DNA from: Acidobacteriota bacterium
Lineage (GTDB): Bacteria > Acidobacteriota > Terriglobia > Acidiferrales > UBA7541
DNA length: 64,000 nucleotides
Assembly (NCBI GenBank): GCA_003167215.1
Contig: PMTV01000055.1
Coordinates: 1 to 64,000 of the forward strand
Direction of reading: 5' to 3'
In this document: in pieces, positions 1 through 64,000 of the stretch
Layout of the letters: the number at the start of each line of letters is the position of its first letter
Position numbering within the stretch: the first letter of the stretch is position 1
Program-made: the position numbers and the translations under genes
The notes under the pieces: model-generated
The model's input: only the letters and a program-made list of their open reading frames with translations
Told to the model about the DNA's origin: nothing
Database searches by the model: none

Positions 1-380
1 GCGGCCACCAGGGAGTGGTGCATCCCCCAAGCCGCGTCATATTTCACTTCGAGGTAGAAGATCACGTCATTCTTGCGCGCGAATTCCAGCACCTCGTCTA
101 GCGTGGGGATGCGCTGCCCCATGTACTCGCGGTCGAACCACATCCCCGCGTCCAGCCGCCGGAGTTCGGCGAGCGTGAAATCGCGCACTGTGCCGCGCCC
201 GTTGGTGGTCCGCTCCAGGGTCGCATCATGGATCGCGACGAACTGCGCGTCGCGCGTCAAGTGAAGATCCGTCTCGATGAAACCTGCGCCCAGTTGAACG
301 GCGCGCTCAAATGCCGCGAGCGTATTTTCGGGGGTGTGGCCCGAAGCTCCCCGATGCGCGATGACCCAAGGTTTTCGCAT
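1..380 (-). CDS. Glycerophosphodiester phosphodiesterase, 5' part (runs off window)
   Basis: Hydrolyses glycerophosphodiesters to sn-glycerol 3-phosphate and an alcohol. I translated it from the reverse strand: it opens MRKPWVIAHRGASGHTPENT and stays open to the window edge, about 126 residues. The GDPD-family landmarks are visible: HRG (H9), PENT, the metal-binding pair E36/D38 in ETDLHLTRD, and IHD with the second catalytic His (H51), followed by ERTTNG. No signal peptide is seen, so a cytoplasmic UgpQ-like enzyme is more likely than periplasmic GlpQ. The remainder of the TIM barrel lies outside the window. The ATG at 380 is supported by the family N-terminus; no strong ribosome site precedes it. 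Confidence 0.9.
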   Translation of the reverse strand, partial: MRKPWVIAHRGASGHTPENTLAAFERAVQLGAGFIETDLHLTRDAQFVAIHDATLERTTNGRGTVRDFTLAELRRLDAGMWFDREYMGQRIPTLDEVLEFARKNDVIFYLEVKYDAAWGMHHSLVA

Positions 381-784
381 GGACTCTGGTTATCCTAGCA
401 GATAACTCAAGAACGGCCATTCGCTCCCGCGTGGCGCGTTGTAGAACTTACAACCTAGGCTATCTGGATTTAAACACGAGAAACTCAGTTCAATTCCCGC
501 AATCTAGGTCGACCAGTTCTTAGAGAAACTCTGTCCAGGACTTGCTTCCTCCCATAGATCATATAGATGCAAATCGTTTCCTAAATAGGACAATGTGTTG
601 CTCGGGGTGGAAACTCGATCGATTCAGTCGTGTAAATTTTCGAGTTTTCATCTCCTTCAGCCGCTGCCGAACCGCTAACTTATTTGTCTACAATTAGCTA
701 GGGCGCTTATGCATACAGGGAAGCATCTGACGCTTTGGTCAGCCGATTGCCCGCACAATATCGCCACTCCCAGAGGCATGCGCG
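381..784. other. 404-bp gene-free region between divergent genes
   Basis: The region separates the divergently transcribed phosphodiesterase and malate synthase genes and must hold promoters for both. It is AT-richer than the flanking genes. TACAAT at 689-694 resembles a -10 hexamer for the malate synthase side, but I could not pair it with a convincing -35. I see no ORF, tRNA, riboswitch or terminator that I can support. Confidence 0.5.
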
Positions 785-2377
785 ATGTCCAGTTTGAAAA
801 CGCAAATGGAGCTATTGCCCGCCCCAGTTCAAGCCATGAACTCGGCCCCCGCGGGCTTCTATCCGGCGCGTGACCTTCCCGAGGGCTTTCTCGAATTCCT
901 GCTGCCCCTGCACCGCTCGTTCACGCCTCGCCAGCGCGATCTAATTGAAAAGCGGTCCGCTGCGCTTGCGGCATCTCATGAAGGTCGCCTACCCAATTAC
1001 TTGCCTCCTTCGCCTGCGACGAAGGACGCCTGGCAAATCGAGCTACCCGCCTGGTGCCGCGATCAGCGCAACCAAATGACCGGCCCGGCAGACGACGCGG
1101 AACTCGTGGTGAAAATGCTCAATTCCGGCGCCCCGGGGGTCATGCTCGACTTGGAAGATTCCATGGCCAACGTTTGGCCACAGCTAATGCAGGGTGTAAC
1201 GAATATCCTGGCAGCCTTGCGCGGCGAACTTACCTATTTTGACCGCAAGCGCGATCGGACCGTTGGAATCCAGCCCAGCGACACCGTGATTTCGCTCCGG
1301 CCTCGCGGATTGCATCTTCGCCAGGCCAGGATTCTTGAAGGTGAAAAAGTTTGCGCCTCTCTGTTTGACGTGGCACTGATCGCGTTTCAAGTCGACCCTG
1401 CCAAGCTCAAGCGTGCGCTCACCTTTTACATCCCAAAGTCCGAGTCTGCCGAAGAGGCCATGTGGTGGCGCGCTCTTTTTCAGGCCATAGCGCGCTGGAA
1501 GGGATGGCCGGCGAACTATATCAAGTGCATGGCGCTCGTTGAATCCCACCCTCTTGCTTATCAGATGGAGGAATTCGCCGGGCATTTGCGTGAGCACATC
1601 CTCGCATTAGATCTGGGACGCTGGGATTACATGGCCAGTTTGATCCATTTCAATTTGCACGATCCGAACTGGGTACTTCCCGACCGCAACACCATCCCGC
1701 ACGATGTTGGGTTCTTTCAGAACTTGCGCAATCTCTTGCCCGACACTTGCCACAAGCATGGCCTGTTGGCCATCGGCGGCATGACCGCTTTATTCCCCAG
1801 CCGGGAAGATGCCGAACTCAACGCGCGCGCGCTGGCCGTTCTCGAAAAGGACAAGAAAAACGAAGCCATGTCCCTGATGGACGGCGCATGGACGGGTCAC
1901 CCCGATCAGAACGAAATCGCCGTGAAGCAGTTCCCTGCTCCCAATCAACTGAGCGCGCGGCCGGCCAACCAGGACCCGCATCCGGACCTTCGCCCCGTTC
2001 CAGAGGGTGTCGGCCAGCGGACTCTTGCCGGCACACGCGCCGCGATCCGCACTGTAATTCGCTATCGCAACGGCGTGCTCAATGGCCGCGGTGCCAGCCT
2101 GCTTGACGGCTATATGGAAGATCTCGCCACGGATCGCATTTACCGCCTTATGATCGCGCAGCGCGTGCGCCACCGCGATGTCGTCACCATTTTAGACGAC
2201 AACGGTCACGCCATCGCCCACACTCCGGAGCTCATCACCCGCCTCTTCAATGAGGAACTCAAGCACATCGTTGGCGAGCTGCCAGCCGGCACGCCCGAAG
2301 ACGTGATCGAGCGATACACCCAGGCGCGGATTTTGAGCGAACGGATGATCGTCACGGAGGAGTTCAATCCTCAATGA
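785..2377 (+). CDS. aceB: Malate synthase (type A)
   Basis: Condenses glyoxylate with acetyl-CoA to malate in the glyoxylate shunt; cytoplasmic. At 530 residues it matches the usual length of malate synthase A (about 530) and not the roughly 720-residue G form. Family landmarks in order: LDLEDSMANVW (residues 121-131), the active-site segment SLRPRGLHLR around R172-G175, YIPKSESAEEAMWW, LGRWDYMASLIHF, and DGAWTGHP with D366, in the region of the catalytic acid. ATG 785 is preceded by AGAGG at 772-776. Isocitrate lyase, often adjacent to aceB, is absent from the window, so the gene stands alone. A stem-loop follows at 2480-2506. Confidence 0.93.
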   Translation: MSSLKTQMELLPAPVQAMNSAPAGFYPARDLPEGFLEFLLPLHRSFTPRQRDLIEKRSAALAASHEGRLPNYLPPSPATKDAWQIELPAWCRDQRNQMTGPADDAELVVKMLNSGAPGVMLDLEDSMANVWPQLMQGVTNILAALRGELTYFDRKRDRTVGIQPSDTVISLRPRGLHLRQARILEGEKVCASLFDVALIAFQVDPAKLKRALTFYIPKSESAEEAMWWRALFQAIARWKGWPANYIKCMALVESHPLAYQMEEFAGHLREHILALDLGRWDYMASLIHFNLHDPNWVLPDRNTIPHDVGFFQNLRNLLPDTCHKHGLLAIGGMTALFPSREDAELNARALAVLEKDKKNEAMSLMDGAWTGHPDQNEIAVKQFPAPNQLSARPANQDPHPDLRPVPEGVGQRTLAGTRAAIRTVIRYRNGVLNGRGASLLDGYMEDLATDRIYRLMIAQRVRHRDVVTILDDNGHAIAHTPELITRLFNEELKHIVGELPAGTPEDVIERYTQARILSERMIVTEEFNPQ

Positions 2378-2479
2378 TGTCGTTCGAGAAAGCGCGCAAG
2401 TGTGTTAGCTTGCGAGCGCTCGAAGAAGCAGCAGCGAAGATAGTTTGACGCAAGAGCAACAGGGTCTGTCGAAGCCATT

Positions 2480-2506
2480 AAAGCCGCACGGGGAACGGGC
2501 GGCTTT
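2480..2506 (+). terminator. Putative terminator after malate synthase
   Basis: Inverted repeat AAAGCCGC (2480-2487) / GCGGCTTT (2499-2506) with an 11-nt loop, about 100 bp after the malate synthase stop. The U-tract is only three Ts, so this is a weak intrinsic terminator by shape. Confidence 0.45.
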
Positions 2507-2637
2507 GTACTGAGGAATTCGACGGCAGCGGCCCTCGACCGTTCCGGCAATCTTTGGGACTCTTCGCGCTCGCCCCGCAGGGTGAAGCAGCGCGCCGAGC
2601 TCGACTGCCGAAGCGGTTCGCGCTAGGGAGGGGGAAC

Positions 2638-2997
2638 GTGGCGCTGTTCGTTTTGTTTATCGTAGGCGTTGTGGTTGTGCAAACTTGGGTGGACTGGCGC
2701 GAAGCCCGAAAGGGCTGGGTGCTACCGGAATGGGCGAAAGGCGTGGCTCTAGCAGGTGCCCTCGGTGCTCTTCTAACCGCTGCTATGTCATCGGTTTCGT
2801 TTTTGATGCAGGATCCAGCGGGAGAATGGAGCGGCGGCGGATTGGGTTCCGGCTTATTCTGGCCGGAACTGGGCTTCTTGCTTTGCGGCGTGGCCGTTAT
2901 CGTCTTCGCCGTGAGGAAGAAGCGAATGCGTATGCTGCTGGCCCTGTCCGCGATGCTGATAGCCGCCTTTTGGCTTGGCATGGCACTGTCCTCATAA
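2638..2997 (+). CDS. Small integral membrane protein, unknown function
   Basis: A 119-residue hydrophobic protein that I do not recognise. The frame is open further upstream (from an ATG at 2554), but the GTG at 2638 has a near-perfect ribosome site (GGGAGGGGG) 3-6 nt ahead and begins directly at a membrane segment (VALFVLFIVGVVVVQ), so I place the start there. Four membrane spans can be read: residues 1-19, a span beginning GVALAGALGALL, one around ELGFLLCGVAVIVF, and a C-terminal one around LLALSAMLIAAFWL. A basic RKKR patch precedes the last span. It lies on the same strand just upstream of the LiaF/LytS/LytTR group, but a repeat region and its own possible promoter come between. A 247-residue antisense frame over this region lacks any feature of a real protein. 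Confidence 0.6.
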   Translation: MALFVLFIVGVVVVQTWVDWREARKGWVLPEWAKGVALAGALGALLTAAMSSVSFLMQDPAGEWSGGGLGSGLFWPELGFLLCGVAVIVFAVRKKRMRMLLALSAMLIAAFWLGMALSS

Positions 2998-3067
2998 TCG
3001 CATCCCTTGGGCTCGTTAGTGCCACGGCCTCTTACCGCGGCGTCCGTCCCGCACTTCTCCGCCACTT

Positions 3068-3102
3068 GCCGCCATTCGCCGGTAATTAGCCGCCATTCGC
3101 CG
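3068..3102. repeat. Tandem 14-bp direct repeat upstream of the LytS/LytTR operon
   Basis: GCCGCCATTCGCCG occurs at 3068-3081 and again at 3089-3102, a centre-to-centre distance of 21 bp (two helical turns). A degenerate partial copy (CCGCCACTTGCCG) precedes the first. The pair ends about 30 bp before a -10-like TCTAAT (3132-3137) and 80 bp before the first gene of the operon. The position and helical phasing suggest a regulator binding site; that is inference. Confidence 0.5.
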
Positions 3103-3181
3103 AAAAAGTAGAGACCCGCTTCCGGTTTGCCTCTAATCTCGCCGTATGGACGGCAACAAAGTTCAGGCGGGAGACGAGACC

Positions 3182-3523
3182 ATGACAAACGCGAATCGGC
3201 AGGCGCAATCGGTAGCTTCAACTTCCGGGTCAGCAGCCATATCGGCGGCGGCCTCTGCGTTGGTCCTGGTAGGCATCGTGTTTCAAGGCGCCGAACTTGG
3301 CTACGGCCACATCGCCCCGGGGAATTTTTGGCAATTTTCCGTACTCGCGACGAACATTTGGAATATCTTCTCGCTGCACATGAATGTCTCCACCCTGCAG
3401 GAATTTTGCCGATTCTGGCCGCTGCTCCTCGTGGGCTTCGGCTTTGCCATCATGCTGGCCACTCGGGAAAACCGTTCTCGCAGTCTTTCAGGCAGCGGCA
3501 AAGAAGGAAACCATGGGGTGTAA
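3182..3523 (+). CDS. Small membrane protein, first gene of the LiaF-like/LytS/LytTR operon
   Basis: 113 residues from ATG 3182, chosen because GGGAG at 3169-3173 sits 8 nt ahead; an in-frame ATG at 3146 would add 12 residues and would fit a leaderless start after TCTAAT (3132-3137). The N-terminus is polar (MTNANRQAQSVASTSG). Two membrane spans follow: one starting AAISAAASALVLVGIVF, and one ending FWPLLLVGFGFAIMLA. The tail is basic and Ser/Gly-rich. Its 3' end overlaps the LiaF-like gene by 11 nt, which implies translational coupling. I do not recognise a named family. The second span resembles the short FWP-containing spans of the LiaI/LiaF membrane domain encoded next door, so it may be a partner membrane subunit. 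Confidence 0.65.
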   Translation: MTNANRQAQSVASTSGSAAISAAASALVLVGIVFQGAELGYGHIAPGNFWQFSVLATNIWNIFSLHMNVSTLQEFCRFWPLLLVGFGFAIMLATRENRSRSLSGSGKEGNHGV

Positions 3524-4256
3524 CTCTAGGCGCTTTAGCTGGAGCCTTACCTTCGGCTTACTTATCGCTGCCGCCGGCGTGATCCTTCTGCTCGACCAGC
3601 AGGGCATTATTGACGCCAACAGAGTCTTTCAATATTTCTGGCCCATACTCTGCATTTCGTTCGGATTGGTAAACCTGTTTCAAACTGGCGGCCGGCGTAT
3701 TTGGGGCATCATTCTCCTGGTAATCGGCGTCCTTCTTGTATTCGATAATTTGGGCTTTGCGCGTATCGGCTTCAATACCATCTGGCCCGTAATCATTATC
3801 GGCATCGGCGGCTTGATGGTCTGGCAAGCGATCGCTCCTCACTCCAACCCGCTCAGCGGGCAAGCGGAAACTTTGCGCGAGCGGCTAAACCAGTGGCGCC
3901 GGGGCGATTCTTCGGACGGCGACTTCAATCACATTGCAATCTTTGGCGGATTCAAGCGCCGCGTCACCGTTAAGAATTTCCGCGGCGGCAGTGTCATGGC
4001 CGTCATGGGCGGCTATGAAATTGATTTACGGCAAGCCGGTATTGAAGGTGACTCCGCCACAATCGACGCTACCTCCATTATGGGCGGCGGCGAAATTAAG
4101 GTTCCGGATAACTGGCGCATTTCGATGGATGGCATCGGACTTTTCGGCGCATACGTCGATGAGACGCATCAGCTTCCAGCGACCGACGCGACACCACAAA
4201 AGCATTTAATTGTGAAAGGAATCGCATTCATGGGTGGCGTGGTGGTCAAGAACTAA
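3513..4256 (+). CDS. LiaF-like / DUF5668-type membrane protein
   Basis: 247 residues from ATG 3513, preceded by GAAGGAAA; the frame is open further upstream but only over the preceding gene. The N-terminal third has about four membrane spans with the repeated phrases FWPILCISFG and IWPVIIIGIGG, typical of the LiaI/LiaF-like (DUF5668) membrane domain. The C-terminal 110 residues form the glycine-rich beta-repeat domain of LiaF and 'cell wall-active antibiotics response' proteins: IAIFGGFKRRV, SVMAVMGGYEIDLR, TSIMGGGEIKVPDNW, IAFMGGVVVKN. In Firmicutes LiaF restrains an envelope-stress two-component system. Here it directly precedes a LytS-type kinase and LytTR regulator, so a similar role as signal input or inhibitor is inferred. 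Confidence 0.8.
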   Translation: MGCNSRRFSWSLTFGLLIAAAGVILLLDQQGIIDANRVFQYFWPILCISFGLVNLFQTGGRRIWGIILLVIGVLLVFDNLGFARIGFNTIWPVIIIGIGGLMVWQAIAPHSNPLSGQAETLRERLNQWRRGDSSDGDFNHIAIFGGFKRRVTVKNFRGGSVMAVMGGYEIDLRQAGIEGDSATIDATSIMGGGEIKVPDNWRISMDGIGLFGAYVDETHQLPATDATPQKHLIVKGIAFMGGVVVKN

Positions 4257-4265
4257 ACCAATCGC

Positions 4266-5342
4266 ATGCACCCGATATTCTCCCATCTCCGCCGCCTTGG
4301 CCTTTACCTTCTCGCCTGGATTCCGATCGCGGGGATGCTGGCTTACCTGCTTACCATCCCCGGCCAGATCACCATGCGCGAGGCGGTGACCCTTTCCATT
4401 CCACTGTCGCTGATATACGCATTCGTCTGCCTTTCTTCGTGGTACTCGTGCCGCGGAAACTCACTCGAAAAATACGGATTAGGACGTCTGGTAACTACTC
4501 ATGTCACCGCCGCACTGATCGCCAGCATAGTGTGGGCGTTCGTCGCTGTAGGAATGGCTAGCAGCCTTTCGAAAATGCCGGCATTTACAGGACTCAGCGC
4601 CCGCTTTCGGCCGGAAATTCCCGTGATTGTAGGCTCCGGCCTGTTGCTTTACCTGCTTTCCGTCACGTTTTTCTACATCATTATCGCCGTAGATCTTTCG
4701 CGCGACGCGGAAGCCCGCGTGATGCGAGCCAGCGTTCTCGCGCGCGACGCGGAACTAAGAGCCCTCAAAGCGCAGGTGAATCCACATTTTCTTTTCAACA
4801 GCCTGAACTCCATCAGCGCACTAACTACTTCGGACTCCGCCAAAGCTCGCGAGATGTGCATTCTCCTGGGCGATTTTCTTCGCCGCACGCTCGGCCTCGG
4901 AGAAAAAACGGCAATACCTCTCGAGGAAGAACTTTCGCTGATCCATGCATTCCTGGCCGTGGAAAAAGTCCGCTTCGGCGCCCGCATCCAGATGGAAGAA
5001 AATATAGACCAGCGCGCGCTGGACGTTCCGGTGCCGCCGCTCCTTCTCCAGCCCCTGGTGGAAAACGCCGTGGTGCACGGAATCGCGAATCTTGTCGAAG
5101 GCGGCTGGATCCGCCTGAGCGTTCAGTGCGACAACGGCGGCGGCGACGTATCCATCATTGTCGAAAACCGCTTCGATCCCGAAGCACCAGCTCGCCGCAG
5201 AAACGGCGTGGGACTGGCCAACGTTCGCCAGCGCCTGCAAGCGCGGTACGGGAATCGCGCCAGCTTTGCGGTGAAAGCCGAGGCGGACTCCTACCGCGTG
5301 GCGCTGACCTTCCCGGCAGAAAGGGGTTTACAAACCACATGA
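4266..5342 (+). CDS. LytS-type sensor histidine kinase
   Basis: 358-residue sensor kinase of the LytS/YehU (His_kinase, PF06580-like) class. The first 150 residues hold about four membrane spans with short loops and no recognisable ligand domain. A linker (DAELRALKAQ) leads to the phosphoacceptor box NPHFLFNSLNS with H174. The ATP-binding domain carries the N-box LLQPLVENAVVHG (N267) and a G-box NGVGLANVRQRL. It starts 9 nt after the LiaF-like gene, without an obvious ribosome site, and its stop overlaps the regulator's start (ATGA). It presumably phosphorylates the adjacent LytTR protein, with the two upstream membrane proteins as input. Signal unknown. Confidence 0.9.
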   Translation: MHPIFSHLRRLGLYLLAWIPIAGMLAYLLTIPGQITMREAVTLSIPLSLIYAFVCLSSWYSCRGNSLEKYGLGRLVTTHVTAALIASIVWAFVAVGMASSLSKMPAFTGLSARFRPEIPVIVGSGLLLYLLSVTFFYIIIAVDLSRDAEARVMRASVLARDAELRALKAQVNPHFLFNSLNSISALTTSDSAKAREMCILLGDFLRRTLGLGEKTAIPLEEELSLIHAFLAVEKVRFGARIQMEENIDQRALDVPVPPLLLQPLVENAVVHGIANLVEGGWIRLSVQCDNGGGDVSIIVENRFDPEAPARRRNGVGLANVRQRLQARYGNRASFAVKAEADSYRVALTFPAERGLQTT

Positions 5343-6109
5343 ACCGCGAAGCCGGAAAGAAAATCCGCGCCGTTATTGTTGACGACGAAGAGCTCGCCCG
5401 CCAGGTTCTTCGCGAATTCCTTGGCGCGCATCCCGAAATCGAGCTCGTCGCCGAGTGCGCCAACGGCTTCGAAGCAGTCAAGTCCGTCACCGAACTAAAG
5501 CCCGATCTGCTCTTTCTCGACATCCAGATGCCCAAGCTCGATGGCTTCGAAGTCCTCGAATTGATCGGCAACGATCTGCGCGTAATCTTCGTCACCGCCT
5601 TCGACAGCTACGCCATCAAAGCCTTCGAAGTCCATGCCGTGGATTATCTTTTGAAGCCATTCGGAGCCGACCGCTTCGAAGCCGCGCTCAATCGCGCCAA
5701 GGAACGCCTCTCTGGCAAATCGCCCCACACCGAGATGCCTCCCGCGGATCTGGCTGCGGCAGCGCGCCCGCCTTCGCAATATCTCGACCGCATCGCGGTT
5801 CGCGATGGCACGCGCGTCTTCATCATTCCAGTCGCAAAGCTCGACTACGTGGAAGCGCAGGACGATTACGTCGCGCTCGCCACCGAAGGCAAAAAGCACC
5901 TGAAGCAGCAGACCATCTCCAGCCTTGAATCCGCGCTCGACCCTTCGCGTTTTCTCCGCATCCACCGCTCCTACATCGTCAACCTGGAGCGCGTCGTCAA
6001 AGTCGAGCCCTACGCAAAGGACACTCACGTCGCTGTCCTCACCAACGGCACACAGCTCCCCGTCAGCCGCTCCGGCTACGCCCGCCTCCGCGCTTTCCTC
6101 GACCGCTAA
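5339..6109 (+). CDS. LytTR-family response regulator
   Basis: 256 residues. The correct start is ATG 5339, overlapping the kinase stop in ATGA; the same frame runs further upstream only as antisense-quality sequence inside the kinase gene. Receiver domain at residues 9-125: acidic pocket D15/D16, phosphoacceptor D61 in LLFLDIQMP, switch Thr in VTAFD, and conserved Lys in YLLKPF. A roughly 30-residue linker leads to a LytTR DNA-binding domain (about 150-256): RIAVRDGTRVFII, VEAQDDYVAL, FLRIHRSYIVNL, and the C-terminal VSRSGYARLRAFL. LytTR proteins bind pairs of direct repeats, which makes the repeat at 3068-3102 a candidate target for autoregulation. The final 52 bp of this gene recur at 6917-6968. 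Confidence 0.93.
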   Translation: MNREAGKKIRAVIVDDEELARQVLREFLGAHPEIELVAECANGFEAVKSVTELKPDLLFLDIQMPKLDGFEVLELIGNDLRVIFVTAFDSYAIKAFEVHAVDYLLKPFGADRFEAALNRAKERLSGKSPHTEMPPADLAAAARPPSQYLDRIAVRDGTRVFIIPVAKLDYVEAQDDYVALATEGKKHLKQQTISSLESALDPSRFLRIHRSYIVNLERVVKVEPYAKDTHVAVLTNGTQLPVSRSGYARLRAFLDR

Positions 6110-6170
6110 AAACCAGGCGCTCGGATCTAGCAAACTTAGGAGTGAACTATCGCCGTGGTACTATCCGCCG
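6059..6170. repeat. Duplicated block, copy 1 (LytTR 3' end plus promoter-like segment)
   Basis: Two sub-blocks recur downstream. 6059-6110, the last codons and stop of the LytTR gene, is identical over 52 bp to 6917-6968. 6133-6170 matches 6997-7034 with 3 mismatches in 38. The spacer between sub-blocks is 22 nt here and 28 nt in the second copy. This copy is the ancestral location, since it contains the functional gene end. Confidence 0.9.
6136..6164 (+). promoter_or_regulatory. Promoter-like element ahead of the 6175 gene
   Basis: TTAGGA (6136-6141), 17-nt spacer, TACTAT (6159-6164). The same arrangement with identical spacing recurs in the second repeat copy. The -10 hexamer ends 10 nt before the GTG at 6175. 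Confidence 0.4.
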
Positions 6171-6174
6171 TATC

Positions 6175-6897
6175 GTGGTGCCGTCAGCCGCAACCATCGG
6201 GGTGGAAGGCTCAACTACCCGCCGGACGGGAAGAAGCGTGATCGGAATAGTTTTTGCTCTGCTTGTCTCCTGCTTAATCACGATTGCCATTCTGCATGCC
6301 CTAGCGCTCCGCCAGCGAGAACAGGCGCGAGCATTCTTGCCGCAATTCGCGGCGCTGAAACTCGGTGAATCCACCTTCGGAGACGCCCAGCAACTTGCTC
6401 GTCAGTTCGGCGGAATACCTTGGTACGTGGCCGAAGCGGATATGCGCTGCAGATTTCAGAAGTGCTCACTAGTATTCAAGTTCGAGAACATGCCGCTCAG
6501 TTATGTCCCGTTCATTCACCACACCGAGCTATTTGGGGAAATTTTAGTGGAGGACGGGATTGTTGTTTCACGCCAGCTAGAATATGAGCGCAATACTCGG
6601 TCGGACTACTATTTTAGATACTTGGTATTCGACAGTGCGGCTCTCCCGGAGAATGAGCACGGATATGGCAAGGGGTACGGCACTTGGAGGCTCAAAGTAG
6701 ACTCACAGGGCACTCCGCATGCGCTTCTAGTGCGGCTAGGACCACAGTCCAGCGTGGCAGACAGGACAAAAGCATATTCGCTCGATCTCTCGTGTCTCGC
6801 ACGGCTATTCGGTTGCGGCGTTCCGTCGGCCTATTATCCACGAGGTATTCCGTATAGCGGATCATCCGCTGGCGGACGGATACCCGATGAGCGGTAA
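6175..6897 (+). CDS. Single-span membrane protein, unknown function
   Basis: About 240 residues; I do not recognise the family. The frame is open from a GTG at 6142, but that codon lies inside the promoter-like repeat, so I place the start at GTG 6175 (GTG 6178 is equally possible). One N-terminal membrane span follows a basic stretch (TTRRTGRSVIGIVFALLVSC), giving an N-in anchor with the rest presumably outside the cytoplasm. The body has several Cys (MRCRFQKCSLVFKF; LSCLARLFGCG) that could form disulfides. The C-terminal tail is Gly/Ser-rich. There is no operon partner in frame; the next gene sits behind a second copy of the same promoter repeat. Confidence 0.55.
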   Translation: MVPSAATIGVEGSTTRRTGRSVIGIVFALLVSCLITIAILHALALRQREQARAFLPQFAALKLGESTFGDAQQLARQFGGIPWYVAEADMRCRFQKCSLVFKFENMPLSYVPFIHHTELFGEILVEDGIVVSRQLEYERNTRSDYYFRYLVFDSAALPENEHGYGKGYGTWRLKVDSQGTPHALLVRLGPQSSVADRTKAYSLDLSCLARLFGCGVPSAYYPRGIPYSGSSAGGRIPDER

Positions 6898-6916
6898 GTC
6901 ATCCGGCTCTGCAACA

Positions 6917-7034
6917 CCCGTCAGCCGCTCCGGCTACGCCCGCCTCCGCGCTTTCCTCGACCGCTAAACCGCGCCCGAGCCTGCACGGGGCTGGGGAACT
7001 TAGTAGTGAACTATCGGTGTGGTACTATCCGCCG
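6917..7034. repeat. Duplicated block, copy 2
   Basis: 6917-6968 is a perfect 52-bp copy of the LytTR gene's 3' end, including the stop codon, stranded between two unrelated small genes. 6997-7034 is a 35/38 match to the promoter-like block 6133-6170. No transposase or terminal inverted repeat is nearby, so a local segmental duplication is the simplest reading. Confidence 0.9.
7000..7028 (+). promoter_or_regulatory. Promoter-like element ahead of the 7036 gene
   Basis: TTAGTA (7000-7005), 17-nt spacer, TACTAT (7023-7028), ending 7 nt before ATG 7036. This places the predicted transcription start at or next to the start codon. Conserved with 6136-6164. Confidence 0.4.
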
Positions 7035-7035
7035 C

Positions 7036-7347
7036 ATGTTGGCGCCGCCTGTCAATATGAAGACATTAAAACCGGGCTCTCTCTTGGTCTACCTGCTGCC
7101 ATTTCTGCATCTATGCGCCTGTCTGATTATCGCGTTCGCACGTCTGGAATCGGGCTGGGGGTATATGGTCCTGGTTGATATCCCGATGTCGGTCATCATA
7201 CTTGCTATCAGCTATAGCTTTGATCACCCACTGCTCCTTTTTGGAACTCTGGGGACTCTCTGGTGGTATTTGCTGAGTCGTGCAGCCCAGATGATCGGCA
7301 CGAGGGTATTTGCAGCCATACGGAATAGCCGTTTCGCACAGAAGTAG
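7036..7347 (+). CDS. Small multi-span membrane protein, unknown function
   Basis: 103 residues from ATG 7036; ATG 7057 (MKTLKPG) is an alternative. The frame stays open back to 7006, but only through the promoter repeat. Three hydrophobic spans can be read: LLVYLLPFLHLCACLIIAF, VLVDIPMSVIILAISY, and LLFGTLGTLWWYLL, followed by a basic tail (RVFAAIRNSRFAQK). No family recognised. Apart from the first residues encoded by the repeat, it shows no similarity to the preceding gene product. Likely an inner-membrane protein; expression could be leaderless. Confidence 0.5.
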   Translation: MLAPPVNMKTLKPGSLLVYLLPFLHLCACLIIAFARLESGWGYMVLVDIPMSVIILAISYSFDHPLLLFGTLGTLWWYLLSRAAQMIGTRVFAAIRNSRFAQK

Positions 7348-7588
7348 AAAGGTTCCATTGATGGAAGCAGAAACGACGCGTTAGTCCTTCCAAAAAATGG
7401 CCGATCCCGGAGGCCCTTGACTCCGCTGTGGCTCTTCCCAGCCGTCCTAGCCCATTCGTACCCTAGTCCTAGTCCTCGTCTTTCTTGCGGCAGGCAGCCT
7501 TTCGTAGTAGCCTGCGCGGATGCCCCCGAAGGCCAGACGAGGCTCCCCCCGGCAGGGCATCAAGGGTCCTAAAAGGAGAGGCAGGAAA

Positions 7589-8152
7589 ATGGCATCCCCG
7601 GCGAAAGTTCCTAATAATGCTTCCAACAAAGAGAATCCCGAAGGCGCAAACGTAGACAAGATACGCGACATTCTGTTCGGCTCGCAGATGCGCGATTACG
7701 AAAAGCGATTCGTGCGCCTCGAAGACACCGTTACCAAAGCTCTCGATACCCTGCGCGAAGACATGACCAAGCGCCTCGATACTCTGGGCAGCTTTATCCG
7801 GCAGGAAGTGGATTCGCTCAGCACGCGCTTGAAGAGCGAAAAGTCCGAGCGCACCGAAGCATTCAAGGAAATTTCGCGCGAAATCAAAGACGGCGGGAAA
7901 GTGATCGAGAAGAAGCTCTCGCAACTCGAAGAGCAAATGTCCGACGGCCAGGGCGAGCTCCGTGCAAAACTTCTCGAGCACTCCAAGGCTGTTTCCTCGG
8001 AAATCGACAAGCTGCGCCGGGATACCGCCGCCGCGCTGAACCGCGAAGTGGATGTGCTGCGCGATGAAAAAACCGACCGCGCCGCTCTTGCCGACCTCTT
8101 CACTGAATTCTCTCTGCGGCTGAAAAATAAATTCGAGCTGCCGGAGGAGTAG
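7589..8152 (+). CDS. Coiled-coil protein, first gene of the small-GTPase operon
   Basis: 187 residues from ATG 7589, chosen over the upstream in-frame ATG 7520 because AGGAGAGG and AGGAAA lie directly ahead and the upstream extension is low-complexity Arg/Pro. The N-terminal 20 residues are disordered (Pro/Asn/Lys). From about residue 22 (VDKIRDILFGSQMRDYEKRF) the chain is almost entirely charged heptad helix, e.g. LEDTVTKALDTLREDMTKRL and KVIEKKLSQLEEQM, ending in FELPEE. No signal peptide or membrane span; cytoplasmic. No catalytic motif. It precedes the OmpA-domain protein by 73 nt and the GTPase and kinase genes follow on the same strand, so it probably acts as a scaffold or effector in that system (inference). 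Confidence 0.75.
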   Translation: MASPAKVPNNASNKENPEGANVDKIRDILFGSQMRDYEKRFVRLEDTVTKALDTLREDMTKRLDTLGSFIRQEVDSLSTRLKSEKSERTEAFKEISREIKDGGKVIEKKLSQLEEQMSDGQGELRAKLLEHSKAVSSEIDKLRRDTAAALNREVDVLRDEKTDRAALADLFTEFSLRLKNKFELPEE

Positions 8153-8225
8153 GTAGAGCGAGCTGCCAAACACGCACTCGGCGGACACACACAATGCCCG
8201 TCGGGAAAAACCTTAACCTTTCAAA

Positions 8226-10010
8226 ATGCCTGAGCAAGCCCAACGCCGCGCCCCACAGGGGCAACCAGAGGAAAATCCGCCGGACAACAACCACGCCTAC
8301 GAAGAGCTTCGCCATTTAATCGTCGCGCCCGAGCAGGAAGAAATCGCGGATATTCAGGAACGCCTCGAAGATCGCGCCCGCCGCGCGGAGGATGTCAGTT
8401 CCGTCGTCGCCGAAGCCATCAGCATGCGCTGTGAAAAAAAAGACGGCGAGCGCGCTCTGGCCAAGGCCCTGTCGCCCACCATTCAGGAAACGCTTCGCGA
8501 ATCGGTCCGCAAAGATCCTCACGTTCTGGCCGACGCGCTGTTCCCCATGATGGGCCCCGCCATTCGAAAATCCATCACCGAAACGCTCCGCGCCATGCTG
8601 GAATCGTTCAACGCCGCTCTCGAGCACAGCTTGTCGGCCCAGGGAATCAAGTGGCGCATCGAAGCCTTCCGTACCGGAAAATCGTTCGGCGAAATCGTTT
8701 TGATGCACAGCCTGCTGTATCGCGTGGAGCAGGTCTTTCTGATTCATCGCCAAACCGGACTCGTTCTCAGCCACGTCGTCGCAACGTCGGTTTCCACGCA
8801 GGATCCTTCCATGGTTGCCGGCATGCTTTCCGCCATCCAGCAGTTCGTGCGCGATTCCTTTGATTCGAAGAACGAGGAAACATTGGGCAGCTTGAACGTC
8901 GGCGAGCTTGAAGTGTGGATTGAAGACGGCCCCGACGCCGTGATTGCCGCCGTGATTCGCGGCCACGCTCCGCCGGATTATCGGCTGGCGATGGAAGAAG
9001 CGCTCGAAGAAATCCAGCAGCGCTATAGTTCCGCTCTCGAGAATTTCAAGGGCGATGCGGCCCCATTCCAATCAGCCGATGAACTCTTATCACGCCTTCT
9101 CGCCACGCAGCATCGTGAGCCGGTTGGAGAAAGGAAGCCGCGCGCAGCACTCGCGACCATCGCGATAGTGGTCATCCTCGTCCTCGGTTGGATCGGCTAC
9201 TCCAGTTATCTCCTCTGGGAGTGGTCGCGATTCCTGAACGCCGTTCGCGGGCAACCCGGCATCGTGGTGATCTCCTACGACAAGCAGGGTGGCCGTTATC
9301 ACATACGAGGCTTCAAAGACCCGCTTGCGCCGGACCCGAATGCATTGCTCAGCCATGCAGGTCTAAATCCGAACAACGCCGAATTTGATTTAGCGCCCTA
9401 CTATTCGTTGGACGATGCCATCGTTGTCCAGCGTGCCCGCCAACTATTGCATCCTCCCGAAGGCGTCACGCTTTCCGAACACCAGGGCGAGCTGGACGTC
9501 GAAGGAACTGCCTCGCCGCGGTGGATCGCCGGCGTGGCGGACCGCGCTATTTTGATTCCCGGGGTCGCCACCGTCGACGTTTCTCACCTGCAGGATTCGC
9601 ACTTATTGCAGCTCAAGGCGCCTCAAAGCGCAATCGAGTCCGTGTTCCTTCTCTTCCCCGTCGGCCGAGCCGAGCTCGAGCCCGGCCAGGAAAACACATT
9701 CGACCAAACACAAAAACAGATTCGCGACATCGTGGCCCAAGCGGAACACCTCGGCGAGCAAACTTCCATCGAACTCATCGGCCACACCGACAGCACCGGC
9801 ATCGAAGGTACGAATCAGCTTCTCAGCCAGCAGCGCGCCGAGCAAGTCCGCGCCAGGTTGTTGCGCGGCGGCGTGCCGCCGGCGAATCTGCGCCCGCGCG
9901 GAGTCGGCACCACGCAGCCTTTGCGCACCGAAGACACCGAGGAAGGCCGCCGCTTGAATCGCAGCGTCACCTTTAAAGTCACATTTACTCCAACGTCTGC
10001 CGTAAACTGA
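8226..10010 (+). CDS. Inner-membrane protein with large cytoplasmic domain and periplasmic OmpA domain
   Basis: 594 residues. Residues 1-300 are soluble and cytoplasmic by topology: a Pro/Gln-rich start, helical segments (EEIADIQERLEDRARRAEDV), and a compact domain around KWRIEAFRTGKSFGEIV and IHRQTGLVLSHVV that I cannot name. One membrane span lies at about 306-330 (ALATIAIVVILVLGWIGY). The periplasmic part starts with two BON-like alpha/beta units (PGIVVISYDKQGGRYHIRGF; LSEHQGELDVEGTASPRWI). Residues about 475-590 form an OmpA C-terminal peptidoglycan-binding domain: FPVGRAELEP, ELIGHTDSTG, SQQRAEQVRARL, LRPRGVGTTQPL, RRLNRSVTF. It therefore links cytoplasm to cell wall. It lies 12 nt before the GTPase gene, which makes the GTPase a likely partner of the cytoplasmic domain. 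Confidence 0.85.
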   Translation: MPEQAQRRAPQGQPEENPPDNNHAYEELRHLIVAPEQEEIADIQERLEDRARRAEDVSSVVAEAISMRCEKKDGERALAKALSPTIQETLRESVRKDPHVLADALFPMMGPAIRKSITETLRAMLESFNAALEHSLSAQGIKWRIEAFRTGKSFGEIVLMHSLLYRVEQVFLIHRQTGLVLSHVVATSVSTQDPSMVAGMLSAIQQFVRDSFDSKNEETLGSLNVGELEVWIEDGPDAVIAAVIRGHAPPDYRLAMEEALEEIQQRYSSALENFKGDAAPFQSADELLSRLLATQHREPVGERKPRAALATIAIVVILVLGWIGYSSYLLWEWSRFLNAVRGQPGIVVISYDKQGGRYHIRGFKDPLAPDPNALLSHAGLNPNNAEFDLAPYYSLDDAIVVQRARQLLHPPEGVTLSEHQGELDVEGTASPRWIAGVADRAILIPGVATVDVSHLQDSHLLQLKAPQSAIESVFLLFPVGRAELEPGQENTFDQTQKQIRDIVAQAEHLGEQTSIELIGHTDSTGIEGTNQLLSQQRAEQVRARLLRGGVPPANLRPRGVGTTQPLRTEDTEEGRRLNRSVTFKVTFTPTSAVN

Positions 10011-10022
10011 ACGAGCCCTCGA

Positions 10023-10520
10023 ATGCTGCAAAAGAAAATCTGCATGCTCGGCTCATTCTCTGTCGGCAAGACCAGCCTGGTCCGCCGCTTCGTCGAAAGC
10101 ATTTTCTCGGATGCATACCAAACTTCGATCGGCGTAAAAATTGATAAGAAAGTGGTCCGCGCCGGCAACGAAGATGTCACCCTCGTTTTGTGGGACATTC
10201 ACGGCGAAGATGTGTACCAGAAAATTCGCATGTCCTATCTGCGCGGCATGTCCGGTTATCTGCTCGCGGTGGACGGAACACGCCGCCAAACGCTCGACGA
10301 CGCTATGGCATTGAATGAACGCGTAATTCAAGAAGCGGGAAAAGTCCCTGCTGTCCTGGTGCTCAACAAGAGCGACTTGACTGAAAAATGGGAAATCGAT
10401 TCCACGCGCGAATCTGAACTAACCACAGCCGGATGGAATATACTTCGCACCAGCGCCAAAACCGGCGCTTCCGTTGAAGAGGTTTTTTCAAAACTAACCG
10501 CCGCCATGCTGGCCGAATAA
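10023..10520 (+). CDS. Ras/Rab-like small GTPase
   Basis: 165 residues: a single P-loop GTPase domain of Ras-superfamily size, with no membrane span or lipidation motif. G1 is GSFSVGKTS (10-18); switch I YQTSIGVKI with S35 at the position of Ras Thr35; G3 WDIHGED (D58, G61); G4 NKSD (115-118); G5 TSAKTG (143-148). By direct alignment of the P-loop, residue 12 is Phe where Ras has Gly12 and Rab has Ser, and residue 62 is Glu at the position of Ras Gln61, so intrinsic or GAP-type hydrolysis may be atypical. It sits 12 nt after the OmpA-domain protein and 1 nt before the hybrid kinase. MglA and Rup-type bacterial GTPases are the nearest concept; the partner genes argue against a standard MglA/MglB pair, since no roadblock-domain GAP is encoded here. 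Confidence 0.92.
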   Translation: MLQKKICMLGSFSVGKTSLVRRFVESIFSDAYQTSIGVKIDKKVVRAGNEDVTLVLWDIHGEDVYQKIRMSYLRGMSGYLLAVDGTRRQTLDDAMALNERVIQEAGKVPAVLVLNKSDLTEKWEIDSTRESELTTAGWNILRTSAKTGASVEEVFSKLTAAMLAE

Positions 10521-10521
10521 A

Positions 10522-12597
10522 ATGTCTTCGCATTCACTGTTCGAGTCGTTCCTCGCCAGCCAGGGCTATGCCCTGTTCGAATCGCTCAGCACCGGCGAAT
10601 TCTTAGTGCTCGGAGATTGTCCGGCTTGGTGCCGCGAAGCTTTTGACATTCAATCCGAAACCGGAAAGCGAAATCGTCTCGCTGAAAACTCGCCCTTCCT
10701 CGAAAACTTCCTGGTGGACGCCGAAGAATTCTGGAACACCAAGTCGGAAGGCTCTGCAAGTTCCGGCAATTGGACCGAGCGCGATAAGAACGGCCGCGAC
10801 ATTCCGCTCGAGGCCTTCGCCTTGTCTCTTGATGGCAAGAAAATCCTGATCCTGCGGAACTTATCCGCCAACTTCTCCGAACAGCAGCAATGGTTCCAGA
10901 CCGCCCGCGATTCCCTGCTCGTACACGAGCAGCTTCTGGGTGAAATTCAGAAGAAAGAAATTCTGCTGCATTGCATCATCCACGACCTCTCCCAGCCTCT
11001 TAGCGCCATCAGTGGGTGCTTCAATCTCCTGAGCCTTGAAAAGCTGCCGGCAAGCCTTCGCAAATTCGTGGAAGCAGGCCAGCGCGAATCGCAACGCCAG
11101 GAATTGATGATCCGCGGCATTCTCTCTGCGTTCTCGGGAGATTTAATGGCGCAGCAATCAACGTCTGATAAGGGTGCGGCAGCTCCGGATCTGGCAGCGT
11201 GCGCACAACTGGCTATCGAGGAATTCACGTCCGCGTTCAAAGATAAAAACATTCGGCTTCGATTCGATCCGCAATCGAATGCCTCATCAGAGTGGCGGGT
11301 GGTGGGCGATGCGCCGCGTCTGGATCGCATTTTCGGCAACCTGCTCGAAAACACTCTGCGCTACAGCCCGCGCGGCTCCACCGTAACCGTCGGCGTCAAA
11401 GATGATGGCTCCGGCGTGTTCGCTTTCGTGGATGATGAAGGCTCCGGTCTTCCGCCGGACTTGCCCCTAAGTCAACTATTCGCGCTTTTCTCAAAAGGAA
11501 AAAGCCATTCCGGCAAAGCGGGCTTGGGACTTTATTTTTGCAAGATTACGGTCGAGCGCTGGGGCGGAACAATCGGCGCCGAAACCCGTCCACAGGGGGG
11601 ATCGCGTTTCTGGTTTCGGCTTCCGCGCGCGGCCGCAACGTCGCAAAATCAATCAACAACAAATTCCGAAGCCGGTCGCTCGCACGCCGCAACGACCTCG
11701 CCCAAAGATTTTCCAAGCGATCCCGCTGCGCAGCGCGCGCCCGCCAACAAGCCGTCGAAACACTTGCGCGTCCTTGTCACCGAAGACACTGAAATAAACC
11801 GCGAGCTTGTTCTCGAACTCCTGAAAAAACGCGGCCACTCCGTTTCCAGCGCGACTGATGGACGGGAAGCGCTCGCGGAACTTGGGCGCGGTCACTTCGA
11901 TGTTGTGCTCATGGACGAAGAAATGCCGCACTTGAATGGGCTGGAAGCCACCCGCGCGATCCGCAAGTTGGAAACGTCCACAGGAAAGCACGTTCGCATT
12001 GTCGGACTCACAGGAAACGCGACCCACGAAGACGAGCGTCGCTGCCTGGAAGCCGGAATGGATGCATTTATCGCTAAGCCGGTTCGCATGGACAAGCTGT
12101 ATGCAGCGGTTGAATCGGGGGACCATGCAGCGAAGCAGATTCGCGACGCGCAACCTGCGCGGGAGCCCTCAGCGTCCGCACGCGCGACGCTGGTCGGCAA
12201 AGATGACGAATCCGCCGCCGCGCATCTCCATCGCGCAACAGGAGGAAGTGAAAAGCTCGAGCGCTCCCTTATCAAGACTTTTCTGCAAGACTCCCCGAAG
12301 ACTATTTCATTGATCCAACGCGCCATCGCTAAAAAAGATGCGCAGAAACTTGCCAGTTCCGCGCACGCGTTGAAAGGGTCCATCGCCATTTTCGGCGCGG
12401 CAAATGCAGTTGCGATTGTGCGCAACCTCGAAGTCATGGGACGCTCCGCTAATTTACTCGATGCCGATTCGCAATTTCGTGCGCTCGAATTGGAATTCGC
12501 GCGCTTAAAACCGGAGCTTCTGGCCATCCACCCCGCGCCGAAAAAACGACCCGAGACGAAGCGAAAAACCAAGCCAAAATCCCGGCGCGCGCGTTAG
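10522..12597 (+). CDS. Hybrid histidine kinase with receiver and Hpt domains
   Basis: 691-residue soluble phosphorelay protein with no membrane spans. Residues 1-125 are an unassigned, possibly PAS-like, input region (FESLSTGEFLVLGDCPAWC). HisKA box: HCIIHDLSQPLSAISG with H154. HATPase: N-box FGNLLENTLRYSP, G1 VDDEGSGLP, then LFSKGKSHSGKAGLGLYFCK. Receiver at about 412-530: VTEDTEINREL, phosphoacceptor D465 in VVLMDEEMP, GLTGNAT, AKPVRMDKL. C-terminal Hpt domain with H615 in SAHALKGS. The tail is Lys/Arg-rich. The chain H154-D465-H615 would pass phosphate to an external receiver that is not encoded nearby. It follows the GTPase gene by 1 nt (TAAAATG), so production is coupled; the input region may sense the GTPase state or the OmpA protein (inference). 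Confidence 0.92.
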   Translation: MSSHSLFESFLASQGYALFESLSTGEFLVLGDCPAWCREAFDIQSETGKRNRLAENSPFLENFLVDAEEFWNTKSEGSASSGNWTERDKNGRDIPLEAFALSLDGKKILILRNLSANFSEQQQWFQTARDSLLVHEQLLGEIQKKEILLHCIIHDLSQPLSAISGCFNLLSLEKLPASLRKFVEAGQRESQRQELMIRGILSAFSGDLMAQQSTSDKGAAAPDLAACAQLAIEEFTSAFKDKNIRLRFDPQSNASSEWRVVGDAPRLDRIFGNLLENTLRYSPRGSTVTVGVKDDGSGVFAFVDDEGSGLPPDLPLSQLFALFSKGKSHSGKAGLGLYFCKITVERWGGTIGAETRPQGGSRFWFRLPRAAATSQNQSTTNSEAGRSHAATTSPKDFPSDPAAQRAPANKPSKHLRVLVTEDTEINRELVLELLKKRGHSVSSATDGREALAELGRGHFDVVLMDEEMPHLNGLEATRAIRKLETSTGKHVRIVGLTGNATHEDERRCLEAGMDAFIAKPVRMDKLYAAVESGDHAAKQIRDAQPAREPSASARATLVGKDDESAAAHLHRATGGSEKLERSLIKTFLQDSPKTISLIQRAIAKKDAQKLASSAHALKGSIAIFGAANAVAIVRNLEVMGRSANLLDADSQFRALELEFARLKPELLAIHPAPKKRPETKRKTKPKSRRAR

Positions 12598-12656
12598 CGC
12601 CTTAACCCTTCAAGACACGGCTGCTGACTAACGCGGCATGTTTTTCACGCCCGAAC

Positions 12657-12687
12657 TTGCCCGTCGTGCCGCTGAGCGCCATACTTT
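12657..12687 (+). promoter_or_regulatory. Promoter-like element ahead of the 12692 gene
   Basis: TTGCCC (12657-12662), 19-nt spacer, TACTTT (12682-12687). The hexamer lies only 4 nt before ATG 12692, so a transcript from it would be leaderless or nearly so. Confidence 0.4.
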
Positions 12688-12691
12688 AAGC

Positions 12692-13681
12692 ATGAGGCTG
12701 GCCTCAGCACTCCGAACACGCGTGGCGCGCACATCCTTGATCGCGCTGGTTGCATTGTTCGCCGCTCTTTCTGTGGCGCGCGCGGACGAGCTAAAGCTGA
12801 AAGACGGCACCACAGTCGTTGGCACAATCGTCGGATTCGAAGAACATTCCTTCAAGGTGAAAACGAGCTACGGCTTCGCCGAGGTGCAGAGAGATCAAGT
12901 CGTATCGATCGTGATTTCTCCCGTGGCGAAAAAGAAGGAACTCGAGAAAAAACCCGATCCCAGCGCTGATGCGGCGGTCGCGCCGGATCCTGCTCCTACT
13001 AAAGTCACCAAACCGGCTCCGGCTAAGCCCGTAACTCCGCCGGCAAACAATTCGGCTGGCTCGCCGAGTTCGGTGGCATCGCCGGCCCCAAACTCGCCGA
13101 ACTCCTCGCCCAGTGCTGCGAATAAGTCCGCGACGAACTCTGCGGCGCCTAGCCCAGCGGTTGCGAATTCGCCGGCTGTACCGCCGCCTGTTGCTCCAAC
13201 TCCCGCGCCCGAACCCATGCGCGAAGAAGTGAACGGAAACACTTACGTGAACGACACCTACAGCTTCCGCATGTACAAGCCGCCAGCCTGGGAATTGATC
13301 GAGGGAGCGCGCGCGCTTCTGCCCGGATCCATTACGGCGATGGGCACAGCCGATCAGACTACCTACCTCCTGATCGGCCAGCAGCCTGTTTCGAAATCCG
13401 TCGCTAACGACATGGATGCCACGGAGCGGCGTCTTCAAGAAATCATGGAGAATTTTCGTCCGCTGGATGAAAAACACATTACGATTTCCGGCCTTCCTGC
13501 GATCGAACGGCATTTTCGCGGCAGAGTTGACCAGCGCGATTGGTCCGGCGTCGTCGTATGTATCCCTCGCGACACGCGCCTCTACACAATTTTCGGAATG
13601 ACGGTCGCGGATACCGACCTGGTGCAGATTCAGGAAAACGTAATCGCGCGCGCCATCTCCAGCCTGCAATTCACAAAATAA
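12692..13681 (+). CDS. Secreted protein with Sm/SH3-like N-domain, Pro/Ala linker and PsbP-like C-domain
   Basis: 329 residues from ATG 12692; the longer frame from 12638 would put 18 residues in front of a clear signal peptide, MRLASALRTRVARTSLIALV, ending near SVARA. The mature N-domain (DELKLKDGTTVVGTIVGFEE, FKVKTSYGFAEVQRDQVVSI) is a short beta-barrel pattern seen in many secreted proteins of this phylum. A roughly 115-residue linker is rich in Pro, Ala, Ser and Asn with SPSSVASPAPNSPNSSPS-like repeats. The C-terminal 120 residues (YSFRMYKPPAWELIEGA, GLPAIERHFRG, WSGVVVCIPRDTRLYTIFGM) resemble PsbP/DUF1795-type lipoprotein domains. No Cys lipobox, so periplasmic or secreted. Function unknown. 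It follows the kinase operon but has its own promoter-like element. Confidence 0.75.
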   Translation: MRLASALRTRVARTSLIALVALFAALSVARADELKLKDGTTVVGTIVGFEEHSFKVKTSYGFAEVQRDQVVSIVISPVAKKKELEKKPDPSADAAVAPDPAPTKVTKPAPAKPVTPPANNSAGSPSSVASPAPNSPNSSPSAANKSATNSAAPSPAVANSPAVPPPVAPTPAPEPMREEVNGNTYVNDTYSFRMYKPPAWELIEGARALLPGSITAMGTADQTTYLLIGQQPVSKSVANDMDATERRLQEIMENFRPLDEKHITISGLPAIERHFRGRVDQRDWSGVVVCIPRDTRLYTIFGMTVADTDLVQIQENVIARAISSLQFTK

Positions 13682-13704
13682 AATGAAACGCGGTATCTTC
13701 CGGC

Positions 13705-13734
13705 TTGCAACCAACTTTTGAGAATGCGTAACTA
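13705..13734 (+). promoter_or_regulatory. Possible promoter ahead of the cytochrome/monooxygenase gene
   Basis: TTGCAA (13705-13710), 18-nt spacer, TAACTA (13729-13734), 5 nt before ATG 13740. The -35 hexamer is the same as those proposed for the Ser/Thr kinase and glyA; the -10 is weak. Confidence 0.25.
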
Positions 13735-13739
13735 ATTCA

Positions 13740-15095
13740 ATGGTGCAAGTGAAAATGCCCGTCTCTGCCGCCATCGTTGCATTGCTGAGTTTTGCGGCCG
13801 CGCAAACGCGAGAAACAAAAACTCCGGATGCGCCTCGCGAAACCGCAGTGACTTCGTTCTATCGCGATGTCCTCCCAATCCTCCAGCAGCACTGCCAGGG
13901 TTGCCACCGCAGCGGCGAGATTGGGCCCATGCCGCTGGTTACCTATGAAAACGCGCGATCGTACTCTCTTGAAATTGCAAATGTCGCCGCCAAGAAAAAA
14001 ATGCCGCCATGGTTCGCCGATCCGCGCTACGGCCATTTCTCCAATGATCCGTCGCTGACGCCGGAGGAAATTCAAAAGCTCGCAGCCTGGGCGGACGCGA
14101 ATGCCCCGGCAGGCGATCCGAAGGACGCGCCGCTTCCGCGTCAATGGACTGACGGATGGAATATTCCGCAGCCGGACGTAATTGTGAAAATGCCCACGCC
14201 CGTCGCGCTCCCGGCTCACGGCGATGTGGAGTACACATACGAAATCGTGCCCGCCGGATTCACGGAAGACAAATGGGTGCAGATGTCGGAGGTTCGCCCA
14301 TCAAGCCGCGAAAACGTCCATCACGCGGTGGTTTATATCCGGCCGCCGGATTCGAAATGGCTGAGGCACGCTCCCGTCGGCGTGCCGTTCAATGCTTCGG
14401 ACATGACAGATGAAGACAGCCGGCACGGCGCACATTGGACCGACAGCGACATCTTGCTGGTGTACGCGCCGGGAAGTTCGCCGGACCAGTGGCCCGTTGG
14501 GATGGCCAAGTTCGTGCCTGCCAGCTCGGATTTGGTGTTTCAGATGCATTACACCACGCACGGGCATGCGGCTAGCGATCAGACGAGCATCGGGATCGTC
14601 TTTGCCAAGCAGAGGCCCGCGCAGCGCGTGATTACATTGCAGTTGACCAACGACCATTTCGTGATACCGCCGGGCGCGGACGACTATCGAGTGGAGGCGC
14701 GCGGCACTTTACCGAACGACGCGACGCTGCTCAGTTTTTTCCCGCACATGCATCTGCGCGGAAAACAATTCGATTACAACATCGTCAGCGCGAACGGAAG
14801 CATCGAGACTCTTCTGCGGGTGAATTATGATTTTTACTGGCAACTGAGTTATCGGCTGGCGGAGCCGCGATCGTTGAAGGCGGGCACGATGCTGCAGGCC
14901 GTCGCGCTGTATGACAATTCGCGCGGCAATTCACACAACCCCGATCCGGATGCGTCGGTGCGATGGGGGGATCAGACTTATGACGAAATGATGGTCGGAT
15001 TTTTCGACGTTGCGGTGCGCGCCGATCTGGATAAATGGCACTATTTTATCCGGCCTGAGGCGGCACCTGAGAAACCGGCAGGCGAGACACATTAG
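13740..15095 (+). CDS. Cytochrome c - type II copper monooxygenase-like fusion protein
   Basis: 451 residues, exported: N-terminal hydrophobic signal (MPVSAAIVALLSFAAA). Residues 40-130 form a cytochrome c domain with heme motif CQGCH (52-56) and a likely axial Met in KKKMPPW. Residues about 150-440 match the two-subdomain fold of peptidylglycine alpha-hydroxylating/dopamine beta-monooxygenases. All six copper ligands of that family have candidates in the right order and spacing: H194/H195 (VHHAVV) and H270 (QMHY) for CuH; H336/H338 (PHMHLRG) and M417 (YDEMM) for CuM. The covalent heme could supply electrons in place of ascorbate (inference). Substrate unknown. It converges with the tldD/E pair, 11 nt apart, so it stands alone. 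Confidence 0.85.
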   Translation: MVQVKMPVSAAIVALLSFAAAQTRETKTPDAPRETAVTSFYRDVLPILQQHCQGCHRSGEIGPMPLVTYENARSYSLEIANVAAKKKMPPWFADPRYGHFSNDPSLTPEEIQKLAAWADANAPAGDPKDAPLPRQWTDGWNIPQPDVIVKMPTPVALPAHGDVEYTYEIVPAGFTEDKWVQMSEVRPSSRENVHHAVVYIRPPDSKWLRHAPVGVPFNASDMTDEDSRHGAHWTDSDILLVYAPGSSPDQWPVGMAKFVPASSDLVFQMHYTTHGHAASDQTSIGIVFAKQRPAQRVITLQLTNDHFVIPPGADDYRVEARGTLPNDATLLSFFPHMHLRGKQFDYNIVSANGSIETLLRVNYDFYWQLSYRLAEPRSLKAGTMLQAVALYDNSRGNSHNPDPDASVRWGDQTYDEMMVGFFDVAVRADLDKWHYFIRPEAAPEKPAGETH

Positions 15096-15106
15096 GCTTC
15101 CGCGCT

Positions 15107-16549
15107 CTAGAATTTCGTCACTTCGCTAAAGTGGAAGTTGCCTACCTTCATGGCCGGGACGACCATCTCGAATGATTCTTCTCCGGCGGCGCGCACAGCA
15201 GGGCCGAGCATCTCAACGTTCGAGAGCATCTCGATCACACTTTGATTGAACCGGAAATTGCGGATGCCGGCGGCGATGCGGCCATTTTCAATCAGGAATG
15301 TGCCGTCGCGTGTCATGCCTGTGAGAATTTTTTCGTAGGGATCGACTTCGCGGATGTACCACACGCGCGTGACCAGGATGCCGCGCTCGGTAGAGCGCAC
15401 CATGTCGTCCACGGATTTGTCGCCGCCCGAGAAAACGAGATTCATGGGCGCTTCGCCATACTCATTTGGCAGCGGCAGGCCGTGGCCGGTGGGTTTCGCT
15501 TTCATTTTTTTTGCGGTCGTGCGCGAATAGACCAGGTTTTTGGGTACTCCACGATCCACCAAAAGAATTTTTTGCCTCGGCAAGCCCTCGCCATCGTAGG
15601 GCGCTCCTAACTGGTACGGGTGGTAAACGTCATCCCAGAGCGTGACGTTTTCGCCAAAAATCTTTTTGCCCATGCGGTCGTTCAGGCAGGAGCGCTTGTC
15701 GAGAATGGAGGTCCCGGCAAAATCCAGGAAAAGAGAGCCGATGATATCGAGGACGGCGGAAGGCTCCAGGATCGCGGTGTAGTGCCCGGGCTCCAGAACG
15801 CGCGGATTGCGCGAGGCGATGGCCTTGTTGCTCGCGGATTCGGCGAGTTCGTCTGGATGGATATCACGGATGTCGGGAGAACTCGATTTGGCCCAGCCGG
15901 AAGATTTGTCTTCCAGAATGGTGACCGAGAATTCGGCGTCGGTGTACTGATGACTGGCGAAAAGCCCTCGCGAGTTCGCCAAAACGGATTGATGCGAGCC
16001 GCTGGCAAAAATCCCCGCAGCGGTCTGCTTTTTCTTTTCCGCCATTTTGCAAACGCGGGTTACCGCGCGCGCACGGTCCATCGGGTTTTCCGCGGCCGTG
16101 GCGTCAAAATAGCGCGCGACCTTCTGGTATTTTTGCGGACCGAGCATAGGCAGTAGATCGGGATTTTCCGGTTGGTGCCTCGCGAGCGTGGCAGCGGCAG
16201 CGACCACACGGCGAAGTGATTCGTCATCGGTCTTGTTCGTCGTGGCGCGCGCGGTGCGGCCATCAACCACGGCGCGAACCGAGATTGAAAGAGTATGGTC
16301 CGCCACGTTTTGATGGATGGTGTTATTGGCGAAGCGCGTGAGCGCGTCGGTGGTAGAATCAATCTCGATTTCGGTTTCATCCGCTTGGCTGAGCGCGATC
16401 ACGCGGCCGGCGATGCGCTGGAGTTCCGCGAGAGTGAATCGGGCGCCATTTTCCGCGAGCCCGCCGCTGCTAAGCGATCGTGCATTTGTCTTCGCCGCTG
16501 TTGAGCGGCGGGCGCGTGCCGGCGGCGATTTTTTCTTGGTAGGTTTCAT
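15107..16549 (-). CDS. tldE: TldE/PmbA-family metalloprotease subunit
   Basis: 480 residues. The partner of TldD in the heterodimeric protease that trims peptides and antitoxins; TldE lacks the metal site and shapes the chamber. PmbA/TldE family landmarks: EIEIDSTTDALTRFANNTIHQ at the N-domain, VLANSRGLFASH, HYTAILEPSAVLDIIGSLF, VYHPYQLGAPYDGEGLPRQK and a C-terminal beta sheet around MLSNVEMLGPAVRA. No HExxxH. About 30 extra residues rich in Lys/Arg/Ser (KPTKKKSPPARARR) precede the usual start; the ATG is the only plausible one in this frame close to the gap. It follows tldD by 15 nt in the same operon. Confidence 0.9.
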   Translation of the reverse strand: MKPTKKKSPPARARRSTAAKTNARSLSSGGLAENGARFTLAELQRIAGRVIALSQADETEIEIDSTTDALTRFANNTIHQNVADHTLSISVRAVVDGRTARATTNKTDDESLRRVVAAAATLARHQPENPDLLPMLGPQKYQKVARYFDATAAENPMDRARAVTRVCKMAEKKKQTAAGIFASGSHQSVLANSRGLFASHQYTDAEFSVTILEDKSSGWAKSSSPDIRDIHPDELAESASNKAIASRNPRVLEPGHYTAILEPSAVLDIIGSLFLDFAGTSILDKRSCLNDRMGKKIFGENVTLWDDVYHPYQLGAPYDGEGLPRQKILLVDRGVPKNLVYSRTTAKKMKAKPTGHGLPLPNEYGEAPMNLVFSGGDKSVDDMVRSTERGILVTRVWYIREVDPYEKILTGMTRDGTFLIENGRIAAGIRNFRFNQSVIEMLSNVEMLGPAVRAAGEESFEMVVPAMKVGNFHFSEVTKF

Positions 16550-16564
16550 GTTTGAGTTTTATTT

Positions 16565-18025
16565 TTACTTGGCGAAGGCCACTCCCACTTTTATGTTTCG
16601 GAAGCGCGTCGGGGACGCTCCGTGTCCGGTGCCCATGGTTTGCATGGGCTGGCCTTTGCCGCAGTTGGGCGTACCCCAAAGCGTCCAGTAATCGCGAGAG
16701 CAGATGGCGTCGCAGCTATTCCAGAATTCCGTGGTGATGCCGCTGTAGCTGGGGTTCTTGATCATGCGGCCTTTCTTGCCGCCTTTTATCTCCCAGCCGA
16801 TTTCGGTGGAAAACTGAAATTGATAGCGGCGATCGTCGATGGACCAGGAACGATTCGTTTCCATCAGGATGGCGTCGTCGGTGTCGGCGATCAGGTCGTC
16901 ATATTTCCAGGTCCCGGGATTGATGCTGATGTTGGTCATGCGAATGATGGGCAGGCGATTCCAGTTTTCCGTGCGCATGGTCCCGTTCGAGCGCGTTTCG
17001 CCGATGGTGGCAGCGGTTTCGCGATTGCTCAGGTAGCCGGTGAAAAGGCCGTTGGTAATAATGGGGGTGCATTGCGCCGGAACGCCTTCGTCGTCATAGG
17101 CAAACGTGCCGAGACCGGGGCCGTGTTCGAGACGCGCGTCGGCGACCACGTTGACGATGTCGGAGCCGTATTTGAGTTTGCGCAACTTTTCCAGGGTAAG
17201 AAAACTCATGCCGGCAAAATTCGCCTCCTGGCCCAGGACGCGGTCTAGCTCGATGGGATGGCCGATGGATTCGTGAATCTGCAAGCCAAGTTGCGAGCCG
17301 CCGAGAATAATTGTGCTGGTTCCCTCGGGACACTGAATAGCGGAGTGGAGCGCAACGGCTTCTTCGGCGATGCGAGGCGCGTTACCGACAAGGTCGAGCG
17401 CTTCAATCAGCTCGTAGCCCTGCAAAGCGTGTTGGCCGCCAAAACTATTGGGGTAGGAACGCTTCTGAATTTCGCTATCAGAGAATGAGGTGGCGACAAT
17501 TCCCGCGCCCGACTGCATTTTTACCTGATGAATCACGGAGCCGGTGCTGGAAACAAAAAGCTGATCGATCTTGCGGAACGACATCGAGCCTTCCGCAAGC
17601 GTGACGCCCTTCACCGCGAGCATTTCCTTATCAGCGCGGAGAAGCAAATCGATCTGGCGTTCGACGGGAATGCGAAACGGATCCTTTACGAAGGGGTTTT
17701 GCCAGGTGTCCACGTAAGTTTCTTCCGGAGCGAGGGCGACATTTTCGCGTTTCGCCAGCGCGGATGCTTTGGCGATGTTGATGGCTTGCGCGGCGCAGGC
17801 TTGGACGCCTTCGCGCGTCAGCCTGTCGGTGGAGGCAAATCCCCAGGCGCCGCTGGCGATCACGCGAATACCGATGCCCAGCGATTCGGACTCGAGCAGA
17901 TTGCCAACTTCCCCGTTTTTGGTGGCGATTTCGCGCTGGCGGGTGTCCATCACCCGCGCATCGGCGTAGGAGGCGCCGCGAAGCTTCGCAGTTTCAATAC
18001 CCAGGGCGGCCCAGTCGAGCATCAT
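16565..18025 (-). CDS. tldD: TldD-family zinc metalloprotease
   Basis: 486 residues, the expected length of TldD (about 480). Catalytic zinc motif HESIGH with H251, E252 and H256 (GLQIHESIGHPIELDR). Other family segments: ASYADARVMDTRQREIATKNGE at the N-terminus, VLGQEANFAGMSFLTLEKL, YDDEGVPAQ, RTENWNRLPIIRMTNISI, and a C-terminal Cys-containing region (WNSCDAICSRDYWTLWGTPNC). Cytoplasmic. First gene of the tldD-tldE operon. Two adjacent ATGs (18025 and 18022) are possible; the first has a weak AGGAA about 8 nt ahead. In other bacteria the pair processes ribosomally made peptides or degrades antitoxins; no such substrate is encoded nearby. Confidence 0.93.
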   Translation of the reverse strand: MMLDWAALGIETAKLRGASYADARVMDTRQREIATKNGEVGNLLESESLGIGIRVIASGAWGFASTDRLTREGVQACAAQAINIAKASALAKRENVALAPEETYVDTWQNPFVKDPFRIPVERQIDLLLRADKEMLAVKGVTLAEGSMSFRKIDQLFVSSTGSVIHQVKMQSGAGIVATSFSDSEIQKRSYPNSFGGQHALQGYELIEALDLVGNAPRIAEEAVALHSAIQCPEGTSTIILGGSQLGLQIHESIGHPIELDRVLGQEANFAGMSFLTLEKLRKLKYGSDIVNVVADARLEHGPGLGTFAYDDEGVPAQCTPIITNGLFTGYLSNRETAATIGETRSNGTMRTENWNRLPIIRMTNISINPGTWKYDDLIADTDDAILMETNRSWSIDDRRYQFQFSTEIGWEIKGGKKGRMIKNPSYSGITTEFWNSCDAICSRDYWTLWGTPNCGKGQPMQTMGTGHGASPTRFRNIKVGVAFAK

Positions 18026-18530
18026 GCGCGAGGATTCCTAGGAGTGACGATGCTACCGGCGTGAAGGTGAAAAGCGGAAGAAAAGCGTGTCGGGCAAAAG
18101 TGAGTTTTTTGGCGATTTGAGCAAGTTGCGGTTGTTTGTTTTCTGTGAGTTACAAGGTGTTCTATTTCCTGAGTTTGGCGATTTAATTTTGCAGTCTGAA
18201 ACCTACTAACCGGCCCTTTAGGAAGGAAAACCGGGGCGAGATGACAGATCGTTCCGGGACTGGTCACGCCGCTCACAGACCTCTCAGCCGGCGGGAAGGC
18301 AGGTGCGTTTGCAGCCGGGAAGATTGGGATTAAGGGCTGATGAGATGTCTTCGTTAAGTTTTGGTGGAGGGTCAGAGGATACTCTAATTTAATCACGAAA
18401 AACGCTAGCACGTCCCCCGGCGAATTTCAAGGATTCGTCTGTGTGAGCATAACTTACTTAGGCCTCCGATTCCCTATTGGGGGAACGAGAAGGCGAAGAG
18501 ATCATCCGCCAACTCCTTGGTTGTTTGAGT
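18026..18530. other. 505-bp gene-free stretch
   Basis: Lies between tldD (5' end) and the S9 peptidase (3' end), both on the minus strand, so it should hold the tldDE promoter. A minus-strand frame at 18022-18411 (129 residues, His/Pro/Thr-rich) overlaps the tldD start and shows no domain, membrane or signal feature; I treat it as spurious. No tRNA, riboswitch or strong terminator seen. Confidence 0.5.
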
Positions 18531-20450
18531 TTACGGGTTGTACTTCTTCAGCCAATTTTCCAATTCTGTGAAAACGTCGCGGCGCTGTTCGACTATTTGG
18601 GGGAAATGGGGCGAGCCCGGATAGGTGACCATGCGGACGGTTTTTCCTCGCTCAGCGAGCAAAACGTAGAATTCGCGGCCCTGGAATGTGGGGACGCGTG
18701 CGTCGGCTTCGCCGTGAAGGATTAGCAACGGCGTGGTGACTTGATCGACGTGCATAACGGCGGAGAACTGCAACATGGGCGCGGGATCCTTCTCCTGGAA
18801 ACGCGCGTCGTAGTCAGTCTGCCAAACGTCACTGGTGGGGATGAAGCTGAGCCAGTCGGTGATCCCGGCGCCTTCAATCGCGGCGCGATAGCGATGGGTC
18901 TGAGTGACGGTCCAGGAAGTCATGAACCCGCCGGCGCTCCAGCCGAAAATGGCAAGGCGGTTGGGGTCCGCCCATCCCTGCGCGATGGCAAAATCGGTGG
19001 CGCTATCGACGTCGGCATAGGCGCGATCGCCGAAATGCTGATAAATCGCCGCCAGAAAATCCGCGCCGTAGCCTGTAGAACCGCGATATTGCGGTTGCAG
19101 GACGACATATCCCATCCCAGCGACCAGCCGTGCAAAAAGGTCGAAGTTAAGCTCGTCGTTAGCTTCGGGGCCACCGTGTGGAAGAACCAGGAAGGAATAT
19201 TTCTTGCCTGCGGCGTAGTCCGCTGGGAAAGTGGCAATTCCTTCCAGCTTGGTTCCGTCCTTCGAGGTGCAATGCACGGCTTTCACTTCGCCGAGATTTA
19301 CGTTGGCCAGAGCGTCGTCGCCTTCGTGTGTGATCTTTTGCAGTTGCGCGCCTGCAACCACGGCTACGTTTGTGCAGTGCGAGGGATCCTGGACGTTGAA
19401 TGCCAAGACGGCGGGCGCGGATGAAAGCAAGGAGTAAGCAGGAAGTCCTTGCACGATACCGTCCGGCCAGCGATAGGCAGGCTCGAGTTTTCCATCGCGA
19501 TAAGAGTACGTCTCGGTGACGACGCCCTTGTGCATCTCGACCCAGACGTTGCCGTGGGGATCGGCTGCCAAAGTTATCGCGGTGCCTGCGAGATCAGGCG
19601 TGCGATCGACGGGCTGGCCACCGCTGACCGGCAACGCAAATACGTGTTCCGGAGTAAGGACGGGCGAAGTGGTGCCGGCGAAGACGAGTTCTTTACCGCC
19701 GGAGGTCCAGGCGAGGCCGCTTGTGGCGTCGGGAATTTCGGCAAGGCGGCGCATTCCAATGGAACTGCAAACATCCACGAACGAATGCACATCGTGATGT
19801 CCGGCCTTTGGCCACATGGAGACTACGGCAATTTGCGAGCCGTCGGGAGACCAGGCGATCTCGGCGACGTCCACGAGCGCGGGGCACCACCAGCCAGGTT
19901 CCGAGCCGTTCACGCCGACGACGTACAAGCTCGTTTCATCGGGTGCTGCGATCGTGCGCACGGCCGCAAGCGGGTCCGGTTTGCGGGGATCGGCCAGTAC
20001 GGCGAAGCGCGTGCCATCGGGCGAGATGGTTGCAGATCGGATTCCGGAGGGGAGGGAGAGGATTTGCACCAGTTTCCCGTCTCCGAGCGGCACGATTGCC
20101 AGCTGGGGCAATTTGCCGACGGGATATATTCCGTACAGCGAGCCATCCTTGGTGAAACCTGACGGCTCGAAATGTTCCGGCAGGTCGAGCTTTCGCCCAT
20201 TTTCACCGGAGACATCCATCAGGTGCCATTCGTGTTTGTCGGCGGGACCAGCGGTGCCGTCGAAGGAGACGCGATAGAGAATAGTCCTGCCGTCCGGCGA
20301 GATAGAAACGGCGCGGGCCGAGCGCAGAGCGGCGTAATCGTCAATGCTGAAGGGATGCTTATCGGCGGCGAAGACTCGCGGGGCGGCGGCACATGCCAAG
20401 CTCGCTAATACGAAGAGTCCTAGTAGAAATCTGACGGCGTTAGTCTTCAT
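18531..20450 (-). CDS. Secreted S9-family (prolyl oligopeptidase-like) serine peptidase
   Basis: 639 residues with an N-terminal signal peptide (MKTNAVRFLLGLFVLASLAC..APRVFA). Residues 30-370 form a WD40-type beta-propeller (repeated phrases such as SISPDGRTILYRV, TISPDGTRFAVLA, AWSPDGSQIAVVS). The C-terminal 260 residues are the alpha/beta-hydrolase peptidase: LVLPHGGPEA, YRGSTGYG, nucleophile S505 in GWSAGG, D583 in HGEADARV and H615 in GSPHFP. It probably cleaves short peptides in the periplasm. ATG 20450 is preceded by GGAGAG. The gene is divergent from the Ser/Thr kinase gene, with 189 bp between. Confidence 0.92.
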   Translation of the reverse strand: MKTNAVRFLLGLFVLASLACAAAPRVFAADKHPFSIDDYAALRSARAVSISPDGRTILYRVSFDGTAGPADKHEWHLMDVSGENGRKLDLPEHFEPSGFTKDGSLYGIYPVGKLPQLAIVPLGDGKLVQILSLPSGIRSATISPDGTRFAVLADPRKPDPLAAVRTIAAPDETSLYVVGVNGSEPGWWCPALVDVAEIAWSPDGSQIAVVSMWPKAGHHDVHSFVDVCSSIGMRRLAEIPDATSGLAWTSGGKELVFAGTTSPVLTPEHVFALPVSGGQPVDRTPDLAGTAITLAADPHGNVWVEMHKGVVTETYSYRDGKLEPAYRWPDGIVQGLPAYSLLSSAPAVLAFNVQDPSHCTNVAVVAGAQLQKITHEGDDALANVNLGEVKAVHCTSKDGTKLEGIATFPADYAAGKKYSFLVLPHGGPEANDELNFDLFARLVAGMGYVVLQPQYRGSTGYGADFLAAIYQHFGDRAYADVDSATDFAIAQGWADPNRLAIFGWSAGGFMTSWTVTQTHRYRAAIEGAGITDWLSFIPTSDVWQTDYDARFQEKDPAPMLQFSAVMHVDQVTTPLLILHGEADARVPTFQGREFYVLLAERGKTVRMVTYPGSPHFPQIVEQRRDVFTELENWLKKYNP

Positions 20451-20601
20451 TATGCTCTCCTGCGCGGCGTTCCGCGGCGCACGTGCTCGCGGCGGTTTCG
20501 GGGAGAGAAGTTAGCACATGGGGCAATCAATTCAAACTGAGTCAGCAGACGCGCGCTGCATAACTTGGAGGCTCGATCTGCACGGACCCATGTTGCGCGA
20601 T

Positions 20602-20630
20602 TTGCAAGGATTGAAGCGGTGGCGTAATAT
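20602..20630 (+). promoter_or_regulatory. Promoter of the Ser/Thr kinase gene
   Basis: TTGCAA (20602-20607), 17-nt spacer, TAATAT (20625-20630), ending 9 nt before GTG 20640. No ribosome-binding sequence fits between, so a leaderless or near-leaderless transcript is predicted. Confidence 0.5.
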
Positions 20631-20639
20631 GCACACCCT

Positions 20640-22898
20640 GTGCCGGATACCTCCGCGTATATAGGTCGCACGATCTCCCACTACGACGTCCTGGAAAAAC
20701 TGGGCGGCGGAGGCATGGGTGTGGTTTACAAAGCCAAAGACACGCGCCTGGGCCGGAGCGTCGCGCTGAAGTTTCTCCCCGACGACATTTCCCAGGACTC
20801 GCAGGCCATCGAGCGATTTCGCCGCGAAGCGCGCGCTGCTTCCGCGCTGAATCATCCGAACATCTGCACCATTTACGATATTGGAGAATTCGAGGGGCGG
20901 CCGTTTATCGCCATGGAGTTGCTCGAAGGTCAGACGCTTAAGCACGCCATCGCGGGGAAGCCCGTGGAAATATCGAAGCTCCTGGAGATCGGCATTCAGA
21001 TCGCCAACGGGCTCGATGCGGCGCACTCCAAAGGAATCGTGCACCGCGACATCAAGCCTGCGAATATTTTTCTGGTGGAACGCGGGCAGGCAAAGATTTT
21101 GGATTTTGGCTTGGCCAAGCTCACCTCCGTGCACCAGCACGCGGCCGAATCGGTGGGTGCCACATCCATGCGCACGCAGACGCATATGCTGGATAGAGAG
21201 CAACTGACCAGCCCCGGCAGCTCCATGGGCACGATCGCATACATGTCGCCGGAACAGGCACGCGGCGAAGGGCTGGACGCACGCTCGGATTTGTTTTCGC
21301 TCGGCGTCGTGCTGTTTGAAATGGCGACTGGGTCGGTTCCGTTCCCCGGCGCGACTTCGGCGGTCGTTTTCGACGGAATTCTGCATTCTGCGCCTCCGTC
21401 CGCCAAGGAGCTCAACCCACGCCTGCCTTTGGCGGTGGAAAATATTCTCGGTAAGACGCTCGAGAAAGACCCTGATCTGCGATGCCAAACTGCCGCGGAA
21501 CTTCGCGCTGACTTGAAGCGGCTTCAGCGGGATATTGAATCGAGCCGCCGACCGGCCGCGGAGAAGAGCGCATCTAGTTCCGTGGCGCAGGCAGCGGCAG
21601 CAGCCAAGCAGAAATCAGTCGCGGTGCTCTACTTCGAAAACCAGAGCGGCGCGAAAGAGGATGAATACTTCCGCGATGGGATTACCGAAGACATCGTCAC
21701 GGAGATCTCAAAGATCGCGCAACTGCAAATCTTTCCGCGTTCGGAGATGATCGCCTTCCGCGACAAAGCAGTAACGGCGCAGCAGGTGGGGCAGCAGCTT
21801 GGCGCCGCCTACGTGCTGGAAGGCTCCATCCGCCGCGCGGGAAATCGGGTGCGGATCACGGCGCAGTTGGTGGAAGCTTCCACCAGGCATTCCGTCTGGG
21901 CCGAGCGCTACGACCGCCAACTGGAAGACGTGTTTGCCATCCAGGAGGAAATCGCGCGGAGCATCGCCCAGGCGCTGCGCATCACGCTGACGCCGCAGGA
22001 AGAAAAGATCATCGCCCGCAAGCCGACGGAAAATCCGCTGGCGTATGATTTCTTTCTTCGCGGGCGAAGCTACTCGCGCCGCCAGGATTTCGAATACGCG
22101 CTGCAGATGTTCGAACAGGCCATCGAAATTGATCCGAATTTCGCCCTGGCGCACGCGGGGATCGCGCATCTGTGCGGGATCATCTTCGAGGTTCGCGACC
22201 AGAATCCGAATTGGATGGAACGAGGACTGGCTGCCTGCGACCGGGCCACCGCGCTTGCGCCCGACCTGCCGGAAGTGCTGGTAGCGCGCGCCCGCATCGT
22301 TTTCGCGCAGAAGAAATACGACGAAGCCGCGCTGCTGGCCCAGCGCGCCATCGAGCGTAAGCCTGACTGCGAAGGAGCCTGGAGCATCCTCGGCCGCGCG
22401 TACTTTACGTCCGGATCCTTCGAAGAGGCCGCTGCGCTCACGGAGCGGGCAATCGAATTCAACGGCGACGATTACAATACCTATATCCCCTATCACCAGG
22501 CGCAGAGGCGGCTGGGACGACAAAGAGAATCTGCGCACGTCGAAGAGCGGATGATCAAGGTGCTCCGCCAACAGCTGGAGCTGGTGCCGGAAGACGTCCG
22601 GGCCCGAATCTTGCTGGCTGCCAACCTGGCCTACTCCGAAGCGGATTCGGACGAGAGCATCCGGCACCTGCGGACGGCCGTGGCCCTGCGGCCCAATGAC
22701 CCCAACACCCTTTACAACGCCGCGTGTACGTACGGAGTCCTAAGAAAAAAGGCAGAGGCGCTCGAAACTCTGAGAAAGGCGTTTGCGGCCGGATATGGCA
22801 ACCGCAACTGGGCGGCCAAAGATTCTGATCTGGTTTGGTTGCACGACGACCCTGAATTCCAGAAACTCGTCGGCCTCAACACAAGCTCCGCATCGTAA
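20640..22898 (+). CDS. Ser/Thr protein kinase with TolB-like and TPR domains
   Basis: 752 residues from GTG 20640. Hanks-type kinase at residues 10-280: glycine loop [13 protein letters not shown]44 in VALKFL, catalytic D137 in [13 protein letters not shown] with D155, APE-equivalent [10 protein letters not shown], and [16 protein letters not shown] Ser/Ala-rich linker follows, then a TolB/FlgO-like nucleotide-fold domain ([51 protein letters not shown]) to about 440. The rest is TPR-type helical hairpins ([38 protein letters not shown]). I see no membrane span between kinase and TolB region, so it may be cytoplasmic. The same TolB-TPR arrangement occurs in the truncated gene at the window's right edge. 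Substrates unknown. Confidence 0.92.
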
Positions 22899-23026
22899 TA
22901 CTTCTTCACTCCCTCATATGGCCCAAGCTGAAGCATTGGAACTGAGCGAATCGCTTTGCAGCAGGCATGGAAAGCGGACAGCTCGCGTTTTGGAGCGCCG
23001 ATTCTTTTCCCAACTATAGGGAAATG

Positions 23027-23914
23027 CTACTTCGTTTGTGATTTCGTCTTAGCCGAACCGCAGGACTTTAGGGCGACCCATTGCTGGGGGTTTACGGGGA
23101 CGCCGTTCACGTAAACTACCCAATGAAGGTGAGGGCCGTTGGCGCGGCCTGTTGCTCCCACATAGCCGATTATGTCGCCTGGGTTCACCTGAGCGCCCGC
23201 TTCCACGTTCAGTTTCGACATGTGCAGGTACATGGTCTCGAGGCCCTGGCCGTGGTCGATGGCTACGGTACCGCCGAGGACGTTGAAGGGCTGGACAATT
23301 TTTACGATGCCGGCTGCCACTGCGCGAATGGGTGTCCCGTCGGACGCGCGCTGGTCGATTCCAGCGTGAAACTCACCCGTTGGCTTCCCGTTGTGCAGGC
23401 GCTTCACACCGAAGGGAGAGATGACGCAGCCGGGAAGCGGAGCGACGAGGGGATCTTCCCAATACTTGACGTCGGATACGGAGTCGCGAAAGGTGGTCAG
23501 GGTTTGCATTTCTTCCGGCGTGGAATGGAGCGCTTCGATTTGCGGCGCGAGAACAACATTTTGGGATGGAAAGATGGTCTTGCGAATGGTCAGGCTGACA
23601 GAGGCGAGCGCGGTTCCGTCTTCTGCGAGAAATTCAATTGGATAAGCGCCGGGGGCGTCGGCTACAGCTACAGGCATCAGCCCTCGCCAGTCACCGCTTC
23701 CCTGCTTGAAGAGACGCACGGTGCGGCCGTTCAGGCGCGCGGTGGCTGCGGGGATTTCGCAGCGGAGTCGGACTGTTTGGCCCAGCGGGATCGATGCGGG
23801 CTCTGCGGTGCATTGTTGCGCGCTGGACGTTGAAGCGAACATTGCAGCTACAAGCGTCGCTAGCAGCGCGGCGAGGATGTGCCACGACCGGTAGCTTTGA
23901 ATTTGGCACTTCAT
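23027..23914 (-). CDS. Secreted M23-family peptidase
   Basis: 295 residues with a signal peptide (a hydrophobic HILAALLATLVAAMFASTS ending near SAQ). An N-terminal beta domain (residues 35-125, IPLGQTVRLRCEIPAATARL) precedes the LytM/M23 zinc peptidase domain. The metal ligands are complete: H183 and D187 in FHAGIDQRA, and H264 in the HLHW motif (H262 is the catalytic His). YVGATGRANGPHLHW is typical. It probably cleaves peptidoglycan cross-links in the periplasm. Unlike EnvC/NlpD there is no coiled coil or LysM. It converges with the Ser/Thr kinase gene and has no operon partner. Confidence 0.92.
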   Translation of the reverse strand: MKCQIQSYRSWHILAALLATLVAAMFASTSSAQQCTAEPASIPLGQTVRLRCEIPAATARLNGRTVRLFKQGSGDWRGLMPVAVADAPGAYPIEFLAEDGTALASVSLTIRKTIFPSQNVVLAPQIEALHSTPEEMQTLTTFRDSVSDVKYWEDPLVAPLPGCVISPFGVKRLHNGKPTGEFHAGIDQRASDGTPIRAVAAGIVKIVQPFNVLGGTVAIDHGQGLETMYLHMSKLNVEAGAQVNPGDIIGYVGATGRANGPHLHWVVYVNGVPVNPQQWVALKSCGSAKTKSQTK

Positions 23915-24045
23915 TCATATTCACTCTACACGCTCGCGCGCCCGCATTCGGATTTTGCGACGAGAAAGTTCCTGCTTGCAACGAAGCGGAGTTCGAGAGC
24001 GGCGCCGAAACGCAAGGAAGCTCGATAACAATGCTTATCGGACTT

Positions 24046-25338
<1,293 letters not shown>

Positions 25339-25353
25339 TTATGGTGCGGGAAA

Positions 25354-26535
25354 TTAACTGCGCGACGCGGCTACAACACCGCGCGAGCCTGCTTCTTTCT
25401 TGATGGCTTGGGCCTTGTCTGTTTTCTCCCAGGTGAAGCCCGGGCCGGTGCGGCCGAAGTGGCCGTACGATGCAGTCTGACGGTAGATCGGGCGGCGAAG
25501 ATCGAGCGTTTCGATGATTCCCTTCGGCGTGAGCTTGAAGAAATGGCGAATCAGCTCGGTGATCTGCGAATTCGGAATCGTTCCGGTGCCAAAGGTGTCG
25601 GCCATTACGGAAACTGGTTCGGCAACGCCAATGGCGTAAGCGAGCTGGACTTCCACTTTGGTGGCCAGGCCGGCGGCTACAATGTTTTTTGCGACGTAAC
25701 GCGCCATGTAGCAAGCGGAGCGGTCAACCTTGGTAGCGTCTTTTCCGGAAAGCGCGCCGCCGCCGTGACGGCTGTATCCGCCATAGGTATCCACGATAAT
25801 CTTGCGGCCGGTCAAACCTGCGTCACCCATGGGACCGCCGGTTACGAAGCGGCCGGTGGGATTGATGTAGTACTTGGTCTTCTTGTCGACCATGGCGCCG
25901 GGAAGGACAGGATTGATGACTTCAGCCATCACTGCTTCTTCGAGTTTGCTGTGTGAAACCTTGTCGCTGTGTTGAGTGGAAATGACCACGGCGTCAACGC
26001 GAGCGGGGCGTCCGTCAATATATTCAATGGTGACTTGGGATTTTCCGTCAGGGCGGAGGAAATCTACAGTTCCCTTCTTGCGGGCCTCAGCGAGCTTGTG
26101 CGTGAGGCTATGAGCGAGTTGGATAGGCATGGGCATCAACTCGGGCGTTTCGTCGCAAGCAAAGCCGAACATCAAGCCCTGGTCGCCGGCACCGCCGGTG
26201 TCCACACCCATGGCAATGTCGGGAGACTGCTTCTTTATGGCGCAAATTACGCCGCAGGTCTCCGCGTCGAAGCCAAACTTGGCGCGTGTGTAGCCTACGT
26301 CGCGAATCACTTCGCGGGCGAGATCGGAGAAATCAACATAAGTAGTGGTGGTGATTTCACCAGCTACGACCACAAGTCCGGTGGTGACGAGAGTCTCGCA
26401 AGCAACGCGGCCCATGGGATCGTCAGTTAGGACGGCGTCGAGAACGGCATCGGAAATCTGGTCGGCAATTTTATCGGGATGGCCCTCGGTAACAGACTCC
26501 GAGGTAAACAGGTATTTGTCGTCAGAGTGCGCCAA
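25354..26535 (-). CDS. metK: S-adenosylmethionine synthetase
   Basis: Makes SAM from ATP and methionine; cytoplasmic tetramer. The frame is open from a TTG at 26610, but I set the start at TTG 26535 (protein begins [20 protein letters not shown]) because GGAGG lies 8 nt ahead and this gives the expected N-terminus and length, 393 residues. The 75 nt further upstream would overlap the predicted transcription start. Landmarks: [72 protein letters not shown]. First gene of the metK-ahcY operon. A consensus -35 (TTGACA) lies just upstream. I found no recognisable SAM riboswitch in the roughly 70-nt leader. Confidence 0.97.
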
Positions 26536-26610
26536 AAAAGTATCCTCCGGCAGATTGAAAGGCAATTGCGGGGCCAAATTGCGCTTGGTGCAGTATTGGA
26601 CCGAATACAA

Positions 26611-26639
26611 ACGCTAACATAGGGGTATAACCGTGTCAA
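26611..26639 (-). promoter_or_regulatory. metK: Promoter of metK-ahcY
   Basis: Reading the minus strand: perfect -35 TTGACA (26639-26634), 17-nt spacer, weak -10 TAGCGT (26616-26611). Predicted transcription start near 26604 gives a leader of about 70 nt before the TTG start. Confidence 0.5.
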
Positions 26640-26759
26640 TCTTATGCATTGAAAGGCGTTAAATCAGGCCTGGATGGTGATTTTCGGGGCTGGAATGTCT
26701 GCAGCCGGACTTCCTCGTTTTGAGACGACGAAGGCGATGGGCAACGAATTTCCCCTCGA

Positions 26760-27915
26760 TTACCTGCTAACGGGAACGGCGACTCCCCCTCCTCCGTTGT
26801 CCCGGCGGAAGAGGAGATAGGCGCGGATGAAGGGATCCAAATCGCCATTCATAACCCTATCCACATCGCCGCGCTCGACCTTCGTGCGATGGTCCTTGAC
26901 GAGTTGATAAGGCTGCATGGTGTAGGAGCGAATCTGGCTGCCAAAGCTGATTTCGGGCTTTGAGGCATCGAGCTTGTGCAGAGCCTCGCTGCGCTTTTCG
27001 AGTTCAAGCTCGTAAAGCTGGGAGCGCAGAACCTTCATAGCCCATTCGCGGTTTTTGTGCTGGCTGCGCTCGTTCTGGCACTGAACCACAATGCCGGACG
27101 GAAGGTGCGTGATGCGGACGGCGGATTCAACTTTGTTAACGTTCTGGCCGCCGTGCCCGCCGGCGCGGAATGTGTCGATGCGAAGATCGTCGGGTTTCAC
27201 TACGATGTCGATTTTATCGTCGATCTCGGGGATGACAAAAACGGAAGCGAAGGAAGTGTGGCGGCGGGCAGCTTGATCGAAGGGCGAAATGCGCACCAAG
27301 CGGTGCACGCCGCTTTCACCTGCCAGCATGCCGTACGCATTTTCACCTGCGATCTGGACGGTGGCGGTTTTGATTCCGGCTTCTTCACCGGGAGTTGAGT
27401 CGATCACAGTGCCGCCGAGCCCTTTCTGTTCCGCCCAGCGGAGATACATGCGCAGAAGCATTTCCGCCCAGTCCTGCGACTCGGTGCCGCCGGCGCCAGG
27501 CTTGATGGTGACGATAGCGTTCAGGCGATCATTTTCACCGGCGAGAAGTGTTTTCGTTTCCAGCTCGGACAAATACGCATCTGCGGAGGCGAGTTCCTTG
27601 CTGACATCTTCGAGAAGAGAATCGCGCTGCGAGTCGTCGGCTTCTTCTCGCGCTAGATTAAAATATGTCTCGATGTCGCTGGATTTGGTATCGAGGATCT
27701 TTTCCGCGTTGACCCGATCTTCGACCTGCTTGCGCTGCTGCAAGACCCCTTGCGCTTTTTCTTGGTTCTGCCAGAAGTCAGGATCACTAACTTTTACTTC
27801 CAGGGCGGCAAGTTGCTTTCGAGCGGAGTCAGCGTCAAAGAAAGCTCCGCACGAGCTCGATGCGCTTTTTGAGCTCGGCGTAGCGCTGCTGCAGGTCTTC
27901 GATGTGTTCAGCCAT
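26760..27915 (-). CDS. prfB: Peptide chain release factor 2, with programmed +1 frameshift
   Basis: Recognises UGA and UAA stop codons and triggers peptide release. The gene is in two frames. A 26-codon first part begins at ATG 27915 ([18 protein letters not shown]) and ends at an in-frame TGA at 27837-27835; the main frame continues from GAC at 27836. The joined product is about 384 residues. Hallmarks: the RF2-specific stop-reading tripeptide SPF ([15 protein letters not shown]), the catalytic GGQ loop ([15 protein letters not shown]), and [14 protein letters not shown]. The C-terminus has a few residues beyond the usual end ([11 protein letters not shown]). It lies downstream of lnt, separated by a hairpin terminator, and upstream of metK. 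Confidence 0.96.
27834..27848 (-). promoter_or_regulatory. prfB: prfB programmed +1 frameshift site
   Basis: On the minus strand GGAG (27848-27845) is followed after 4 nt by CTT TGA C, the canonical RF2 slippery sequence with its internal Shine-Dalgarno-like stimulator. Low RF2 slows decoding of the TGA and lets the ribosome slip from CUU to UUU, so RF2 autoregulates its own synthesis (established for the family). Confidence 0.95.
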
Positions 27916-27960
27916 TTCTTTTTCGCCTTTATAGTTCTGGAATCTGAAATAAGTCAAAAT

Positions 27961-27989
27961 CCGCACCCTTCAGAAACCGAAGGATGCGG
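27961..27989 (-). terminator. Putative terminator between lnt and prfB
   Basis: On the minus strand CCGCATCCTTC (27989-27979), 7-nt loop, GAAGGGTGCGG (27971-27961), with one G-T wobble in an 11-bp stem, then ATTTTGACTTATTT. It lies 57 nt after the lnt stop, so it likely ends the nfeD-lnt unit and separates it from prfB. Confidence 0.65.
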
Positions 27990-28045
27990 CACCCGCAAAA
28001 TCAACAACCAGCCCCGCCGCGGATAAGGTTCGACTCGCGTCCCGG

Positions 28046-29572
28046 CTAGGACGCGCGTGGCTTCAGCGCGAAAAACAAAAGCACTGCGGTAGCCAGCACG
28101 CAGAGCCAAGAGAACCAGTCGCCGAAACGCGCGTACAGCGTCAAATCAGTTCTGAAATCGTAGGGAGCGTCGAGCTCGCCTCGGATGTCGGTCGGCAACT
28201 GCGCGACGATGCGTCCGTACGGATCGATCGCGGCGGTGAAACCGTTGTTCGTATCGCGCAGCAGCCAGCGCCGGCTTTCCACCGCGCGCACTCGCACCAT
28301 CATCAAGTGTTGGATGGGAGCGGCCGAACGTCCGAACCAGCCGTCATTCGAAACGGTGATCAGCAATTGCGCGCCGGCGGCTGCGAACCGGCGCACTTCA
28401 CCGGGAAAAATCGCCTCGTAACAAATGAACGTGCCGAAGCTGCCTCCCGGAATTTCTCCCACGCTATACGCCGTCCCAGGCGTGAAATCGGAAATATCGG
28501 CGGTCAGGCGTCCCGCGAAAGTGAGCCACCGGCGCAGCGGCACGTACTCGCCGAAGGGCACGAGATGAATCTTATCATAGGTATAAATTCGCCGGCCGGA
28601 AGGGTCCAGAAGCACGGCGCTATTGGAAGCGAGCCAGGTTTTATCCGCGTCCTGTTTCCAGTCCACGACGCCGACCAAGAAATCCGCTCCCGAATCGCGC
28701 GCGATGCGAATTGCACGCGCGGAAAAAGCAGGATCCTGCCAGTTGAAAGGCGCGGGAACTTCGGGCCAGATGATCCACTCCGGCGGGCCGGGATTTTTCT
28801 TGGCTGCAGCTATGCTTATGCTTGCGAGCTCATCCAGTTCGCCGGCGTGGAGCTGCAGCCAGTTGGATGGATACTGCTCCGACTGCGGAAAATTCGTCTG
28901 GACCAGGTGCGCGATGTGGTGCGGCGTCGCGGCGGGAACCAGATAGCCGCCGCCAAGCGCCACAACAAGCAACACAATCGTGGTGATGATAACGGAGCGC
29001 CACGCGCGCCGCGTACCAACCAGGATCGCGAATGCTACGAGCGAGCCGTACGCGGCGATAAGAAATGAAAGCCCGTAAATTCCGCTGACCGTGGTTATTT
29101 GCAGCAGCGCGAGACTTTTGACCGCCGCGTATCCGGTAAGGTTCCAGGGAAAACCGATATAGGGCAAATGGGTGCGCACGAATTCCAGGGTGACCCAGAG
29201 GAAAGGCGCAAGCACACAAGCCAAGGCCGCGCTCTTTCTTGACGCCCTGGCCACACCCCAGGAAAACAGAGAGCAGAGTAGGCCACCCGCGACGGCCATC
29301 AAGCCCAGAATTCCGGCGGAGGTCCACGGGTCAAGGTTACCGTACTGCCGCATTACCGTATCAATCCATGGCACGCAAACCGGGTAAAAGACCAGGCCGT
29401 GCAAAAATCCGTAGAGTGGCGATTCGCCGGGACGCGCTCCCGCGGATGCGAGAACGAGCAGGCCGACCGCGATCCAAGCGAGAGGCCAAAGATTGTAGTC
29501 GGGAAAGGAAAGGGCCAGGGCGGCACCGCTCGCCACGGCGAGCAGCACTCGCGTTGGTCGCGTAAATTTCAT
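28046..29572 (-). CDS. lnt: Apolipoprotein N-acyltransferase
   Basis: 508 residues, the usual Lnt length. Adds the third acyl chain to the N-terminal Cys of lipoproteins at the periplasmic face of the inner membrane. The first 210 residues hold six or so membrane spans (LAWIAVGLLVLASAGA; VIITTIVLLVVALGGGYL). The nitrilase-type domain follows with the full triad: E271 in WPEVPAPF, K334 in YDKIHLVPFGEYVP, and C384 in FICYEAIFP. A last span lies at the C-terminus (LCVLATAVLLFFAL). The start directly abuts the stop of the SPOR-domain gene, so the two are co-transcribed. The presence of lnt implies triacylated lipoproteins and fits a diderm cell. Confidence 0.95.
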   Translation of the reverse strand: MKFTRPTRVLLAVASGAALALSFPDYNLWPLAWIAVGLLVLASAGARPGESPLYGFLHGLVFYPVCVPWIDTVMRQYGNLDPWTSAGILGLMAVAGGLLCSLFSWGVARASRKSAALACVLAPFLWVTLEFVRTHLPYIGFPWNLTGYAAVKSLALLQITTVSGIYGLSFLIAAYGSLVAFAILVGTRRAWRSVIITTIVLLVVALGGGYLVPAATPHHIAHLVQTNFPQSEQYPSNWLQLHAGELDELASISIAAAKKNPGPPEWIIWPEVPAPFNWQDPAFSARAIRIARDSGADFLVGVVDWKQDADKTWLASNSAVLLDPSGRRIYTYDKIHLVPFGEYVPLRRWLTFAGRLTADISDFTPGTAYSVGEIPGGSFGTFICYEAIFPGEVRRFAAAGAQLLITVSNDGWFGRSAAPIQHLMMVRVRAVESRRWLLRDTNNGFTAAIDPYGRIVAQLPTDIRGELDAPYDFRTDLTLYARFGDWFSWLCVLATAVLLFFALKPRAS

Positions 29573-30187
29573 TCAGCGTTTAATTATAGGCTTGAAACCG
29601 AATTGTTCGAGGGCACGTTTTGCGGCCTCTGCTGTAGCGATATCCTGGTAGGGGCCAACCTGTACGCGATAAAAGTTGTCCGAGCCGGGAGTAACGACGA
29701 ACGCGGGAAACTTCTTTTGCTGAATAGCTTCGGCCATTTCCAGGGCGTCACCCTGACGCCGCAGCGCCGCGACTTGAAGGAGAATAGCGGCTTTTGGAAT
29801 TGCCGGCGGCTGATAACGCTGAGGGCTTTTCGCGTCGCTCACGGAAGGTTTGGGCGCAGGGGCGGCGGCGTTCGGCTTGTTGGTTGGCGCGCTTGAAGAA
29901 GCCGGCGATTTCGCGGGAGAAGCCGGGTCGAGGTGATCGTTCTCTTTCTTTCCCCCGTAAAAGTCCCACTCAGGAGGCTCCCCTTCCTTGGATTTTGCGG
30001 AAGAGGAAGGTACGTTTCGCGACGGCGTTTCGGCAGCGTGAACCGAGCCGCCGAACTGATTGCGGCCCATCACATAACCGAGCGTGAAAAATACACCGCA
30101 CAAGAGCACCACGCCCAGGAACAGTCCTACGAGATGCCGGCTCTCCAGCACTCGGTCACCACCGCCGCGGCTGCCAGTTCGCGCCAT
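29573..30187 (-). CDS. SPOR-domain membrane protein
   Basis: 204 residues. A short basic N-terminus (RTGSRGGGDRVLESRH) is followed by one membrane span (LVGLFLGVVLLCGVFFTLGY), then a long Pro/Ala/Ser/Lys linker and a C-terminal SPOR domain (ILLQVAALRRQGDALEMAEA, FPAFVVTPGSDNFYRVQVGP, AKRALEQFGFKPIIKR). SPOR domains bind denuded glycan strands at the septum, so this is probably a septal cell-wall binding protein resembling FtsN or DedD in architecture. It sits between the slipin gene (19 nt away) and lnt (adjacent). The true FtsN of the organism cannot be assigned from this alone. Confidence 0.88.
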   Translation of the reverse strand: MARTGSRGGGDRVLESRHLVGLFLGVVLLCGVFFTLGYVMGRNQFGGSVHAAETPSRNVPSSSAKSKEGEPPEWDFYGGKKENDHLDPASPAKSPASSSAPTNKPNAAAPAPKPSVSDAKSPQRYQPPAIPKAAILLQVAALRRQGDALEMAEAIQQKKFPAFVVTPGSDNFYRVQVGPYQDIATAEAAKRALEQFGFKPIIKR

Positions 30188-30206
30188 CGTCTCTAGTCGT
30201 CCGTTT

Positions 30207-30971
30207 CTATTTGCCGCCCGCCAGCTTCATCCACTGCGAAATAATGTCCACCGGCAGCGGGAAAACTATAGTCGTATTCTTTTCCACGCCGATTTCGGTC
30301 AGCGTCTGCAAATAGCGAAGCTGAATCGCAGCGGGCTGTTTTTCCAGCACCTCGGCTGCGTCCGCCAGTTTCGCGGAGGCTTCGAATTCGCCTTCGGCGT
30401 GAATAATCTTGGCCCGGCGTTCGCGCTCGGCCTCCGCCTGTTTGGCGATGGCGCGTTGCATGTTCTCCGGAATGTCGACTTGTTTGACCTCAACCTTCGT
30501 TACCTTGATACCCCAAGGCTCGGTATCCTGGTCAAGGATTTGTTGCAGCTTGGCGTTTACCTTTTCGCGCTCGGAAAGAATGGAGTCCAATTCAAATTGG
30601 CCGACCAGGCTGCGCAGGGTGGTCTGGGCGAGCTGCGAAGTGGCGTACAGATAATTTTGCACCTGCGAAAGCGCCAGATTAGCGTCCACCACGCGAAAAT
30701 AACAGACCGCGTTCACCTTCACCGAGACGTTGTCCCGGGTGATGACGTCCTGCGGGGGCACGTCGAGCGTTTCGATTCGCAGCGAGATGCGCGTGAGCTT
30801 GTCGATCGGAAAGAAAACCAGTTGCAAGCCCGCGCCTTTCGCTTCGGGAAGCATGCGTCCGAGACGCAGCACGACGCCGCGTTCCCATTCCTTGATGACG
30901 TACACGGAATTCACCAGCCAGAAAAGAAAAATCAGTACGGCGAATCCCAAGAGGATCGTCGGAAATTCCAT
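30207..30971 (-). CDS. Slipin / stomatin-like SPFH protein
   Basis: 254 residues. One N-terminal membrane hairpin ([20 protein letters not shown]), then an SPFH/Band-7 domain ([59 protein letters not shown]), then a coiled-coil segment ([21 protein letters not shown]) and a short C-terminal helix. Typical prokaryotic slipin length and order. ATG 30971 has a strong ribosome site (GAGGAGG) 6-7 nt ahead. Slipins assemble into membrane microdomain rings and are widely encoded beside NfeD, as here (24 nt downstream of nfeD). NfeD-class proteases are known to cleave the slipin C-terminus. Confidence 0.93.
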
Positions 30972-30995
30972 TCGCTGCCTCCTCGCGTGAATCTA

Positions 30996-32378
30996 TTAAG
31001 AAGAAGCCGATTGAGGCGTCTTCACAAGCTCGACTTCCAGCGTTAGCCCGGCAACTTTCTTTACTCGCACGCGCGCGCCTTTGGGAATTTCTTCCCCGCC
31101 ACGCGCAGTCGCCCGCCAGAGCTCGCCATGAACGAATACCATTCCCACTTCGGGGGGTTCCACTGCTTCGGTCACTTCCCCTACTTCGCCAATCAATTCT
31201 TCTTTCCCGGTGGATTGTTTCCAGGTGCGTGAGCGCAGAACGAGACGCATTAAAATAATGATAATAGCCGCACAGGGAATCGCCACGCCCAGAGCGGCGC
31301 CGAGGCTCACGCCCATCCCCGTGAGCGGCGAGTCGATTAGAAATAGCGCGCCCAATACCATGGCCACCACTCCTCCCACGCCCAGAACACCGTGCGTTGG
31401 ATACTTGGCTTCCAGGACAAAAAGCACGAGCGCCACGACAATAAGCAACAAGCCGGCGAAATTAATCGGCAGCATGTGCATGGCGAACAAGGCCAGCACC
31501 AGCGCGATCACACCCATCACGCCAGGAGCGAAGGCTCCCGGATGCGTGAATTCGGCATAGAGGCCCAGAACGCCGATGATCAATAGAATGAAAAATGCGT
31601 CGGGCTGAACGATGCGCGAAAGAAACTTCTCGCGCGAAGTCATGTCCAAGGCCGTGATTACGGGATGCGGCAGCGCGAGTTGCAGGGTGGTTCCGTCAAA
31701 GCGCGTAATCGAACGGCCATCAAGCTTCGCGAGCAGGTCTTCGCGTGAGGCCGTGACGATGTCGATCAGCTTGCCGTCGAGCGCTTCCTTGTCGCTGAAG
31801 GCTTTTGCATCGGTTACCGCGGTGGCGGCCAGATCGGAATTGCGGCCGCGCTTGCTGGTGTAGGCGCGGAGATAGGCTGTCGCATCATTTACGATTTTCT
31901 TGCGCAACGTGTCGTCAATCTGAACCGGCTGGCCCCCCAACTCGATGAGCGGAGAAGCGGCCCCTGTTTCCGTTCCGGGAGACATGGCGGCAATATCGGC
32001 TGAAAGCAGAATGAAAAAACCAGCGGAAGCAGCGCGCGAGCCCGTGGGATACACATAAGTCACGACAGGAACTGACGAGCGCAGGATAGCCTGGATGATC
32101 GAGCGCATGGAAGTGTCGAGGCCGCCGGGGGTGTTCATTGTAATCAGGACCAGACTTGCGTGCCGGTCATTGGCCTGGCTGATTCCCCGGACGACGTATT
32201 CGGCGAGGATGGGCTCGATTTCGCCATCGATGTGAAGCTCAACGACATTGGAAGCGGCCGCCGAAGACGAAGAGGCGGCGGAAGGTGATTGGGCGACAGC
32301 GCTGTGGCTAAAGATGAGAAACGATCCAGCAGCCACACACACAAACAGAATCAAACAGCGAAATGAACGGAGAGCCAT
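30996..32378 (-). CDS. nfeD: NfeD-family protein with ClpP-like serine protease domain
   Basis: 460 residues (NfeD1b architecture). I start it at ATG 32378, which begins a signal peptide (MALRSFRCLILFVCVAAGSF), although the frame is open for 149 more codons upstream. The ClpP-class protease domain (residues 45-240) shows VVELHIDGEIEPILAEYV, ITMNTPGGLDTSM and the catalytic Ser region GSRAASAGFFILLSADIA. A four- to five-span membrane domain follows (FFILLIIGVLGLYAEFTH; LLLIVVALVLFVLEAKYP), then a C-terminal OB-fold NfeD domain (GEVGEVTEAVEP; VHGELWRATARGGEEIPKG). It is the first gene of an envelope operon with slipin, SPOR protein and lnt. A perfect TATAAT lies 10 nt ahead of the ATG. Confidence 0.92.
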   Translation of the reverse strand: MALRSFRCLILFVCVAAGSFLIFSHSAVAQSPSAASSSSAAASNVVELHIDGEIEPILAEYVVRGISQANDRHASLVLITMNTPGGLDTSMRSIIQAILRSSVPVVTYVYPTGSRAASAGFFILLSADIAAMSPGTETGAASPLIELGGQPVQIDDTLRKKIVNDATAYLRAYTSKRGRNSDLAATAVTDAKAFSDKEALDGKLIDIVTASREDLLAKLDGRSITRFDGTTLQLALPHPVITALDMTSREKFLSRIVQPDAFFILLIIGVLGLYAEFTHPGAFAPGVMGVIALVLALFAMHMLPINFAGLLLIVVALVLFVLEAKYPTHGVLGVGGVVAMVLGALFLIDSPLTGMGVSLGAALGVAIPCAAIIIILMRLVLRSRTWKQSTGKEELIGEVGEVTEAVEPPEVGMVFVHGELWRATARGGEEIPKGARVRVKKVAGLTLEVELVKTPQSASS

Positions 32379-32388
32379 TCCGGCGGCT

Positions 32389-32394
32389 ATTATA
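32389..32394 (-). promoter_or_regulatory. nfeD: -10 hexamer of the nfeD operon
   Basis: Perfect TATAAT on the minus strand (32394-32389), 10 nt before ATG 32378. No good -35 at 16-18 nt; TTCGAA at 19 nt is the nearest. The predicted 5' end is within a few nt of the start codon and no ribosome site is seen. Confidence 0.45.
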
Positions 32395-32520
32395 GCAGCA
32401 GAATTAGTCCGGGTTCGAATGTTCCGCAACATTCGTGAAACGGGCGAGGTCCCAATGGGAATTATGGAACTTTGAGGCGTAGCGCGGCGTATCCTCCACT
32501 GACGGAGTGAGGAGACGACT

Positions 32521-33123
32521 ATGAGAGCGCGGCGATCTATTTTGGGAAGAAGGCTGACTGGTTCGCGATGGTGGGGCCGAGTGTTTCCGGCGATTGCGCT
32601 GGGGCTGATATTTGCGGCGGCGGCACTGCCGGCAGTTGCGCAGGACAAGAAAGATTCGGACGCGAACAAATCCGACGGCGATAGCATTGGATTTATCGCG
32701 AGCAAAAACGCCAGCGCGAAAGAGGTCGGCTTGCCGTTGTATCCCGGATCGAGGAGACACAAAGATGATTCCGACGATAGCGCAGCCGTGCAACTCGGCG
32801 CGTGGGGCGGATCGTCCGGCTTCAAAATTGCGGTGCTTAAAATGGAGTCGGATGGCGCACCCGAGAAAGTTACGGCGTTCTACCGCAAAGCATTGTCAAA
32901 ATACGGGAAGGTTTTGAATTGTTCGGACTCTGCTACGACCGTGGAGAAAGACAAATCTTCGAACGGATTGGACTGCGACTCGGACCACCCCGAAAAGGGC
33001 GAAACCGTTCTGAAGTCTGGAACCAAGGAAATGCAACATATTGCCAGCGTCAAAACGAACGGAAACGGAAGCGTTTACGATTTGGTGTACGTGGAGGCAA
33101 AAGGCTTGGGAAATGACAAGTAG
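32521..33123 (+). CDS. Secreted protein, unknown function
   Basis: 200 residues. The signal peptide is long and basic at the front (MRARRSILGRRLTGSRWWGR) followed by VFPAIALGLIFAAAALPAVA and cleavage near AQDKKD. The mature part begins with a charged linker, then a globular region with LPLYPGSRRHKDDSDDSAAV, FKIAVLKMESDGAPEKVTAF and YRKALSKYGKVLNC, ending GNGSVYDLVYVEAKGLG. The 'YPG...kv..fYrkaLskyG' pattern is one I associate with small periplasmic proteins of this phylum, without known function. Two Cys (NCSDSA, LDCDSD) might pair. It is divergent from nfeD and alone in its unit. Confidence 0.75.
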   Translation: MRARRSILGRRLTGSRWWGRVFPAIALGLIFAAAALPAVAQDKKDSDANKSDGDSIGFIASKNASAKEVGLPLYPGSRRHKDDSDDSAAVQLGAWGGSSGFKIAVLKMESDGAPEKVTAFYRKALSKYGKVLNCSDSATTVEKDKSSNGLDCDSDHPEKGETVLKSGTKEMQHIASVKTNGNGSVYDLVYVEAKGLGNDK

Positions 33124-33219
33124 GGAGCTTTGGGCAGTGAATCGCGTAAATGTCCGAGTTGAGAGGGCCTGTTCAAATCTTTGCGGCCGGTCCAACGATG
33201 GTGCGCGCACTGCGCGAGG

Positions 33220-34047
33220 CTAGTTAGGCTCCTGCTTTTTCGCCGGGCCGGCGTAAGACGGAGGCACCTGCAAAACCTCTTGGACGCGGGGATCTTTGAT
33301 CACGCGCGCGAAGGCAACGTCCGTTTGCGCCGAGAGGAATCCGTCGTAGCCGTCGTCGCGCGCCATTTTCAGGTAATGCGCCGCGCGCTCGGCGTCTCCC
33401 TGCTGAGCGTAGGTTTTGGCAACGAAGAAATAAAACAATCCGGGGTCGGTGACTGAACGCTGCTGAACGATGGCCCCACTGGTTCCCTTTCTTTCAAAAA
33501 TTCCCGGGTCGAGCACAAGCGCTTGCGCGAAGCTGTTCATGGCCTGCGGGTATTCCTTATTGCCAAAGTAGGCGTAGCCCAGGTTGCTGTAAAGCGTGGC
33601 CATTTCCAGGTGAGATTCCAAGGCCCTCTTGTATAGGGCGATCGCTTTACCGTAATGTTTCTTTTCGTACTCAACCGTGCCGCAGTTGTTGATGGCACTC
33701 CCGAAGTTTTTGTCGGCGTGAATGGCTTTCTTGTAGTAGCGCTCGGCTCTGTTCAGATCGCCCAGTTGCTGGAATGCGACCCCTACTTTGTTCATCAACT
33801 GAGCGTTCTTGGGCTCGGTCTCGAGAATTTTGGAATAAGCAATCGCGGCCGCCAAAAATTCTTTGCGGGCCATCAGGACGTCGGCCTGCATCTCGGCAAT
33901 CTCGCGCGGAGTCATCCCAGAAGGATTGACGGCCGAATTTTCAGCGGCTTGCGCCGACCTGGTGTAACTAACGGGTATTTGTTGCGCGCGGCTTGACCCC
34001 ACGATGAGGAGCACCAGCGGGATGGCAAACAGAGTCACTCGACTCAT
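33220..34047 (-). CDS. Secreted TPR protein
   Basis: 275 residues, signal peptide (MSRVTLFAIPLVLLIVGSSR, cleavage near RAQQ). The mature chain is built of tetratricopeptide repeats: MQADVLMARKEFLAAAIAYS, QLMNKVGVAFQQLGDLNRAE, NCGTVEYEKKHYGKAIALYK, LYSNLGYAYFGNKEYPQAMN, and FYFFVAKTYAQQGDAERAAH. The C-terminus (PPSYAGPAKKQEPN) is disordered. AAGGAG lies ahead of ATG 34047. It follows the class A PBP gene by 26 nt on the same strand, so it is likely co-expressed and may act as a periplasmic or outer-membrane adaptor, as TPR lipoproteins such as LpoA or NlpI do; there is no lipobox here, so that comparison is only functional. Confidence 0.85.
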   Translation of the reverse strand: MSRVTLFAIPLVLLIVGSSRAQQIPVSYTRSAQAAENSAVNPSGMTPREIAEMQADVLMARKEFLAAAIAYSKILETEPKNAQLMNKVGVAFQQLGDLNRAERYYKKAIHADKNFGSAINNCGTVEYEKKHYGKAIALYKRALESHLEMATLYSNLGYAYFGNKEYPQAMNSFAQALVLDPGIFERKGTSGAIVQQRSVTDPGLFYFFVAKTYAQQGDAERAAHYLKMARDDGYDGFLSAQTDVAFARVIKDPRVQEVLQVPPSYAGPAKKQEPN

Positions 34048-34073
34048 TGCCCAACTCCTTTTCCGCGCCTGGC

Positions 34074-36599
34074 CTACGGTTGTGGCTTTGGGTTATCCGG
34101 AGGCTTCTTACTTGATCCAAATATACCAAAAACCTTGCCAAGAAACCCCTTTTTCTTTTCGGCGTCGGCGGGAGAGTTCTGTTCGGCCGGGTTTGCCGCT
34201 GCGGGCGGCTGAGCCGCGGAATTGGCGGCCGGCGGAACGGGTTCGCCGTTCTTACCGAATAAATGCGATAGCCATGTGCCGGGAGTTTGCGCTAAATGGC
34301 CGTGCAGCTCGCAGTATTGGGTGGGTTCGCTCCCCGACACAAAATACTCAGTAACCGTTTCCGGGCAAGCGGGGGTGGCGAGTTGCCCGCTACGCGGGTC
34401 AATCGATTCGGCCATCACGCCGGGGGGAGGATCGAAAGGCTGTGTGTTGCGGTAGCGAGGCAATTCAACGGCGCGCTTCATGAAATCCGCCCAAAGAGGA
34501 GCGGCCACCTGGCTGCCTGACAATCCCAAATCTCGATTATCGTCAAACCCGATCCAGATGACGCATAAGAGATTTGAAGTGAACCCCGCAAACCATCCAT
34601 CACGCGAAGTCCCGGTCTTCCCTGCCGCCGGTGCGGTGAAGCCCAATGAGCGCACAGACGCGCCTGTCCCGCGATTGATAACATCCTCCATCAGGCTGGT
34701 CACCAGGAAAGCCACGCGCGGGTCCAGCACCGCGCGCGAACGCGGGGCAGCGGACTCTTCTACGCTGCCGTCGGCGGCCAGCACGCTGCGCAGGAAAATG
34801 GGCTCGGAACGAAGGCCGTTGGTAGCAAAAGGTGTGTAGCCCGCGGCCACATCAACGGGCGTCATCTCATACGCGCCAAGAGCGACGGCGGGAGTAGCCT
34901 GAATGTTGGAGCCCAGCCCCATTTGCCGGGCGACTTCCACAACGCGCTGATAACCAATTAGCTGGGCCACCTGCACGGTCGCGACGTTGAGGGAATGAAT
35001 CAGGGCATCTCGCACGGTGACGGTGCCGTAGAAATCTTCGCCATAATTGTCAGGGGTGTATTCCTTGCCATCGAAATCGAAGGTGGTCGGGACATCCTGC
35101 ACGGTGGTAACCGGAGTGACGACCGGCGTCAGCCCCTGAGCCGCGTTCGAGAACGCAGCGGCATATACGAAGGGCTTGAACACGGAACCCGGCTGGCGAT
35201 GAGCCAGGGCATGATTAAGCTGGCTTTCGCCGTAGTTGCGGCCGCCGATTAACGCGCGAATCTCTCCGGTATGCGGATCGAGCGCCACCAGCGCCACTTG
35301 CACCGTGGGAACGGTCTGACCCTTTTTCTTCCAAGCCGCGTAGCGCTTCTCCAGGAGTTTGTCCACGCCGACCATTCCGGCATCGACTGCCGCGCTCGCG
35401 GCGCGCTGAAGGTCGGGATCGAGCGTGGTGTAAACACGATAGCTTTGCGTCTGCAGGTCGGTTTCGGAGAATTGCTCAAGAAGATGGTCTTTCACCATAT
35501 CCACAAAATAAGGCGCGGAACTGCTGCCGAGGCCTCCGATCACGAAGTGAAGCTTGTATTTCTTGGCGCCATCGGCCTGCTCTTGGGTGACGTAGCCGTT
35601 CTCGACCATCTGCGCGAGAACGCGATCGCGCGATTCGATGGCGCGATCCATGTGACGCTCGGCGGCCGAATAACGATTCGGCGCGCGTATAATTCCCGCC
35701 AGGAAGGACATTTCCGCGAGATTCAGCTCGCGAACATCCTTGCCGAAATAGGCTTGAGCGCCTTCGCCGAATCCCCGAATGGCGAAGCTGCCGCGATTAC
35801 CCAGGTAAATTTCGTTCGCGTACAACTCGAAAATCTGCTGCTTCGAAAAACGCTGGTCGATTTCAAAAGCCATCAGCGTTTCTTTCACCTTTCGGCGCCA
35901 CTCGCGCTTAGTGGAAAAGAAAAAGCTTCGCGCTACCTGCATGTCAATCGTGCTGGCGCCTTGCGCGCGATGGCCGATCTTCAAATCGGCAAGCGCGGCG
36001 CCCAGAACGCGAACGATGTCGAAACCTCCGTGCTCGAAGAAGCGTTTGTCTTCGGCGGCGAGGACCGCGTTCACCATATCTTTGGGCAAATCGTCGAAGC
36101 GGACGATGCGGCGCTTCTCACGGGAACTGTCAAAAAGATTGGTGATTACTTCCGGTTCGAGTTCGGCGGCGTCGCGCACCGCCCCGTCGGAAATTTGCGT
36201 TATCCGCGAAATGGACGGGCCGGTGAAGACCACGCGCAACGCGTTTCCGCCATGAAAGAAGGATTGGTCGGACGGCTTGATATCAACCGTGTTGCCCTTC
36301 ACGTGAATCTGCCCGGGCGCCCCGGGAACTTCGCCATCCTGGTAACCGGCGCGCAGAAGATATTCGGTAAGGTCGCCGGGCCGGAACTCTTCGCCGGTGT
36401 AAATGTGCCCGGGAGCGGAATAAACGCGGGAGGTATTCTGGAAGATCTGGCCGGTGAGGCGCTGGTCGATCAGATGGCCGAACTGGATGTAGTAGTACGC
36501 AAAAACTGAGGTTGCTGCGACGAACACAGCTAAAGCCGCAACCAGCACCGCGATGCCGGCCCGGGAGGTCCAGAATCCTGGGGCGATTCGAATCCGCAA
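34074..36599 (-). CDS. Class A penicillin-binding protein (PBP1B-like)
   Basis: 841-residue bifunctional murein synthase. TTG start at 36599 with GGAG 7 nt ahead. Short cytoplasmic N-terminus, one membrane span (AGIAVLVAALAVFVAATSVF), then a UB2H-like region (residues 45-150; VYSAPGHIYTGEEFRPGDL). Glycosyltransferase 51 domain: E183 in LAAEDKRFFEHGG, GASTIDMQVAR, RKVKETLMAFEID, YANEIYLGN. Transpeptidase domain: S472 in RQPGSVFKPFVY, SLNVAT, and KTGTSRDGW. After the KTG box come about 180 residues including a Cys-containing segment (PACPETVTEYF) and a Pro/Ala/Lys-rich tail. In GT51 motif 2 the usual STxTxQ reads STIDMQ. It is followed by the secreted TPR gene. Confidence 0.94.
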   Translation of the reverse strand: MRIRIAPGFWTSRAGIAVLVAALAVFVAATSVFAYYYIQFGHLIDQRLTGQIFQNTSRVYSAPGHIYTGEEFRPGDLTEYLLRAGYQDGEVPGAPGQIHVKGNTVDIKPSDQSFFHGGNALRVVFTGPSISRITQISDGAVRDAAELEPEVITNLFDSSREKRRIVRFDDLPKDMVNAVLAAEDKRFFEHGGFDIVRVLGAALADLKIGHRAQGASTIDMQVARSFFFSTKREWRRKVKETLMAFEIDQRFSKQQIFELYANEIYLGNRGSFAIRGFGEGAQAYFGKDVRELNLAEMSFLAGIIRAPNRYSAAERHMDRAIESRDRVLAQMVENGYVTQEQADGAKKYKLHFVIGGLGSSSAPYFVDMVKDHLLEQFSETDLQTQSYRVYTTLDPDLQRAASAAVDAGMVGVDKLLEKRYAAWKKKGQTVPTVQVALVALDPHTGEIRALIGGRNYGESQLNHALAHRQPGSVFKPFVYAAAFSNAAQGLTPVVTPVTTVQDVPTTFDFDGKEYTPDNYGEDFYGTVTVRDALIHSLNVATVQVAQLIGYQRVVEVARQMGLGSNIQATPAVALGAYEMTPVDVAAGYTPFATNGLRSEPIFLRSVLAADGSVEESAAPRSRAVLDPRVAFLVTSLMEDVINRGTGASVRSLGFTAPAAGKTGTSRDGWFAGFTSNLLCVIWIGFDDNRDLGLSGSQVAAPLWADFMKRAVELPRYRNTQPFDPPPGVMAESIDPRSGQLATPACPETVTEYFVSGSEPTQYCELHGHLAQTPGTWLSHLFGKNGEPVPPAANSAAQPPAAANPAEQNSPADAEKKKGFLGKVFGIFGSSKKPPDNPKPQP

Positions 36600-36712
36600 T
36601 CGGTTTCTCCGCTATAGCTTGAAAGGGGCGACTGAAGCCATCCAGAGTCCGCAAGTTAGTACGGCGCTTCCAAGGCTTACATTCCCGACTTCCACTATAT
36701 TAGATTGGCGGT

Positions 36713-37090
36713 TTAAAGCGAGTGGTTGTCCCCGTGGGCATGGAATTCCAGATTGAATTGATTGAATTTCAAGTCTACCGGAACGGTGTAGTCTATGGTT
36801 ATTTGAACCGTGTTGTTGTCATTGGATACGTGGATGTCGTCGCGCTTGGCCGGGACCCCGAGTTCCTGTACTTTCTTCCAAACATCCTCGCGGATCTCGT
36901 CGTTGGTTTTCCGGTTGTATCCGGCGAAACGCGCCTCCGTCTTCATGGCATCCTGAAGCTGGTAGTTCGTGAAGTATGGCGGAGCAAGCATGACGCCCAC
37001 GAAGATCATCGATCCCAAAATGAGCAGGGTCAGCAGCAAATTGATCTTCGATCCGCCGCGCTGTTCGACCCGCATTGCTTGCGCCTTCAC
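36713..37090 (-). CDS. Small single-span membrane protein
   Basis: 125 residues from GTG 37090 (GGAGG 10 nt ahead); an in-frame ATG five codons in (MRVEQRGGSK) is an alternative. N-terminal basic segment, one membrane span (INLLLTLLILGSMIFVGVML), then a 75-residue extracytoplasmic domain (TNYQLQDAMKTEARFAGYNR, DVWKKVQELGVPAKRDDIHV, VQITIDYTVPVDLKFNQFNL). The arrangement resembles DUF4845-type proteins: short span, then an amphipathic helix and a beta hairpin. Function unknown. It sits between proS and the class A PBP gene on the same strand, 128 nt after proS. Confidence 0.75.
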   Translation of the reverse strand: MKAQAMRVEQRGGSKINLLLTLLILGSMIFVGVMLAPPYFTNYQLQDAMKTEARFAGYNRKTNDEIREDVWKKVQELGVPAKRDDIHVSNDNNTVQITIDYTVPVDLKFNQFNLEFHAHGDNHSL

Positions 37091-37218
37091 AGTTAAAATA
37101 CCTCCGTGGGACTGAACCCCATCGGTGCAGGTATCCTAGCACTGTGGTTCCCGGCGGATAAGGGTGGCGAACAAACGGTGTACGGAATGAGTAAACGCCG
37201 GGGTTAAGCCCGGTAGGC

Positions 37219-38658
37219 TTAGTATGCGCGGGCGAAGATACCCTTCTCTTTCGAAATCTCGCCGCACTGAACGCACTTGCCGGTTCCTCCGGGTTGGTCA
37301 AGGGGAATGCATCTCATGGTAGCTTTGGTTTCTTCTTTAATCTTCGCCTCGCATTCGCTGCGACCGCACCACCAGGAAAAGGCGAAACCCTTTTCTACAG
37401 CTTTCTTGAACTCTTCGTAGGTTGCGGTTTCGAATGTGTTGGCGTTTCGAAAGGCCAGCGCGCGGTCGTAGAGCGACTTCTGAATTTCTTCAAGCAACTT
37501 GGCGACGCTCGCGGCTAGATCCTGCTGCGAGACGAAGGACTTTCCTTCTTTGCCGGGGCGGTCACGGCGCGCGAGCACCACCGAGCCTTTGGCCACGTCT
37601 TTCGGGCCAATCTCAAGACGCAGCGGCACACCGCGCATTTCCCAATCGTTGAATTTAAAACCGGGACTGACTCCTTCGCGTTCATCCATTTTTACGCGGA
37701 TGCCTGCCGCCACCAGCTCTTTGCGTAATTTTTGAGCGCATTCCAGGACGCTCGACTTTTCGTCCTCGGTCTTATAAATGGGCACGATTACCAGCTGGAA
37801 CGGAGCGAGACGCGGTGGAAAAATCAGCCCCTGATCGTCTCCATGTACCATGATAATGGCGCCGATAAAGCGCGTTGAGAGACCCCACGAAGTCGTCCAG
37901 CAATGCTGGTGCACGCCATTTTTGTCGAGATAGCGGATCTCAAACGCTTTCGCAAAATTTTGCCCGAGGTTGTGGGAAGTTCCGGCCTGCAAAGCTTTGC
38001 CATCGCCCATCATGGCTTCGATGGAGAAAGTCTGGTCAGCCCCCGCAAAGCGCTCGGAATCCGATTTGCGGCCTGGAATCACCGGGACTGCGGCTTCGCG
38101 CACGGCAAAGTCCGTATAGATGTCGAGCATCTGGCGGGTCTCGAAATCAGCCTCTTCGAACGTCGCGTGCGCGGTATGGCCCTCCTGCCAGAAAAACTCC
38201 AGCGTCCGGAGAAATAGCTTGGTTCGCAGCTCCCAGCGCACCACACTGTTCCACTGGTTGATTAATACAGGCAGGTCGCGGTAAGACTGAATCCATTTCG
38301 CATACGCGTAACCGATGATGGTCTCCGAAGTCGGACGTATGACGAGAGGCTCTTCCAGCTCTTCGCCGCCCCCGTGGGTTACGACCGCAAGCTCGGGTGA
38401 AAATCCGGCCACGTGGGATTTTTCTTTCTCGATGAAACTGCGCGGAATCAATAGAGGGAAGGCCGCATTTACGTGACCGGTAGCCTTGAACCGGCTATCC
38501 AGCGCCGCCGTGATGTTTTCCCATAGGGCCCAGCCGTAAGGCCGCACGATCATGCAGCCGCGCACCGGCGCATAATCAGCCAGCTCGGCACGGAGAACCA
38601 CTTGGTTGTACCACTCCGAATAATCCTCCCCTCGGGTGGGAAGTTTCTGGTCTGACAT
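37219..38658 (-). CDS. proS: Prolyl-tRNA synthetase, archaeal/eukaryal-type
   Basis: 479 residues: the short ProRS type without the roughly 180-residue editing insertion between motifs 2 and 3 that typical bacterial ProRS carries. Class II landmarks: motif 1 region CMIVRPYGWALWENITAALD, motif 2 WNSVVRWELRTKLFLRTLEF with FFWQEGHTAHATFEEAD, motif 3 near TSWGLSTRFIGAIIMVHGDD. An anticodon-binding domain follows (LAPFQLVIVPIY). The C-terminal extension has four Cys in two pairs (WCGRSECEAK; GKCVQCGEIS), the zinc-binding domain of this type. The ATG is separated from the upstream gene by 214 bp. Lacking the insertion domain, clearing Ala-tRNA(Pro) would need a separate ProX-type protein, not found here. 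Confidence 0.95.
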   Translation of the reverse strand: MSDQKLPTRGEDYSEWYNQVVLRAELADYAPVRGCMIVRPYGWALWENITAALDSRFKATGHVNAAFPLLIPRSFIEKEKSHVAGFSPELAVVTHGGGEELEEPLVIRPTSETIIGYAYAKWIQSYRDLPVLINQWNSVVRWELRTKLFLRTLEFFWQEGHTAHATFEEADFETRQMLDIYTDFAVREAAVPVIPGRKSDSERFAGADQTFSIEAMMGDGKALQAGTSHNLGQNFAKAFEIRYLDKNGVHQHCWTTSWGLSTRFIGAIIMVHGDDQGLIFPPRLAPFQLVIVPIYKTEDEKSSVLECAQKLRKELVAAGIRVKMDEREGVSPGFKFNDWEMRGVPLRLEIGPKDVAKGSVVLARRDRPGKEGKSFVSQQDLAASVAKLLEEIQKSLYDRALAFRNANTFETATYEEFKKAVEKGFAFSWWCGRSECEAKIKEETKATMRCIPLDQPGGTGKCVQCGEISKEKGIFARAY

Positions 38659-38795
38659 AGGATAATTGGCTCTTTTCTGCTCCGAATTGAAACGGTGCGT
38701 GGACGTTAGCCCATCACGCGAGCACGCAATCGAGTTAGGTTAGGGGAGACGGCATCCGAAGTCAACCCGGTGACGTTTTATGAATTTTTTGAGTG

Positions 38796-38814
38796 AACGA
38801 AAAGCTATTTCGTT
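38796..38814. promoter_or_regulatory. Inverted repeat upstream of the 38873 gene
   Basis: AACGAAA (38796-38802), 5-nt centre, TTTCGTT (38808-38814), in an AT-rich patch just after TTTTTTGAGT and overlapping TTATAGG, i.e. within a plausible promoter spacer. A dimeric regulator site is a reasonable guess. Confidence 0.35.
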
Positions 38815-38872
38815 ATAGGCTGTTCGCCTGGTTCCCCGCCAGAGTTGCCCTAAATTAAAGGAGTTTAAAGAG

Positions 38873-39658
38873 ATGAAGATGTGTCGAGCCGGGTTTTTAA
38901 TAGTTGCGATCATGTTGTTCTTGGTAAATCAGCCGTTGGCAAAGGCGCAGTCGTCGAGCGGATCCGGCACTTCAACTCAGAGTCCGAGTCAGACCCAAAC
39001 GCCGCCGCAAAGTGCCCCGCCCTCTTCGTCGAGCTCTTCGAATGTGCAGCCCGGGCTGACGTCGTACCAGCGCCCGTCAGAGGGTAAGAAACTACGGAAT
39101 TTCGCGTTCGATGCGTTTGGTCCATACGCATTCATCGGCTCCGCAGCAACTGCCGGAATCCAGCAGGCCGACACGGCTGGTAGCTCGCACAACCCGGCGG
39201 GCATCCCCCCGGATTGGGGGCAGGGCTGGGATTCGTATGGAGCTCGATTTGGAAGCGACTTTGGAATCAACCTTGTTACCCAAACCGCTCGTTATACCAT
39301 GGCTCAAATCTTGCATGAAGATACGATTTACTACCGCTGCGAATGCTCCGGTATCTTTGCGAGAACGAAGCATGCGTTGATTTCAACGGTCACGGCGCGC
39401 AGAGGCGACGACGGGCATCGCGTGATCTCCTTCTCGGCGATCGCGGCTCCCTATGCCGGTACCGAAGCGGCTGCTTTACTGTGGTTTCCGAACCGTTACG
39501 ATGCCATGGACGGCTTCCGGATGGGCAATTACAACCTGTTGATACAAGGTGGCCTGAACCTCGCGCTGGAATTTATCTACGGCGGCCCGCATACGCTGCT
39601 GAGCCACCATCACGTGCCGGTGCTCTCCAACGCGACAGGATCAAATCCGGGCAACTAA
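38873..39658 (+). CDS. Exported envelope protein, family shared with the convergent neighbour
   Basis: 261 residues. Signal peptide (CRAGFLIVAIMLFLVNQPLA ending near KAQ), then a 35-residue Ser/Thr/Gln/Pro-rich linker. The folded part contains FAFDAFGPYAFIGSAATAGI, DSYGARFGSDFGINLVTQTA, LHEDTIYYRCECSGIFARTK and AIAAPYAGTEAAALLWFPN, ending with a hydrophobic region (LLIQGGLNLALEFIYGG). The alternation of small and aromatic residues with glycines suggests membrane or barrel-like insertion. The convergent gene at 39849-40697 has the same order of segments. ATG 38873 has AAAGGAG ahead. A strong terminator follows. Function unknown. Confidence 0.75.
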   Translation: MKMCRAGFLIVAIMLFLVNQPLAKAQSSSGSGTSTQSPSQTQTPPQSAPPSSSSSSNVQPGLTSYQRPSEGKKLRNFAFDAFGPYAFIGSAATAGIQQADTAGSSHNPAGIPPDWGQGWDSYGARFGSDFGINLVTQTARYTMAQILHEDTIYYRCECSGIFARTKHALISTVTARRGDDGHRVISFSAIAAPYAGTEAAALLWFPNRYDAMDGFRMGNYNLLIQGGLNLALEFIYGGPHTLLSHHHVPVLSNATGSNPGN

Positions 39659-39683
39659 CAGAACCAGGAACTGCTATATCGGG

Positions 39684-39730
39684 GAGCGCTGCGACGAAGG
39701 CTTGTGACTCGTCCAGCGCTCTCTTTTTTT
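39684..39730 (+). terminator. Strong intrinsic terminator
   Basis: GAGCGCTG (39684-39691) pairs with CAGCGCTC (39714-39721), and inside it GACGA (39693-39697) with TCGTC (39709-39713), leaving an 11-nt loop; then TCTTTTTTT at 39722-39730. It lies 25 nt after the 38873 gene. Confidence 0.9.
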
Positions 39731-39848
39731 GCTCGCACAACATCCCCGACCACTATTCTCAGTGAGAGAAGACAGGACTAGGCTTTCTTTCGACGCAATT
39801 ATTCCCTTCGTTTGGTTATCAGCCTTTGAAACGGTGAGGTTTTCCTAC

Positions 39849-40697
39849 TTACGGCTGCGGCTGGGTCTTGTCTTTGTGATAATGGCGGCGAATGTCCGGC
39901 CAGAACTCGTTTAGCACGATCCTGATGGCGTCGTAAGCCACTTGGGTGCCCCATACCGAGGCAGTGTTCGAAAAAGTCTGATCGGCTGCAGGATGATAGC
40001 TATAGGTGGAGATTGCTGCTCCCATCCCGCTCCCCAAGACTTCGCCATAGTTGAAGGTATTGTGTCCGGAATCCGTCCGCGTAATGAGGAGGCGGCTCAA
40101 CGCGTAACCGGTGCGGTGCACAAAAGTTCCTTTACCCAACTGATAATAGCGAGGATCGGTGCGCATGACGGCGGGCACAACGGCATTGACCATATAATTC
40201 TCGATCGTGCCGTCGGCGAAGGCGGTCCCGAAGCGCTTGGCATATCCTTCCGCACCTTGGCCGTAAGCGGGTTCGCTGTTCTCCGCCTGGCTTATCGCCG
40301 CGAGAGCCGCATACCAGGGATATTGCACATAGTCGAATGAAGAACGCGTCGCAACTTTGAACTTTTGGCCCGCAGTGAGCGGAGGAACGTGCGCGGAATT
40401 TTCCAGGGTCAGAAAATTCGGCAAGGCGAAGAACAGACGGTCATTCGAGGTGCCCTGATTCTTCTGATCTTTGGTGTCTTGACTCGTTTGTCCAGGTTGC
40501 GTCTGCGGCTGGGCAGGGGTGGCTACGGGCGGCGTTGGTTGCTGCTGTTGCCCAGGGGCAGTAGCCGGCGGCTGATCCGGCTGGCTTGCAGGTGGATTGG
40601 CAGGTGGGTTGCCATCCTGCGCATAAACGGATGCCGCACAAGTGAAAATCAAAAGAAGAAACACCCCTCTGGCAATCATTCCACACGAACACTTCAA
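39849..40697 (-). CDS. Exported envelope protein, paralogue-like to the convergent gene
   Basis: 282 residues. Signal peptide (MIARGVFLLLIFTCAASVYA, ending near AQDG), then a roughly 60-residue low-complexity linker of Pro, Gln, Asn and Thr (QPDQPPATAPGQQQQPTPPV). The folded part aligns by eye with the neighbour: SSFDYVQYPWYAALAAISQA, YGQGAEGYAKRFGTAFADGT, VMRTDPRYYQLGKGTFVHRT, and the C-terminal NTASVWGTQVAYDAIRIVLN. Shared core pattern: small-residue helix, Y(G/A)xRFG, then a short 'D-x-x-Y-Y' segment and R-x-x-(H/Y)A(L). Probably cell-envelope located. Function unknown. It is convergent with the 38873 gene, with the terminator between. Confidence 0.75.
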   Translation of the reverse strand: MKCSCGMIARGVFLLLIFTCAASVYAQDGNPPANPPASQPDQPPATAPGQQQQPTPPVATPAQPQTQPGQTSQDTKDQKNQGTSNDRLFFALPNFLTLENSAHVPPLTAGQKFKVATRSSFDYVQYPWYAALAAISQAENSEPAYGQGAEGYAKRFGTAFADGTIENYMVNAVVPAVMRTDPRYYQLGKGTFVHRTGYALSRLLITRTDSGHNTFNYGEVLGSGMGAAISTYSYHPAADQTFSNTASVWGTQVAYDAIRIVLNEFWPDIRRHYHKDKTQPQP

Positions 40698-40965
40698 GAT
40701 GAGCCCTCCCCTAGGCTATTCGATTAATCAGAACCTAAAGTTCCTTCTGTTTGGCGGCAAGAATCAGCGGCCGGTTCCCTTTGGATAGAAATATTGCTTT
40801 TTGAAGCTCACAACTCCGCGGCGCAGCTCGGTGTTTTTAGATGTATGGACAGCTCTTTTCCGTTGCCAGCAAAGAGTACGAAGATGATACAACAAGCCGC
40901 TCAGTTCATTTAAATTTACGCCTTCGGGAAACTAAAGAGTGACGGGCAAGCGGCACCGCCATTCA
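40698..40965. other. Gene-free stretch between divergent genes
   Basis: Separates the 5' ends of the 39849-40697 gene and glyA; with the glyA leader the non-coding interval is about 320 bp. The glyA promoter starts at its right edge. The rest is AT-richer than the surroundings, and I see no ORF or structured RNA in it that I can support. Confidence 0.5.
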
Positions 40966-40995
40966 TTGCAAACAGCCCGCCGGCTCCGATAGAAT
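40966..40995 (+). promoter_or_regulatory. glyA: Promoter of glyA
   Basis: TTGCAA (40966-40971), 18-nt spacer, TAGAAT (40990-40995, five of six consensus positions). Predicted start near 41002 gives a leader of about 55 nt that contains the upstream ORF. Confidence 0.6.
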
Positions 40996-41020
40996 CACGT
41001 TCGCGTTCCTTGGAGCGCGC

Positions 41021-41056
41021 ATGAAGCTGACACTGCGAAACTTTCTGGTGCGATGA
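41021..41056 (+). CDS. 11-codon upstream ORF in the glyA leader
   Basis: ATG 41021 has GGAG at 41012-41015 ahead and encodes [11 protein letters not shown], stopping at TGA 41054-41056, one nt before the glyA ATG at 41058. glyA itself has no separate good ribosome site, so its translation could depend on re-initiation after this leader. There is no run of codons for one amino acid and no obvious attenuator stem. Whether it is translated is unproven. Confidence 0.45.
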
Positions 41057-41057
41057 A

Positions 41058-42383
41058 ATGACACACGACAGCCCTGAATTGGTGAGGATGAGCCGTTCGC
41101 TGGACGAAGTCGATCCCGAAGTGGCAGAAGCATTGCGCGACGAAGTACGCCGGCAAGCTACCGGGCTCGAACTCATCGCGTCCGAAAATTTCGTTTCGGA
41201 AGCTGTGCTGGAAGCCGCGGGTTCGGTCTTCACCAACAAATATGCCGAAGGCTACCCGGGGAAACGATATTACGGCGGCTGCGAGAATGTTGACCGCGTC
41301 GAGCGGCTCGCCATCGAACGTGCGAAACAGCTTTTCGGCGCGGAGCATGCGAACGTCCAGGCGCATTCCGGCACGCAGGCCAACATCTCCGTTTATATGA
41401 CCGCGCTCGAGCCCGGCGCCACCGTGCTGGGAATGAATCTGGCGCACGGCGGCCATTTGACTCACGGCCATCCGCTGAATTTCTCCGGCAAGACCTACAA
41501 GTTCGTCGCCTACGGAGTTACGAAAGAAACCGAGACCATTGACTACGACGAAATCGAGCGATTAACGCGCGAACATCAGCCCAAAATGATCGTTGCCGGC
41601 GCCAGCGCCTACGCGCGCATCATCGACTTTCCGCGCATCGCGAAAATCGCCCAATCCCCCGGCTCGCTCTTCTTCGTGGATATGGCGCATATCGCAGGTT
41701 TGGTGGCAGCGGGTTTGCATCCCAGCCCCGTGCCGTACGCCGATTTTGTTTCGACCACTACGCACAAGACGCTCCGAGGGCCGCGCGGCGGCCTGGTTCT
41801 CTGCCGCGAAAAATATGCCAAGGATTTGGATCGCATCACGTTTCCCGGCCTACAGGGCGGCCCTTTGGAACACGTGATCGCAGCCAAGGCTGTCTGCCTG
41901 AAAGAAGCGGCGGCGCCGGAGTTCCGCGAATATCAAAAGCAGGTCGTGGCGAACGCGCGGGCGCTGGCTGCAGGTCTCGCGAAACTGGGCTTCCGCATCG
42001 TCACGGGCGGCACGGACAACCATCTATTTCTTGTTGATATGCACTCGCGGGGGATCACCGGACGTGACGCCGAATTGGCCCTCGAGCGTTCCGGCATGAC
42101 CGTCAATAAGAACGCCATCCCTTTCGATCCGCTGCCGCCCATGAAGGCCGGCGGAATTCGCGTGGGCAGTCCCGCGGTCACCACACGCGGGATGCGCGAG
42201 CCGGAAATGGAGAAAATTGCCGGATGGATCGCGGAAGTGCTTACGCACCTGGGCGATACTGCGATCGAGCAGCGAGTTCGAAAAGAGGTTGCCACGCTCG
42301 CAGAAAAGTTTCCGCTGTACGTGCGCCGGCTCGAAGCCGCCAATAGAGCTGAAATGCTGCACACTCAACGCGCAAATAACTAG
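41058..42383 (+). CDS. glyA: Serine hydroxymethyltransferase
   Basis: 441 residues. PLP enzyme that converts serine and tetrahydrofolate to glycine and 5,10-methylene-THF; the main source of one-carbon units and thus linked to the methyl cycle genes (metK, ahcY) in this window. Landmarks: [70 protein letters not shown] lysine K237 in [49 protein letters not shown] 41058 gives the usual N-terminus. Single gene with its own promoter and upstream ORF. Confidence 0.97.
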
Positions 42384-42609
42384 AGACGCGCGCACAGCAA
42401 ATGGCCTTCCCGTCGTTTCAGCCAGGTACATGTATGCCTCTCTGGGTCAGTTCATATAGCTTTTGCCAAATTCACACCATATTCGCCCCGTAAATCCTTT
42501 CGCAGGCTGTGATGCAAACGACAAAATCTCCACTTTGGTATTCCAGTTGCCAGCTTTCCACTTGGCGGTGGATTCAAAGGTAGTCCCCACCCCCTGACAA
42601 AGGCCGACG

Positions 42610-43380
42610 ATGAGTTTGCTTTTTGGACTGGAAGCGCCCGCCTCTAGCGATGGCTACGGGGCTGAAAAGGACGAAGCGCGGGAAATCCAGAATTCATTGA
42701 TGCCCTCTGGAACGCTGCGGAACGCTTCGGTAGAGATTGCTTACAGGTTCTCTCCGTTCGCGGAAGTGGGCGGAGATTTCGCGGATTTTTACATTCTGCC
42801 GAACGGGATAGCAGGCCTCTATATCGGTGACGTCGTCGGCAAAGGTTTAGCGGCGGCGATGTACGCGGCGCTGGTGATGGGCATGCTGCGTGGAATCAAC
42901 AAGACGGGCGAACAAACAGCAGCGGTTCTCGCAACGTTGAACAAACGGCTGCTCGTGCGGCCTGTGCTGGGACGATTCGCAACCACGCTTTACGCCGTGT
43001 ACGATCCCGCTTGCCGCGAGTTGACGTTTTCGAATGCGGGGATGCCGTATCCCCTGTTGGCTTGCGGTTCAAACTGCCGGCAATTACAGGAGGGAGGCTT
43101 GCCCTCAGGAATGTTTCCCGGCTCTTTGTACGACACTCACCGGGTGTGCCTGTCGCCGGGTGATTCAGTTTTGTTTGCTACCGACGGACTCCACGAATTG
43201 CAGGGCGCTAACGGCGACGATTTTGGGTGGCAAAGAATGGCTGACATCTGGAGGGAGTGCCAGGGAATGTCAGCTGACGAGTCGCTACAACGCCTTCTTC
43301 GCGAAGCCAAGGACTTTGCCGTTGGCGGGCTGCAGCATGACGACATCACGGCGATTGCGCTGAAAATTCCGCGTCTATAG
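42610..43380 (+). CDS. PP2C-type (SpoIIE/RsbU-like) serine phosphatase
   Basis: 256 residues containing only the phosphatase domain, with no sensory PAS, GAF or receiver part. Family landmarks: EIQNSLMPSG, EVGGDFADFYILP with metal-binding Asp residues, GLYIGDVVGKGLAAAMYAAL, FATTLYAVYDPA, LTFSNAGMPYPLLA, LFATDGLHELQGANGDDFG, and HDDITAIALKI. Such phosphatases usually dephosphorylate an STAS-domain anti-anti-sigma factor to release a sigma factor. No STAS protein, anti-sigma kinase or sigma factor is encoded nearby, so the target is unknown. ATG 42610 follows AAAGG. It converges with the JAMM gene, 13 nt apart. Confidence 0.93.
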   Translation: MSLLFGLEAPASSDGYGAEKDEAREIQNSLMPSGTLRNASVEIAYRFSPFAEVGGDFADFYILPNGIAGLYIGDVVGKGLAAAMYAALVMGMLRGINKTGEQTAAVLATLNKRLLVRPVLGRFATTLYAVYDPACRELTFSNAGMPYPLLACGSNCRQLQEGGLPSGMFPGSLYDTHRVCLSPGDSVLFATDGLHELQGANGDDFGWQRMADIWRECQGMSADESLQRLLREAKDFAVGGLQHDDITAIALKIPRL

Positions 43381-43393
43381 CGCCGAGTCGCGG

Positions 43394-43801
43394 CTATTCG
43401 ATTTGAATACCCAGTTCGGCAGTTTTTCCATCACGAATCGAGAAGGCGCGAATGGGTGTGGCTGCATCTTTACCAGGCGAGAGAACGAAGTAGGCAACAT
43501 CGGGGTAATACGCCTGGCTGATGTCGCGCGCGGACGGTTTGTTATCGCCGACCGGATGCGAGTGATAAATTCCCATCAACTCAAGACCCGCTCCGCGGAT
43601 TTCGCGTATGGACTGAAATAGTTCCTTTGGCGCGATTTCGTATTCCGTCGCGCTGGCTTTCGCATTTGTCGCGGCGAAAACTCGCGTGATAACACCGTCT
43701 CGTCCCGCCAGCAACCCGCAACATTCCAATCGAGGTTCTTGCAGAACGCGGTCCATCATCTGCGTCAGAACGTCCTTATCGGCTCGGACCACGTCTGCCA
43801 T
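43394..43801 (-). CDS. JAMM/M67-family metallopeptidase
   Basis: 135 residues, a single JAB1/MPN domain. The zinc-binding and catalytic residues are complete: E26 (RLECCGLLAG), H80 and H82 in YHSHP, then S90 and D93 in KPSARDISQA, fitting the E...HxHx7SxxD pattern. Prokaryotic stand-alone JAMM proteins deconjugate ubiquitin-like or ThiS/MoaD-type modifiers, or act in cysteine synthesis with a CysO-like carrier. No ThiS, MoaD, ThiF/MoeB or CysM-like gene is in the window, so the substrate cannot be inferred. It follows ftsZ on the same strand after 147 bp that contain a hairpin. Confidence 0.92.
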   Translation of the reverse strand: MADVVRADKDVLTQMMDRVLQEPRLECCGLLAGRDGVITRVFAATNAKASATEYEIAPKELFQSIREIRGAGLELMGIYHSHPVGDNKPSARDISQAYYPDVAYFVLSPGKDAATPIRAFSIRDGKTAELGIQIE

Positions 43802-43899
43802 CTTTCAAATTTTACCGCGAGGAGTTCCGGCTTTGGAATCTTTGCCCTGTTGGCGCAGCCCTCGGCGGATTGTTGAGTGTTTCCACCGGCGAAGGTGCA

Positions 43900-43927
43900 G
43901 GGTTGCAGGGAGCGAGCCCTGCAACCC
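43900..43927. terminator. Perfect 11-bp hairpin downstream of ftsZ
   Basis: GGGTTGCAGGG (43900-43910), 6-nt loop, CCCTGCAACCC (43917-43927). It lies 21 nt beyond the ftsZ stop, so it may end the dcw transcript. It has no T-run in either direction, so it may instead stabilise the mRNA 3' end or be a dispersed palindrome. Confidence 0.5.
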
Positions 43928-43948
43928 ACCTAGTAATCGAATCTCGCT

Positions 43949-45166
43949 CTATGCCTTTTGAGCCTGGCGGCGAAGGAATGTGGGGACATCGAGATCGTCG
44001 GCTGGTACCTCACGGACGTCGCTGACATTTCGCGCGACTTGGTGGACCACCTCGCTGACGTTTCTCGATACCTGCTGCACCACATTCGTGTGCTGCGGCA
44101 TGGTAGGTTGCGCCGGGGCAGGCTCACGTGTAGCTTTCCACGTCTTCGGCAGGTACGATGGCCGCGACTGGGATTTCCTGCCTGCCACTTCGCGGAAACC
44201 GGCAGCGATCACGGTAATCTTCACCGACTCTTTCATCGCATCATCCATTACCGCGCCGAAAATGATGTTCGCATTTTCGTGCGCCGCTTTCTGAATGATG
44301 GACGAGGCCTCGTGCACTTCCTGCAGGGTGAGGCTGGACGATCCCGTGACGTTGATCAAAATGCCCTGCGCGCCCTGGATGCAATTGTCTTCCAGTAGAG
44401 GGCTGTTAATGGCGCGGTTCGCGGCATCAATCGCGCGGTTGGATCCGGAAGCAACAGCCGTGCCCATCACCGCGTAACCCTGGCCGGACATGATGGTTTT
44501 CACGTCCGCAAAATCGCGGTTGATGATGCCGGGAATGGTGATGATGTCGGAAATGCCCTGAACGGCTTGGCGCAGAATGTCGTCGGCGATGCGGAACGCT
44601 TCGAAGAAACTGGTTCCGTGCTCGACGCATTCCATCAGCCGTTCGTTCGGGATCACGATCACGGTGTCCACGCTCCCGATAAGTTCAGCGAGGGCCTGCT
44701 CGGCCTGCTCCATCCGGCGTTTTCCCTCGAACGCGAACGGCTTGGTCACCACCGCGACGGTGAGCGCCCCCAATTCGCTGGCGAGGTTCGCGACCACCGG
44801 CGCAGCTCCGCTGCCAGTGCCGCCTCCCAATCCGGCCGTGACGAAAACCATGTCCGCGCCGTCGAGCGCTTCCAGGATTTTTTCGGTGTCCTCCAGCGCA
44901 GCTTTGCGGCCGACCTCCGGATTAGCGCCCGCTCCCAGTCCTTTCGTTAACTTGGCGCCGAGCTGCAGTTTTACCGGCGCTTGTGAAAGCTTGAGCGCCT
45001 GCAAATCGGTGTTGGCGGCAATGAACTCGACACCCTCCACTTTGGCGCGGATCATGCGGTTGACGGCGTTCGAACCGCCGCCTCCCACACCGATCACTTT
45101 GATCTTGGCGCCAGTTTGCGCTTCTTCACTGAATGAAACTTTAAGGCTCGATTCTTTTGGTGACAT
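43949..45166 (-). CDS. ftsZ: Cell division protein FtsZ
   Basis: 405 residues from ATG 45166, with GGGGAGG 5 nt ahead; the longer frame to 45325 runs back into ftsA and is not used. Tubulin-like GTPase that forms the Z ring. Landmarks: [18 protein letters not shown] (22-39), NTDLQAL, the tubulin signature GGGTGSG (114-120), and a T7 loop region [14 protein letters not shown] variable linker (about 325-390, with repeated [20 protein letters not shown]) leads to the conserved C-terminal peptide [15 protein letters not shown] that binds FtsA and other anchors. Last gene of the dcw cluster, 46 nt after ftsA. Confidence 0.98.
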
Positions 45167-45212
45167 GCTTCCTCCCCAGTCTTTCACCCTATTGAAATTT
45201 TGGATCAAGTCC

Positions 45213-46430
45213 CTATGACGCTCCTGCAAACATACTTTTAAATTTGCCCACCCAGCCGCCGGGACGCGTTCCCGCGATGCGCCGCGTGCGCGCACCGTAA
45301 AGCACAAGTCCCACGGCTGTTGCATACTCGGGCTGGGAATCTTCTTCGCTCATCCCTGCTAGTCCGCGCGGAACGGCCACACGCGCGGGCAGATTGAAAA
45401 TCTTCTCAGTGAGTTCGCAAAACCCCCGCAGGCGCGCTCCGCCGCCGGTGAGAATAATCCCAGCGGGAATCGACGATTCCACGCCGCCACGGCGCAGTTC
45501 ATCGCGGACGAGCATCAATAATTCCTGGGCGCGCGGTTCCACTATGTCGGACAACATGCGGGCAAAAACGGTTCGCGGCGGGCGATCGCCCACGCTGGCG
45601 ATTTCAATTGCAAAATCGTCCTTCAGAAGTTCGCGGAACGCGCACGCTTGTTCGCGCTTGATTTTTTCCGCTTCATCGATCGGTGTACGCAATCCAACCG
45701 CGAGGTCGTTGGTGAAATGGTCGCCTCCGACCGGAATTGCCGCGGTGTGCCGTACGACGCCGCCTGAATATGCGAGCAGTTCGGTGGTTCCGCCTCCGAT
45801 GTCGAGAAGGCAGCAGCCCAGTTCGCGCTCATCTTGCGTTAGGCAGGCTTCCGCGGAGGCCAACGGCTCGAGAACCGTGTCGTCCACCCGCACGCCCGCG
45901 CGATTTACGGCAGTGACGATATTTTGCGTCGCCGAGCCGCACGCGGTGACGATGTGCACGTTGGCTTCGAGACGCTGCCCAACCATTCCAATTGCGTCGC
46001 GGATGTTGTCCTGCGCGTCGAGGAAAAACTCCTGCGGGAGAACGTGCAACACTTCGCGATCTTCGGGAAGCTGAATGCCGCGCGCAGCTTCCACCGCGCG
46101 CCGAACGTCCTCGCGTTGAATGTCGCGCGGGCGGCCTCCCACGGTGATTCCGCCGCGGCTATTCACGCCGCGCACGTGCGTGCCCGCGACGCCGATCAGC
46201 GCCGATTCCACCGGCACACCGACAATGGTTTCCGCTTCTTCAACCGCCCGGCGAATCGAACTCACCGCGAGATCGAGATTCACAATCTGGCCCTTGCGCC
46301 AACCCTTCGATTCGGCCGCACCCAAGGCGGCGAATTTCACTCCGCCGTCATCACTAAGTTCGCCAATCAGCGCGCAAGTTTTCGTGCTGCCGATGTCCAG
46401 CGCTACGATATGCCGTTCCTTCTTCGTCAA
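45213..46430 (-). CDS. ftsA: Cell division protein FtsA
   Basis: 405 residues from TTG 46430, preceded by AAGGAG; upstream extension of the frame would overlap ftsQ. Actin-like ATPase that tethers FtsZ to the membrane. Landmarks: [18 protein letters not shown] (phosphate 1), the 1C-domain region [40 protein letters not shown] (phosphate 2), [19 protein letters not shown] (adenosine motif). The C-terminal [15 protein letters not shown] is the amphipathic membrane-targeting helix. It sits between ftsQ (34 nt) and ftsZ (46 nt). The TTG start may keep FtsA low relative to FtsZ, which has a much stronger ribosome site. Confidence 0.97.
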
Positions 46431-46464
46431 ATCCGCTCCTTGTAATTTCGCGCGTTTATGCCCG

Positions 46465-47445
46465 CTATCGTGACTTTTTCCCGGAAATCTTGTGTGCCGC
46501 ATGAACAGCTTTCGGCGCGGGTTTCGGTTGCGCGGTGGGCCGAGGAGCAACTTGCTGCGCCACCGCAGCGTCCGGATTCACGACTGCTTCCCCGTTGAAG
46601 CGCAGATCCACCGATTCTATGCGCCCTGTTTTCGCGCGCCACTGTCCGAAGTCATTCAGCAAAGTTTGATACTTTGTTTCGAAATCGTTGTCGCCAAAAT
46701 GCACGAGAACAAGCGAATCTGTTTGCTGCCCGCCGGAAGTACTTTCGCCATTCAAACCAGAGATCGAGGCGCGCAAGTCACGCACGTCCGAAAGGTCCAC
46801 TTCGCTTACCTGTTCCATCGCTCGGGCGCGCGCGGATTCTACTTGCTGAGTGAATCCCGCAAAAAGCTGCATACGCCGCTCGCGCTCGTCCGGCGTCATA
46901 TTCTCGCTGACGCCCGCGACCACCGGAAAATGAAAACCCGCCTTCAAAGGCCGTTCAAGAATCGCGCCATGAATATCCACGAGCGCCAGATCGCTTCCCT
47001 GCCGAAGAAACGCGATGGGAACCCGCTCCGTGATTTCCACTTCGATATTATTGGGCAACGCTCGCCGAACGATGGCTCGCGCCACCCACGGAATTGCTTC
47101 GAGCTGGCGGCGGCGTTCAGTGAGCGGAATGCGCAAAACGCTACGGCCTTGATCGGCTTTAAAAATTGCGAGTACACTGCCGCGAGAGACGTAATTATTC
47201 CCGGTTAGCTCCACTTGGCTGGAATGAATCAGCGCCATTCGCGGCGACGCGAACAGGAAATGCCCGCAGGCATATGCCACGCATACGGCCACGATTCCCA
47301 CACCCACTCCGACCGTAACACGGAGATACGTCTTCCAGGCCTTCCGGCCAAACTTTCGCCGCTTAATCTCCAGGGGCTTTTGCCTGCGAAGATACTTCGG
47401 CTCTTCGTCGGCCAGGAGTTCCTGGGGATAAGCGTCCGCGTCCAT
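46465..47445 (-). CDS. ftsQ: Cell division protein FtsQ
   Basis: 326 residues, bitopic inner-membrane protein of the FtsQLB subcomplex. Cytoplasmic N-terminus of 50 residues with basic RRQKPLEIKRRKFGRK, one membrane span (VTVGVGVGIVAVCVAYACGH), then a POTRA domain (ALIHSSQVELTGNNYVSRG, RRRQLEAIPWVARAIVRRAL, IEVEITERVPIAFLRQG) and a beta domain (LALVDIHGAILERP). The C-terminal 45 residues are a Pro/Ala/Lys extension (VAPRPTAQPKPAPKAVHA) not needed for the core fold. It starts 5 nt after murB and is followed by ftsA. Confidence 0.93.
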   Translation of the reverse strand: MDADAYPQELLADEEPKYLRRQKPLEIKRRKFGRKAWKTYLRVTVGVGVGIVAVCVAYACGHFLFASPRMALIHSSQVELTGNNYVSRGSVLAIFKADQGRSVLRIPLTERRRQLEAIPWVARAIVRRALPNNIEVEITERVPIAFLRQGSDLALVDIHGAILERPLKAGFHFPVVAGVSENMTPDERERRMQLFAGFTQQVESARARAMEQVSEVDLSDVRDLRASISGLNGESTSGGQQTDSLVLVHFGDNDFETKYQTLLNDFGQWRAKTGRIESVDLRFNGEAVVNPDAAVAQQVAPRPTAQPKPAPKAVHAAHKISGKKSR

Positions 47446-47450
47446 GGTCT

Positions 47451-48359
47451 TTAGTTTTTCCAGAGAATGACCTCGTTCTCGAGCTCCACGCCGTACCTGA
47501 CGCGCACGCGCTCGCGGACATCGTCAATCAGCCTGAGCATGTCGGCGCAGCTGGCCTTGCCCGCATTGATAAAAAAATTCGCATGGCGATCGCTTACCAT
47601 CGCGTCGCCCGCGCGGTGGCCTTTCAAGCCCAGTTCGTCAATCATGCGTCCGGCTGAACCGCCCGGAGGATTTTTGAAAATGCATCCGGCGCTTTTCTGA
47701 TTGAGCGGCTGGCTCGCGCGGCGCTTTTCATTGCACACCTTAATGCCGGCCAGAATTTCCTTGAATGGCTTGGACGGCAGCTCCAGTTTCACGCGCAGCA
47801 TAACGTCATCCGGCGCAAAGGAAGTGTGCCGATAATCGAAACGAATATCGTTGCCGCGGACCGTTTCAATTTCGCCTGTCGCCGCGCGGTAAAGCTCCAC
47901 TTCGCGGACATACGATCCAATCTGCGTGCCGTAAGCGCCTGCGTTCATTCGCAACGCGCCGCCCACACTGCCGGGCACGCCGATCAAGCCTTCCATGCCG
48001 CCGAGATCGCGCTTCGCGCAGAACGTAACCATACCGCCGAGATCGGCCGCGGCATCGACGTACGCTGCATTCCCTTCCACTCTCATGCCCGGTTGCGAAG
48101 TAGGCAGATGCAAAACGACCCAGGGCAGCTCGCCGTCGTCGATCAGCACGTTCGTTCCGCCACCTAGAAAACGGTGAGGGATTTTTTCGTCAGCCAACAA
48201 ACGCATCACCTCGGGAATGGTGTCAAAGCGCCGAAGCACGAGTTCATCGGTGGTGCCTCCAATTCCCAGCGAAGTCTTTTCGCTCAACGAAACCCCTGCG
48301 TGCAATTCCACTCCAAGCTCTTTCAGCCGCGCCGCAAGCGGCTTTTCACTAATCCGCAT
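47451..48359 (-). CDS. murB: UDP-N-acetylenolpyruvoylglucosamine reductase
   Basis: 302 residues from ATG 48359, which overlaps the murC stop by 11 nt; the longer frame to 48449 would lie inside murC. FAD/NADPH enzyme that makes UDP-MurNAc. Landmarks: KTSLGIGGTTDELVL, FLGGGTNVLIDDGEL, GMEGLIGVPGSVGGALRMNA, YGTQIGSYVREVEL, and KSAGCIFKNPPGGSAGRMID. The absence of the YREV-loop insertion marks the short type II form. Translationally coupled to murC; ftsQ follows after 5 nt. Confidence 0.96.
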   Translation of the reverse strand: MRISEKPLAARLKELGVELHAGVSLSEKTSLGIGGTTDELVLRRFDTIPEVMRLLADEKIPHRFLGGGTNVLIDDGELPWVVLHLPTSQPGMRVEGNAAYVDAAADLGGMVTFCAKRDLGGMEGLIGVPGSVGGALRMNAGAYGTQIGSYVREVELYRAATGEIETVRGNDIRFDYRHTSFAPDDVMLRVKLELPSKPFKEILAGIKVCNEKRRASQPLNQKSAGCIFKNPPGGSAGRMIDELGLKGHRAGDAMVSDRHANFFINAGKASCADMLRLIDDVRERVRVRYGVELENEVILWKN

Positions 48360-49755
48360 AAGAACTCGGCACCTTGGAAGCAAGCAGCATGGCGAGCTGA
48401 TCGAGCACGCGCCCAACGCTGCCGGCGCCGATGGTAAGGATTGCGTCACCCGGACGCGCTTCCCTGTACAGAAATTCCATCCCGGCTTGCATGGTGCTGG
48501 TGAAGACTACATTCTTGTGGCCCGCCGTGCTGATGGCTTCGGACAAAATTTCCCCGTTGACGCCTTCGATCGGAGCTTCCCCTGCCGCATAAATTTCCGT
48601 CATCACCAAAATATCGGCCTGATTGAACGAGCTGCGAAAATCTTCCCAGAGAAACTGGGTGCGCGAATACCGGTGCGGTTGAAACAGCACGAGCAGGCGT
48701 TTGTATCCGCAACCGCGCGCGGCTTCGAGTGTGGCGCGAATTTCGGCGGGATGATGGCCGTAATCGTCGATCAAGGTGACGCCGCCAAACTCGCCTTTAA
48801 TCTCAAAACGCCGGCCAACGCCGGAGAACTTTGCGAGTCCCGCGCGAATCAAGTCCGCCGGGACATTGAGCGAAAGCCCCACAGCGGCGGCCGCAGCCGC
48901 ATTGCGCACGTTGTGAATTCCCGGCGGCGATGGCAGCCGGAAAATTCCTAGATCGTCGTCATGATATTTCAGCCGGAATTCGCTCGCGAGCCCGATCAGC
49001 CGCACTTCGCTGATTACCAGGTCCGCCTGGCTCGACGTGCCGTAAGTGATCACCGGACGCTTTACCAACGGCAGAATCGCTTGCACGTTCGGCTCGTCGA
49101 TACAGAGAATCACGGTGCCGTAAAACGGCACGCGATTCGCAAATTGCAGAAATACTTCCTGAATTTCCTCCAGCGAGTGGTAATGGTCCAGATGCTCGCG
49201 GTCGATGGTGGTGATTACGGCGAGCACCGGAGCGAGCAACAAAAAAGAGCGGTCGCTTTCATCCGCTTCGACCACCATGTATTCGCTCTGACCGACGCGG
49301 GCGTTAGAGCCGGCATGATTCACGCGTCCGCCCACCACGAATGTAGGATCGAGACCGGCCTCACCCAGCACGGAAGCTACCATGGAGGTAGTCGTCGTCT
49401 TGCCGTGCGCGCCGGCCACTGCGATTCCATATTTCAAGCGCATCAGCTCGGCCAGCATCTCGGCGCGCGGGATGACGGGGATTTTCAGCTTATGAGCTTC
49501 CACCACTTCCACGTTGTTCGCGCGAACTGCCGAAGAAATCACCACCACATGCGCGCCGCGAACGTTTTCCGCCAGATGGCCTTCAAAAATGGTAGCTCCC
49601 AATTTTCGCAACCGCTCCGTCACCGGAGTAGCTTTCAAATCCGAACCAGAAACCGCGTAATTGCTGGAGAGCAGGACTTCGGCGATGCCGCTCATGCCGC
49701 TGCCGCCGATGCCAACCAAGTGAATTCGCTGAAAATTGCGAAAGGTTACGCTCAT
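48349..49755 (-). CDS. murC: UDP-N-acetylmuramate-L-alanine ligase
   Basis: 468 residues. ATP-dependent ligase adding the first residue (L-Ala) of the murein stem peptide. Landmarks: IHLVGIGGSGMSGIAEVLL at the UDP-binding N-domain, VAGAHGKTTTTSMVASVLG P-loop, VEADESDRSFLLL, TIDREHLDHYHSLEE, HNVRNAAAAAAV, DDYGHHPAEIRATLEAAR, and FQPHRYSRTQFLWEDF. It overlaps murG by 4 nt upstream (ATGA) and murB by 11 nt downstream, so all three are translationally coupled. Confidence 0.97.
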   Translation of the reverse strand: MSVTFRNFQRIHLVGIGGSGMSGIAEVLLSSNYAVSGSDLKATPVTERLRKLGATIFEGHLAENVRGAHVVVISSAVRANNVEVVEAHKLKIPVIPRAEMLAELMRLKYGIAVAGAHGKTTTTSMVASVLGEAGLDPTFVVGGRVNHAGSNARVGQSEYMVVEADESDRSFLLLAPVLAVITTIDREHLDHYHSLEEIQEVFLQFANRVPFYGTVILCIDEPNVQAILPLVKRPVITYGTSSQADLVISEVRLIGLASEFRLKYHDDDLGIFRLPSPPGIHNVRNAAAAAAVGLSLNVPADLIRAGLAKFSGVGRRFEIKGEFGGVTLIDDYGHHPAEIRATLEAARGCGYKRLLVLFQPHRYSRTQFLWEDFRSSFNQADILVMTEIYAAGEAPIEGVNGEILSEAISTAGHKNVVFTSTMQAGMEFLYREARPGDAILTIGAGSVGRVLDQLAMLLASKVPSSYAD

Positions 49756-50867
49756 ACGCGCACCATTCCTTTCAGCGGTTTCTCGAGTTGGGCTTCGAGC
49801 AGATCCACAATGTCCTCAACGGCGCAGGGGCGTGCCAATCCGTGCGCGCGTTCTTCCATTTCCGCAATTTTTCCGGGCTGGTCAAGCAGGGAGAAAATTT
49901 CCGACGTCAGGCGTTCGGGTGTTAGCTGAGTCTGCGGCAACATCCGCGCGGCGCCGGCGTCCTGCATGGCTTCTGCGTTGCGGGTTTGATGCGCATCGGT
50001 GGCAGCGCCGAAGGGGATGAAGATAGCGGCGCGTCCGGCGGCAGATACCTCCGCGACTGTGATCGCCCCCGACCGGCAGACGATTAAGTCCGCCTGGGCA
50101 AACCGCTCCGCCATATTCTCGATGAAGGGCACAACCTCCGCTCGGAATTCGCGACGCGCATAAGCTACTCGCACCGCATTATAGTCGCGTTCACCAGTCT
50201 GATGCACGATGAAAAGCTGATTTTTTCGCGGCGCCAACCGATCGAGCGAGTCAACGACGGCGCGGTTTATCGGCAACGCGCCTCGGCTCCCACCGGTAAT
50301 CAGGATGGTGAAAGGCTCGCCGTGCTTTTTACGCGGAACGGCAAAGAATTCCTGGCGCACCGGGCACCCGGTTACCTCTGCTTTTCCTCCCAGGCGCTCC
50401 GCAGTGGCGGAGTGAGCCACGGCCACTCGCGTAACAATCGTCGCAAGCACGCGGTTGGTGAATCCCGGCTCGACATTGGGCTCGAAAATTACAGTGGGGA
50501 TCGAATGCATCTTCGCTAGAAGCATCATGGGACCGGATGCGTACCCGCCCACGCCGAACGCGACGCCAAAATTGTGCCGGCGCAGAATCCTTTCCGAGTC
50601 CCACAGTCCCAGCGGCAGCATTGCCGCATTGCGAAGGAATTTCGCTCCGCCAATGCCCTTCAGCCCCGCCACGCGGATTGTTTCCAGCGGCAGTCCGGCC
50701 TGCGGCACCAGCCTCGCTTCCATTCCGCGCTCAGTTCCCACGATCACGACGCTTCGTTCTCCTTCGGGCTTGCGCCCGAGCCATTCGCGCGCTACGGCAA
50801 TCGCCGGAAAAACATGCCCGCCGGTGCCGCCGCCGGCGATTAGCAGACTGTTTGCATCCTGCTTCAC
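49752..50867 (-). CDS. murG: UDP-GlcNAc:undecaprenyl-PP-MurNAc-pentapeptide transferase
   Basis: 371 residues; GT28-type glycosyltransferase that converts lipid I to lipid II at the cytoplasmic face of the membrane. Landmarks: LIAGGGTGGHVFPAIAVA (acceptor G-loop), GTERGMEARLVPQAGLPLE, GVGGYASGPMMLLAKM, FEPNVEPGFTNRVLA, ILITGGSRGALPINRAVVD, the donor-binding ADLIVCRSGAITVAEVSAAG and FIPFGAATDAHQTRNAEAM. GTG start inside a GTGA overlap with the ftsW stop. Confidence 0.96.
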   Translation of the reverse strand: MKQDANSLLIAGGGTGGHVFPAIAVAREWLGRKPEGERSVVIVGTERGMEARLVPQAGLPLETIRVAGLKGIGGAKFLRNAAMLPLGLWDSERILRRHNFGVAFGVGGYASGPMMLLAKMHSIPTVIFEPNVEPGFTNRVLATIVTRVAVAHSATAERLGGKAEVTGCPVRQEFFAVPRKKHGEPFTILITGGSRGALPINRAVVDSLDRLAPRKNQLFIVHQTGERDYNAVRVAYARREFRAEVVPFIENMAERFAQADLIVCRSGAITVAEVSAAGRAAIFIPFGAATDAHQTRNAEAMQDAGAARMLPQTQLTPERLTSEIFSLLDQPGKIAEMEERAHGLARPCAVEDIVDLLEAQLEKPLKGMVRV

Positions 50868-51973
50868 ATCTCATCCGCGTGCTGACTGATGTTCAACAGC
50901 ACGCCGGTGGCCAACAACATTCCGATCAAACTCGATCCGCCATAGCTGATGAACGGCAGCGGAATTCCTTTCGTCGGCATCAATCCCAGCACCACGCTCA
51001 GATTGACGAGCGCCTGGCCCATCACCATCGCGGTGATTCCCAGCGCGAGTAGCCGTCCAAATTCATCCGGAGCTTTCATGGCGGCCACAAATCCGCGCCA
51101 GCCATACACAAAGAACAGCGTCAGCACAATCGCGGCGCCGATAAATCCGAGCTCCTCGCAAATCACGGCAAAAATAAAGTCGGTATGCGCCTCGGGGAGG
51201 AAAAAAAGCTTCTGGCGGCCCTCCATCAAGCCCACGCCGGTGAATCCGCCGGAGCCGATGGCGATGAGCGATTGCAACAATTGAAAGCCGTGGCCCTGCG
51301 GGTCGGTGCTCGGCGACAAGAATGCTTTGAAGCGCTCCAACCGATACGGCGTGCTTGCAATTAACAGATAGACGGCGGGAATCGCCGCGAGCCCGGCGCC
51401 AACGATGTATCGCACTGAAAGGCCGGAAACGTACAGCATCACCGCTGCGATGAGCAGGATCATGCACGCCGTACCCATATCCGGCTCCGCCAGAACCAGG
51501 CCAACCATCAGTAGAACCGTTCCCAGCGCCGGCAATAGCGTGTGCACCGGGTCGTTTATGCCGAAACTTTTCGGTCCTCGCCGGATTTCAATAAACCAAG
51601 CGAGATAGAAAATTAACACCAGTTTCGCGATCTCCGACGGTTGCAGGCTCAGAGGGCCCAGCCTGAACCAGCGATGCGTGGCATGCGAACGATCCAGGAA
51701 GAAAACCGAAATCAACATGACGAGCGTGATGGAAACCGCGGTGAAAATCACGCGTGGCTGCCGGAATTTCCGGTAGTCGGTGTGCATCAGCCAGAACATT
51801 CCGGCTAGTCCGAGCGCGATCCACACAAGCTGGCGCAGCAGAAACGTATAGCCATTGCCGCCCTGTTCTCGAGCGGTGATGGCTGAGGCGCTGAAAACCA
51901 TCACCGCACCGATCAGGCAAAGCGCCAGCGTGACGCCGAATAATTTCCGGTCGGGCTGCAGACTACGTGGCAT
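50864..51973 (-). CDS. ftsW: SEDS-family glycosyltransferase FtsW
   Basis: 369 residues with about ten membrane spans (LFGVTLALCLIGAVMVFSAS; VLIFYLAWFIEIRRGP). SEDS murein polymerase of the divisome, acting with the class B PBP encoded by ftsI in this cluster. Landmarks: the catalytic-Asp region in VLAEPDMGTACMILLIAAVM, RYIVGAGLAAIPAVYL, the LSPSTDPQGHGFQLLQSLIA loop, GLMEGRQKLFFLPEAHTDFI, and the signature GLMPTKGIPLPFISYGGSSL. Its position between murD and murG, and the ftsI partner, favour FtsW over RodA. The stop overlaps murG by 4 nt. Confidence 0.96.
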   Translation of the reverse strand: MPRSLQPDRKLFGVTLALCLIGAVMVFSASAITAREQGGNGYTFLLRQLVWIALGLAGMFWLMHTDYRKFRQPRVIFTAVSITLVMLISVFFLDRSHATHRWFRLGPLSLQPSEIAKLVLIFYLAWFIEIRRGPKSFGINDPVHTLLPALGTVLLMVGLVLAEPDMGTACMILLIAAVMLYVSGLSVRYIVGAGLAAIPAVYLLIASTPYRLERFKAFLSPSTDPQGHGFQLLQSLIAIGSGGFTGVGLMEGRQKLFFLPEAHTDFIFAVICEELGFIGAAIVLTLFFVYGWRGFVAAMKAPDEFGRLLALGITAMVMGQALVNLSVVLGLMPTKGIPLPFISYGGSSLIGMLLATGVLLNISQHADEM

Positions 51974-51976
51974 GCG

Positions 51977-53377
51977 TCATCCTTTTTGCGCGGAAGCTCC
52001 CGCGGCCGATTTGTTGTGATCTTCCAGACCCGCGACCAGCTCTTTGAAACTGCGGCCGCGATGTTCGTAATTCTCAAATTGGTCGAAGCTGGCGCAGGCC
52101 GGAGCGAGCAACACGGTATCGCCCGACTGCGCGCGCTCAGCGGCAATTTGCACTGCACGGTCCAGCGTGCCGGCGTTGGTTACCGGAAGCGAATCGCCCA
52201 GGTCTTCCGCAATCTTCTCCGCAGCAGCGCCGACCAAGATGGCCATGCGCGCGCGATCGCGCAGTAACTCGCGCAGCGGCGTGTAGGGACTCCCTTTGTC
52301 CTTTCCGCCGAGAATCACGATAAGAGGTCCCGGAAACGCTTCGATTGCCTTCACCGCCGCGTCCACATTTGTGGCCTTTGAATCGTTGTAAAACTGCACG
52401 CCGGCTATTTCAGCCACGAATTCCAAGCGATGCTCCACGCCTTTGAACGATTTCACGCCGTTCGCAATGGCCCCCGGATCGGCGCCTGCCAGGAAAGCCG
52501 CGGAACAGGCGGCCAACACGTTCTCGACGTTGTGTTCGCCGCGCAGCGTGATTTCATCGCGGCGCGCAAGCGCCACCTCCGAGCCTTCGTTGCGAAAAAA
52601 TATCTGTCCATCGCGCAGAAACGCTCCGGCGGCCACCCGCTTCTGCCGGCTGAACCAGAAAATGTGCGGTTTGGAGGGCATGCGGCGCGTAATTTCGGGA
52701 TCGTCGGCATTGAGGATGGCGATGTCGCGCTCGATTTGATTTTCGAACATGCGCATCTTCGCAGCAGCGTATTCTTCGAATGAAATGTGGCGATCCAGAT
52801 GGTCGGGCGTCAGATTCAGCAGAACTCCGATTTCCGGCCGAAACTTTTCGATTGTTTCGAGTTGGAAGCTGCTGATCTCCGCCACGGTCACGGTTGTATC
52901 CATGGAGTTTTCCACCAGAGCAAGCAACGGCGTGCCGATATTGCCGCCAACCATTACCGGAATCGCCGCGGTCTTCAGGATGTGCGCGACCAGCGAAGTC
53001 GTTGTGGTCTTGCCGTTCGAGCCGGTGATGGCGATAAGTTTCCCGCGCAGAAAGCGCCAAGCAAGTTCAATTTCGCTCCAAACCGGAATTCCGTGCGCGC
53101 GCGCCGCTTCGAGCGCGGGAAGCTTTGCCGGGACGCCGGGGCTGACCACAATTAAATCCTGATTCAGAAAACTTTTGGAAACGTGCCCGCCGGGCTCGAA
53201 TTTCACTCCCGCCGCGCGCAGCTTTGAGGCAGTTTCCGCCAGCTCGGATTCCGGACGTTCGTCCGTGGCCGTCACGGTTGCACCATAGCCCGCGCAGAAA
53301 AGCGACGTAACCAGACCCGTGCGCGCCAATCCCACAACCAGCACGCGCTTCCCCGCGAGATCGATTCCAGGCCTCAA
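51977..53377 (-). CDS. murD: UDP-N-acetylmuramoyl-L-alanine-D-glutamate ligase
   Basis: 466 residues from TTG 53377, with GAGG 9 nt ahead. Adds D-Glu to the murein precursor. Landmarks: RVLVVGLARTGLVTSLFCAG (UDP-binding), SPGVPAKLPALEAARAHGIP, ITGSNGKTTTTSLVAHIL P-loop, VGGNIGTPLLALVENSMDTT, SSFQLETIEKFRPEIGVLLN, NLTPDHLDRHISFEEYAA, HNVENVLAACSAAFLAGADP, YNDSKATNVDAAVKAIEAFP and LILGGKDKG-equivalent VILGGKDKGSPY. It ends 3 nt before ftsW and starts 6 nt after mraY. It has about 15 more residues at the C-terminus than E. coli MurD (NKSAAGASAQKG). Confidence 0.96.
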   Translation of the reverse strand: MRPGIDLAGKRVLVVGLARTGLVTSLFCAGYGATVTATDERPESELAETASKLRAAGVKFEPGGHVSKSFLNQDLIVVSPGVPAKLPALEAARAHGIPVWSEIELAWRFLRGKLIAITGSNGKTTTTSLVAHILKTAAIPVMVGGNIGTPLLALVENSMDTTVTVAEISSFQLETIEKFRPEIGVLLNLTPDHLDRHISFEEYAAAKMRMFENQIERDIAILNADDPEITRRMPSKPHIFWFSRQKRVAAGAFLRDGQIFFRNEGSEVALARRDEITLRGEHNVENVLAACSAAFLAGADPGAIANGVKSFKGVEHRLEFVAEIAGVQFYNDSKATNVDAAVKAIEAFPGPLIVILGGKDKGSPYTPLRELLRDRARMAILVGAAAEKIAEDLGDSLPVTNAGTLDRAVQIAAERAQSGDTVLLAPACASFDQFENYEHRGRSFKELVAGLEDHNKSAAGASAQKG

Positions 53378-53383
53378 ACCAAG

Positions 53384-54517
53384 TCACCTCAATTTCAATG
53401 TCGTCAGCGAAAACAACGCAAATACCAGCGCCACGATCCAGAAACGCACGATGATTTTTGACTCGCTCCATCCCATCAATTCGAAATGATGGTGCAGCGG
53501 CGCCATGCGAAAAACCCGCTTGCCCGTGAGCTTGAACGAGCCAACCTGAATGATGACCGAAAGCGCTTCGAGAACGAAAACGCCGCCAATGAAAAGCAGC
53601 AGAATCTCCTGCTTGATGATTACGGCGACCACGCCAATTGCGCCTCCGAGCGCGAGCGACCCCACATCGCCCATGAACATCTCGGCCGGATGCGCGTTGT
53701 ACCAGAGAAACCCCAGTGAAGCGCCGACCAACGACCCGCAAAAAATCACCAGTTCGCCCGCCGCTGGTATTTTTTGAATCTCAAGGTATTCAGCCATGCG
53801 CGCGTTGCTGGAAACGTAAGTGAGCACCGTCAGCGCGGTGGAAGAAACCAGCACGCATCCGATGGCCAGGCCGTCCAGGCCATCGGTTAAATTCACTGCG
53901 TTCGAGCTGCCCACGATTACAAACACAAGAAACAGAACGAATGGAACGAACGCGAGCGGCCATACGAAATTCCGGATCAACAGCGAGTCGATCACCAGAT
54001 TCGGATGCAGCCGTTTGAGAAACGGCACGCTCAACTGCGTGGAATACGCGCCGTGCGATTGCAACACGAGCAACGCGACGCCGACTGCCACGCAGGTCAA
54101 CACTTGAAAAAGGAATTTCTTGCTCGGGGACAGCCCGAGATTTCTCCGTCGCACAACTTTATTGTAATCGTCCACAAAACCTATGGCGCCGAACGCCACC
54201 GTAGCTCCAATCGCAAGCAGCACGTAGGGACTGCGCAAATCCGCCCACAACAGCGTCGGAATCACAATGGCGGCCACAATCAACACGCCTCCCATAGTGG
54301 GAGTTCCCGCTTTCTTTTGATGCGCTTTGGGGCCTTCTTCGCGAATGTACTGTTTCACTTGTAGCTCACGAAGTTTTTCAATCACCCACGGGCCCATCAG
54401 CAGCGAAAGCAGAAACGCCGTTACACTGGCCACCGCGGTCCGAACCGTGATGTAGCGAAATACGTTCAGCGGGCTGAGATAGGGCCTCAGCGCGTAAAAG
54501 AAAAGGTAGTAAAGCAT
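53384..54517 (-). CDS. mraY: Phospho-N-acetylmuramoyl-pentapeptide transferase
   Basis: 377 residues, ten membrane spans; transfers phospho-MurNAc-pentapeptide to undecaprenyl phosphate, giving lipid I. Landmarks: QYIREEGPKAHQKKAGTPTM (substrate region with the GTPTMGG motif), GFVDDYNKVVRRRNLGLSP with the catalytic Asp pair, NAVNLTDGLDGLAIG, the FLWYNAHPAEMFMGDVGSLA loop and the His triplet in PLHHHFELMGW. ATG 54517 overlaps the murF stop by one nt (TGATG). Confidence 0.97.
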   Translation of the reverse strand: MLYYLFFYALRPYLSPLNVFRYITVRTAVASVTAFLLSLLMGPWVIEKLRELQVKQYIREEGPKAHQKKAGTPTMGGVLIVAAIVIPTLLWADLRSPYVLLAIGATVAFGAIGFVDDYNKVVRRRNLGLSPSKKFLFQVLTCVAVGVALLVLQSHGAYSTQLSVPFLKRLHPNLVIDSLLIRNFVWPLAFVPFVLFLVFVIVGSSNAVNLTDGLDGLAIGCVLVSSTALTVLTYVSSNARMAEYLEIQKIPAAGELVIFCGSLVGASLGFLWYNAHPAEMFMGDVGSLALGGAIGVVAVIIKQEILLLFIGGVFVLEALSVIIQVGSFKLTGKRVFRMAPLHHHFELMGWSESKIIVRFWIVALVFALFSLTTLKLR

Positions 54518-55992
54518 CAGCGCAGGCCTTTTCGCCCGGCTTCGATGGCTTCAACGGAGCCTGTCGATCCAGTCCGCTTCTGACGCGCGTCGATTGCCTC
54601 GAGAATTTTTTCCATTTTCACGCCGCGCGAACCTTTCAGCAGCAAAAGATCTCCGCCGGCGACGAACTCCGCGAGAAATTTCGCTGCGTCATCCGAGTTC
54701 TCAAAGAACTTCGCGCGCTCCGGCGCATGCCCGGCATCAATCGCTGCGCGGACAAGTTCCGCTGCATCACCCCGCACGCCGACGATCCAGTCAATTCCCG
54801 CGAGCGACCCGGCGAGCTTTCCGCATTCGCGATGCAGCGCCGGTGCCGAGGCCCCAAGCTCCAGCATCTCGCCCGCCGCGAGAATTCTCCGCCGATATCC
54901 GGGCGTCGCTGCGAGAAGCTCAGCCAGCGCGTTCAACGCAGTCGGGCTCGAGTTGTAGCTGTCGTTAATCACTGTCGGTCCGTTCTCAAATCGAACCACT
55001 TCGCCGCGCTTATTGGCAGGTACCAGCGTTGGAAACACACCTTGCGCCTCTGCCGCACCGATGCCCCATACACTAGCCGCGGCTAGTGCCGCCAGAGCAT
55101 TCATTACGTTGTGCCGGCCAATCAACGGCAATTCCAACCGCGCGCGTCCGCTTGGAGACACGAATTCAAACGCTGTACCCTCCACACCGCGTTCTTCGAT
55201 ATTCTCGGCGCGAAATTGCGCAGCGGCCTTCGTTCCAAACCAAATCACGTTCCCGCGCGCTACATCGGCAAAGCGAGCGACGCGCTCGTCGTCCGCGTTT
55301 AGCACCGCCGTTGCGCCGGGCCACGCCAAGTTTTCGATTAACTCGCGTTCCGCCAGCGCGATCTCTTCAATCGAAGAAAAAAACTCCAAATGCTCGACGG
55401 CGATGCGCGTAATCACGCCCACATCCGGAGCAGCAATCTGCGCCAACCGCGCGAGCTCTCCGCGATGCGACATGCCCATCTCCACTACGGCCGCATCGTG
55501 CTCATCATCGAGCTGCAACAACGTAAGCGGCACACCATACTCATTGTTCAAATTCCCTTGTGTCTTCAGTACGCGGAACCGCGCGGCCACAAGCGCCGCA
55601 AGGATTTCTTTCGTGGTAGTCTTGCCAATCGACCCGGCCACAGCGCCGATTCGCCTGCCCGGCTTCGCCTTGCGCCAAATCTTACTGGCGCGCGAGGCCA
55701 AACGATGCAGCCCGACGAGCGTGTCGTCCACGGCAAAAAGCTTGCGACGGACTTCTTCCGGGTACTCTGAAAACTTTTCGCGCGCCACCACCCCGGCCGC
55801 AGCTCCGCGAGAAAGCGCCCCGGCCACAAAAGTGTGTCCGTCGTGACGCGGACCGCGTATGGCAAGGAACAGTTCTCCAGGCTGAACGGCGCGAGAATCA
55901 ATCGAGACACCGGCCATCCGGGCCATGGGATCGAGTCCCGCGGGCACTGAGACACCCAGAGTTTCGGCCACTTGAACTGCTGTCCACCGCAT
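54517..55992 (-). CDS. murF: UDP-N-acetylmuramoyl-tripeptide-D-Ala-D-Ala ligase
   Basis: 491 residues. Adds D-Ala-D-Ala to the tripeptide precursor. Landmarks: GVSIDSRAVQPGELFLAIRG, DGHTFVAGALSRGAAAGVVA, GAVAGSIGKTTTKEILAALV (P-loop), GNLNNEYGVPLTLLQLD, VEMGMSHRGELARLAQIAAP, GRHNVMNALAALAAASVWGI, NDSYNSSPTALNALAELLAA and LLLKGSRGVKMEKILEAI. It starts 74 nt after murE, the longest murE-murF type gap in this part of the cluster, and that gap holds a hairpin. The ddl gene for its D-Ala-D-Ala substrate is not in the cluster. Confidence 0.97.
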   Translation of the reverse strand: MRWTAVQVAETLGVSVPAGLDPMARMAGVSIDSRAVQPGELFLAIRGPRHDGHTFVAGALSRGAAAGVVAREKFSEYPEEVRRKLFAVDDTLVGLHRLASRASKIWRKAKPGRRIGAVAGSIGKTTTKEILAALVAARFRVLKTQGNLNNEYGVPLTLLQLDDEHDAAVVEMGMSHRGELARLAQIAAPDVGVITRIAVEHLEFFSSIEEIALAERELIENLAWPGATAVLNADDERVARFADVARGNVIWFGTKAAAQFRAENIEERGVEGTAFEFVSPSGRARLELPLIGRHNVMNALAALAAASVWGIGAAEAQGVFPTLVPANKRGEVVRFENGPTVINDSYNSSPTALNALAELLAATPGYRRRILAAGEMLELGASAPALHRECGKLAGSLAGIDWIVGVRGDAAELVRAAIDAGHAPERAKFFENSDDAAKFLAEFVAGGDLLLLKGSRGVKMEKILEAIDARQKRTGSTGSVEAIEAGRKGLR

Positions 55993-56024
55993 TGCGTCTC
56001 CCAGGGGCTGATGGTCGCTCTCAG

Positions 56025-56051
56025 AATCTGATTTTCCGAAAAACTCAGATT
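56025..56051. repeat. Inverted repeat in the murE-murF gap
   Basis: AATCTGA (56025-56031) and TCAGATT (56045-56051) with 13 nt between them, in which TTTT and AAAA can extend the pairing after one mismatch. Located 33 nt before the murF ATG; could form an intercistronic mRNA hairpin or a protein site. No T-run typical of a terminator. Confidence 0.45.
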
Positions 56052-56066
56052 TTCGTGCGAAATCGC

Positions 56067-57626
56067 CTACTTTTTGGCCGATTGCTTCGAATAACCCTTG
56101 CGCCGCAATATCGCCCGGGCTTTTTCGCGATCGTCAAACTCGAACGTCCGGTCGCGCAAAATCTGATAGTTTTCGTGACCTTTTCCGGCCAGCAGCACGA
56201 TGTCGCCGGGTTGCGCTTCATCGATCGCCATTTCAAGGGCTATTTCCCGATCCGGCTCGATCCGGTACTTCGCATTCACTTTCTGCAATCCCACCACCAC
56301 ATCATTCATGATCAGCAGCGGGTCTTCTTTTCGAGGGTTGTCATCGGTGAGAATCACGAGGTCGCTCAGCGCTCCGGCGGCTTCACCCATCAGCGGCCGG
56401 GTGGAACGATCGCGCTCTCCTCCAGCTCCGAAAAGCGTGATGATGCGCCCGGACGGATTCAGCTCGCGCGCCGTCGTGATCAAATTGCGGATAGCATCGT
56501 CCGCATGGGCATAGTCAACCACTACCAGGAATGGCTGGCCTTCATCGATTTGCTGAAAACGGCCGGGCACCAATTCGAGATTCGCGATTCCCTGTTCAAT
56601 TTTCGCTCGAGGGATTTCAAGCGCAATGGCCGCGCCGATTGCACTCAGAATGTTGTACACGTTGATACGCCCGACCAGCGACGAGCGCACTTCGATTTTG
56701 CCGGCCGGCGTTTGCGCCGTAAATTGAGTGCCGTCAAATCGCAGTGAAAACGATTTCGTGGTGAGCTCGGCCGTCTCGCTCAGGCCATATCTCAGCGTGT
56801 GTTTTGCAAGGCCCTCAAGCCGAGGCGAGTAAGGATCATCGGCGTTGACTACGGCGACATCAGGCGCTCCCGCACCCAGGCCCTCAAACAAACGGCGCTT
56901 GGCGGCGAAATACTCTTCGAATGTTTTGTGAAAATTAAGATGATCACGCGTCAGATTTGTAAAAACCGCCACGGCGAAGTGGCATCCCCAGACGCGCTCC
57001 ATCGCCAGCGCGTGCGAGCTCACTTCCAGCACGGCGTGCGTTCCGCCGGCGTCGCGAACTTCCGCAAACATTTGCTGCAAGTCCAGAGATTCAGGTGTGG
57101 TATTCAGAGCCTTGCGGCTGCCTCGCGGGGTTTCGTAGCCGGTGGTGCCGATACGCCCGGTTGTAAATCCCGCGGCGTGCAATATGGAATCTATGAGAAA
57201 CGTTGTGGTGGTCTTCCCGTTTGTTCCGGTGACGCCGATGAGCTTCAGCGCGTTGGCAGGGTGCCCGTAGAAATTCGCAGCTGCTATCGCCAGAGCGCGG
57301 CGCTCGGTTCCTGGGACAAGCTCCACCCACGCAATACCGGGCTTTATCTCTGCGCTTTGCGGCTGCGGGCTCGCGATTGCAATCGCGCCGCGCGCGATCG
57401 CGTCAAACACAAATTTATTCCCGTCCGCTTTTTGTCCCGGCAGGGCGAAGAACAGCGCGCCCGGCGTAACTTGACGGCTGTCGCACGCCACCGAGAGGAT
57501 ATTGGGGTTCGCAGCTCCGCTCACGCTAACCCGCTCAACGCCATCCATCAGCTCACGCAGGGCTGAACTCTGTTTATTCTGGCGCTCCGCACCGCTTCCT
57601 GAGTTCACTTCCGGCCCACTTTCCAT
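56067..57626 (-). CDS. murE: UDP-MurNAc-tripeptide synthetase (meso-diaminopimelate-adding)
   Basis: 519 residues from ATG 57626; GTG 57629 is an alternative one codon earlier. Frames further upstream lie inside ftsI. Landmarks: ILSVACDSRQVTPGALFFAL (UDP-binding), GVTGTNGKTTTTFLIDSIL P-loop, TTPESLDLQQMFAEVRDAGG, LEVSSHALAMERVWGCHFAV, FTNLTRDHLNFHKTFEEYF, GRINVYNILSAIGAAIALEI, DYAHADDAIRNLITTAREL, GAGGERDRSTRPLMGEAAG. The substrate-selecting motif is DNPR (LTDDNPRKEDPL), which in the family means meso-diaminopimelate, as in other diderms. About 25 residues at the N-terminus are polar and poorly conserved. 8 nt after ftsI. Confidence 0.96.
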   Translation of the reverse strand: MESGPEVNSGSGAERQNKQSSALRELMDGVERVSVSGAANPNILSVACDSRQVTPGALFFALPGQKADGNKFVFDAIARGAIAIASPQPQSAEIKPGIAWVELVPGTERRALAIAAANFYGHPANALKLIGVTGTNGKTTTTFLIDSILHAAGFTTGRIGTTGYETPRGSRKALNTTPESLDLQQMFAEVRDAGGTHAVLEVSSHALAMERVWGCHFAVAVFTNLTRDHLNFHKTFEEYFAAKRRLFEGLGAGAPDVAVVNADDPYSPRLEGLAKHTLRYGLSETAELTTKSFSLRFDGTQFTAQTPAGKIEVRSSLVGRINVYNILSAIGAAIALEIPRAKIEQGIANLELVPGRFQQIDEGQPFLVVVDYAHADDAIRNLITTARELNPSGRIITLFGAGGERDRSTRPLMGEAAGALSDLVILTDDNPRKEDPLLIMNDVVVGLQKVNAKYRIEPDREIALEMAIDEAQPGDIVLLAGKGHENYQILRDRTFEFDDREKARAILRRKGYSKQSAKK

Positions 57627-57634
57627 CACAAATT

Positions 57635-59677
57635 TCAATTTACATTCCTTTGCGCCGCCGTGGACGGCTCTTCCGCCGCCACGCGCCCGAACCGCACTGT
57701 CACGCGGCTCCCATGCACCACGCGCGTACCTGCCTCTGGCGATTGTTCCAACGCAACCCCACTGCCAATCAGCGAGGGAACTAATCCCAGGCGCGAGCAA
57801 TCCTCCGTGACACCTCGAACCGTCTCTCCCGCCAGGTCCGGGACTATCACAGCGTCCCCATCGCTGAACGCAACCGTTGTAGCCGAGGAGACATCCTGCT
57901 GCTCGGTCGCCGCTTTGAAACGCGCCTCATTAATTCCATTGCTCAAATCTTCTTCCGGAGCGCGAGCGTGTCCCACATTCTTCGCCGTTTCGGTCTCTGA
58001 AGGCTCAGGTATGTCGAAGGGAACGTCTAAGTACGCGAGCACTTGTTCCGCTATGCGCTTGAATACCGGTCCGCCGATTTCTCCGCCGTGATGCGCGCCC
58101 TGCGGCGAATCGAAGACGATGAGGATGGTGACCGCCGGTTCGTTCACCGGCGCAAACCCGACAAACGAAGCAATGTATTTGTTGGGCGAATAGCGCCCCG
58201 TGTCGGGGTCAATTTGCTGTGCGGTGCCGGATTTGCCCGCGGCGGTGTATCCATTGAGCTGCGCGAGCTTGCCGGTGCCGCTCAAGACCACCGTCTCCAT
58301 CATTCCGCGCACCGTGGCCGCGGTCTTCGCGTCCGTCACTTGTTGCGGCGCAGGCCGCGGGAGCGGCCCCGAAGCAATTCCGCCCTGAATCTCTTTGACG
58401 ATGCGCGGCTTGTAAAGCAATCCGCCGTTCGCCACGGCGGAAATCGCCGAGATGATTTGTACCGGCGTCACGCTTATTTCCTGCCCAATGGCCACCGACC
58501 CGATGGCGCTTGCATTCCAGTTCTCAACGGGTCGAAGCTTTCCGCGATTTTCCCCTGGCAACTCGATCCCGGTGAGCTGGCCGATTCCGAAAGAGCGAAT
58601 CGTGTCGTAAAACCTGGGAGCGCCGAGCTGAAGGGCAATCTTGATTGACCCAACATCGCTGGAATTCGCAAGAACGTCGCGAACGCTGAGAACTCCGAAC
58701 GGATGCCAGTCGTGAATCAGCCTGCCGGCGACAAGTATCGAGCCCATCTGGCAATCCACGAGTTTGTCCGGATCCGTGACCCCGTTTTCAATTGCTCCGG
58801 TCATGGTGACCACTTTGAAGGTCGAACCGGGTTCGTAGGCGGCGGTAACGGCGCGGTTCCTGCGCACTTCGTCGGGATAAGTGCCGGCGTCGTTGGGATC
58901 GAACGTGGGGAAATTTGCCATGGCCAGCAGTTCCCCGGTGTTTGGATCTTGAATCACCACCGTCCCATATTTGGAGCGAGTCTCTTCCATTCCACGGGCT
59001 AATTCCTTTTCGGCGATGAACTGAATTGTTTCATCCACCGTGAGTGTCACGCTGGCACCGGGATCCGCCGCGGCTTCGCTGCGGTCGTACCAGCGCCGTT
59101 TTCCGTCGGACATCACCATCATGCGGCCCGGCTTTCCGCGGATTTGTTTGTCGAAGGCGTACTCGATGCCTCCGATGCCTTTTTCGTCCACATCCACATA
59201 GCCCAATGCGTGCGCCAGGCTCTGCCGCTGCGGATAGACTCGGCGATTTTCCTTCTGAAAGAAGACGCCCTTCAAGTTCATGTCGTCAATGCGCTGGACG
59301 ATCTCAGGCGAAAGTTTCTTTGCCAGACGAACGGGCGTACGCGCCTCTCGTATTTTTGTTTCGATTTCTTCGGGGGGAATATTCAGAACGCGCGACAGCA
59401 GCCTGGCGACGAGAGATGCATCCTTGATGTCCGTAGGATCGCCGAATACGGAATCCATCGGGATGCTAATAGCCAGTTCTCGACCCTTGCGGTCGTAGAT
59501 CGTGCCGCGTTTCGGGCTGATTTCAAATACGTGCCGTTGTTGGTGCTGGGCTCTTGCGAAGTATTCGCCATAGCAGAAGAGCTGGAGATAACTGAGGCGC
59601 GCCAGCACCGCCGCCATCCAAATCAACGCCACGACCCCTACTACCAACCAGCGGCGACGCGGGCTGTGCTGCTCCAT
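57635..59677 (-). CDS. ftsI: Class B penicillin-binding protein with PASTA domain (FtsI)
   Basis: 680 residues; septal transpeptidase working with FtsW. One N-terminal membrane span (WLVVGVVALIWMAAVLARLS), pedestal domain (ISPKRGTIYDRKGRELAISI), then the transpeptidase: S285 in YEPGSTFKVVTM, S339-S340-D341 in NSSDVGS (Asp where E. coli PBP3 has Asn), and K482-S483-G484 in GKSGTAQQ. The C-terminal 75 residues are a PASTA domain (VIVPDLAGETVRGVTEDCSR, LEQSPEAGTRVVHGSRVTVR). At 680 residues it is longer than E. coli PBP3 (588), mostly because of the linker plus PASTA. It is 97 nt downstream of ftsL and 8 nt upstream of murE. Confidence 0.96.
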   Translation of the reverse strand: MEQHSPRRRWLVVGVVALIWMAAVLARLSYLQLFCYGEYFARAQHQQRHVFEISPKRGTIYDRKGRELAISIPMDSVFGDPTDIKDASLVARLLSRVLNIPPEEIETKIREARTPVRLAKKLSPEIVQRIDDMNLKGVFFQKENRRVYPQRQSLAHALGYVDVDEKGIGGIEYAFDKQIRGKPGRMMVMSDGKRRWYDRSEAAADPGASVTLTVDETIQFIAEKELARGMEETRSKYGTVVIQDPNTGELLAMANFPTFDPNDAGTYPDEVRRNRAVTAAYEPGSTFKVVTMTGAIENGVTDPDKLVDCQMGSILVAGRLIHDWHPFGVLSVRDVLANSSDVGSIKIALQLGAPRFYDTIRSFGIGQLTGIELPGENRGKLRPVENWNASAIGSVAIGQEISVTPVQIISAISAVANGGLLYKPRIVKEIQGGIASGPLPRPAPQQVTDAKTAATVRGMMETVVLSGTGKLAQLNGYTAAGKSGTAQQIDPDTGRYSPNKYIASFVGFAPVNEPAVTILIVFDSPQGAHHGGEIGGPVFKRIAEQVLAYLDVPFDIPEPSETETAKNVGHARAPEEDLSNGINEARFKAATEQQDVSSATTVAFSDGDAVIVPDLAGETVRGVTEDCSRLGLVPSLIGSGVALEQSPEAGTRVVHGSRVTVRFGRVAAEEPSTAAQRNVN

Positions 59678-59774
59678 GGTACACCGGCCTATCCCAGAAA
59701 AAACTCAACCCCGCGAAAGTTCGGATTGCTTCGCGGGGACGCGCCCGGTACGCCAGGCCGCTGCAAATTTCGTG

Positions 59775-60164
59775 TCAAGGACGCTGGGTTTGAGAAACGG
59801 TGCGCGCTTGCGCCAACACTCGATCTCCGGTTGCTTCCACCGCAGCCGTTTGGCCGACCACCGGAATCGTCAATCCCAGCTCTTTTCCGCCGATCGCATA
59901 GACCCGGTCCAGCGAGGTCAACGTGTCCACTTCTAGGTTCAGCTGCTGATTCAATATCGAGCTCTGCGCCCGCAGCGATTCAAGCTGCTCCACTTCGTAA
60001 CGCAGTTGGATGCATTCAAAATGCTGCCAGGTATAAACCAGCAGGCAGGCAGCCATCGCGCCGCCCGCGGCCACGCGCCGCCAAAAATCACCCAAGCGCG
60101 CGGGCGATACCGGACGAACCAGCCGCGAATTATCGATATGTTTTACTGTGTGATATTCGATCAT
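59775..60164 (-). CDS. ftsL: FtsL-like cell division protein
   Basis: 129 residues from ATG 60164, which overlaps the rsmH stop in ATGA; an in-frame GTG at 60170 would add two residues. Cytoplasmic N-terminus of about 35 residues, one membrane span (VAAGGAMAACLLVYTWQHFE), then a periplasmic leucine-zipper-like helix (IQLRYEVEQLESLRAQSSIL, NQQLNLEVDTLTSLDRVYAI) and ELGLTIPVVGQ, the pattern of FtsL/DivIC. Sequence identity in this family is low, so the name rests on topology and on its place between rsmH and ftsI. It would act with FtsQ (46465-47445) and an FtsB encoded elsewhere. Confidence 0.88.
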   Translation of the reverse strand: MIEYHTVKHIDNSRLVRPVSPARLGDFWRRVAAGGAMAACLLVYTWQHFECIQLRYEVEQLESLRAQSSILNQQLNLEVDTLTSLDRVYAIGGKELGLTIPVVGQTAAVEATGDRVLAQARTVSQTQRP

Positions 60165-61072
60165 GACCACGCCTCAGGCGCCGAGCTTTCCGCCGTCGCC
60201 ACCTTCTCCGCCACGCGCATCTTTGCGCTCCGGGAACGCGGATTGTTTCGGATTTCCTCGTCGCCCGGCAGAATCACTTTCTTGGTCAGTATTCGAAAAC
60301 TTTTCTCCCGTGCTAAACGCTGGAATTCGTGCTTCACCATACGATCTTCCAGCGAGTGGTAACTGAGGACGATCATCCGTCCTCCTAGAGCTAAAGTGGC
60401 AGGGGTCCGCGAAAGAAACTGCCCGAGTTCCTCCTCTTCTCGATTCACCGCTGTCCGCAGCGCCAGAAACGTTTTTGTCGCGGGATGCAGTCTCTGCCTT
60501 CCCCTTGCTTTTCGTCCCCCTGCCACAACCGTTGCCAGATGTTCGGTGTCGCGGATCGGCCGCGCGCGAACGATTGCCCTGGCGATTCTGCGTGAGTCCC
60601 TCTCTTCCGCGTTCTTGTAGAGAAGGTAGGCCAGTTCTTTCTCCGGCCAGAAGTTCACAATTTCTTCCGCGGTGAGCGGCGAATCAGGATTCATGCGCAT
60701 GTCGAGCGGCGCGGCCCAACGAAAAGAAAATCCGCGCTCGGGAGTGTCCAGCTCGAGGCTTGAAATCCCCAGATCGGCAAGCACACCATCCAGAGGAGGA
60801 AGCTTCAGGTTCTCCGCCACTTCGCCGATCTTCGAGAATTCTGCGTGCACTAAAGTCACCTGCCGCTCGTGCGGCCCCAGACGCTCCCGCGCTATTTCCA
60901 GTGCGCGCGGATCGCGATCCATCCCCACTAAACGCCCCGTGGTCAGCCGCCGGGCGATTTCAATGGCATGCCCGCCCGTGCCGACCGTGGCATCCACGTA
61001 CGTGCCCTCGGGCCGAATCCGCAACCAGTTCAAAACTTCTTCAACCAGAACCGGCGTGTGCAGAACGCTCAA
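60161..61072 (-). CDS. rsmH: 16S rRNA (cytosine(1402)-N(4))-methyltransferase
   Basis: 303 residues from TTG 61072, 3 nt after mraZ. SAM-dependent methylation of C1402 in the 16S rRNA decoding centre. Landmarks: LHTPVLVEEVLNWLRIRPEG, VDATVGTGGHAIEIARRL (SAM motif I), GMDRDPRALEIARERLG, GVLADLGISSLELDTPERGF, FRWAAPLDMRMNPDSPLTAE, RRIARAIVRARPI, TKTFLALRTAVNREEEELGQ and MIVLSYHSLEDRMVKHEF. Also known as mraW. Its stop overlaps the start of ftsL. Confidence 0.97.
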   Translation of the reverse strand: MSVLHTPVLVEEVLNWLRIRPEGTYVDATVGTGGHAIEIARRLTTGRLVGMDRDPRALEIARERLGPHERQVTLVHAEFSKIGEVAENLKLPPLDGVLADLGISSLELDTPERGFSFRWAAPLDMRMNPDSPLTAEEIVNFWPEKELAYLLYKNAEERDSRRIARAIVRARPIRDTEHLATVVAGGRKARGRQRLHPATKTFLALRTAVNREEEELGQFLSRTPATLALGGRMIVLSYHSLEDRMVKHEFQRLAREKSFRILTKKVILPGDEEIRNNPRSRSAKMRVAEKVATAESSAPEAWS

Positions 61073-61075
61073 AAG

Positions 61076-61513
61076 CTAGATGCCCAGTAAATCCAATTCC
61101 TTTTCGTCTTCCGCCGTGATGGGGTTATGGTTCAGTTGTTCCAGGAACTGCGCGTGATTCCAGACTTCCAGGTAAGTCAGCTGGCCCTGAACGTCTACTT
61201 CGCCCTTCATCTGCGCCGATTCCCGTAGCGTTGGTGGAATTAGAATGCGCCCCTGCCCGTCCAACTCCACGACTTGGCCGTAATAGTTCACCCGCGCCAA
61301 AAATTTTTGCTTGGCCCGGTTGTGAGTGGAAACTTTCGCGAGTTTTTCTTCGATCTTCTCCCATGACTTCATGGGATAGATCCGCGCCATACCGCCGGTT
61401 TCGCTGGTTACGTAGAACTTCTTGCCCGTCTTGCGCAGCAGCGCCAGGAAGTCGGCCGGGATTTTCATTCGGCCCTTCTCGTCCACTGTCGCTAGATAGT
61501 TGCCCCGAAGCAT
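61076..61513 (-). CDS. mraZ: MraZ, transcriptional regulator of the dcw cluster
   Basis: 145 residues (usual 140-155), two AbrB-like double-psi half-barrels. Repeat 1: MLRGNYLATVDEKGRMKIPA; repeat 2: NYYGQVVELDGQGRILIPPT, both with the DxKGR and DxQGR motif that contacts DNA. MraZ forms rings and represses its own cluster by binding repeats upstream; exactly such repeats lie at 61592-61617. ATG 61513 has AAGG 7 nt ahead. First gene of the dcw operon, 3 nt before rsmH. Confidence 0.97.
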   Translation of the reverse strand: MLRGNYLATVDEKGRMKIPADFLALLRKTGKKFYVTSETGGMARIYPMKSWEKIEEKLAKVSTHNRAKQKFLARVNYYGQVVELDGQGRILIPPTLRESAQMKGEVDVQGQLTYLEVWNHAQFLEQLNHNPITAEDEKELDLLGI

Positions 61514-61591
61514 GAAAGCCTTTCAGAACCGCGCCCGGCCTGTACTGCGTGAGAATCACTCTTTGGTCCGCCCTTGCTTTCTGATTCGTTT

Positions 61592-61617
61592 TACCACTGC
61601 GTCCCACTTCTTCCCAC
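61592..61617 (-). promoter_or_regulatory. MraZ-binding boxes (three direct repeats)
   Basis: On the minus strand: GTGGGA (61617-61612), GTGGGA (61607-61602), GTGGTA (61597-61592), each separated by 4 nt, i.e. a strict 10-bp period. This matches the known MraZ operator of TGGG-type repeats spaced by about one helical turn. They lie just downstream of the promoter's predicted start (about 61622), a position fit for repression. Confidence 0.85.
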
Positions 61618-61628
61618 TTTGTGCCCCG

Positions 61629-61656
61629 ATTGTAGTTAGGTTCGAATACATGTCAA
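61629..61656 (-). promoter_or_regulatory. mraZ: dcw (mraZ) promoter
   Basis: On the minus strand a perfect -35 TTGACA (61656-61651), 16-nt spacer, and -10 TACAAT (61634-61629; five of six consensus positions). Predicted start near 61622, leader of about 110 nt to the mraZ ATG that includes the MraZ boxes. Best-looking vegetative promoter in the window. Confidence 0.8.
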
Positions 61657-61958
61657 GCGGAATCCGTTCTGCAATTAAAGATTTTTATTAAAAATAAGAT
61701 GCGCCGTTGTGGCCCACCGCAACCAAACCACAATTAGTGGTGGATGCCTCTGGACGCGTTCCGCACGCCTAGTTGCTCGAGCTGAAAAAAGAAGAAAAAA
61801 TGTTTCGTAAAAGTTAACACCTTGATGCGATCCGCCGATTTTGCAGAATCCGACTATACGGAGCTGGCCCGTCGCCACCAAGACGGAAAACCGGGTGACT
61901 GAGCGCGACTTGTCGCAGATCGTGCCACTGAATCAGTCCGCCTCGGCGAATCGCACCG
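61657..61958. other. Gene-free stretch upstream of the dcw promoter
   Basis: About 300 bp between the dcw promoter and the 3' end of the TolB/TPR gene. The part near 61675-61700 is strongly AT-rich (TTTTTATTAAAAATAAG), which could act as an UP-like element or curved DNA for the dcw promoter. A palindromic-looking CAATTAGTGGTGG and a poly-A tract (61785-61800) follow. I see no ORF, tRNA or clear terminator. Confidence 0.4.
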
Positions 61959-64000
61959 CTATTGCAGCTTGGCGTACTCGGATTTGGCGGCGATGAGGAT
62001 GGGAACATCCGGGTCGGCGTCCTTCCACAGCGTGAGGAAGTCCTGATATGCAGCCTTTGCTTTCGCGCTGTCGCCCTGCAAGGCATACGCGCGGGCGAGG
62101 CCAAGATGCGCGAGTGCGGCCAGCGGCTCGTTTCCGATCACGCCTGCATGGTCGAGAATCTTCTGAAACTCGGTGGCCGCTGCGGCGCCCTGCTTCGTTG
62201 CCAGGTTGGCTTCGCCGCGCAAGTAGACGGGATAGAGGGCGAAGGTGAAGGTAGGATTCGTTTCTCCCAGTTCATAGGGGGCAGATGCAGACAGCGCGTC
62301 GATGGCTCGCTTGCCGTCGCCGCTGTGAAGCGCGATGGCGGCTTGGACCATCGGCAGGTAATCGAACTTTACAATGGTATCTTCGCTGTAGCGTTTGCCC
62401 AGATCAGCGGCTACGCGTTCGGCCTGCGTGGAATCACCCGCCAGTCCTAATGCGATTGCCGAGAAACCTTCCACGTGTCTGCCGGCGGCTAGAGCGAGAG
62501 CGGTTTGGGCATCTTGCTTCGCCCAAGGCATCTCGCCGGCTAGTGCTTCGCGGACCGCGGAGTGCGACTCATATTCCGCGGCTGCTTCTTTTTGACTGGC
62601 GCGTTGCGCCGAATCGGCTGCGCCGCGTGTTAGTTCCCGGCTCTTCGCGAACTCGCCGTTATACGCTGCCGTTTCGGATTCCAGGAAAATGATCTGATCA
62701 TCGACCCCGGGTTTCCCGGTCGCGTCAGCAACCTGCTTCTGCATTCCGGCCGCATCGTGCTGGAGAAAATTCACAACGTAAAGAACGAGAGGTATCCAAG
62801 GCGAATCAATACTATGCGCGCGCGATTCGCGTACTGTGGCCTTGGCCTGATCGAGTTGGTCGATCCACTGATAGGTGTAAGCCAGATTCACATAGTTGTT
62901 ACCGCTGCCGGGATTCAGCTTCAGGGCCTGCAGCGCCGCGCCATTCGCTTTCGGGTAGTCTCCCATCGCGGTATAAGAAAACCAGAGGTAGACTTCCGGG
63001 TCCTCATCGCGAGGGTAAGTTTGCGCCCAGGCCTGAAAGGAAGTGCGGGCAGCCTCAAGATTTCCGGTAACGACAAGCTCGTAGAATGAGGAAATGCCCA
63101 GCTTCTCGCTCTCGCTGACGCGCTCGCTCAATGCGTAAGCCTTGCGCGCATTCTCGGCACAACGGTCGTTCTCACTGAGAGGTTGATAACTCTGGGCCAA
63201 GCGCAAATAAGCCATGGCGAAATTTGGATCCAGTGAAACGGCCCTTTCAAAGAGAGGAATCGCCGCAGCGTAGTCGTTTGCCACGTCCATTGTTTGTTTG
63301 CCGAGGGTATAGGCTTGCAGCGCCTCGAGCGAAGGGGTGGTGACGTTTTCCGGTTGTGCGTTGTACTTGCGCACCGAAGCCAGCGACTCTCCCATTTTTG
63401 CGCGCAACTTGGTGGCCGCGTCGCCCAGAGCGTTGAGAACTTGCTCCTTCCCGCTGGCCGTCACTTGTTCTTGCGCGAGTAGATCGCCGGTGCGGCAGTT
63501 CACAGCTTTCAAACCCAAAACATATTGGCTGCCCAAGCTGGAGACGGAACCTTCAATCGTGGCGGCGCTGGCGGTGCGCTGGCAAACATCGCGTGCAATG
63601 TCTGGAGTAAGCCGCGCGTCTTTTGGTTTGGCCATTAGCGTAAGCGTCCGCGCGATACGTTCGTCGGAAATAAGGCTCAGGAATGGAGACTGGTCCAATT
63701 GCGCTGAAAGTCCCTGGCGCAGCGTTCCGTCGAAGACCGGATCGCCGGTGGTGTTCGCAAACTCGGCGAGAACGATAGTGTCCTTGTCGGTCAGGGCCTG
63801 CGCGTGCCGCGTAAAGTAAAGCCAACAGCCAACGCCTGCCGCGAGGAGCAGAGCAGCGGCAATTATCGGGGCTAACTTCAGGCGACGAGCTTTGGCTGGC
63901 ACGGTAGAGGCGGTAGAAGACTTTGATTCAGGCGATGTAGCTGCCGGCGAGATCGTTGAAGCAGCACTGGCCGGCTCTGCTATTTCGCTCGGCACCGCCG
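61959..64000 (-). CDS. TolB-like/TPR protein, C-terminal part of a probable Ser/Thr kinase
   Basis: About 680 residues are visible; the frame is open to the window edge, so the N-terminus is missing and the apparent Met near 63995 is not a real start. It begins with a Ser/Thr/Ala/Pro linker, then one membrane span (LAPIIAAALLLAAGVGCWLY), a TolB/FlgO-like domain (TIVLAEFANTTGDPVFDGTL, LSAQLDQSPFLSLISDERIA, TIEGSVSSLGSQYVLGLKAV), and a long TPR solenoid (AAIPLFERAVSLDPNFAMAY; NYVNLAYTYQWIDQLDQAKA; HLGLARAYALQGDSAKAKAA). In this phylum this C-terminal half is usually fused to a Hanks-type kinase, which I expect just outside the window; the gene at 20640-22898 has kinase-TolB-TPR in the same order but without a membrane span. 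Confidence 0.85.
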   Translation of the reverse strand, partial: AVPSEIAEPASAASTISPAATSPESKSSTASTVPAKARRLKLAPIIAAALLLAAGVGCWLYFTRHAQALTDKDTIVLAEFANTTGDPVFDGTLRQGLSAQLDQSPFLSLISDERIARTLTLMAKPKDARLTPDIARDVCQRTASAATIEGSVSSLGSQYVLGLKAVNCRTGDLLAQEQVTASGKEQVLNALGDAATKLRAKMGESLASVRKYNAQPENVTTPSLEALQAYTLGKQTMDVANDYAAAIPLFERAVSLDPNFAMAYLRLAQSYQPLSENDRCAENARKAYALSERVSESEKLGISSFYELVVTGNLEAARTSFQAWAQTYPRDEDPEVYLWFSYTAMGDYPKANGAALQALKLNPGSGNNYVNLAYTYQWIDQLDQAKATVRESRAHSIDSPWIPLVLYVVNFLQHDAAGMQKQVADATGKPGVDDQIIFLESETAAYNGEFAKSRELTRGAADSAQRASQKEAAAEYESHSAVREALAGEMPWAKQDAQTALALAAGRHVEGFSAIALGLAGDSTQAERVAADLGKRYSEDTIVKFDYLPMVQAAIALHSGDGKRAIDALSASAPYELGETNPTFTFALYPVYLRGEANLATKQGAAAATEFQKILDHAGVIGNEPLAALAHLGLARAYALQGDSAKAKAAYQDFLTLWKDADPDVPILIAAKSEYAKLQ

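Follow-up and report, generated by a model that had tools for sequence, protein, structure and literature searches.

A 451-residue protein encoded in a 64,000-nucleotide stretch of an Acidobacteriota genome (contig PMTV01000055.1, positions 1 to 64,000; hereafter the window) appears to join, in one exported chain, a c-type cytochrome to the dicopper core of the PHM/DBH (copper type II) superfamily. Membership of that superfamily by homology is supported both by the predicted structure and by alignments of relatives, and a heme domain precedes nearly every related bacterial core that was counted. Textbooks present PHM and DBH as copper enzymes that depend on ascorbate. They hold two coppers about 11 Å apart and carry out O2-dependent hydroxylation; in animals, PHM makes amidated hormones and DBH makes noradrenaline. 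The heme-fused architecture is apparently an undescribed form of this known core, given that no description of such a family was found in the open-licence PMC literature, several of the queries being narrow. The features of the gene are given below, with conservation counted across 124 bacterial cores pooled from full-length, PF01082 and core-only searches.

13740..15095, + strand: whole gene, a single ATG open frame of 451 aa encoding an exported cytochrome c / PHM-like dicopper protein
13740..13805, + strand: likely Sec signal peptide, residues 1-22, MVQVKMPVSAAIVALLSFAAAQ (read by eye; the model has a low-confidence helix at 10-20)
13848..14165, + strand: monoheme cytochrome c domain, residues 37-142 (domain model; VIA match to PccH, 4rlr)
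13893..13907, + strand: heme-attachment motif C52-Q-G-C55-H56 (script check; H56 in 123 of 124 cores, with one gap)
14001..14012, + strand: M88-P-P-W91, probable axial Met and heme pocket (each position in 123 of 124 cores, with one gap; axial role putative)
14172..15023, + strand: PHM/DBH-type double jelly-roll dicopper core, residues 145-428, or 143-436 at its widest (Foldseek, VIA)
14319..14324, + strand: CuH ligands H194 and H195, PHM H107 and H108 (script check, alignments, conservation)
14547..14549, + strand: CuH ligand H270, PHM H172, in F-Q268-M-H270-Y (script check, alignment, conservation)
14745..14753, + strand: CuM ligands in H336-M-H338, PHM H242 and H244 (script check, alignments, conservation)
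14838..14846, + strand: W367-Q368-L, in which Q368 is PHM Q272 (W and Q each in 124 of 124 cores; alignment letters)
14985..14993, + strand: E416-M417-M418 with CuM ligand M417, PHM DEM314C (script check, alignment, conservation)

The N-terminus of the protein resembles a signal peptide; after it come CQGCH (52-56), MPPW (88-91), HH (194-195), FQMHY (267-271), HMH (336-338) and DEMM (415-418), and its only cysteines, C52 and C55, both lie in the heme motif. The heme motif and the six copper ligands fall at the numbers given in the preliminary description, as a script check on the translation confirmed, and the pattern of named residues is well beyond chance. One copy of the gene was found in its own genome (3.78 Mb). 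Routine annotation would overlook the protein because it scores below the Pfam curated cut-offs: PF03712 reaches 19.6 bits against a required 23, and PF01082 gives no match at E up to 1 in the same scan. A PDB sequence search with the single protein returned one weak and unrelated match (3io1, E 0.25), and a plasmid search for relatives matched nothing.

AlphaFold2, given 40 aligned sequences, returned a mean pLDDT of 89.6 and a pTM of 0.85, with the ligand-bearing blocks at 90-98, and the best 31 Foldseek matches to this model in the PDB are all PHM or DBH, with E values from 1.4e-16 (8dsl_A) to 7e-11. By VIA the model matches PHM (6ala_A) with a Z of 24.2 over 263 aligned residues (rmsd 2.6 Å, 18% identity) and DBH (4zel) with a Z of 24.0, the next fold being PNGase F at 8.9. 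The PHM-like fold proposed from the sequence is thus borne out by a superposition on PHM across 263 residues at 2.5-2.6 Å, and no model with the ligands outside copper-site geometry appeared, the Z of 24 coming from the prediction and the pairing of ligands from alignments. A profile of the window's branch finds DBH as its top match, weakly (E 0.027) and with the His ligands aligned, while the profile built from L090-L093, L063 and L066, a sister branch, reaches PHM with an E of 1.8e-10, all copper ligands being in register and the DEM motif shared. Through these alignments of relatives, PHM H107, H108, H172, H242, H244 and M314 each pair with a family position, in agreement with the CuH and CuM sets originally assigned. 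Three elements of the superfamily are present, namely a predicted double jelly roll, a CuH site formed by three His (HH plus H) and a CuM site of HxH plus Met, and the ligand string HHHHHM is complete in 122 of the 124 aligned near-complete bacterial cores. The two incomplete strings are L089, which ends before the Met, and L016, which carries H195Y; in the latter gene (5845-7218) HY replaces HH, placing Tyr at the second CuH His, either as a natural site variant or as a sequencing error.

Compared with PHM, the window protein shares the fold, both ligand sets and the equivalents of Q170 and Q272, but it has a fused c-type heme, it has none of PHM's disulfides, having no Cys beyond the heme motif, it has no known link to ascorbate, and it is changed at R240, N316 and Y318. 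DBH resembles it in fold, in the aligned His ligands and in having an extra N-terminal domain before the core, although that domain is a DOMON domain in DBH and a cytochrome c in the window protein.

Modelled alone from 67 sequences, the heme domain reaches a pLDDT of 87.3, and its best VIA match is PccH of Geobacter sulfurreducens, a stand-alone protein, at a modest Z of 6.5 (74 aligned residues, rmsd 2.0 Å). PccH is also a weak sequence match to the window-branch profile (E 0.027), and the four VIA matches listed all come from proteins with c-type cytochrome domains; Foldseek with the cytochrome domain alone gave nothing significant (best E 1.8). The domain has the attributes of a monoheme c-type cytochrome, namely CxxCH, a probable distal axial ligand and a predicted helical c fold whose structural match is modest, and the assignment is supported by the motif, the VIA Z and the weak sequence matches taken together. 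The presence of M88 in every core that is ungapped there suggests that it is the axial ligand. Residues 111-150, the linker, form a block with a pLDDT of 91-97, and because this linker is confident and the pTM is 0.85 while the core alone makes up only about 294 of the 451 residues, the model suggests that the heme domain is packed in a defined manner rather than floppy. Three Cytochrom_C_asm genes are present in the same genome.

Across 84,980 species genomes, 98 related stretches were found, of which 80 were kept. The PHM-like part is found in 66 of the kept loci (L002-L067), mostly from Acidobacteriota, with a few from Verrucomicrobia and Planctomycetes, one from Bacteroidales and one from an Acidimicrobiia-labelled MAG. 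Another 14 loci (L068-L081) have only the cytochrome region in common with the window protein and were left out of all counts as family members; L068, L076 and L078, when scanned, proved to be PSCyt1 plus WD40 proteins. The full-length profile has matches in 66 of 297 Acidobacteriota genomes, the core-only profile in 41 of 199, and PF01082 exceeds its cut-off in 3 of 199. For the first two profiles, and for the six genomes of other loci described below, the number of matches within a genome is not a number of genes, as one gene can yield two pieces.

The preliminary description's fused c-type heme domain proves to be near universal in the family, as CxxCH lies within 130 residues upstream of 122 of the 124 cores. 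The two remaining sequences are broken: a contig edge cuts L025 within the motif, and the frame of L083 is interrupted. Further cores from six genomes of other loci have CxxCH in 10 of 10 cases, that of L161 having been seen by eye beyond the script's 130-residue window; L154, which lacks CxxCH by script, is a frame cut at the edge of its stretch and is the same gene as L042, already counted. These wide counts cover Acidobacteriota and the six genomes of other loci, and heme-less PHM cores may exist in other phyla. Other attached parts vary. A redoxin (AhpC/TSA) occurs in 8 of the 40 aligned members and EF-hands in 4 of the 40, and L124 and L126 have apparent C-terminal TPR-like repeats by eye; the constant unit is the heme domain plus the dicopper core. 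In L053, L058-L060, L062, L063 and L066 the AhpC/TSA-like redoxin is N-terminal to that unit, with EF-hands in some. One Acidobacteriota genome of 4.3 Mb (G089, L128-L136) contains at least 10 distinct heme plus dicopper paralogues, a strong lineage expansion. Within tandem arrays at L040 (7116-7913) and L154 (2352-3071) there is also a small gene with the same cytochrome c domain and, after it, a short stretch that resembles part of the C-terminal jelly roll and has no copper ligands; its product might carry electrons for the neighbouring proteins or regulate them.

The surroundings of the gene are far less constant. A same-strand gene upstream encodes a 347-aa protein of no confident family, and TldE/TldD-type genes converge on the gene from downstream; the former recurs in 4 of the 66 loci and the latter adjoin the gene in 5 of the 66, both being kept in the closest relatives only. 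No widely recurring neighbour or conserved operon was seen among the 66 loci, and operon context was accordingly dropped as a guide to substrate. Given that no partner recurs widely, the gene may act alone or with unlinked partners. By eye, hemE- and/or hemG-like heme biosynthesis genes lie nearby in 6-7 of the 66 loci; orthologues with such genes, divergently oriented, in their vicinity are those of L012, L018, L024, L028, L031, L033 and L048. Elsewhere in the window, at 10023-10520, a Ras-like small GTPase (PF00071, E 1.3e-29) is encoded, flanked by an OmpA-domain protein on one side and a hybrid histidine kinase on the other.

The reading that we favour, and regard as rather probable, is that of a periplasmic PHM/DBH-superfamily dicopper monooxygenase with a built-in electron donor. 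Following export, the cytochrome c maturation system would attach heme c at C52 and C55, and H56 and M88 would serve as its axial ligands; electrons from the respiratory chain would reach the heme and be handed singly to CuH (H194/H195/H270), and CuM (H336/H338/M417) would bind O2 and hydroxylate a C-H bond of the substrate, perhaps a small organic molecule or peptide positioned between the two coppers, by analogy with PHM and DBH. One published account states that these two enzymes consume two electrons per turnover, entering via the coppers, and that CuM binds O2 (PMC6123673). A covalent heme on the same chain would be a natural donor, and the tether would make ascorbate unnecessary; copper content, heme content, the direction of electron flow and the kind of substrate are inferred. 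In Cellvibrio japonicus, a c-type cytochrome domain, CjX183 of Cbp2D, is reported to reduce copper LPMOs (PMC8981238). CjX183 is likewise a small bacterial c-heme that reduces a copper monooxygenase, although the enzyme is of another type, the LPMOs that it acted upon were separate proteins (PMC8981238), and the donor role here is a proposal. The idea that heme stands in for ascorbate is strengthened by this precedent together with the near-universal fusion.

Several other readings fit parts of the same evidence. A bacterial peptide-amidating PHM, hydroxylating the C-terminal glycine of peptides with the heme as donor, would have the same fold and copper ligands, and TldD/TldE-type peptidase genes do adjoin the window gene, albeit as neighbours in so few loci. 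The equivalents of both PHM second-sphere glutamines are also kept, Q368 in 124 of 124 cores and Q268, which aligns with PHM Q170, in 99 of 124; in PHM, Q170 and Q272 are described as forming, with H108 and two waters, a substrate-side network that substrate binding may require (PMC6123673). What separates the window protein from PHM proper (EC 1.14.17.3) is that R240, N316 and Y318 align with F334, V419 and F421, and across the 124 cores the PHM letters are rare: Arg at the first position and Tyr at the third each occur in 11 of 124, and Asn at the second is outside the eight commonest residues. In PHM these three residues bind the carboxylate of the peptide substrate. Because all three are replaced, the enzyme is probably not peptide-amidating and its substrate is probably not a C-terminal glycine, making this reading unlikely. 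To judge from the aligned residues, the chemistry looks retained while the PHM substrate handle does not, and since the substrate-carboxylate residues are not conserved, the label 'PHM-like' should not imply peptide amidation.

The redoxins found in 8 of 40 aligned relatives lend some weight to a peroxide-driven (peroxygenase) or peroxide-reducing dicopper enzyme in which the heme, and in relatives the redoxin, would handle peroxide electrons, and PHM itself is reported to accept H2O2 in place of O2 plus reductant (PMC6123673). However, the window protein is without a redoxin domain and the constant partner across the family is the heme domain and not the redoxin, and we consider such an enzyme improbable. 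Electrons might instead run in reverse, with the dicopper domain oxidising a substrate or Cu(I) and the heme feeding the respiratory chain in the manner of a dehydrogenase. Small c-hemes fused to periplasmic enzymes do often serve as electron acceptors, but PHM/DBH chemistry uses up electrons, and the CuM ligands, Met included, are conserved along with the second-sphere Gln, so that this direction seems quite unlikely. The least credible alternative is a non-catalytic copper-binding or copper-sensing protein reusing the fold. No substrate is known, and the small tandem-array paralogues of L040 and L154 are without copper ligands; nevertheless, the 124 cores, drawn from distant groups, retain both copper sites together with Q368, and because binding alone would not require all of these, we hold a purely non-catalytic role to be very improbable.

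The monooxygenase reading also bears on the history of the superfamily. In a review from 2020, PHM and DBM are tabulated under eukaryotes only (PMC7435645). Thinning 135 cores to below 62% identity left 62 representatives; together with PHM and DBH, a eukaryotic sample of two sequences, one without its Met region, these make up the 64 tips of an unrooted tree. PHM and DBH (support 98) group with 21 bacterial cores, and the split from the window's branch has a support of 100, although inner supports are 77-90 and the PHM/DBH branch is long (1.2), making long-branch attraction possible. Both bacterial branches, including the one that groups with PHM/DBH, carry the heme domain. The simplest reading of this tree is that the fusion may be old in bacteria and was lost in the eukaryotic enzymes. 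A large bacterial heme-driven family might even be ancestral, with eukaryotic PHM and DBH arising from it once the tethered heme was lost and ascorbate took over as reductant; we think this tentative proposal possible but doubtful.

If the favoured dicopper monooxygenase reading is true, the protein would offer a self-contained system in which to study electron entry into CuH, a possible biocatalyst for ascorbate-free hydroxylation, and a way to learn how the enzymes that make hormones and neurotransmitters originated. More broadly, the family hints at unexplored oxidative chemistry in the abundant Acidobacteriota of soil.
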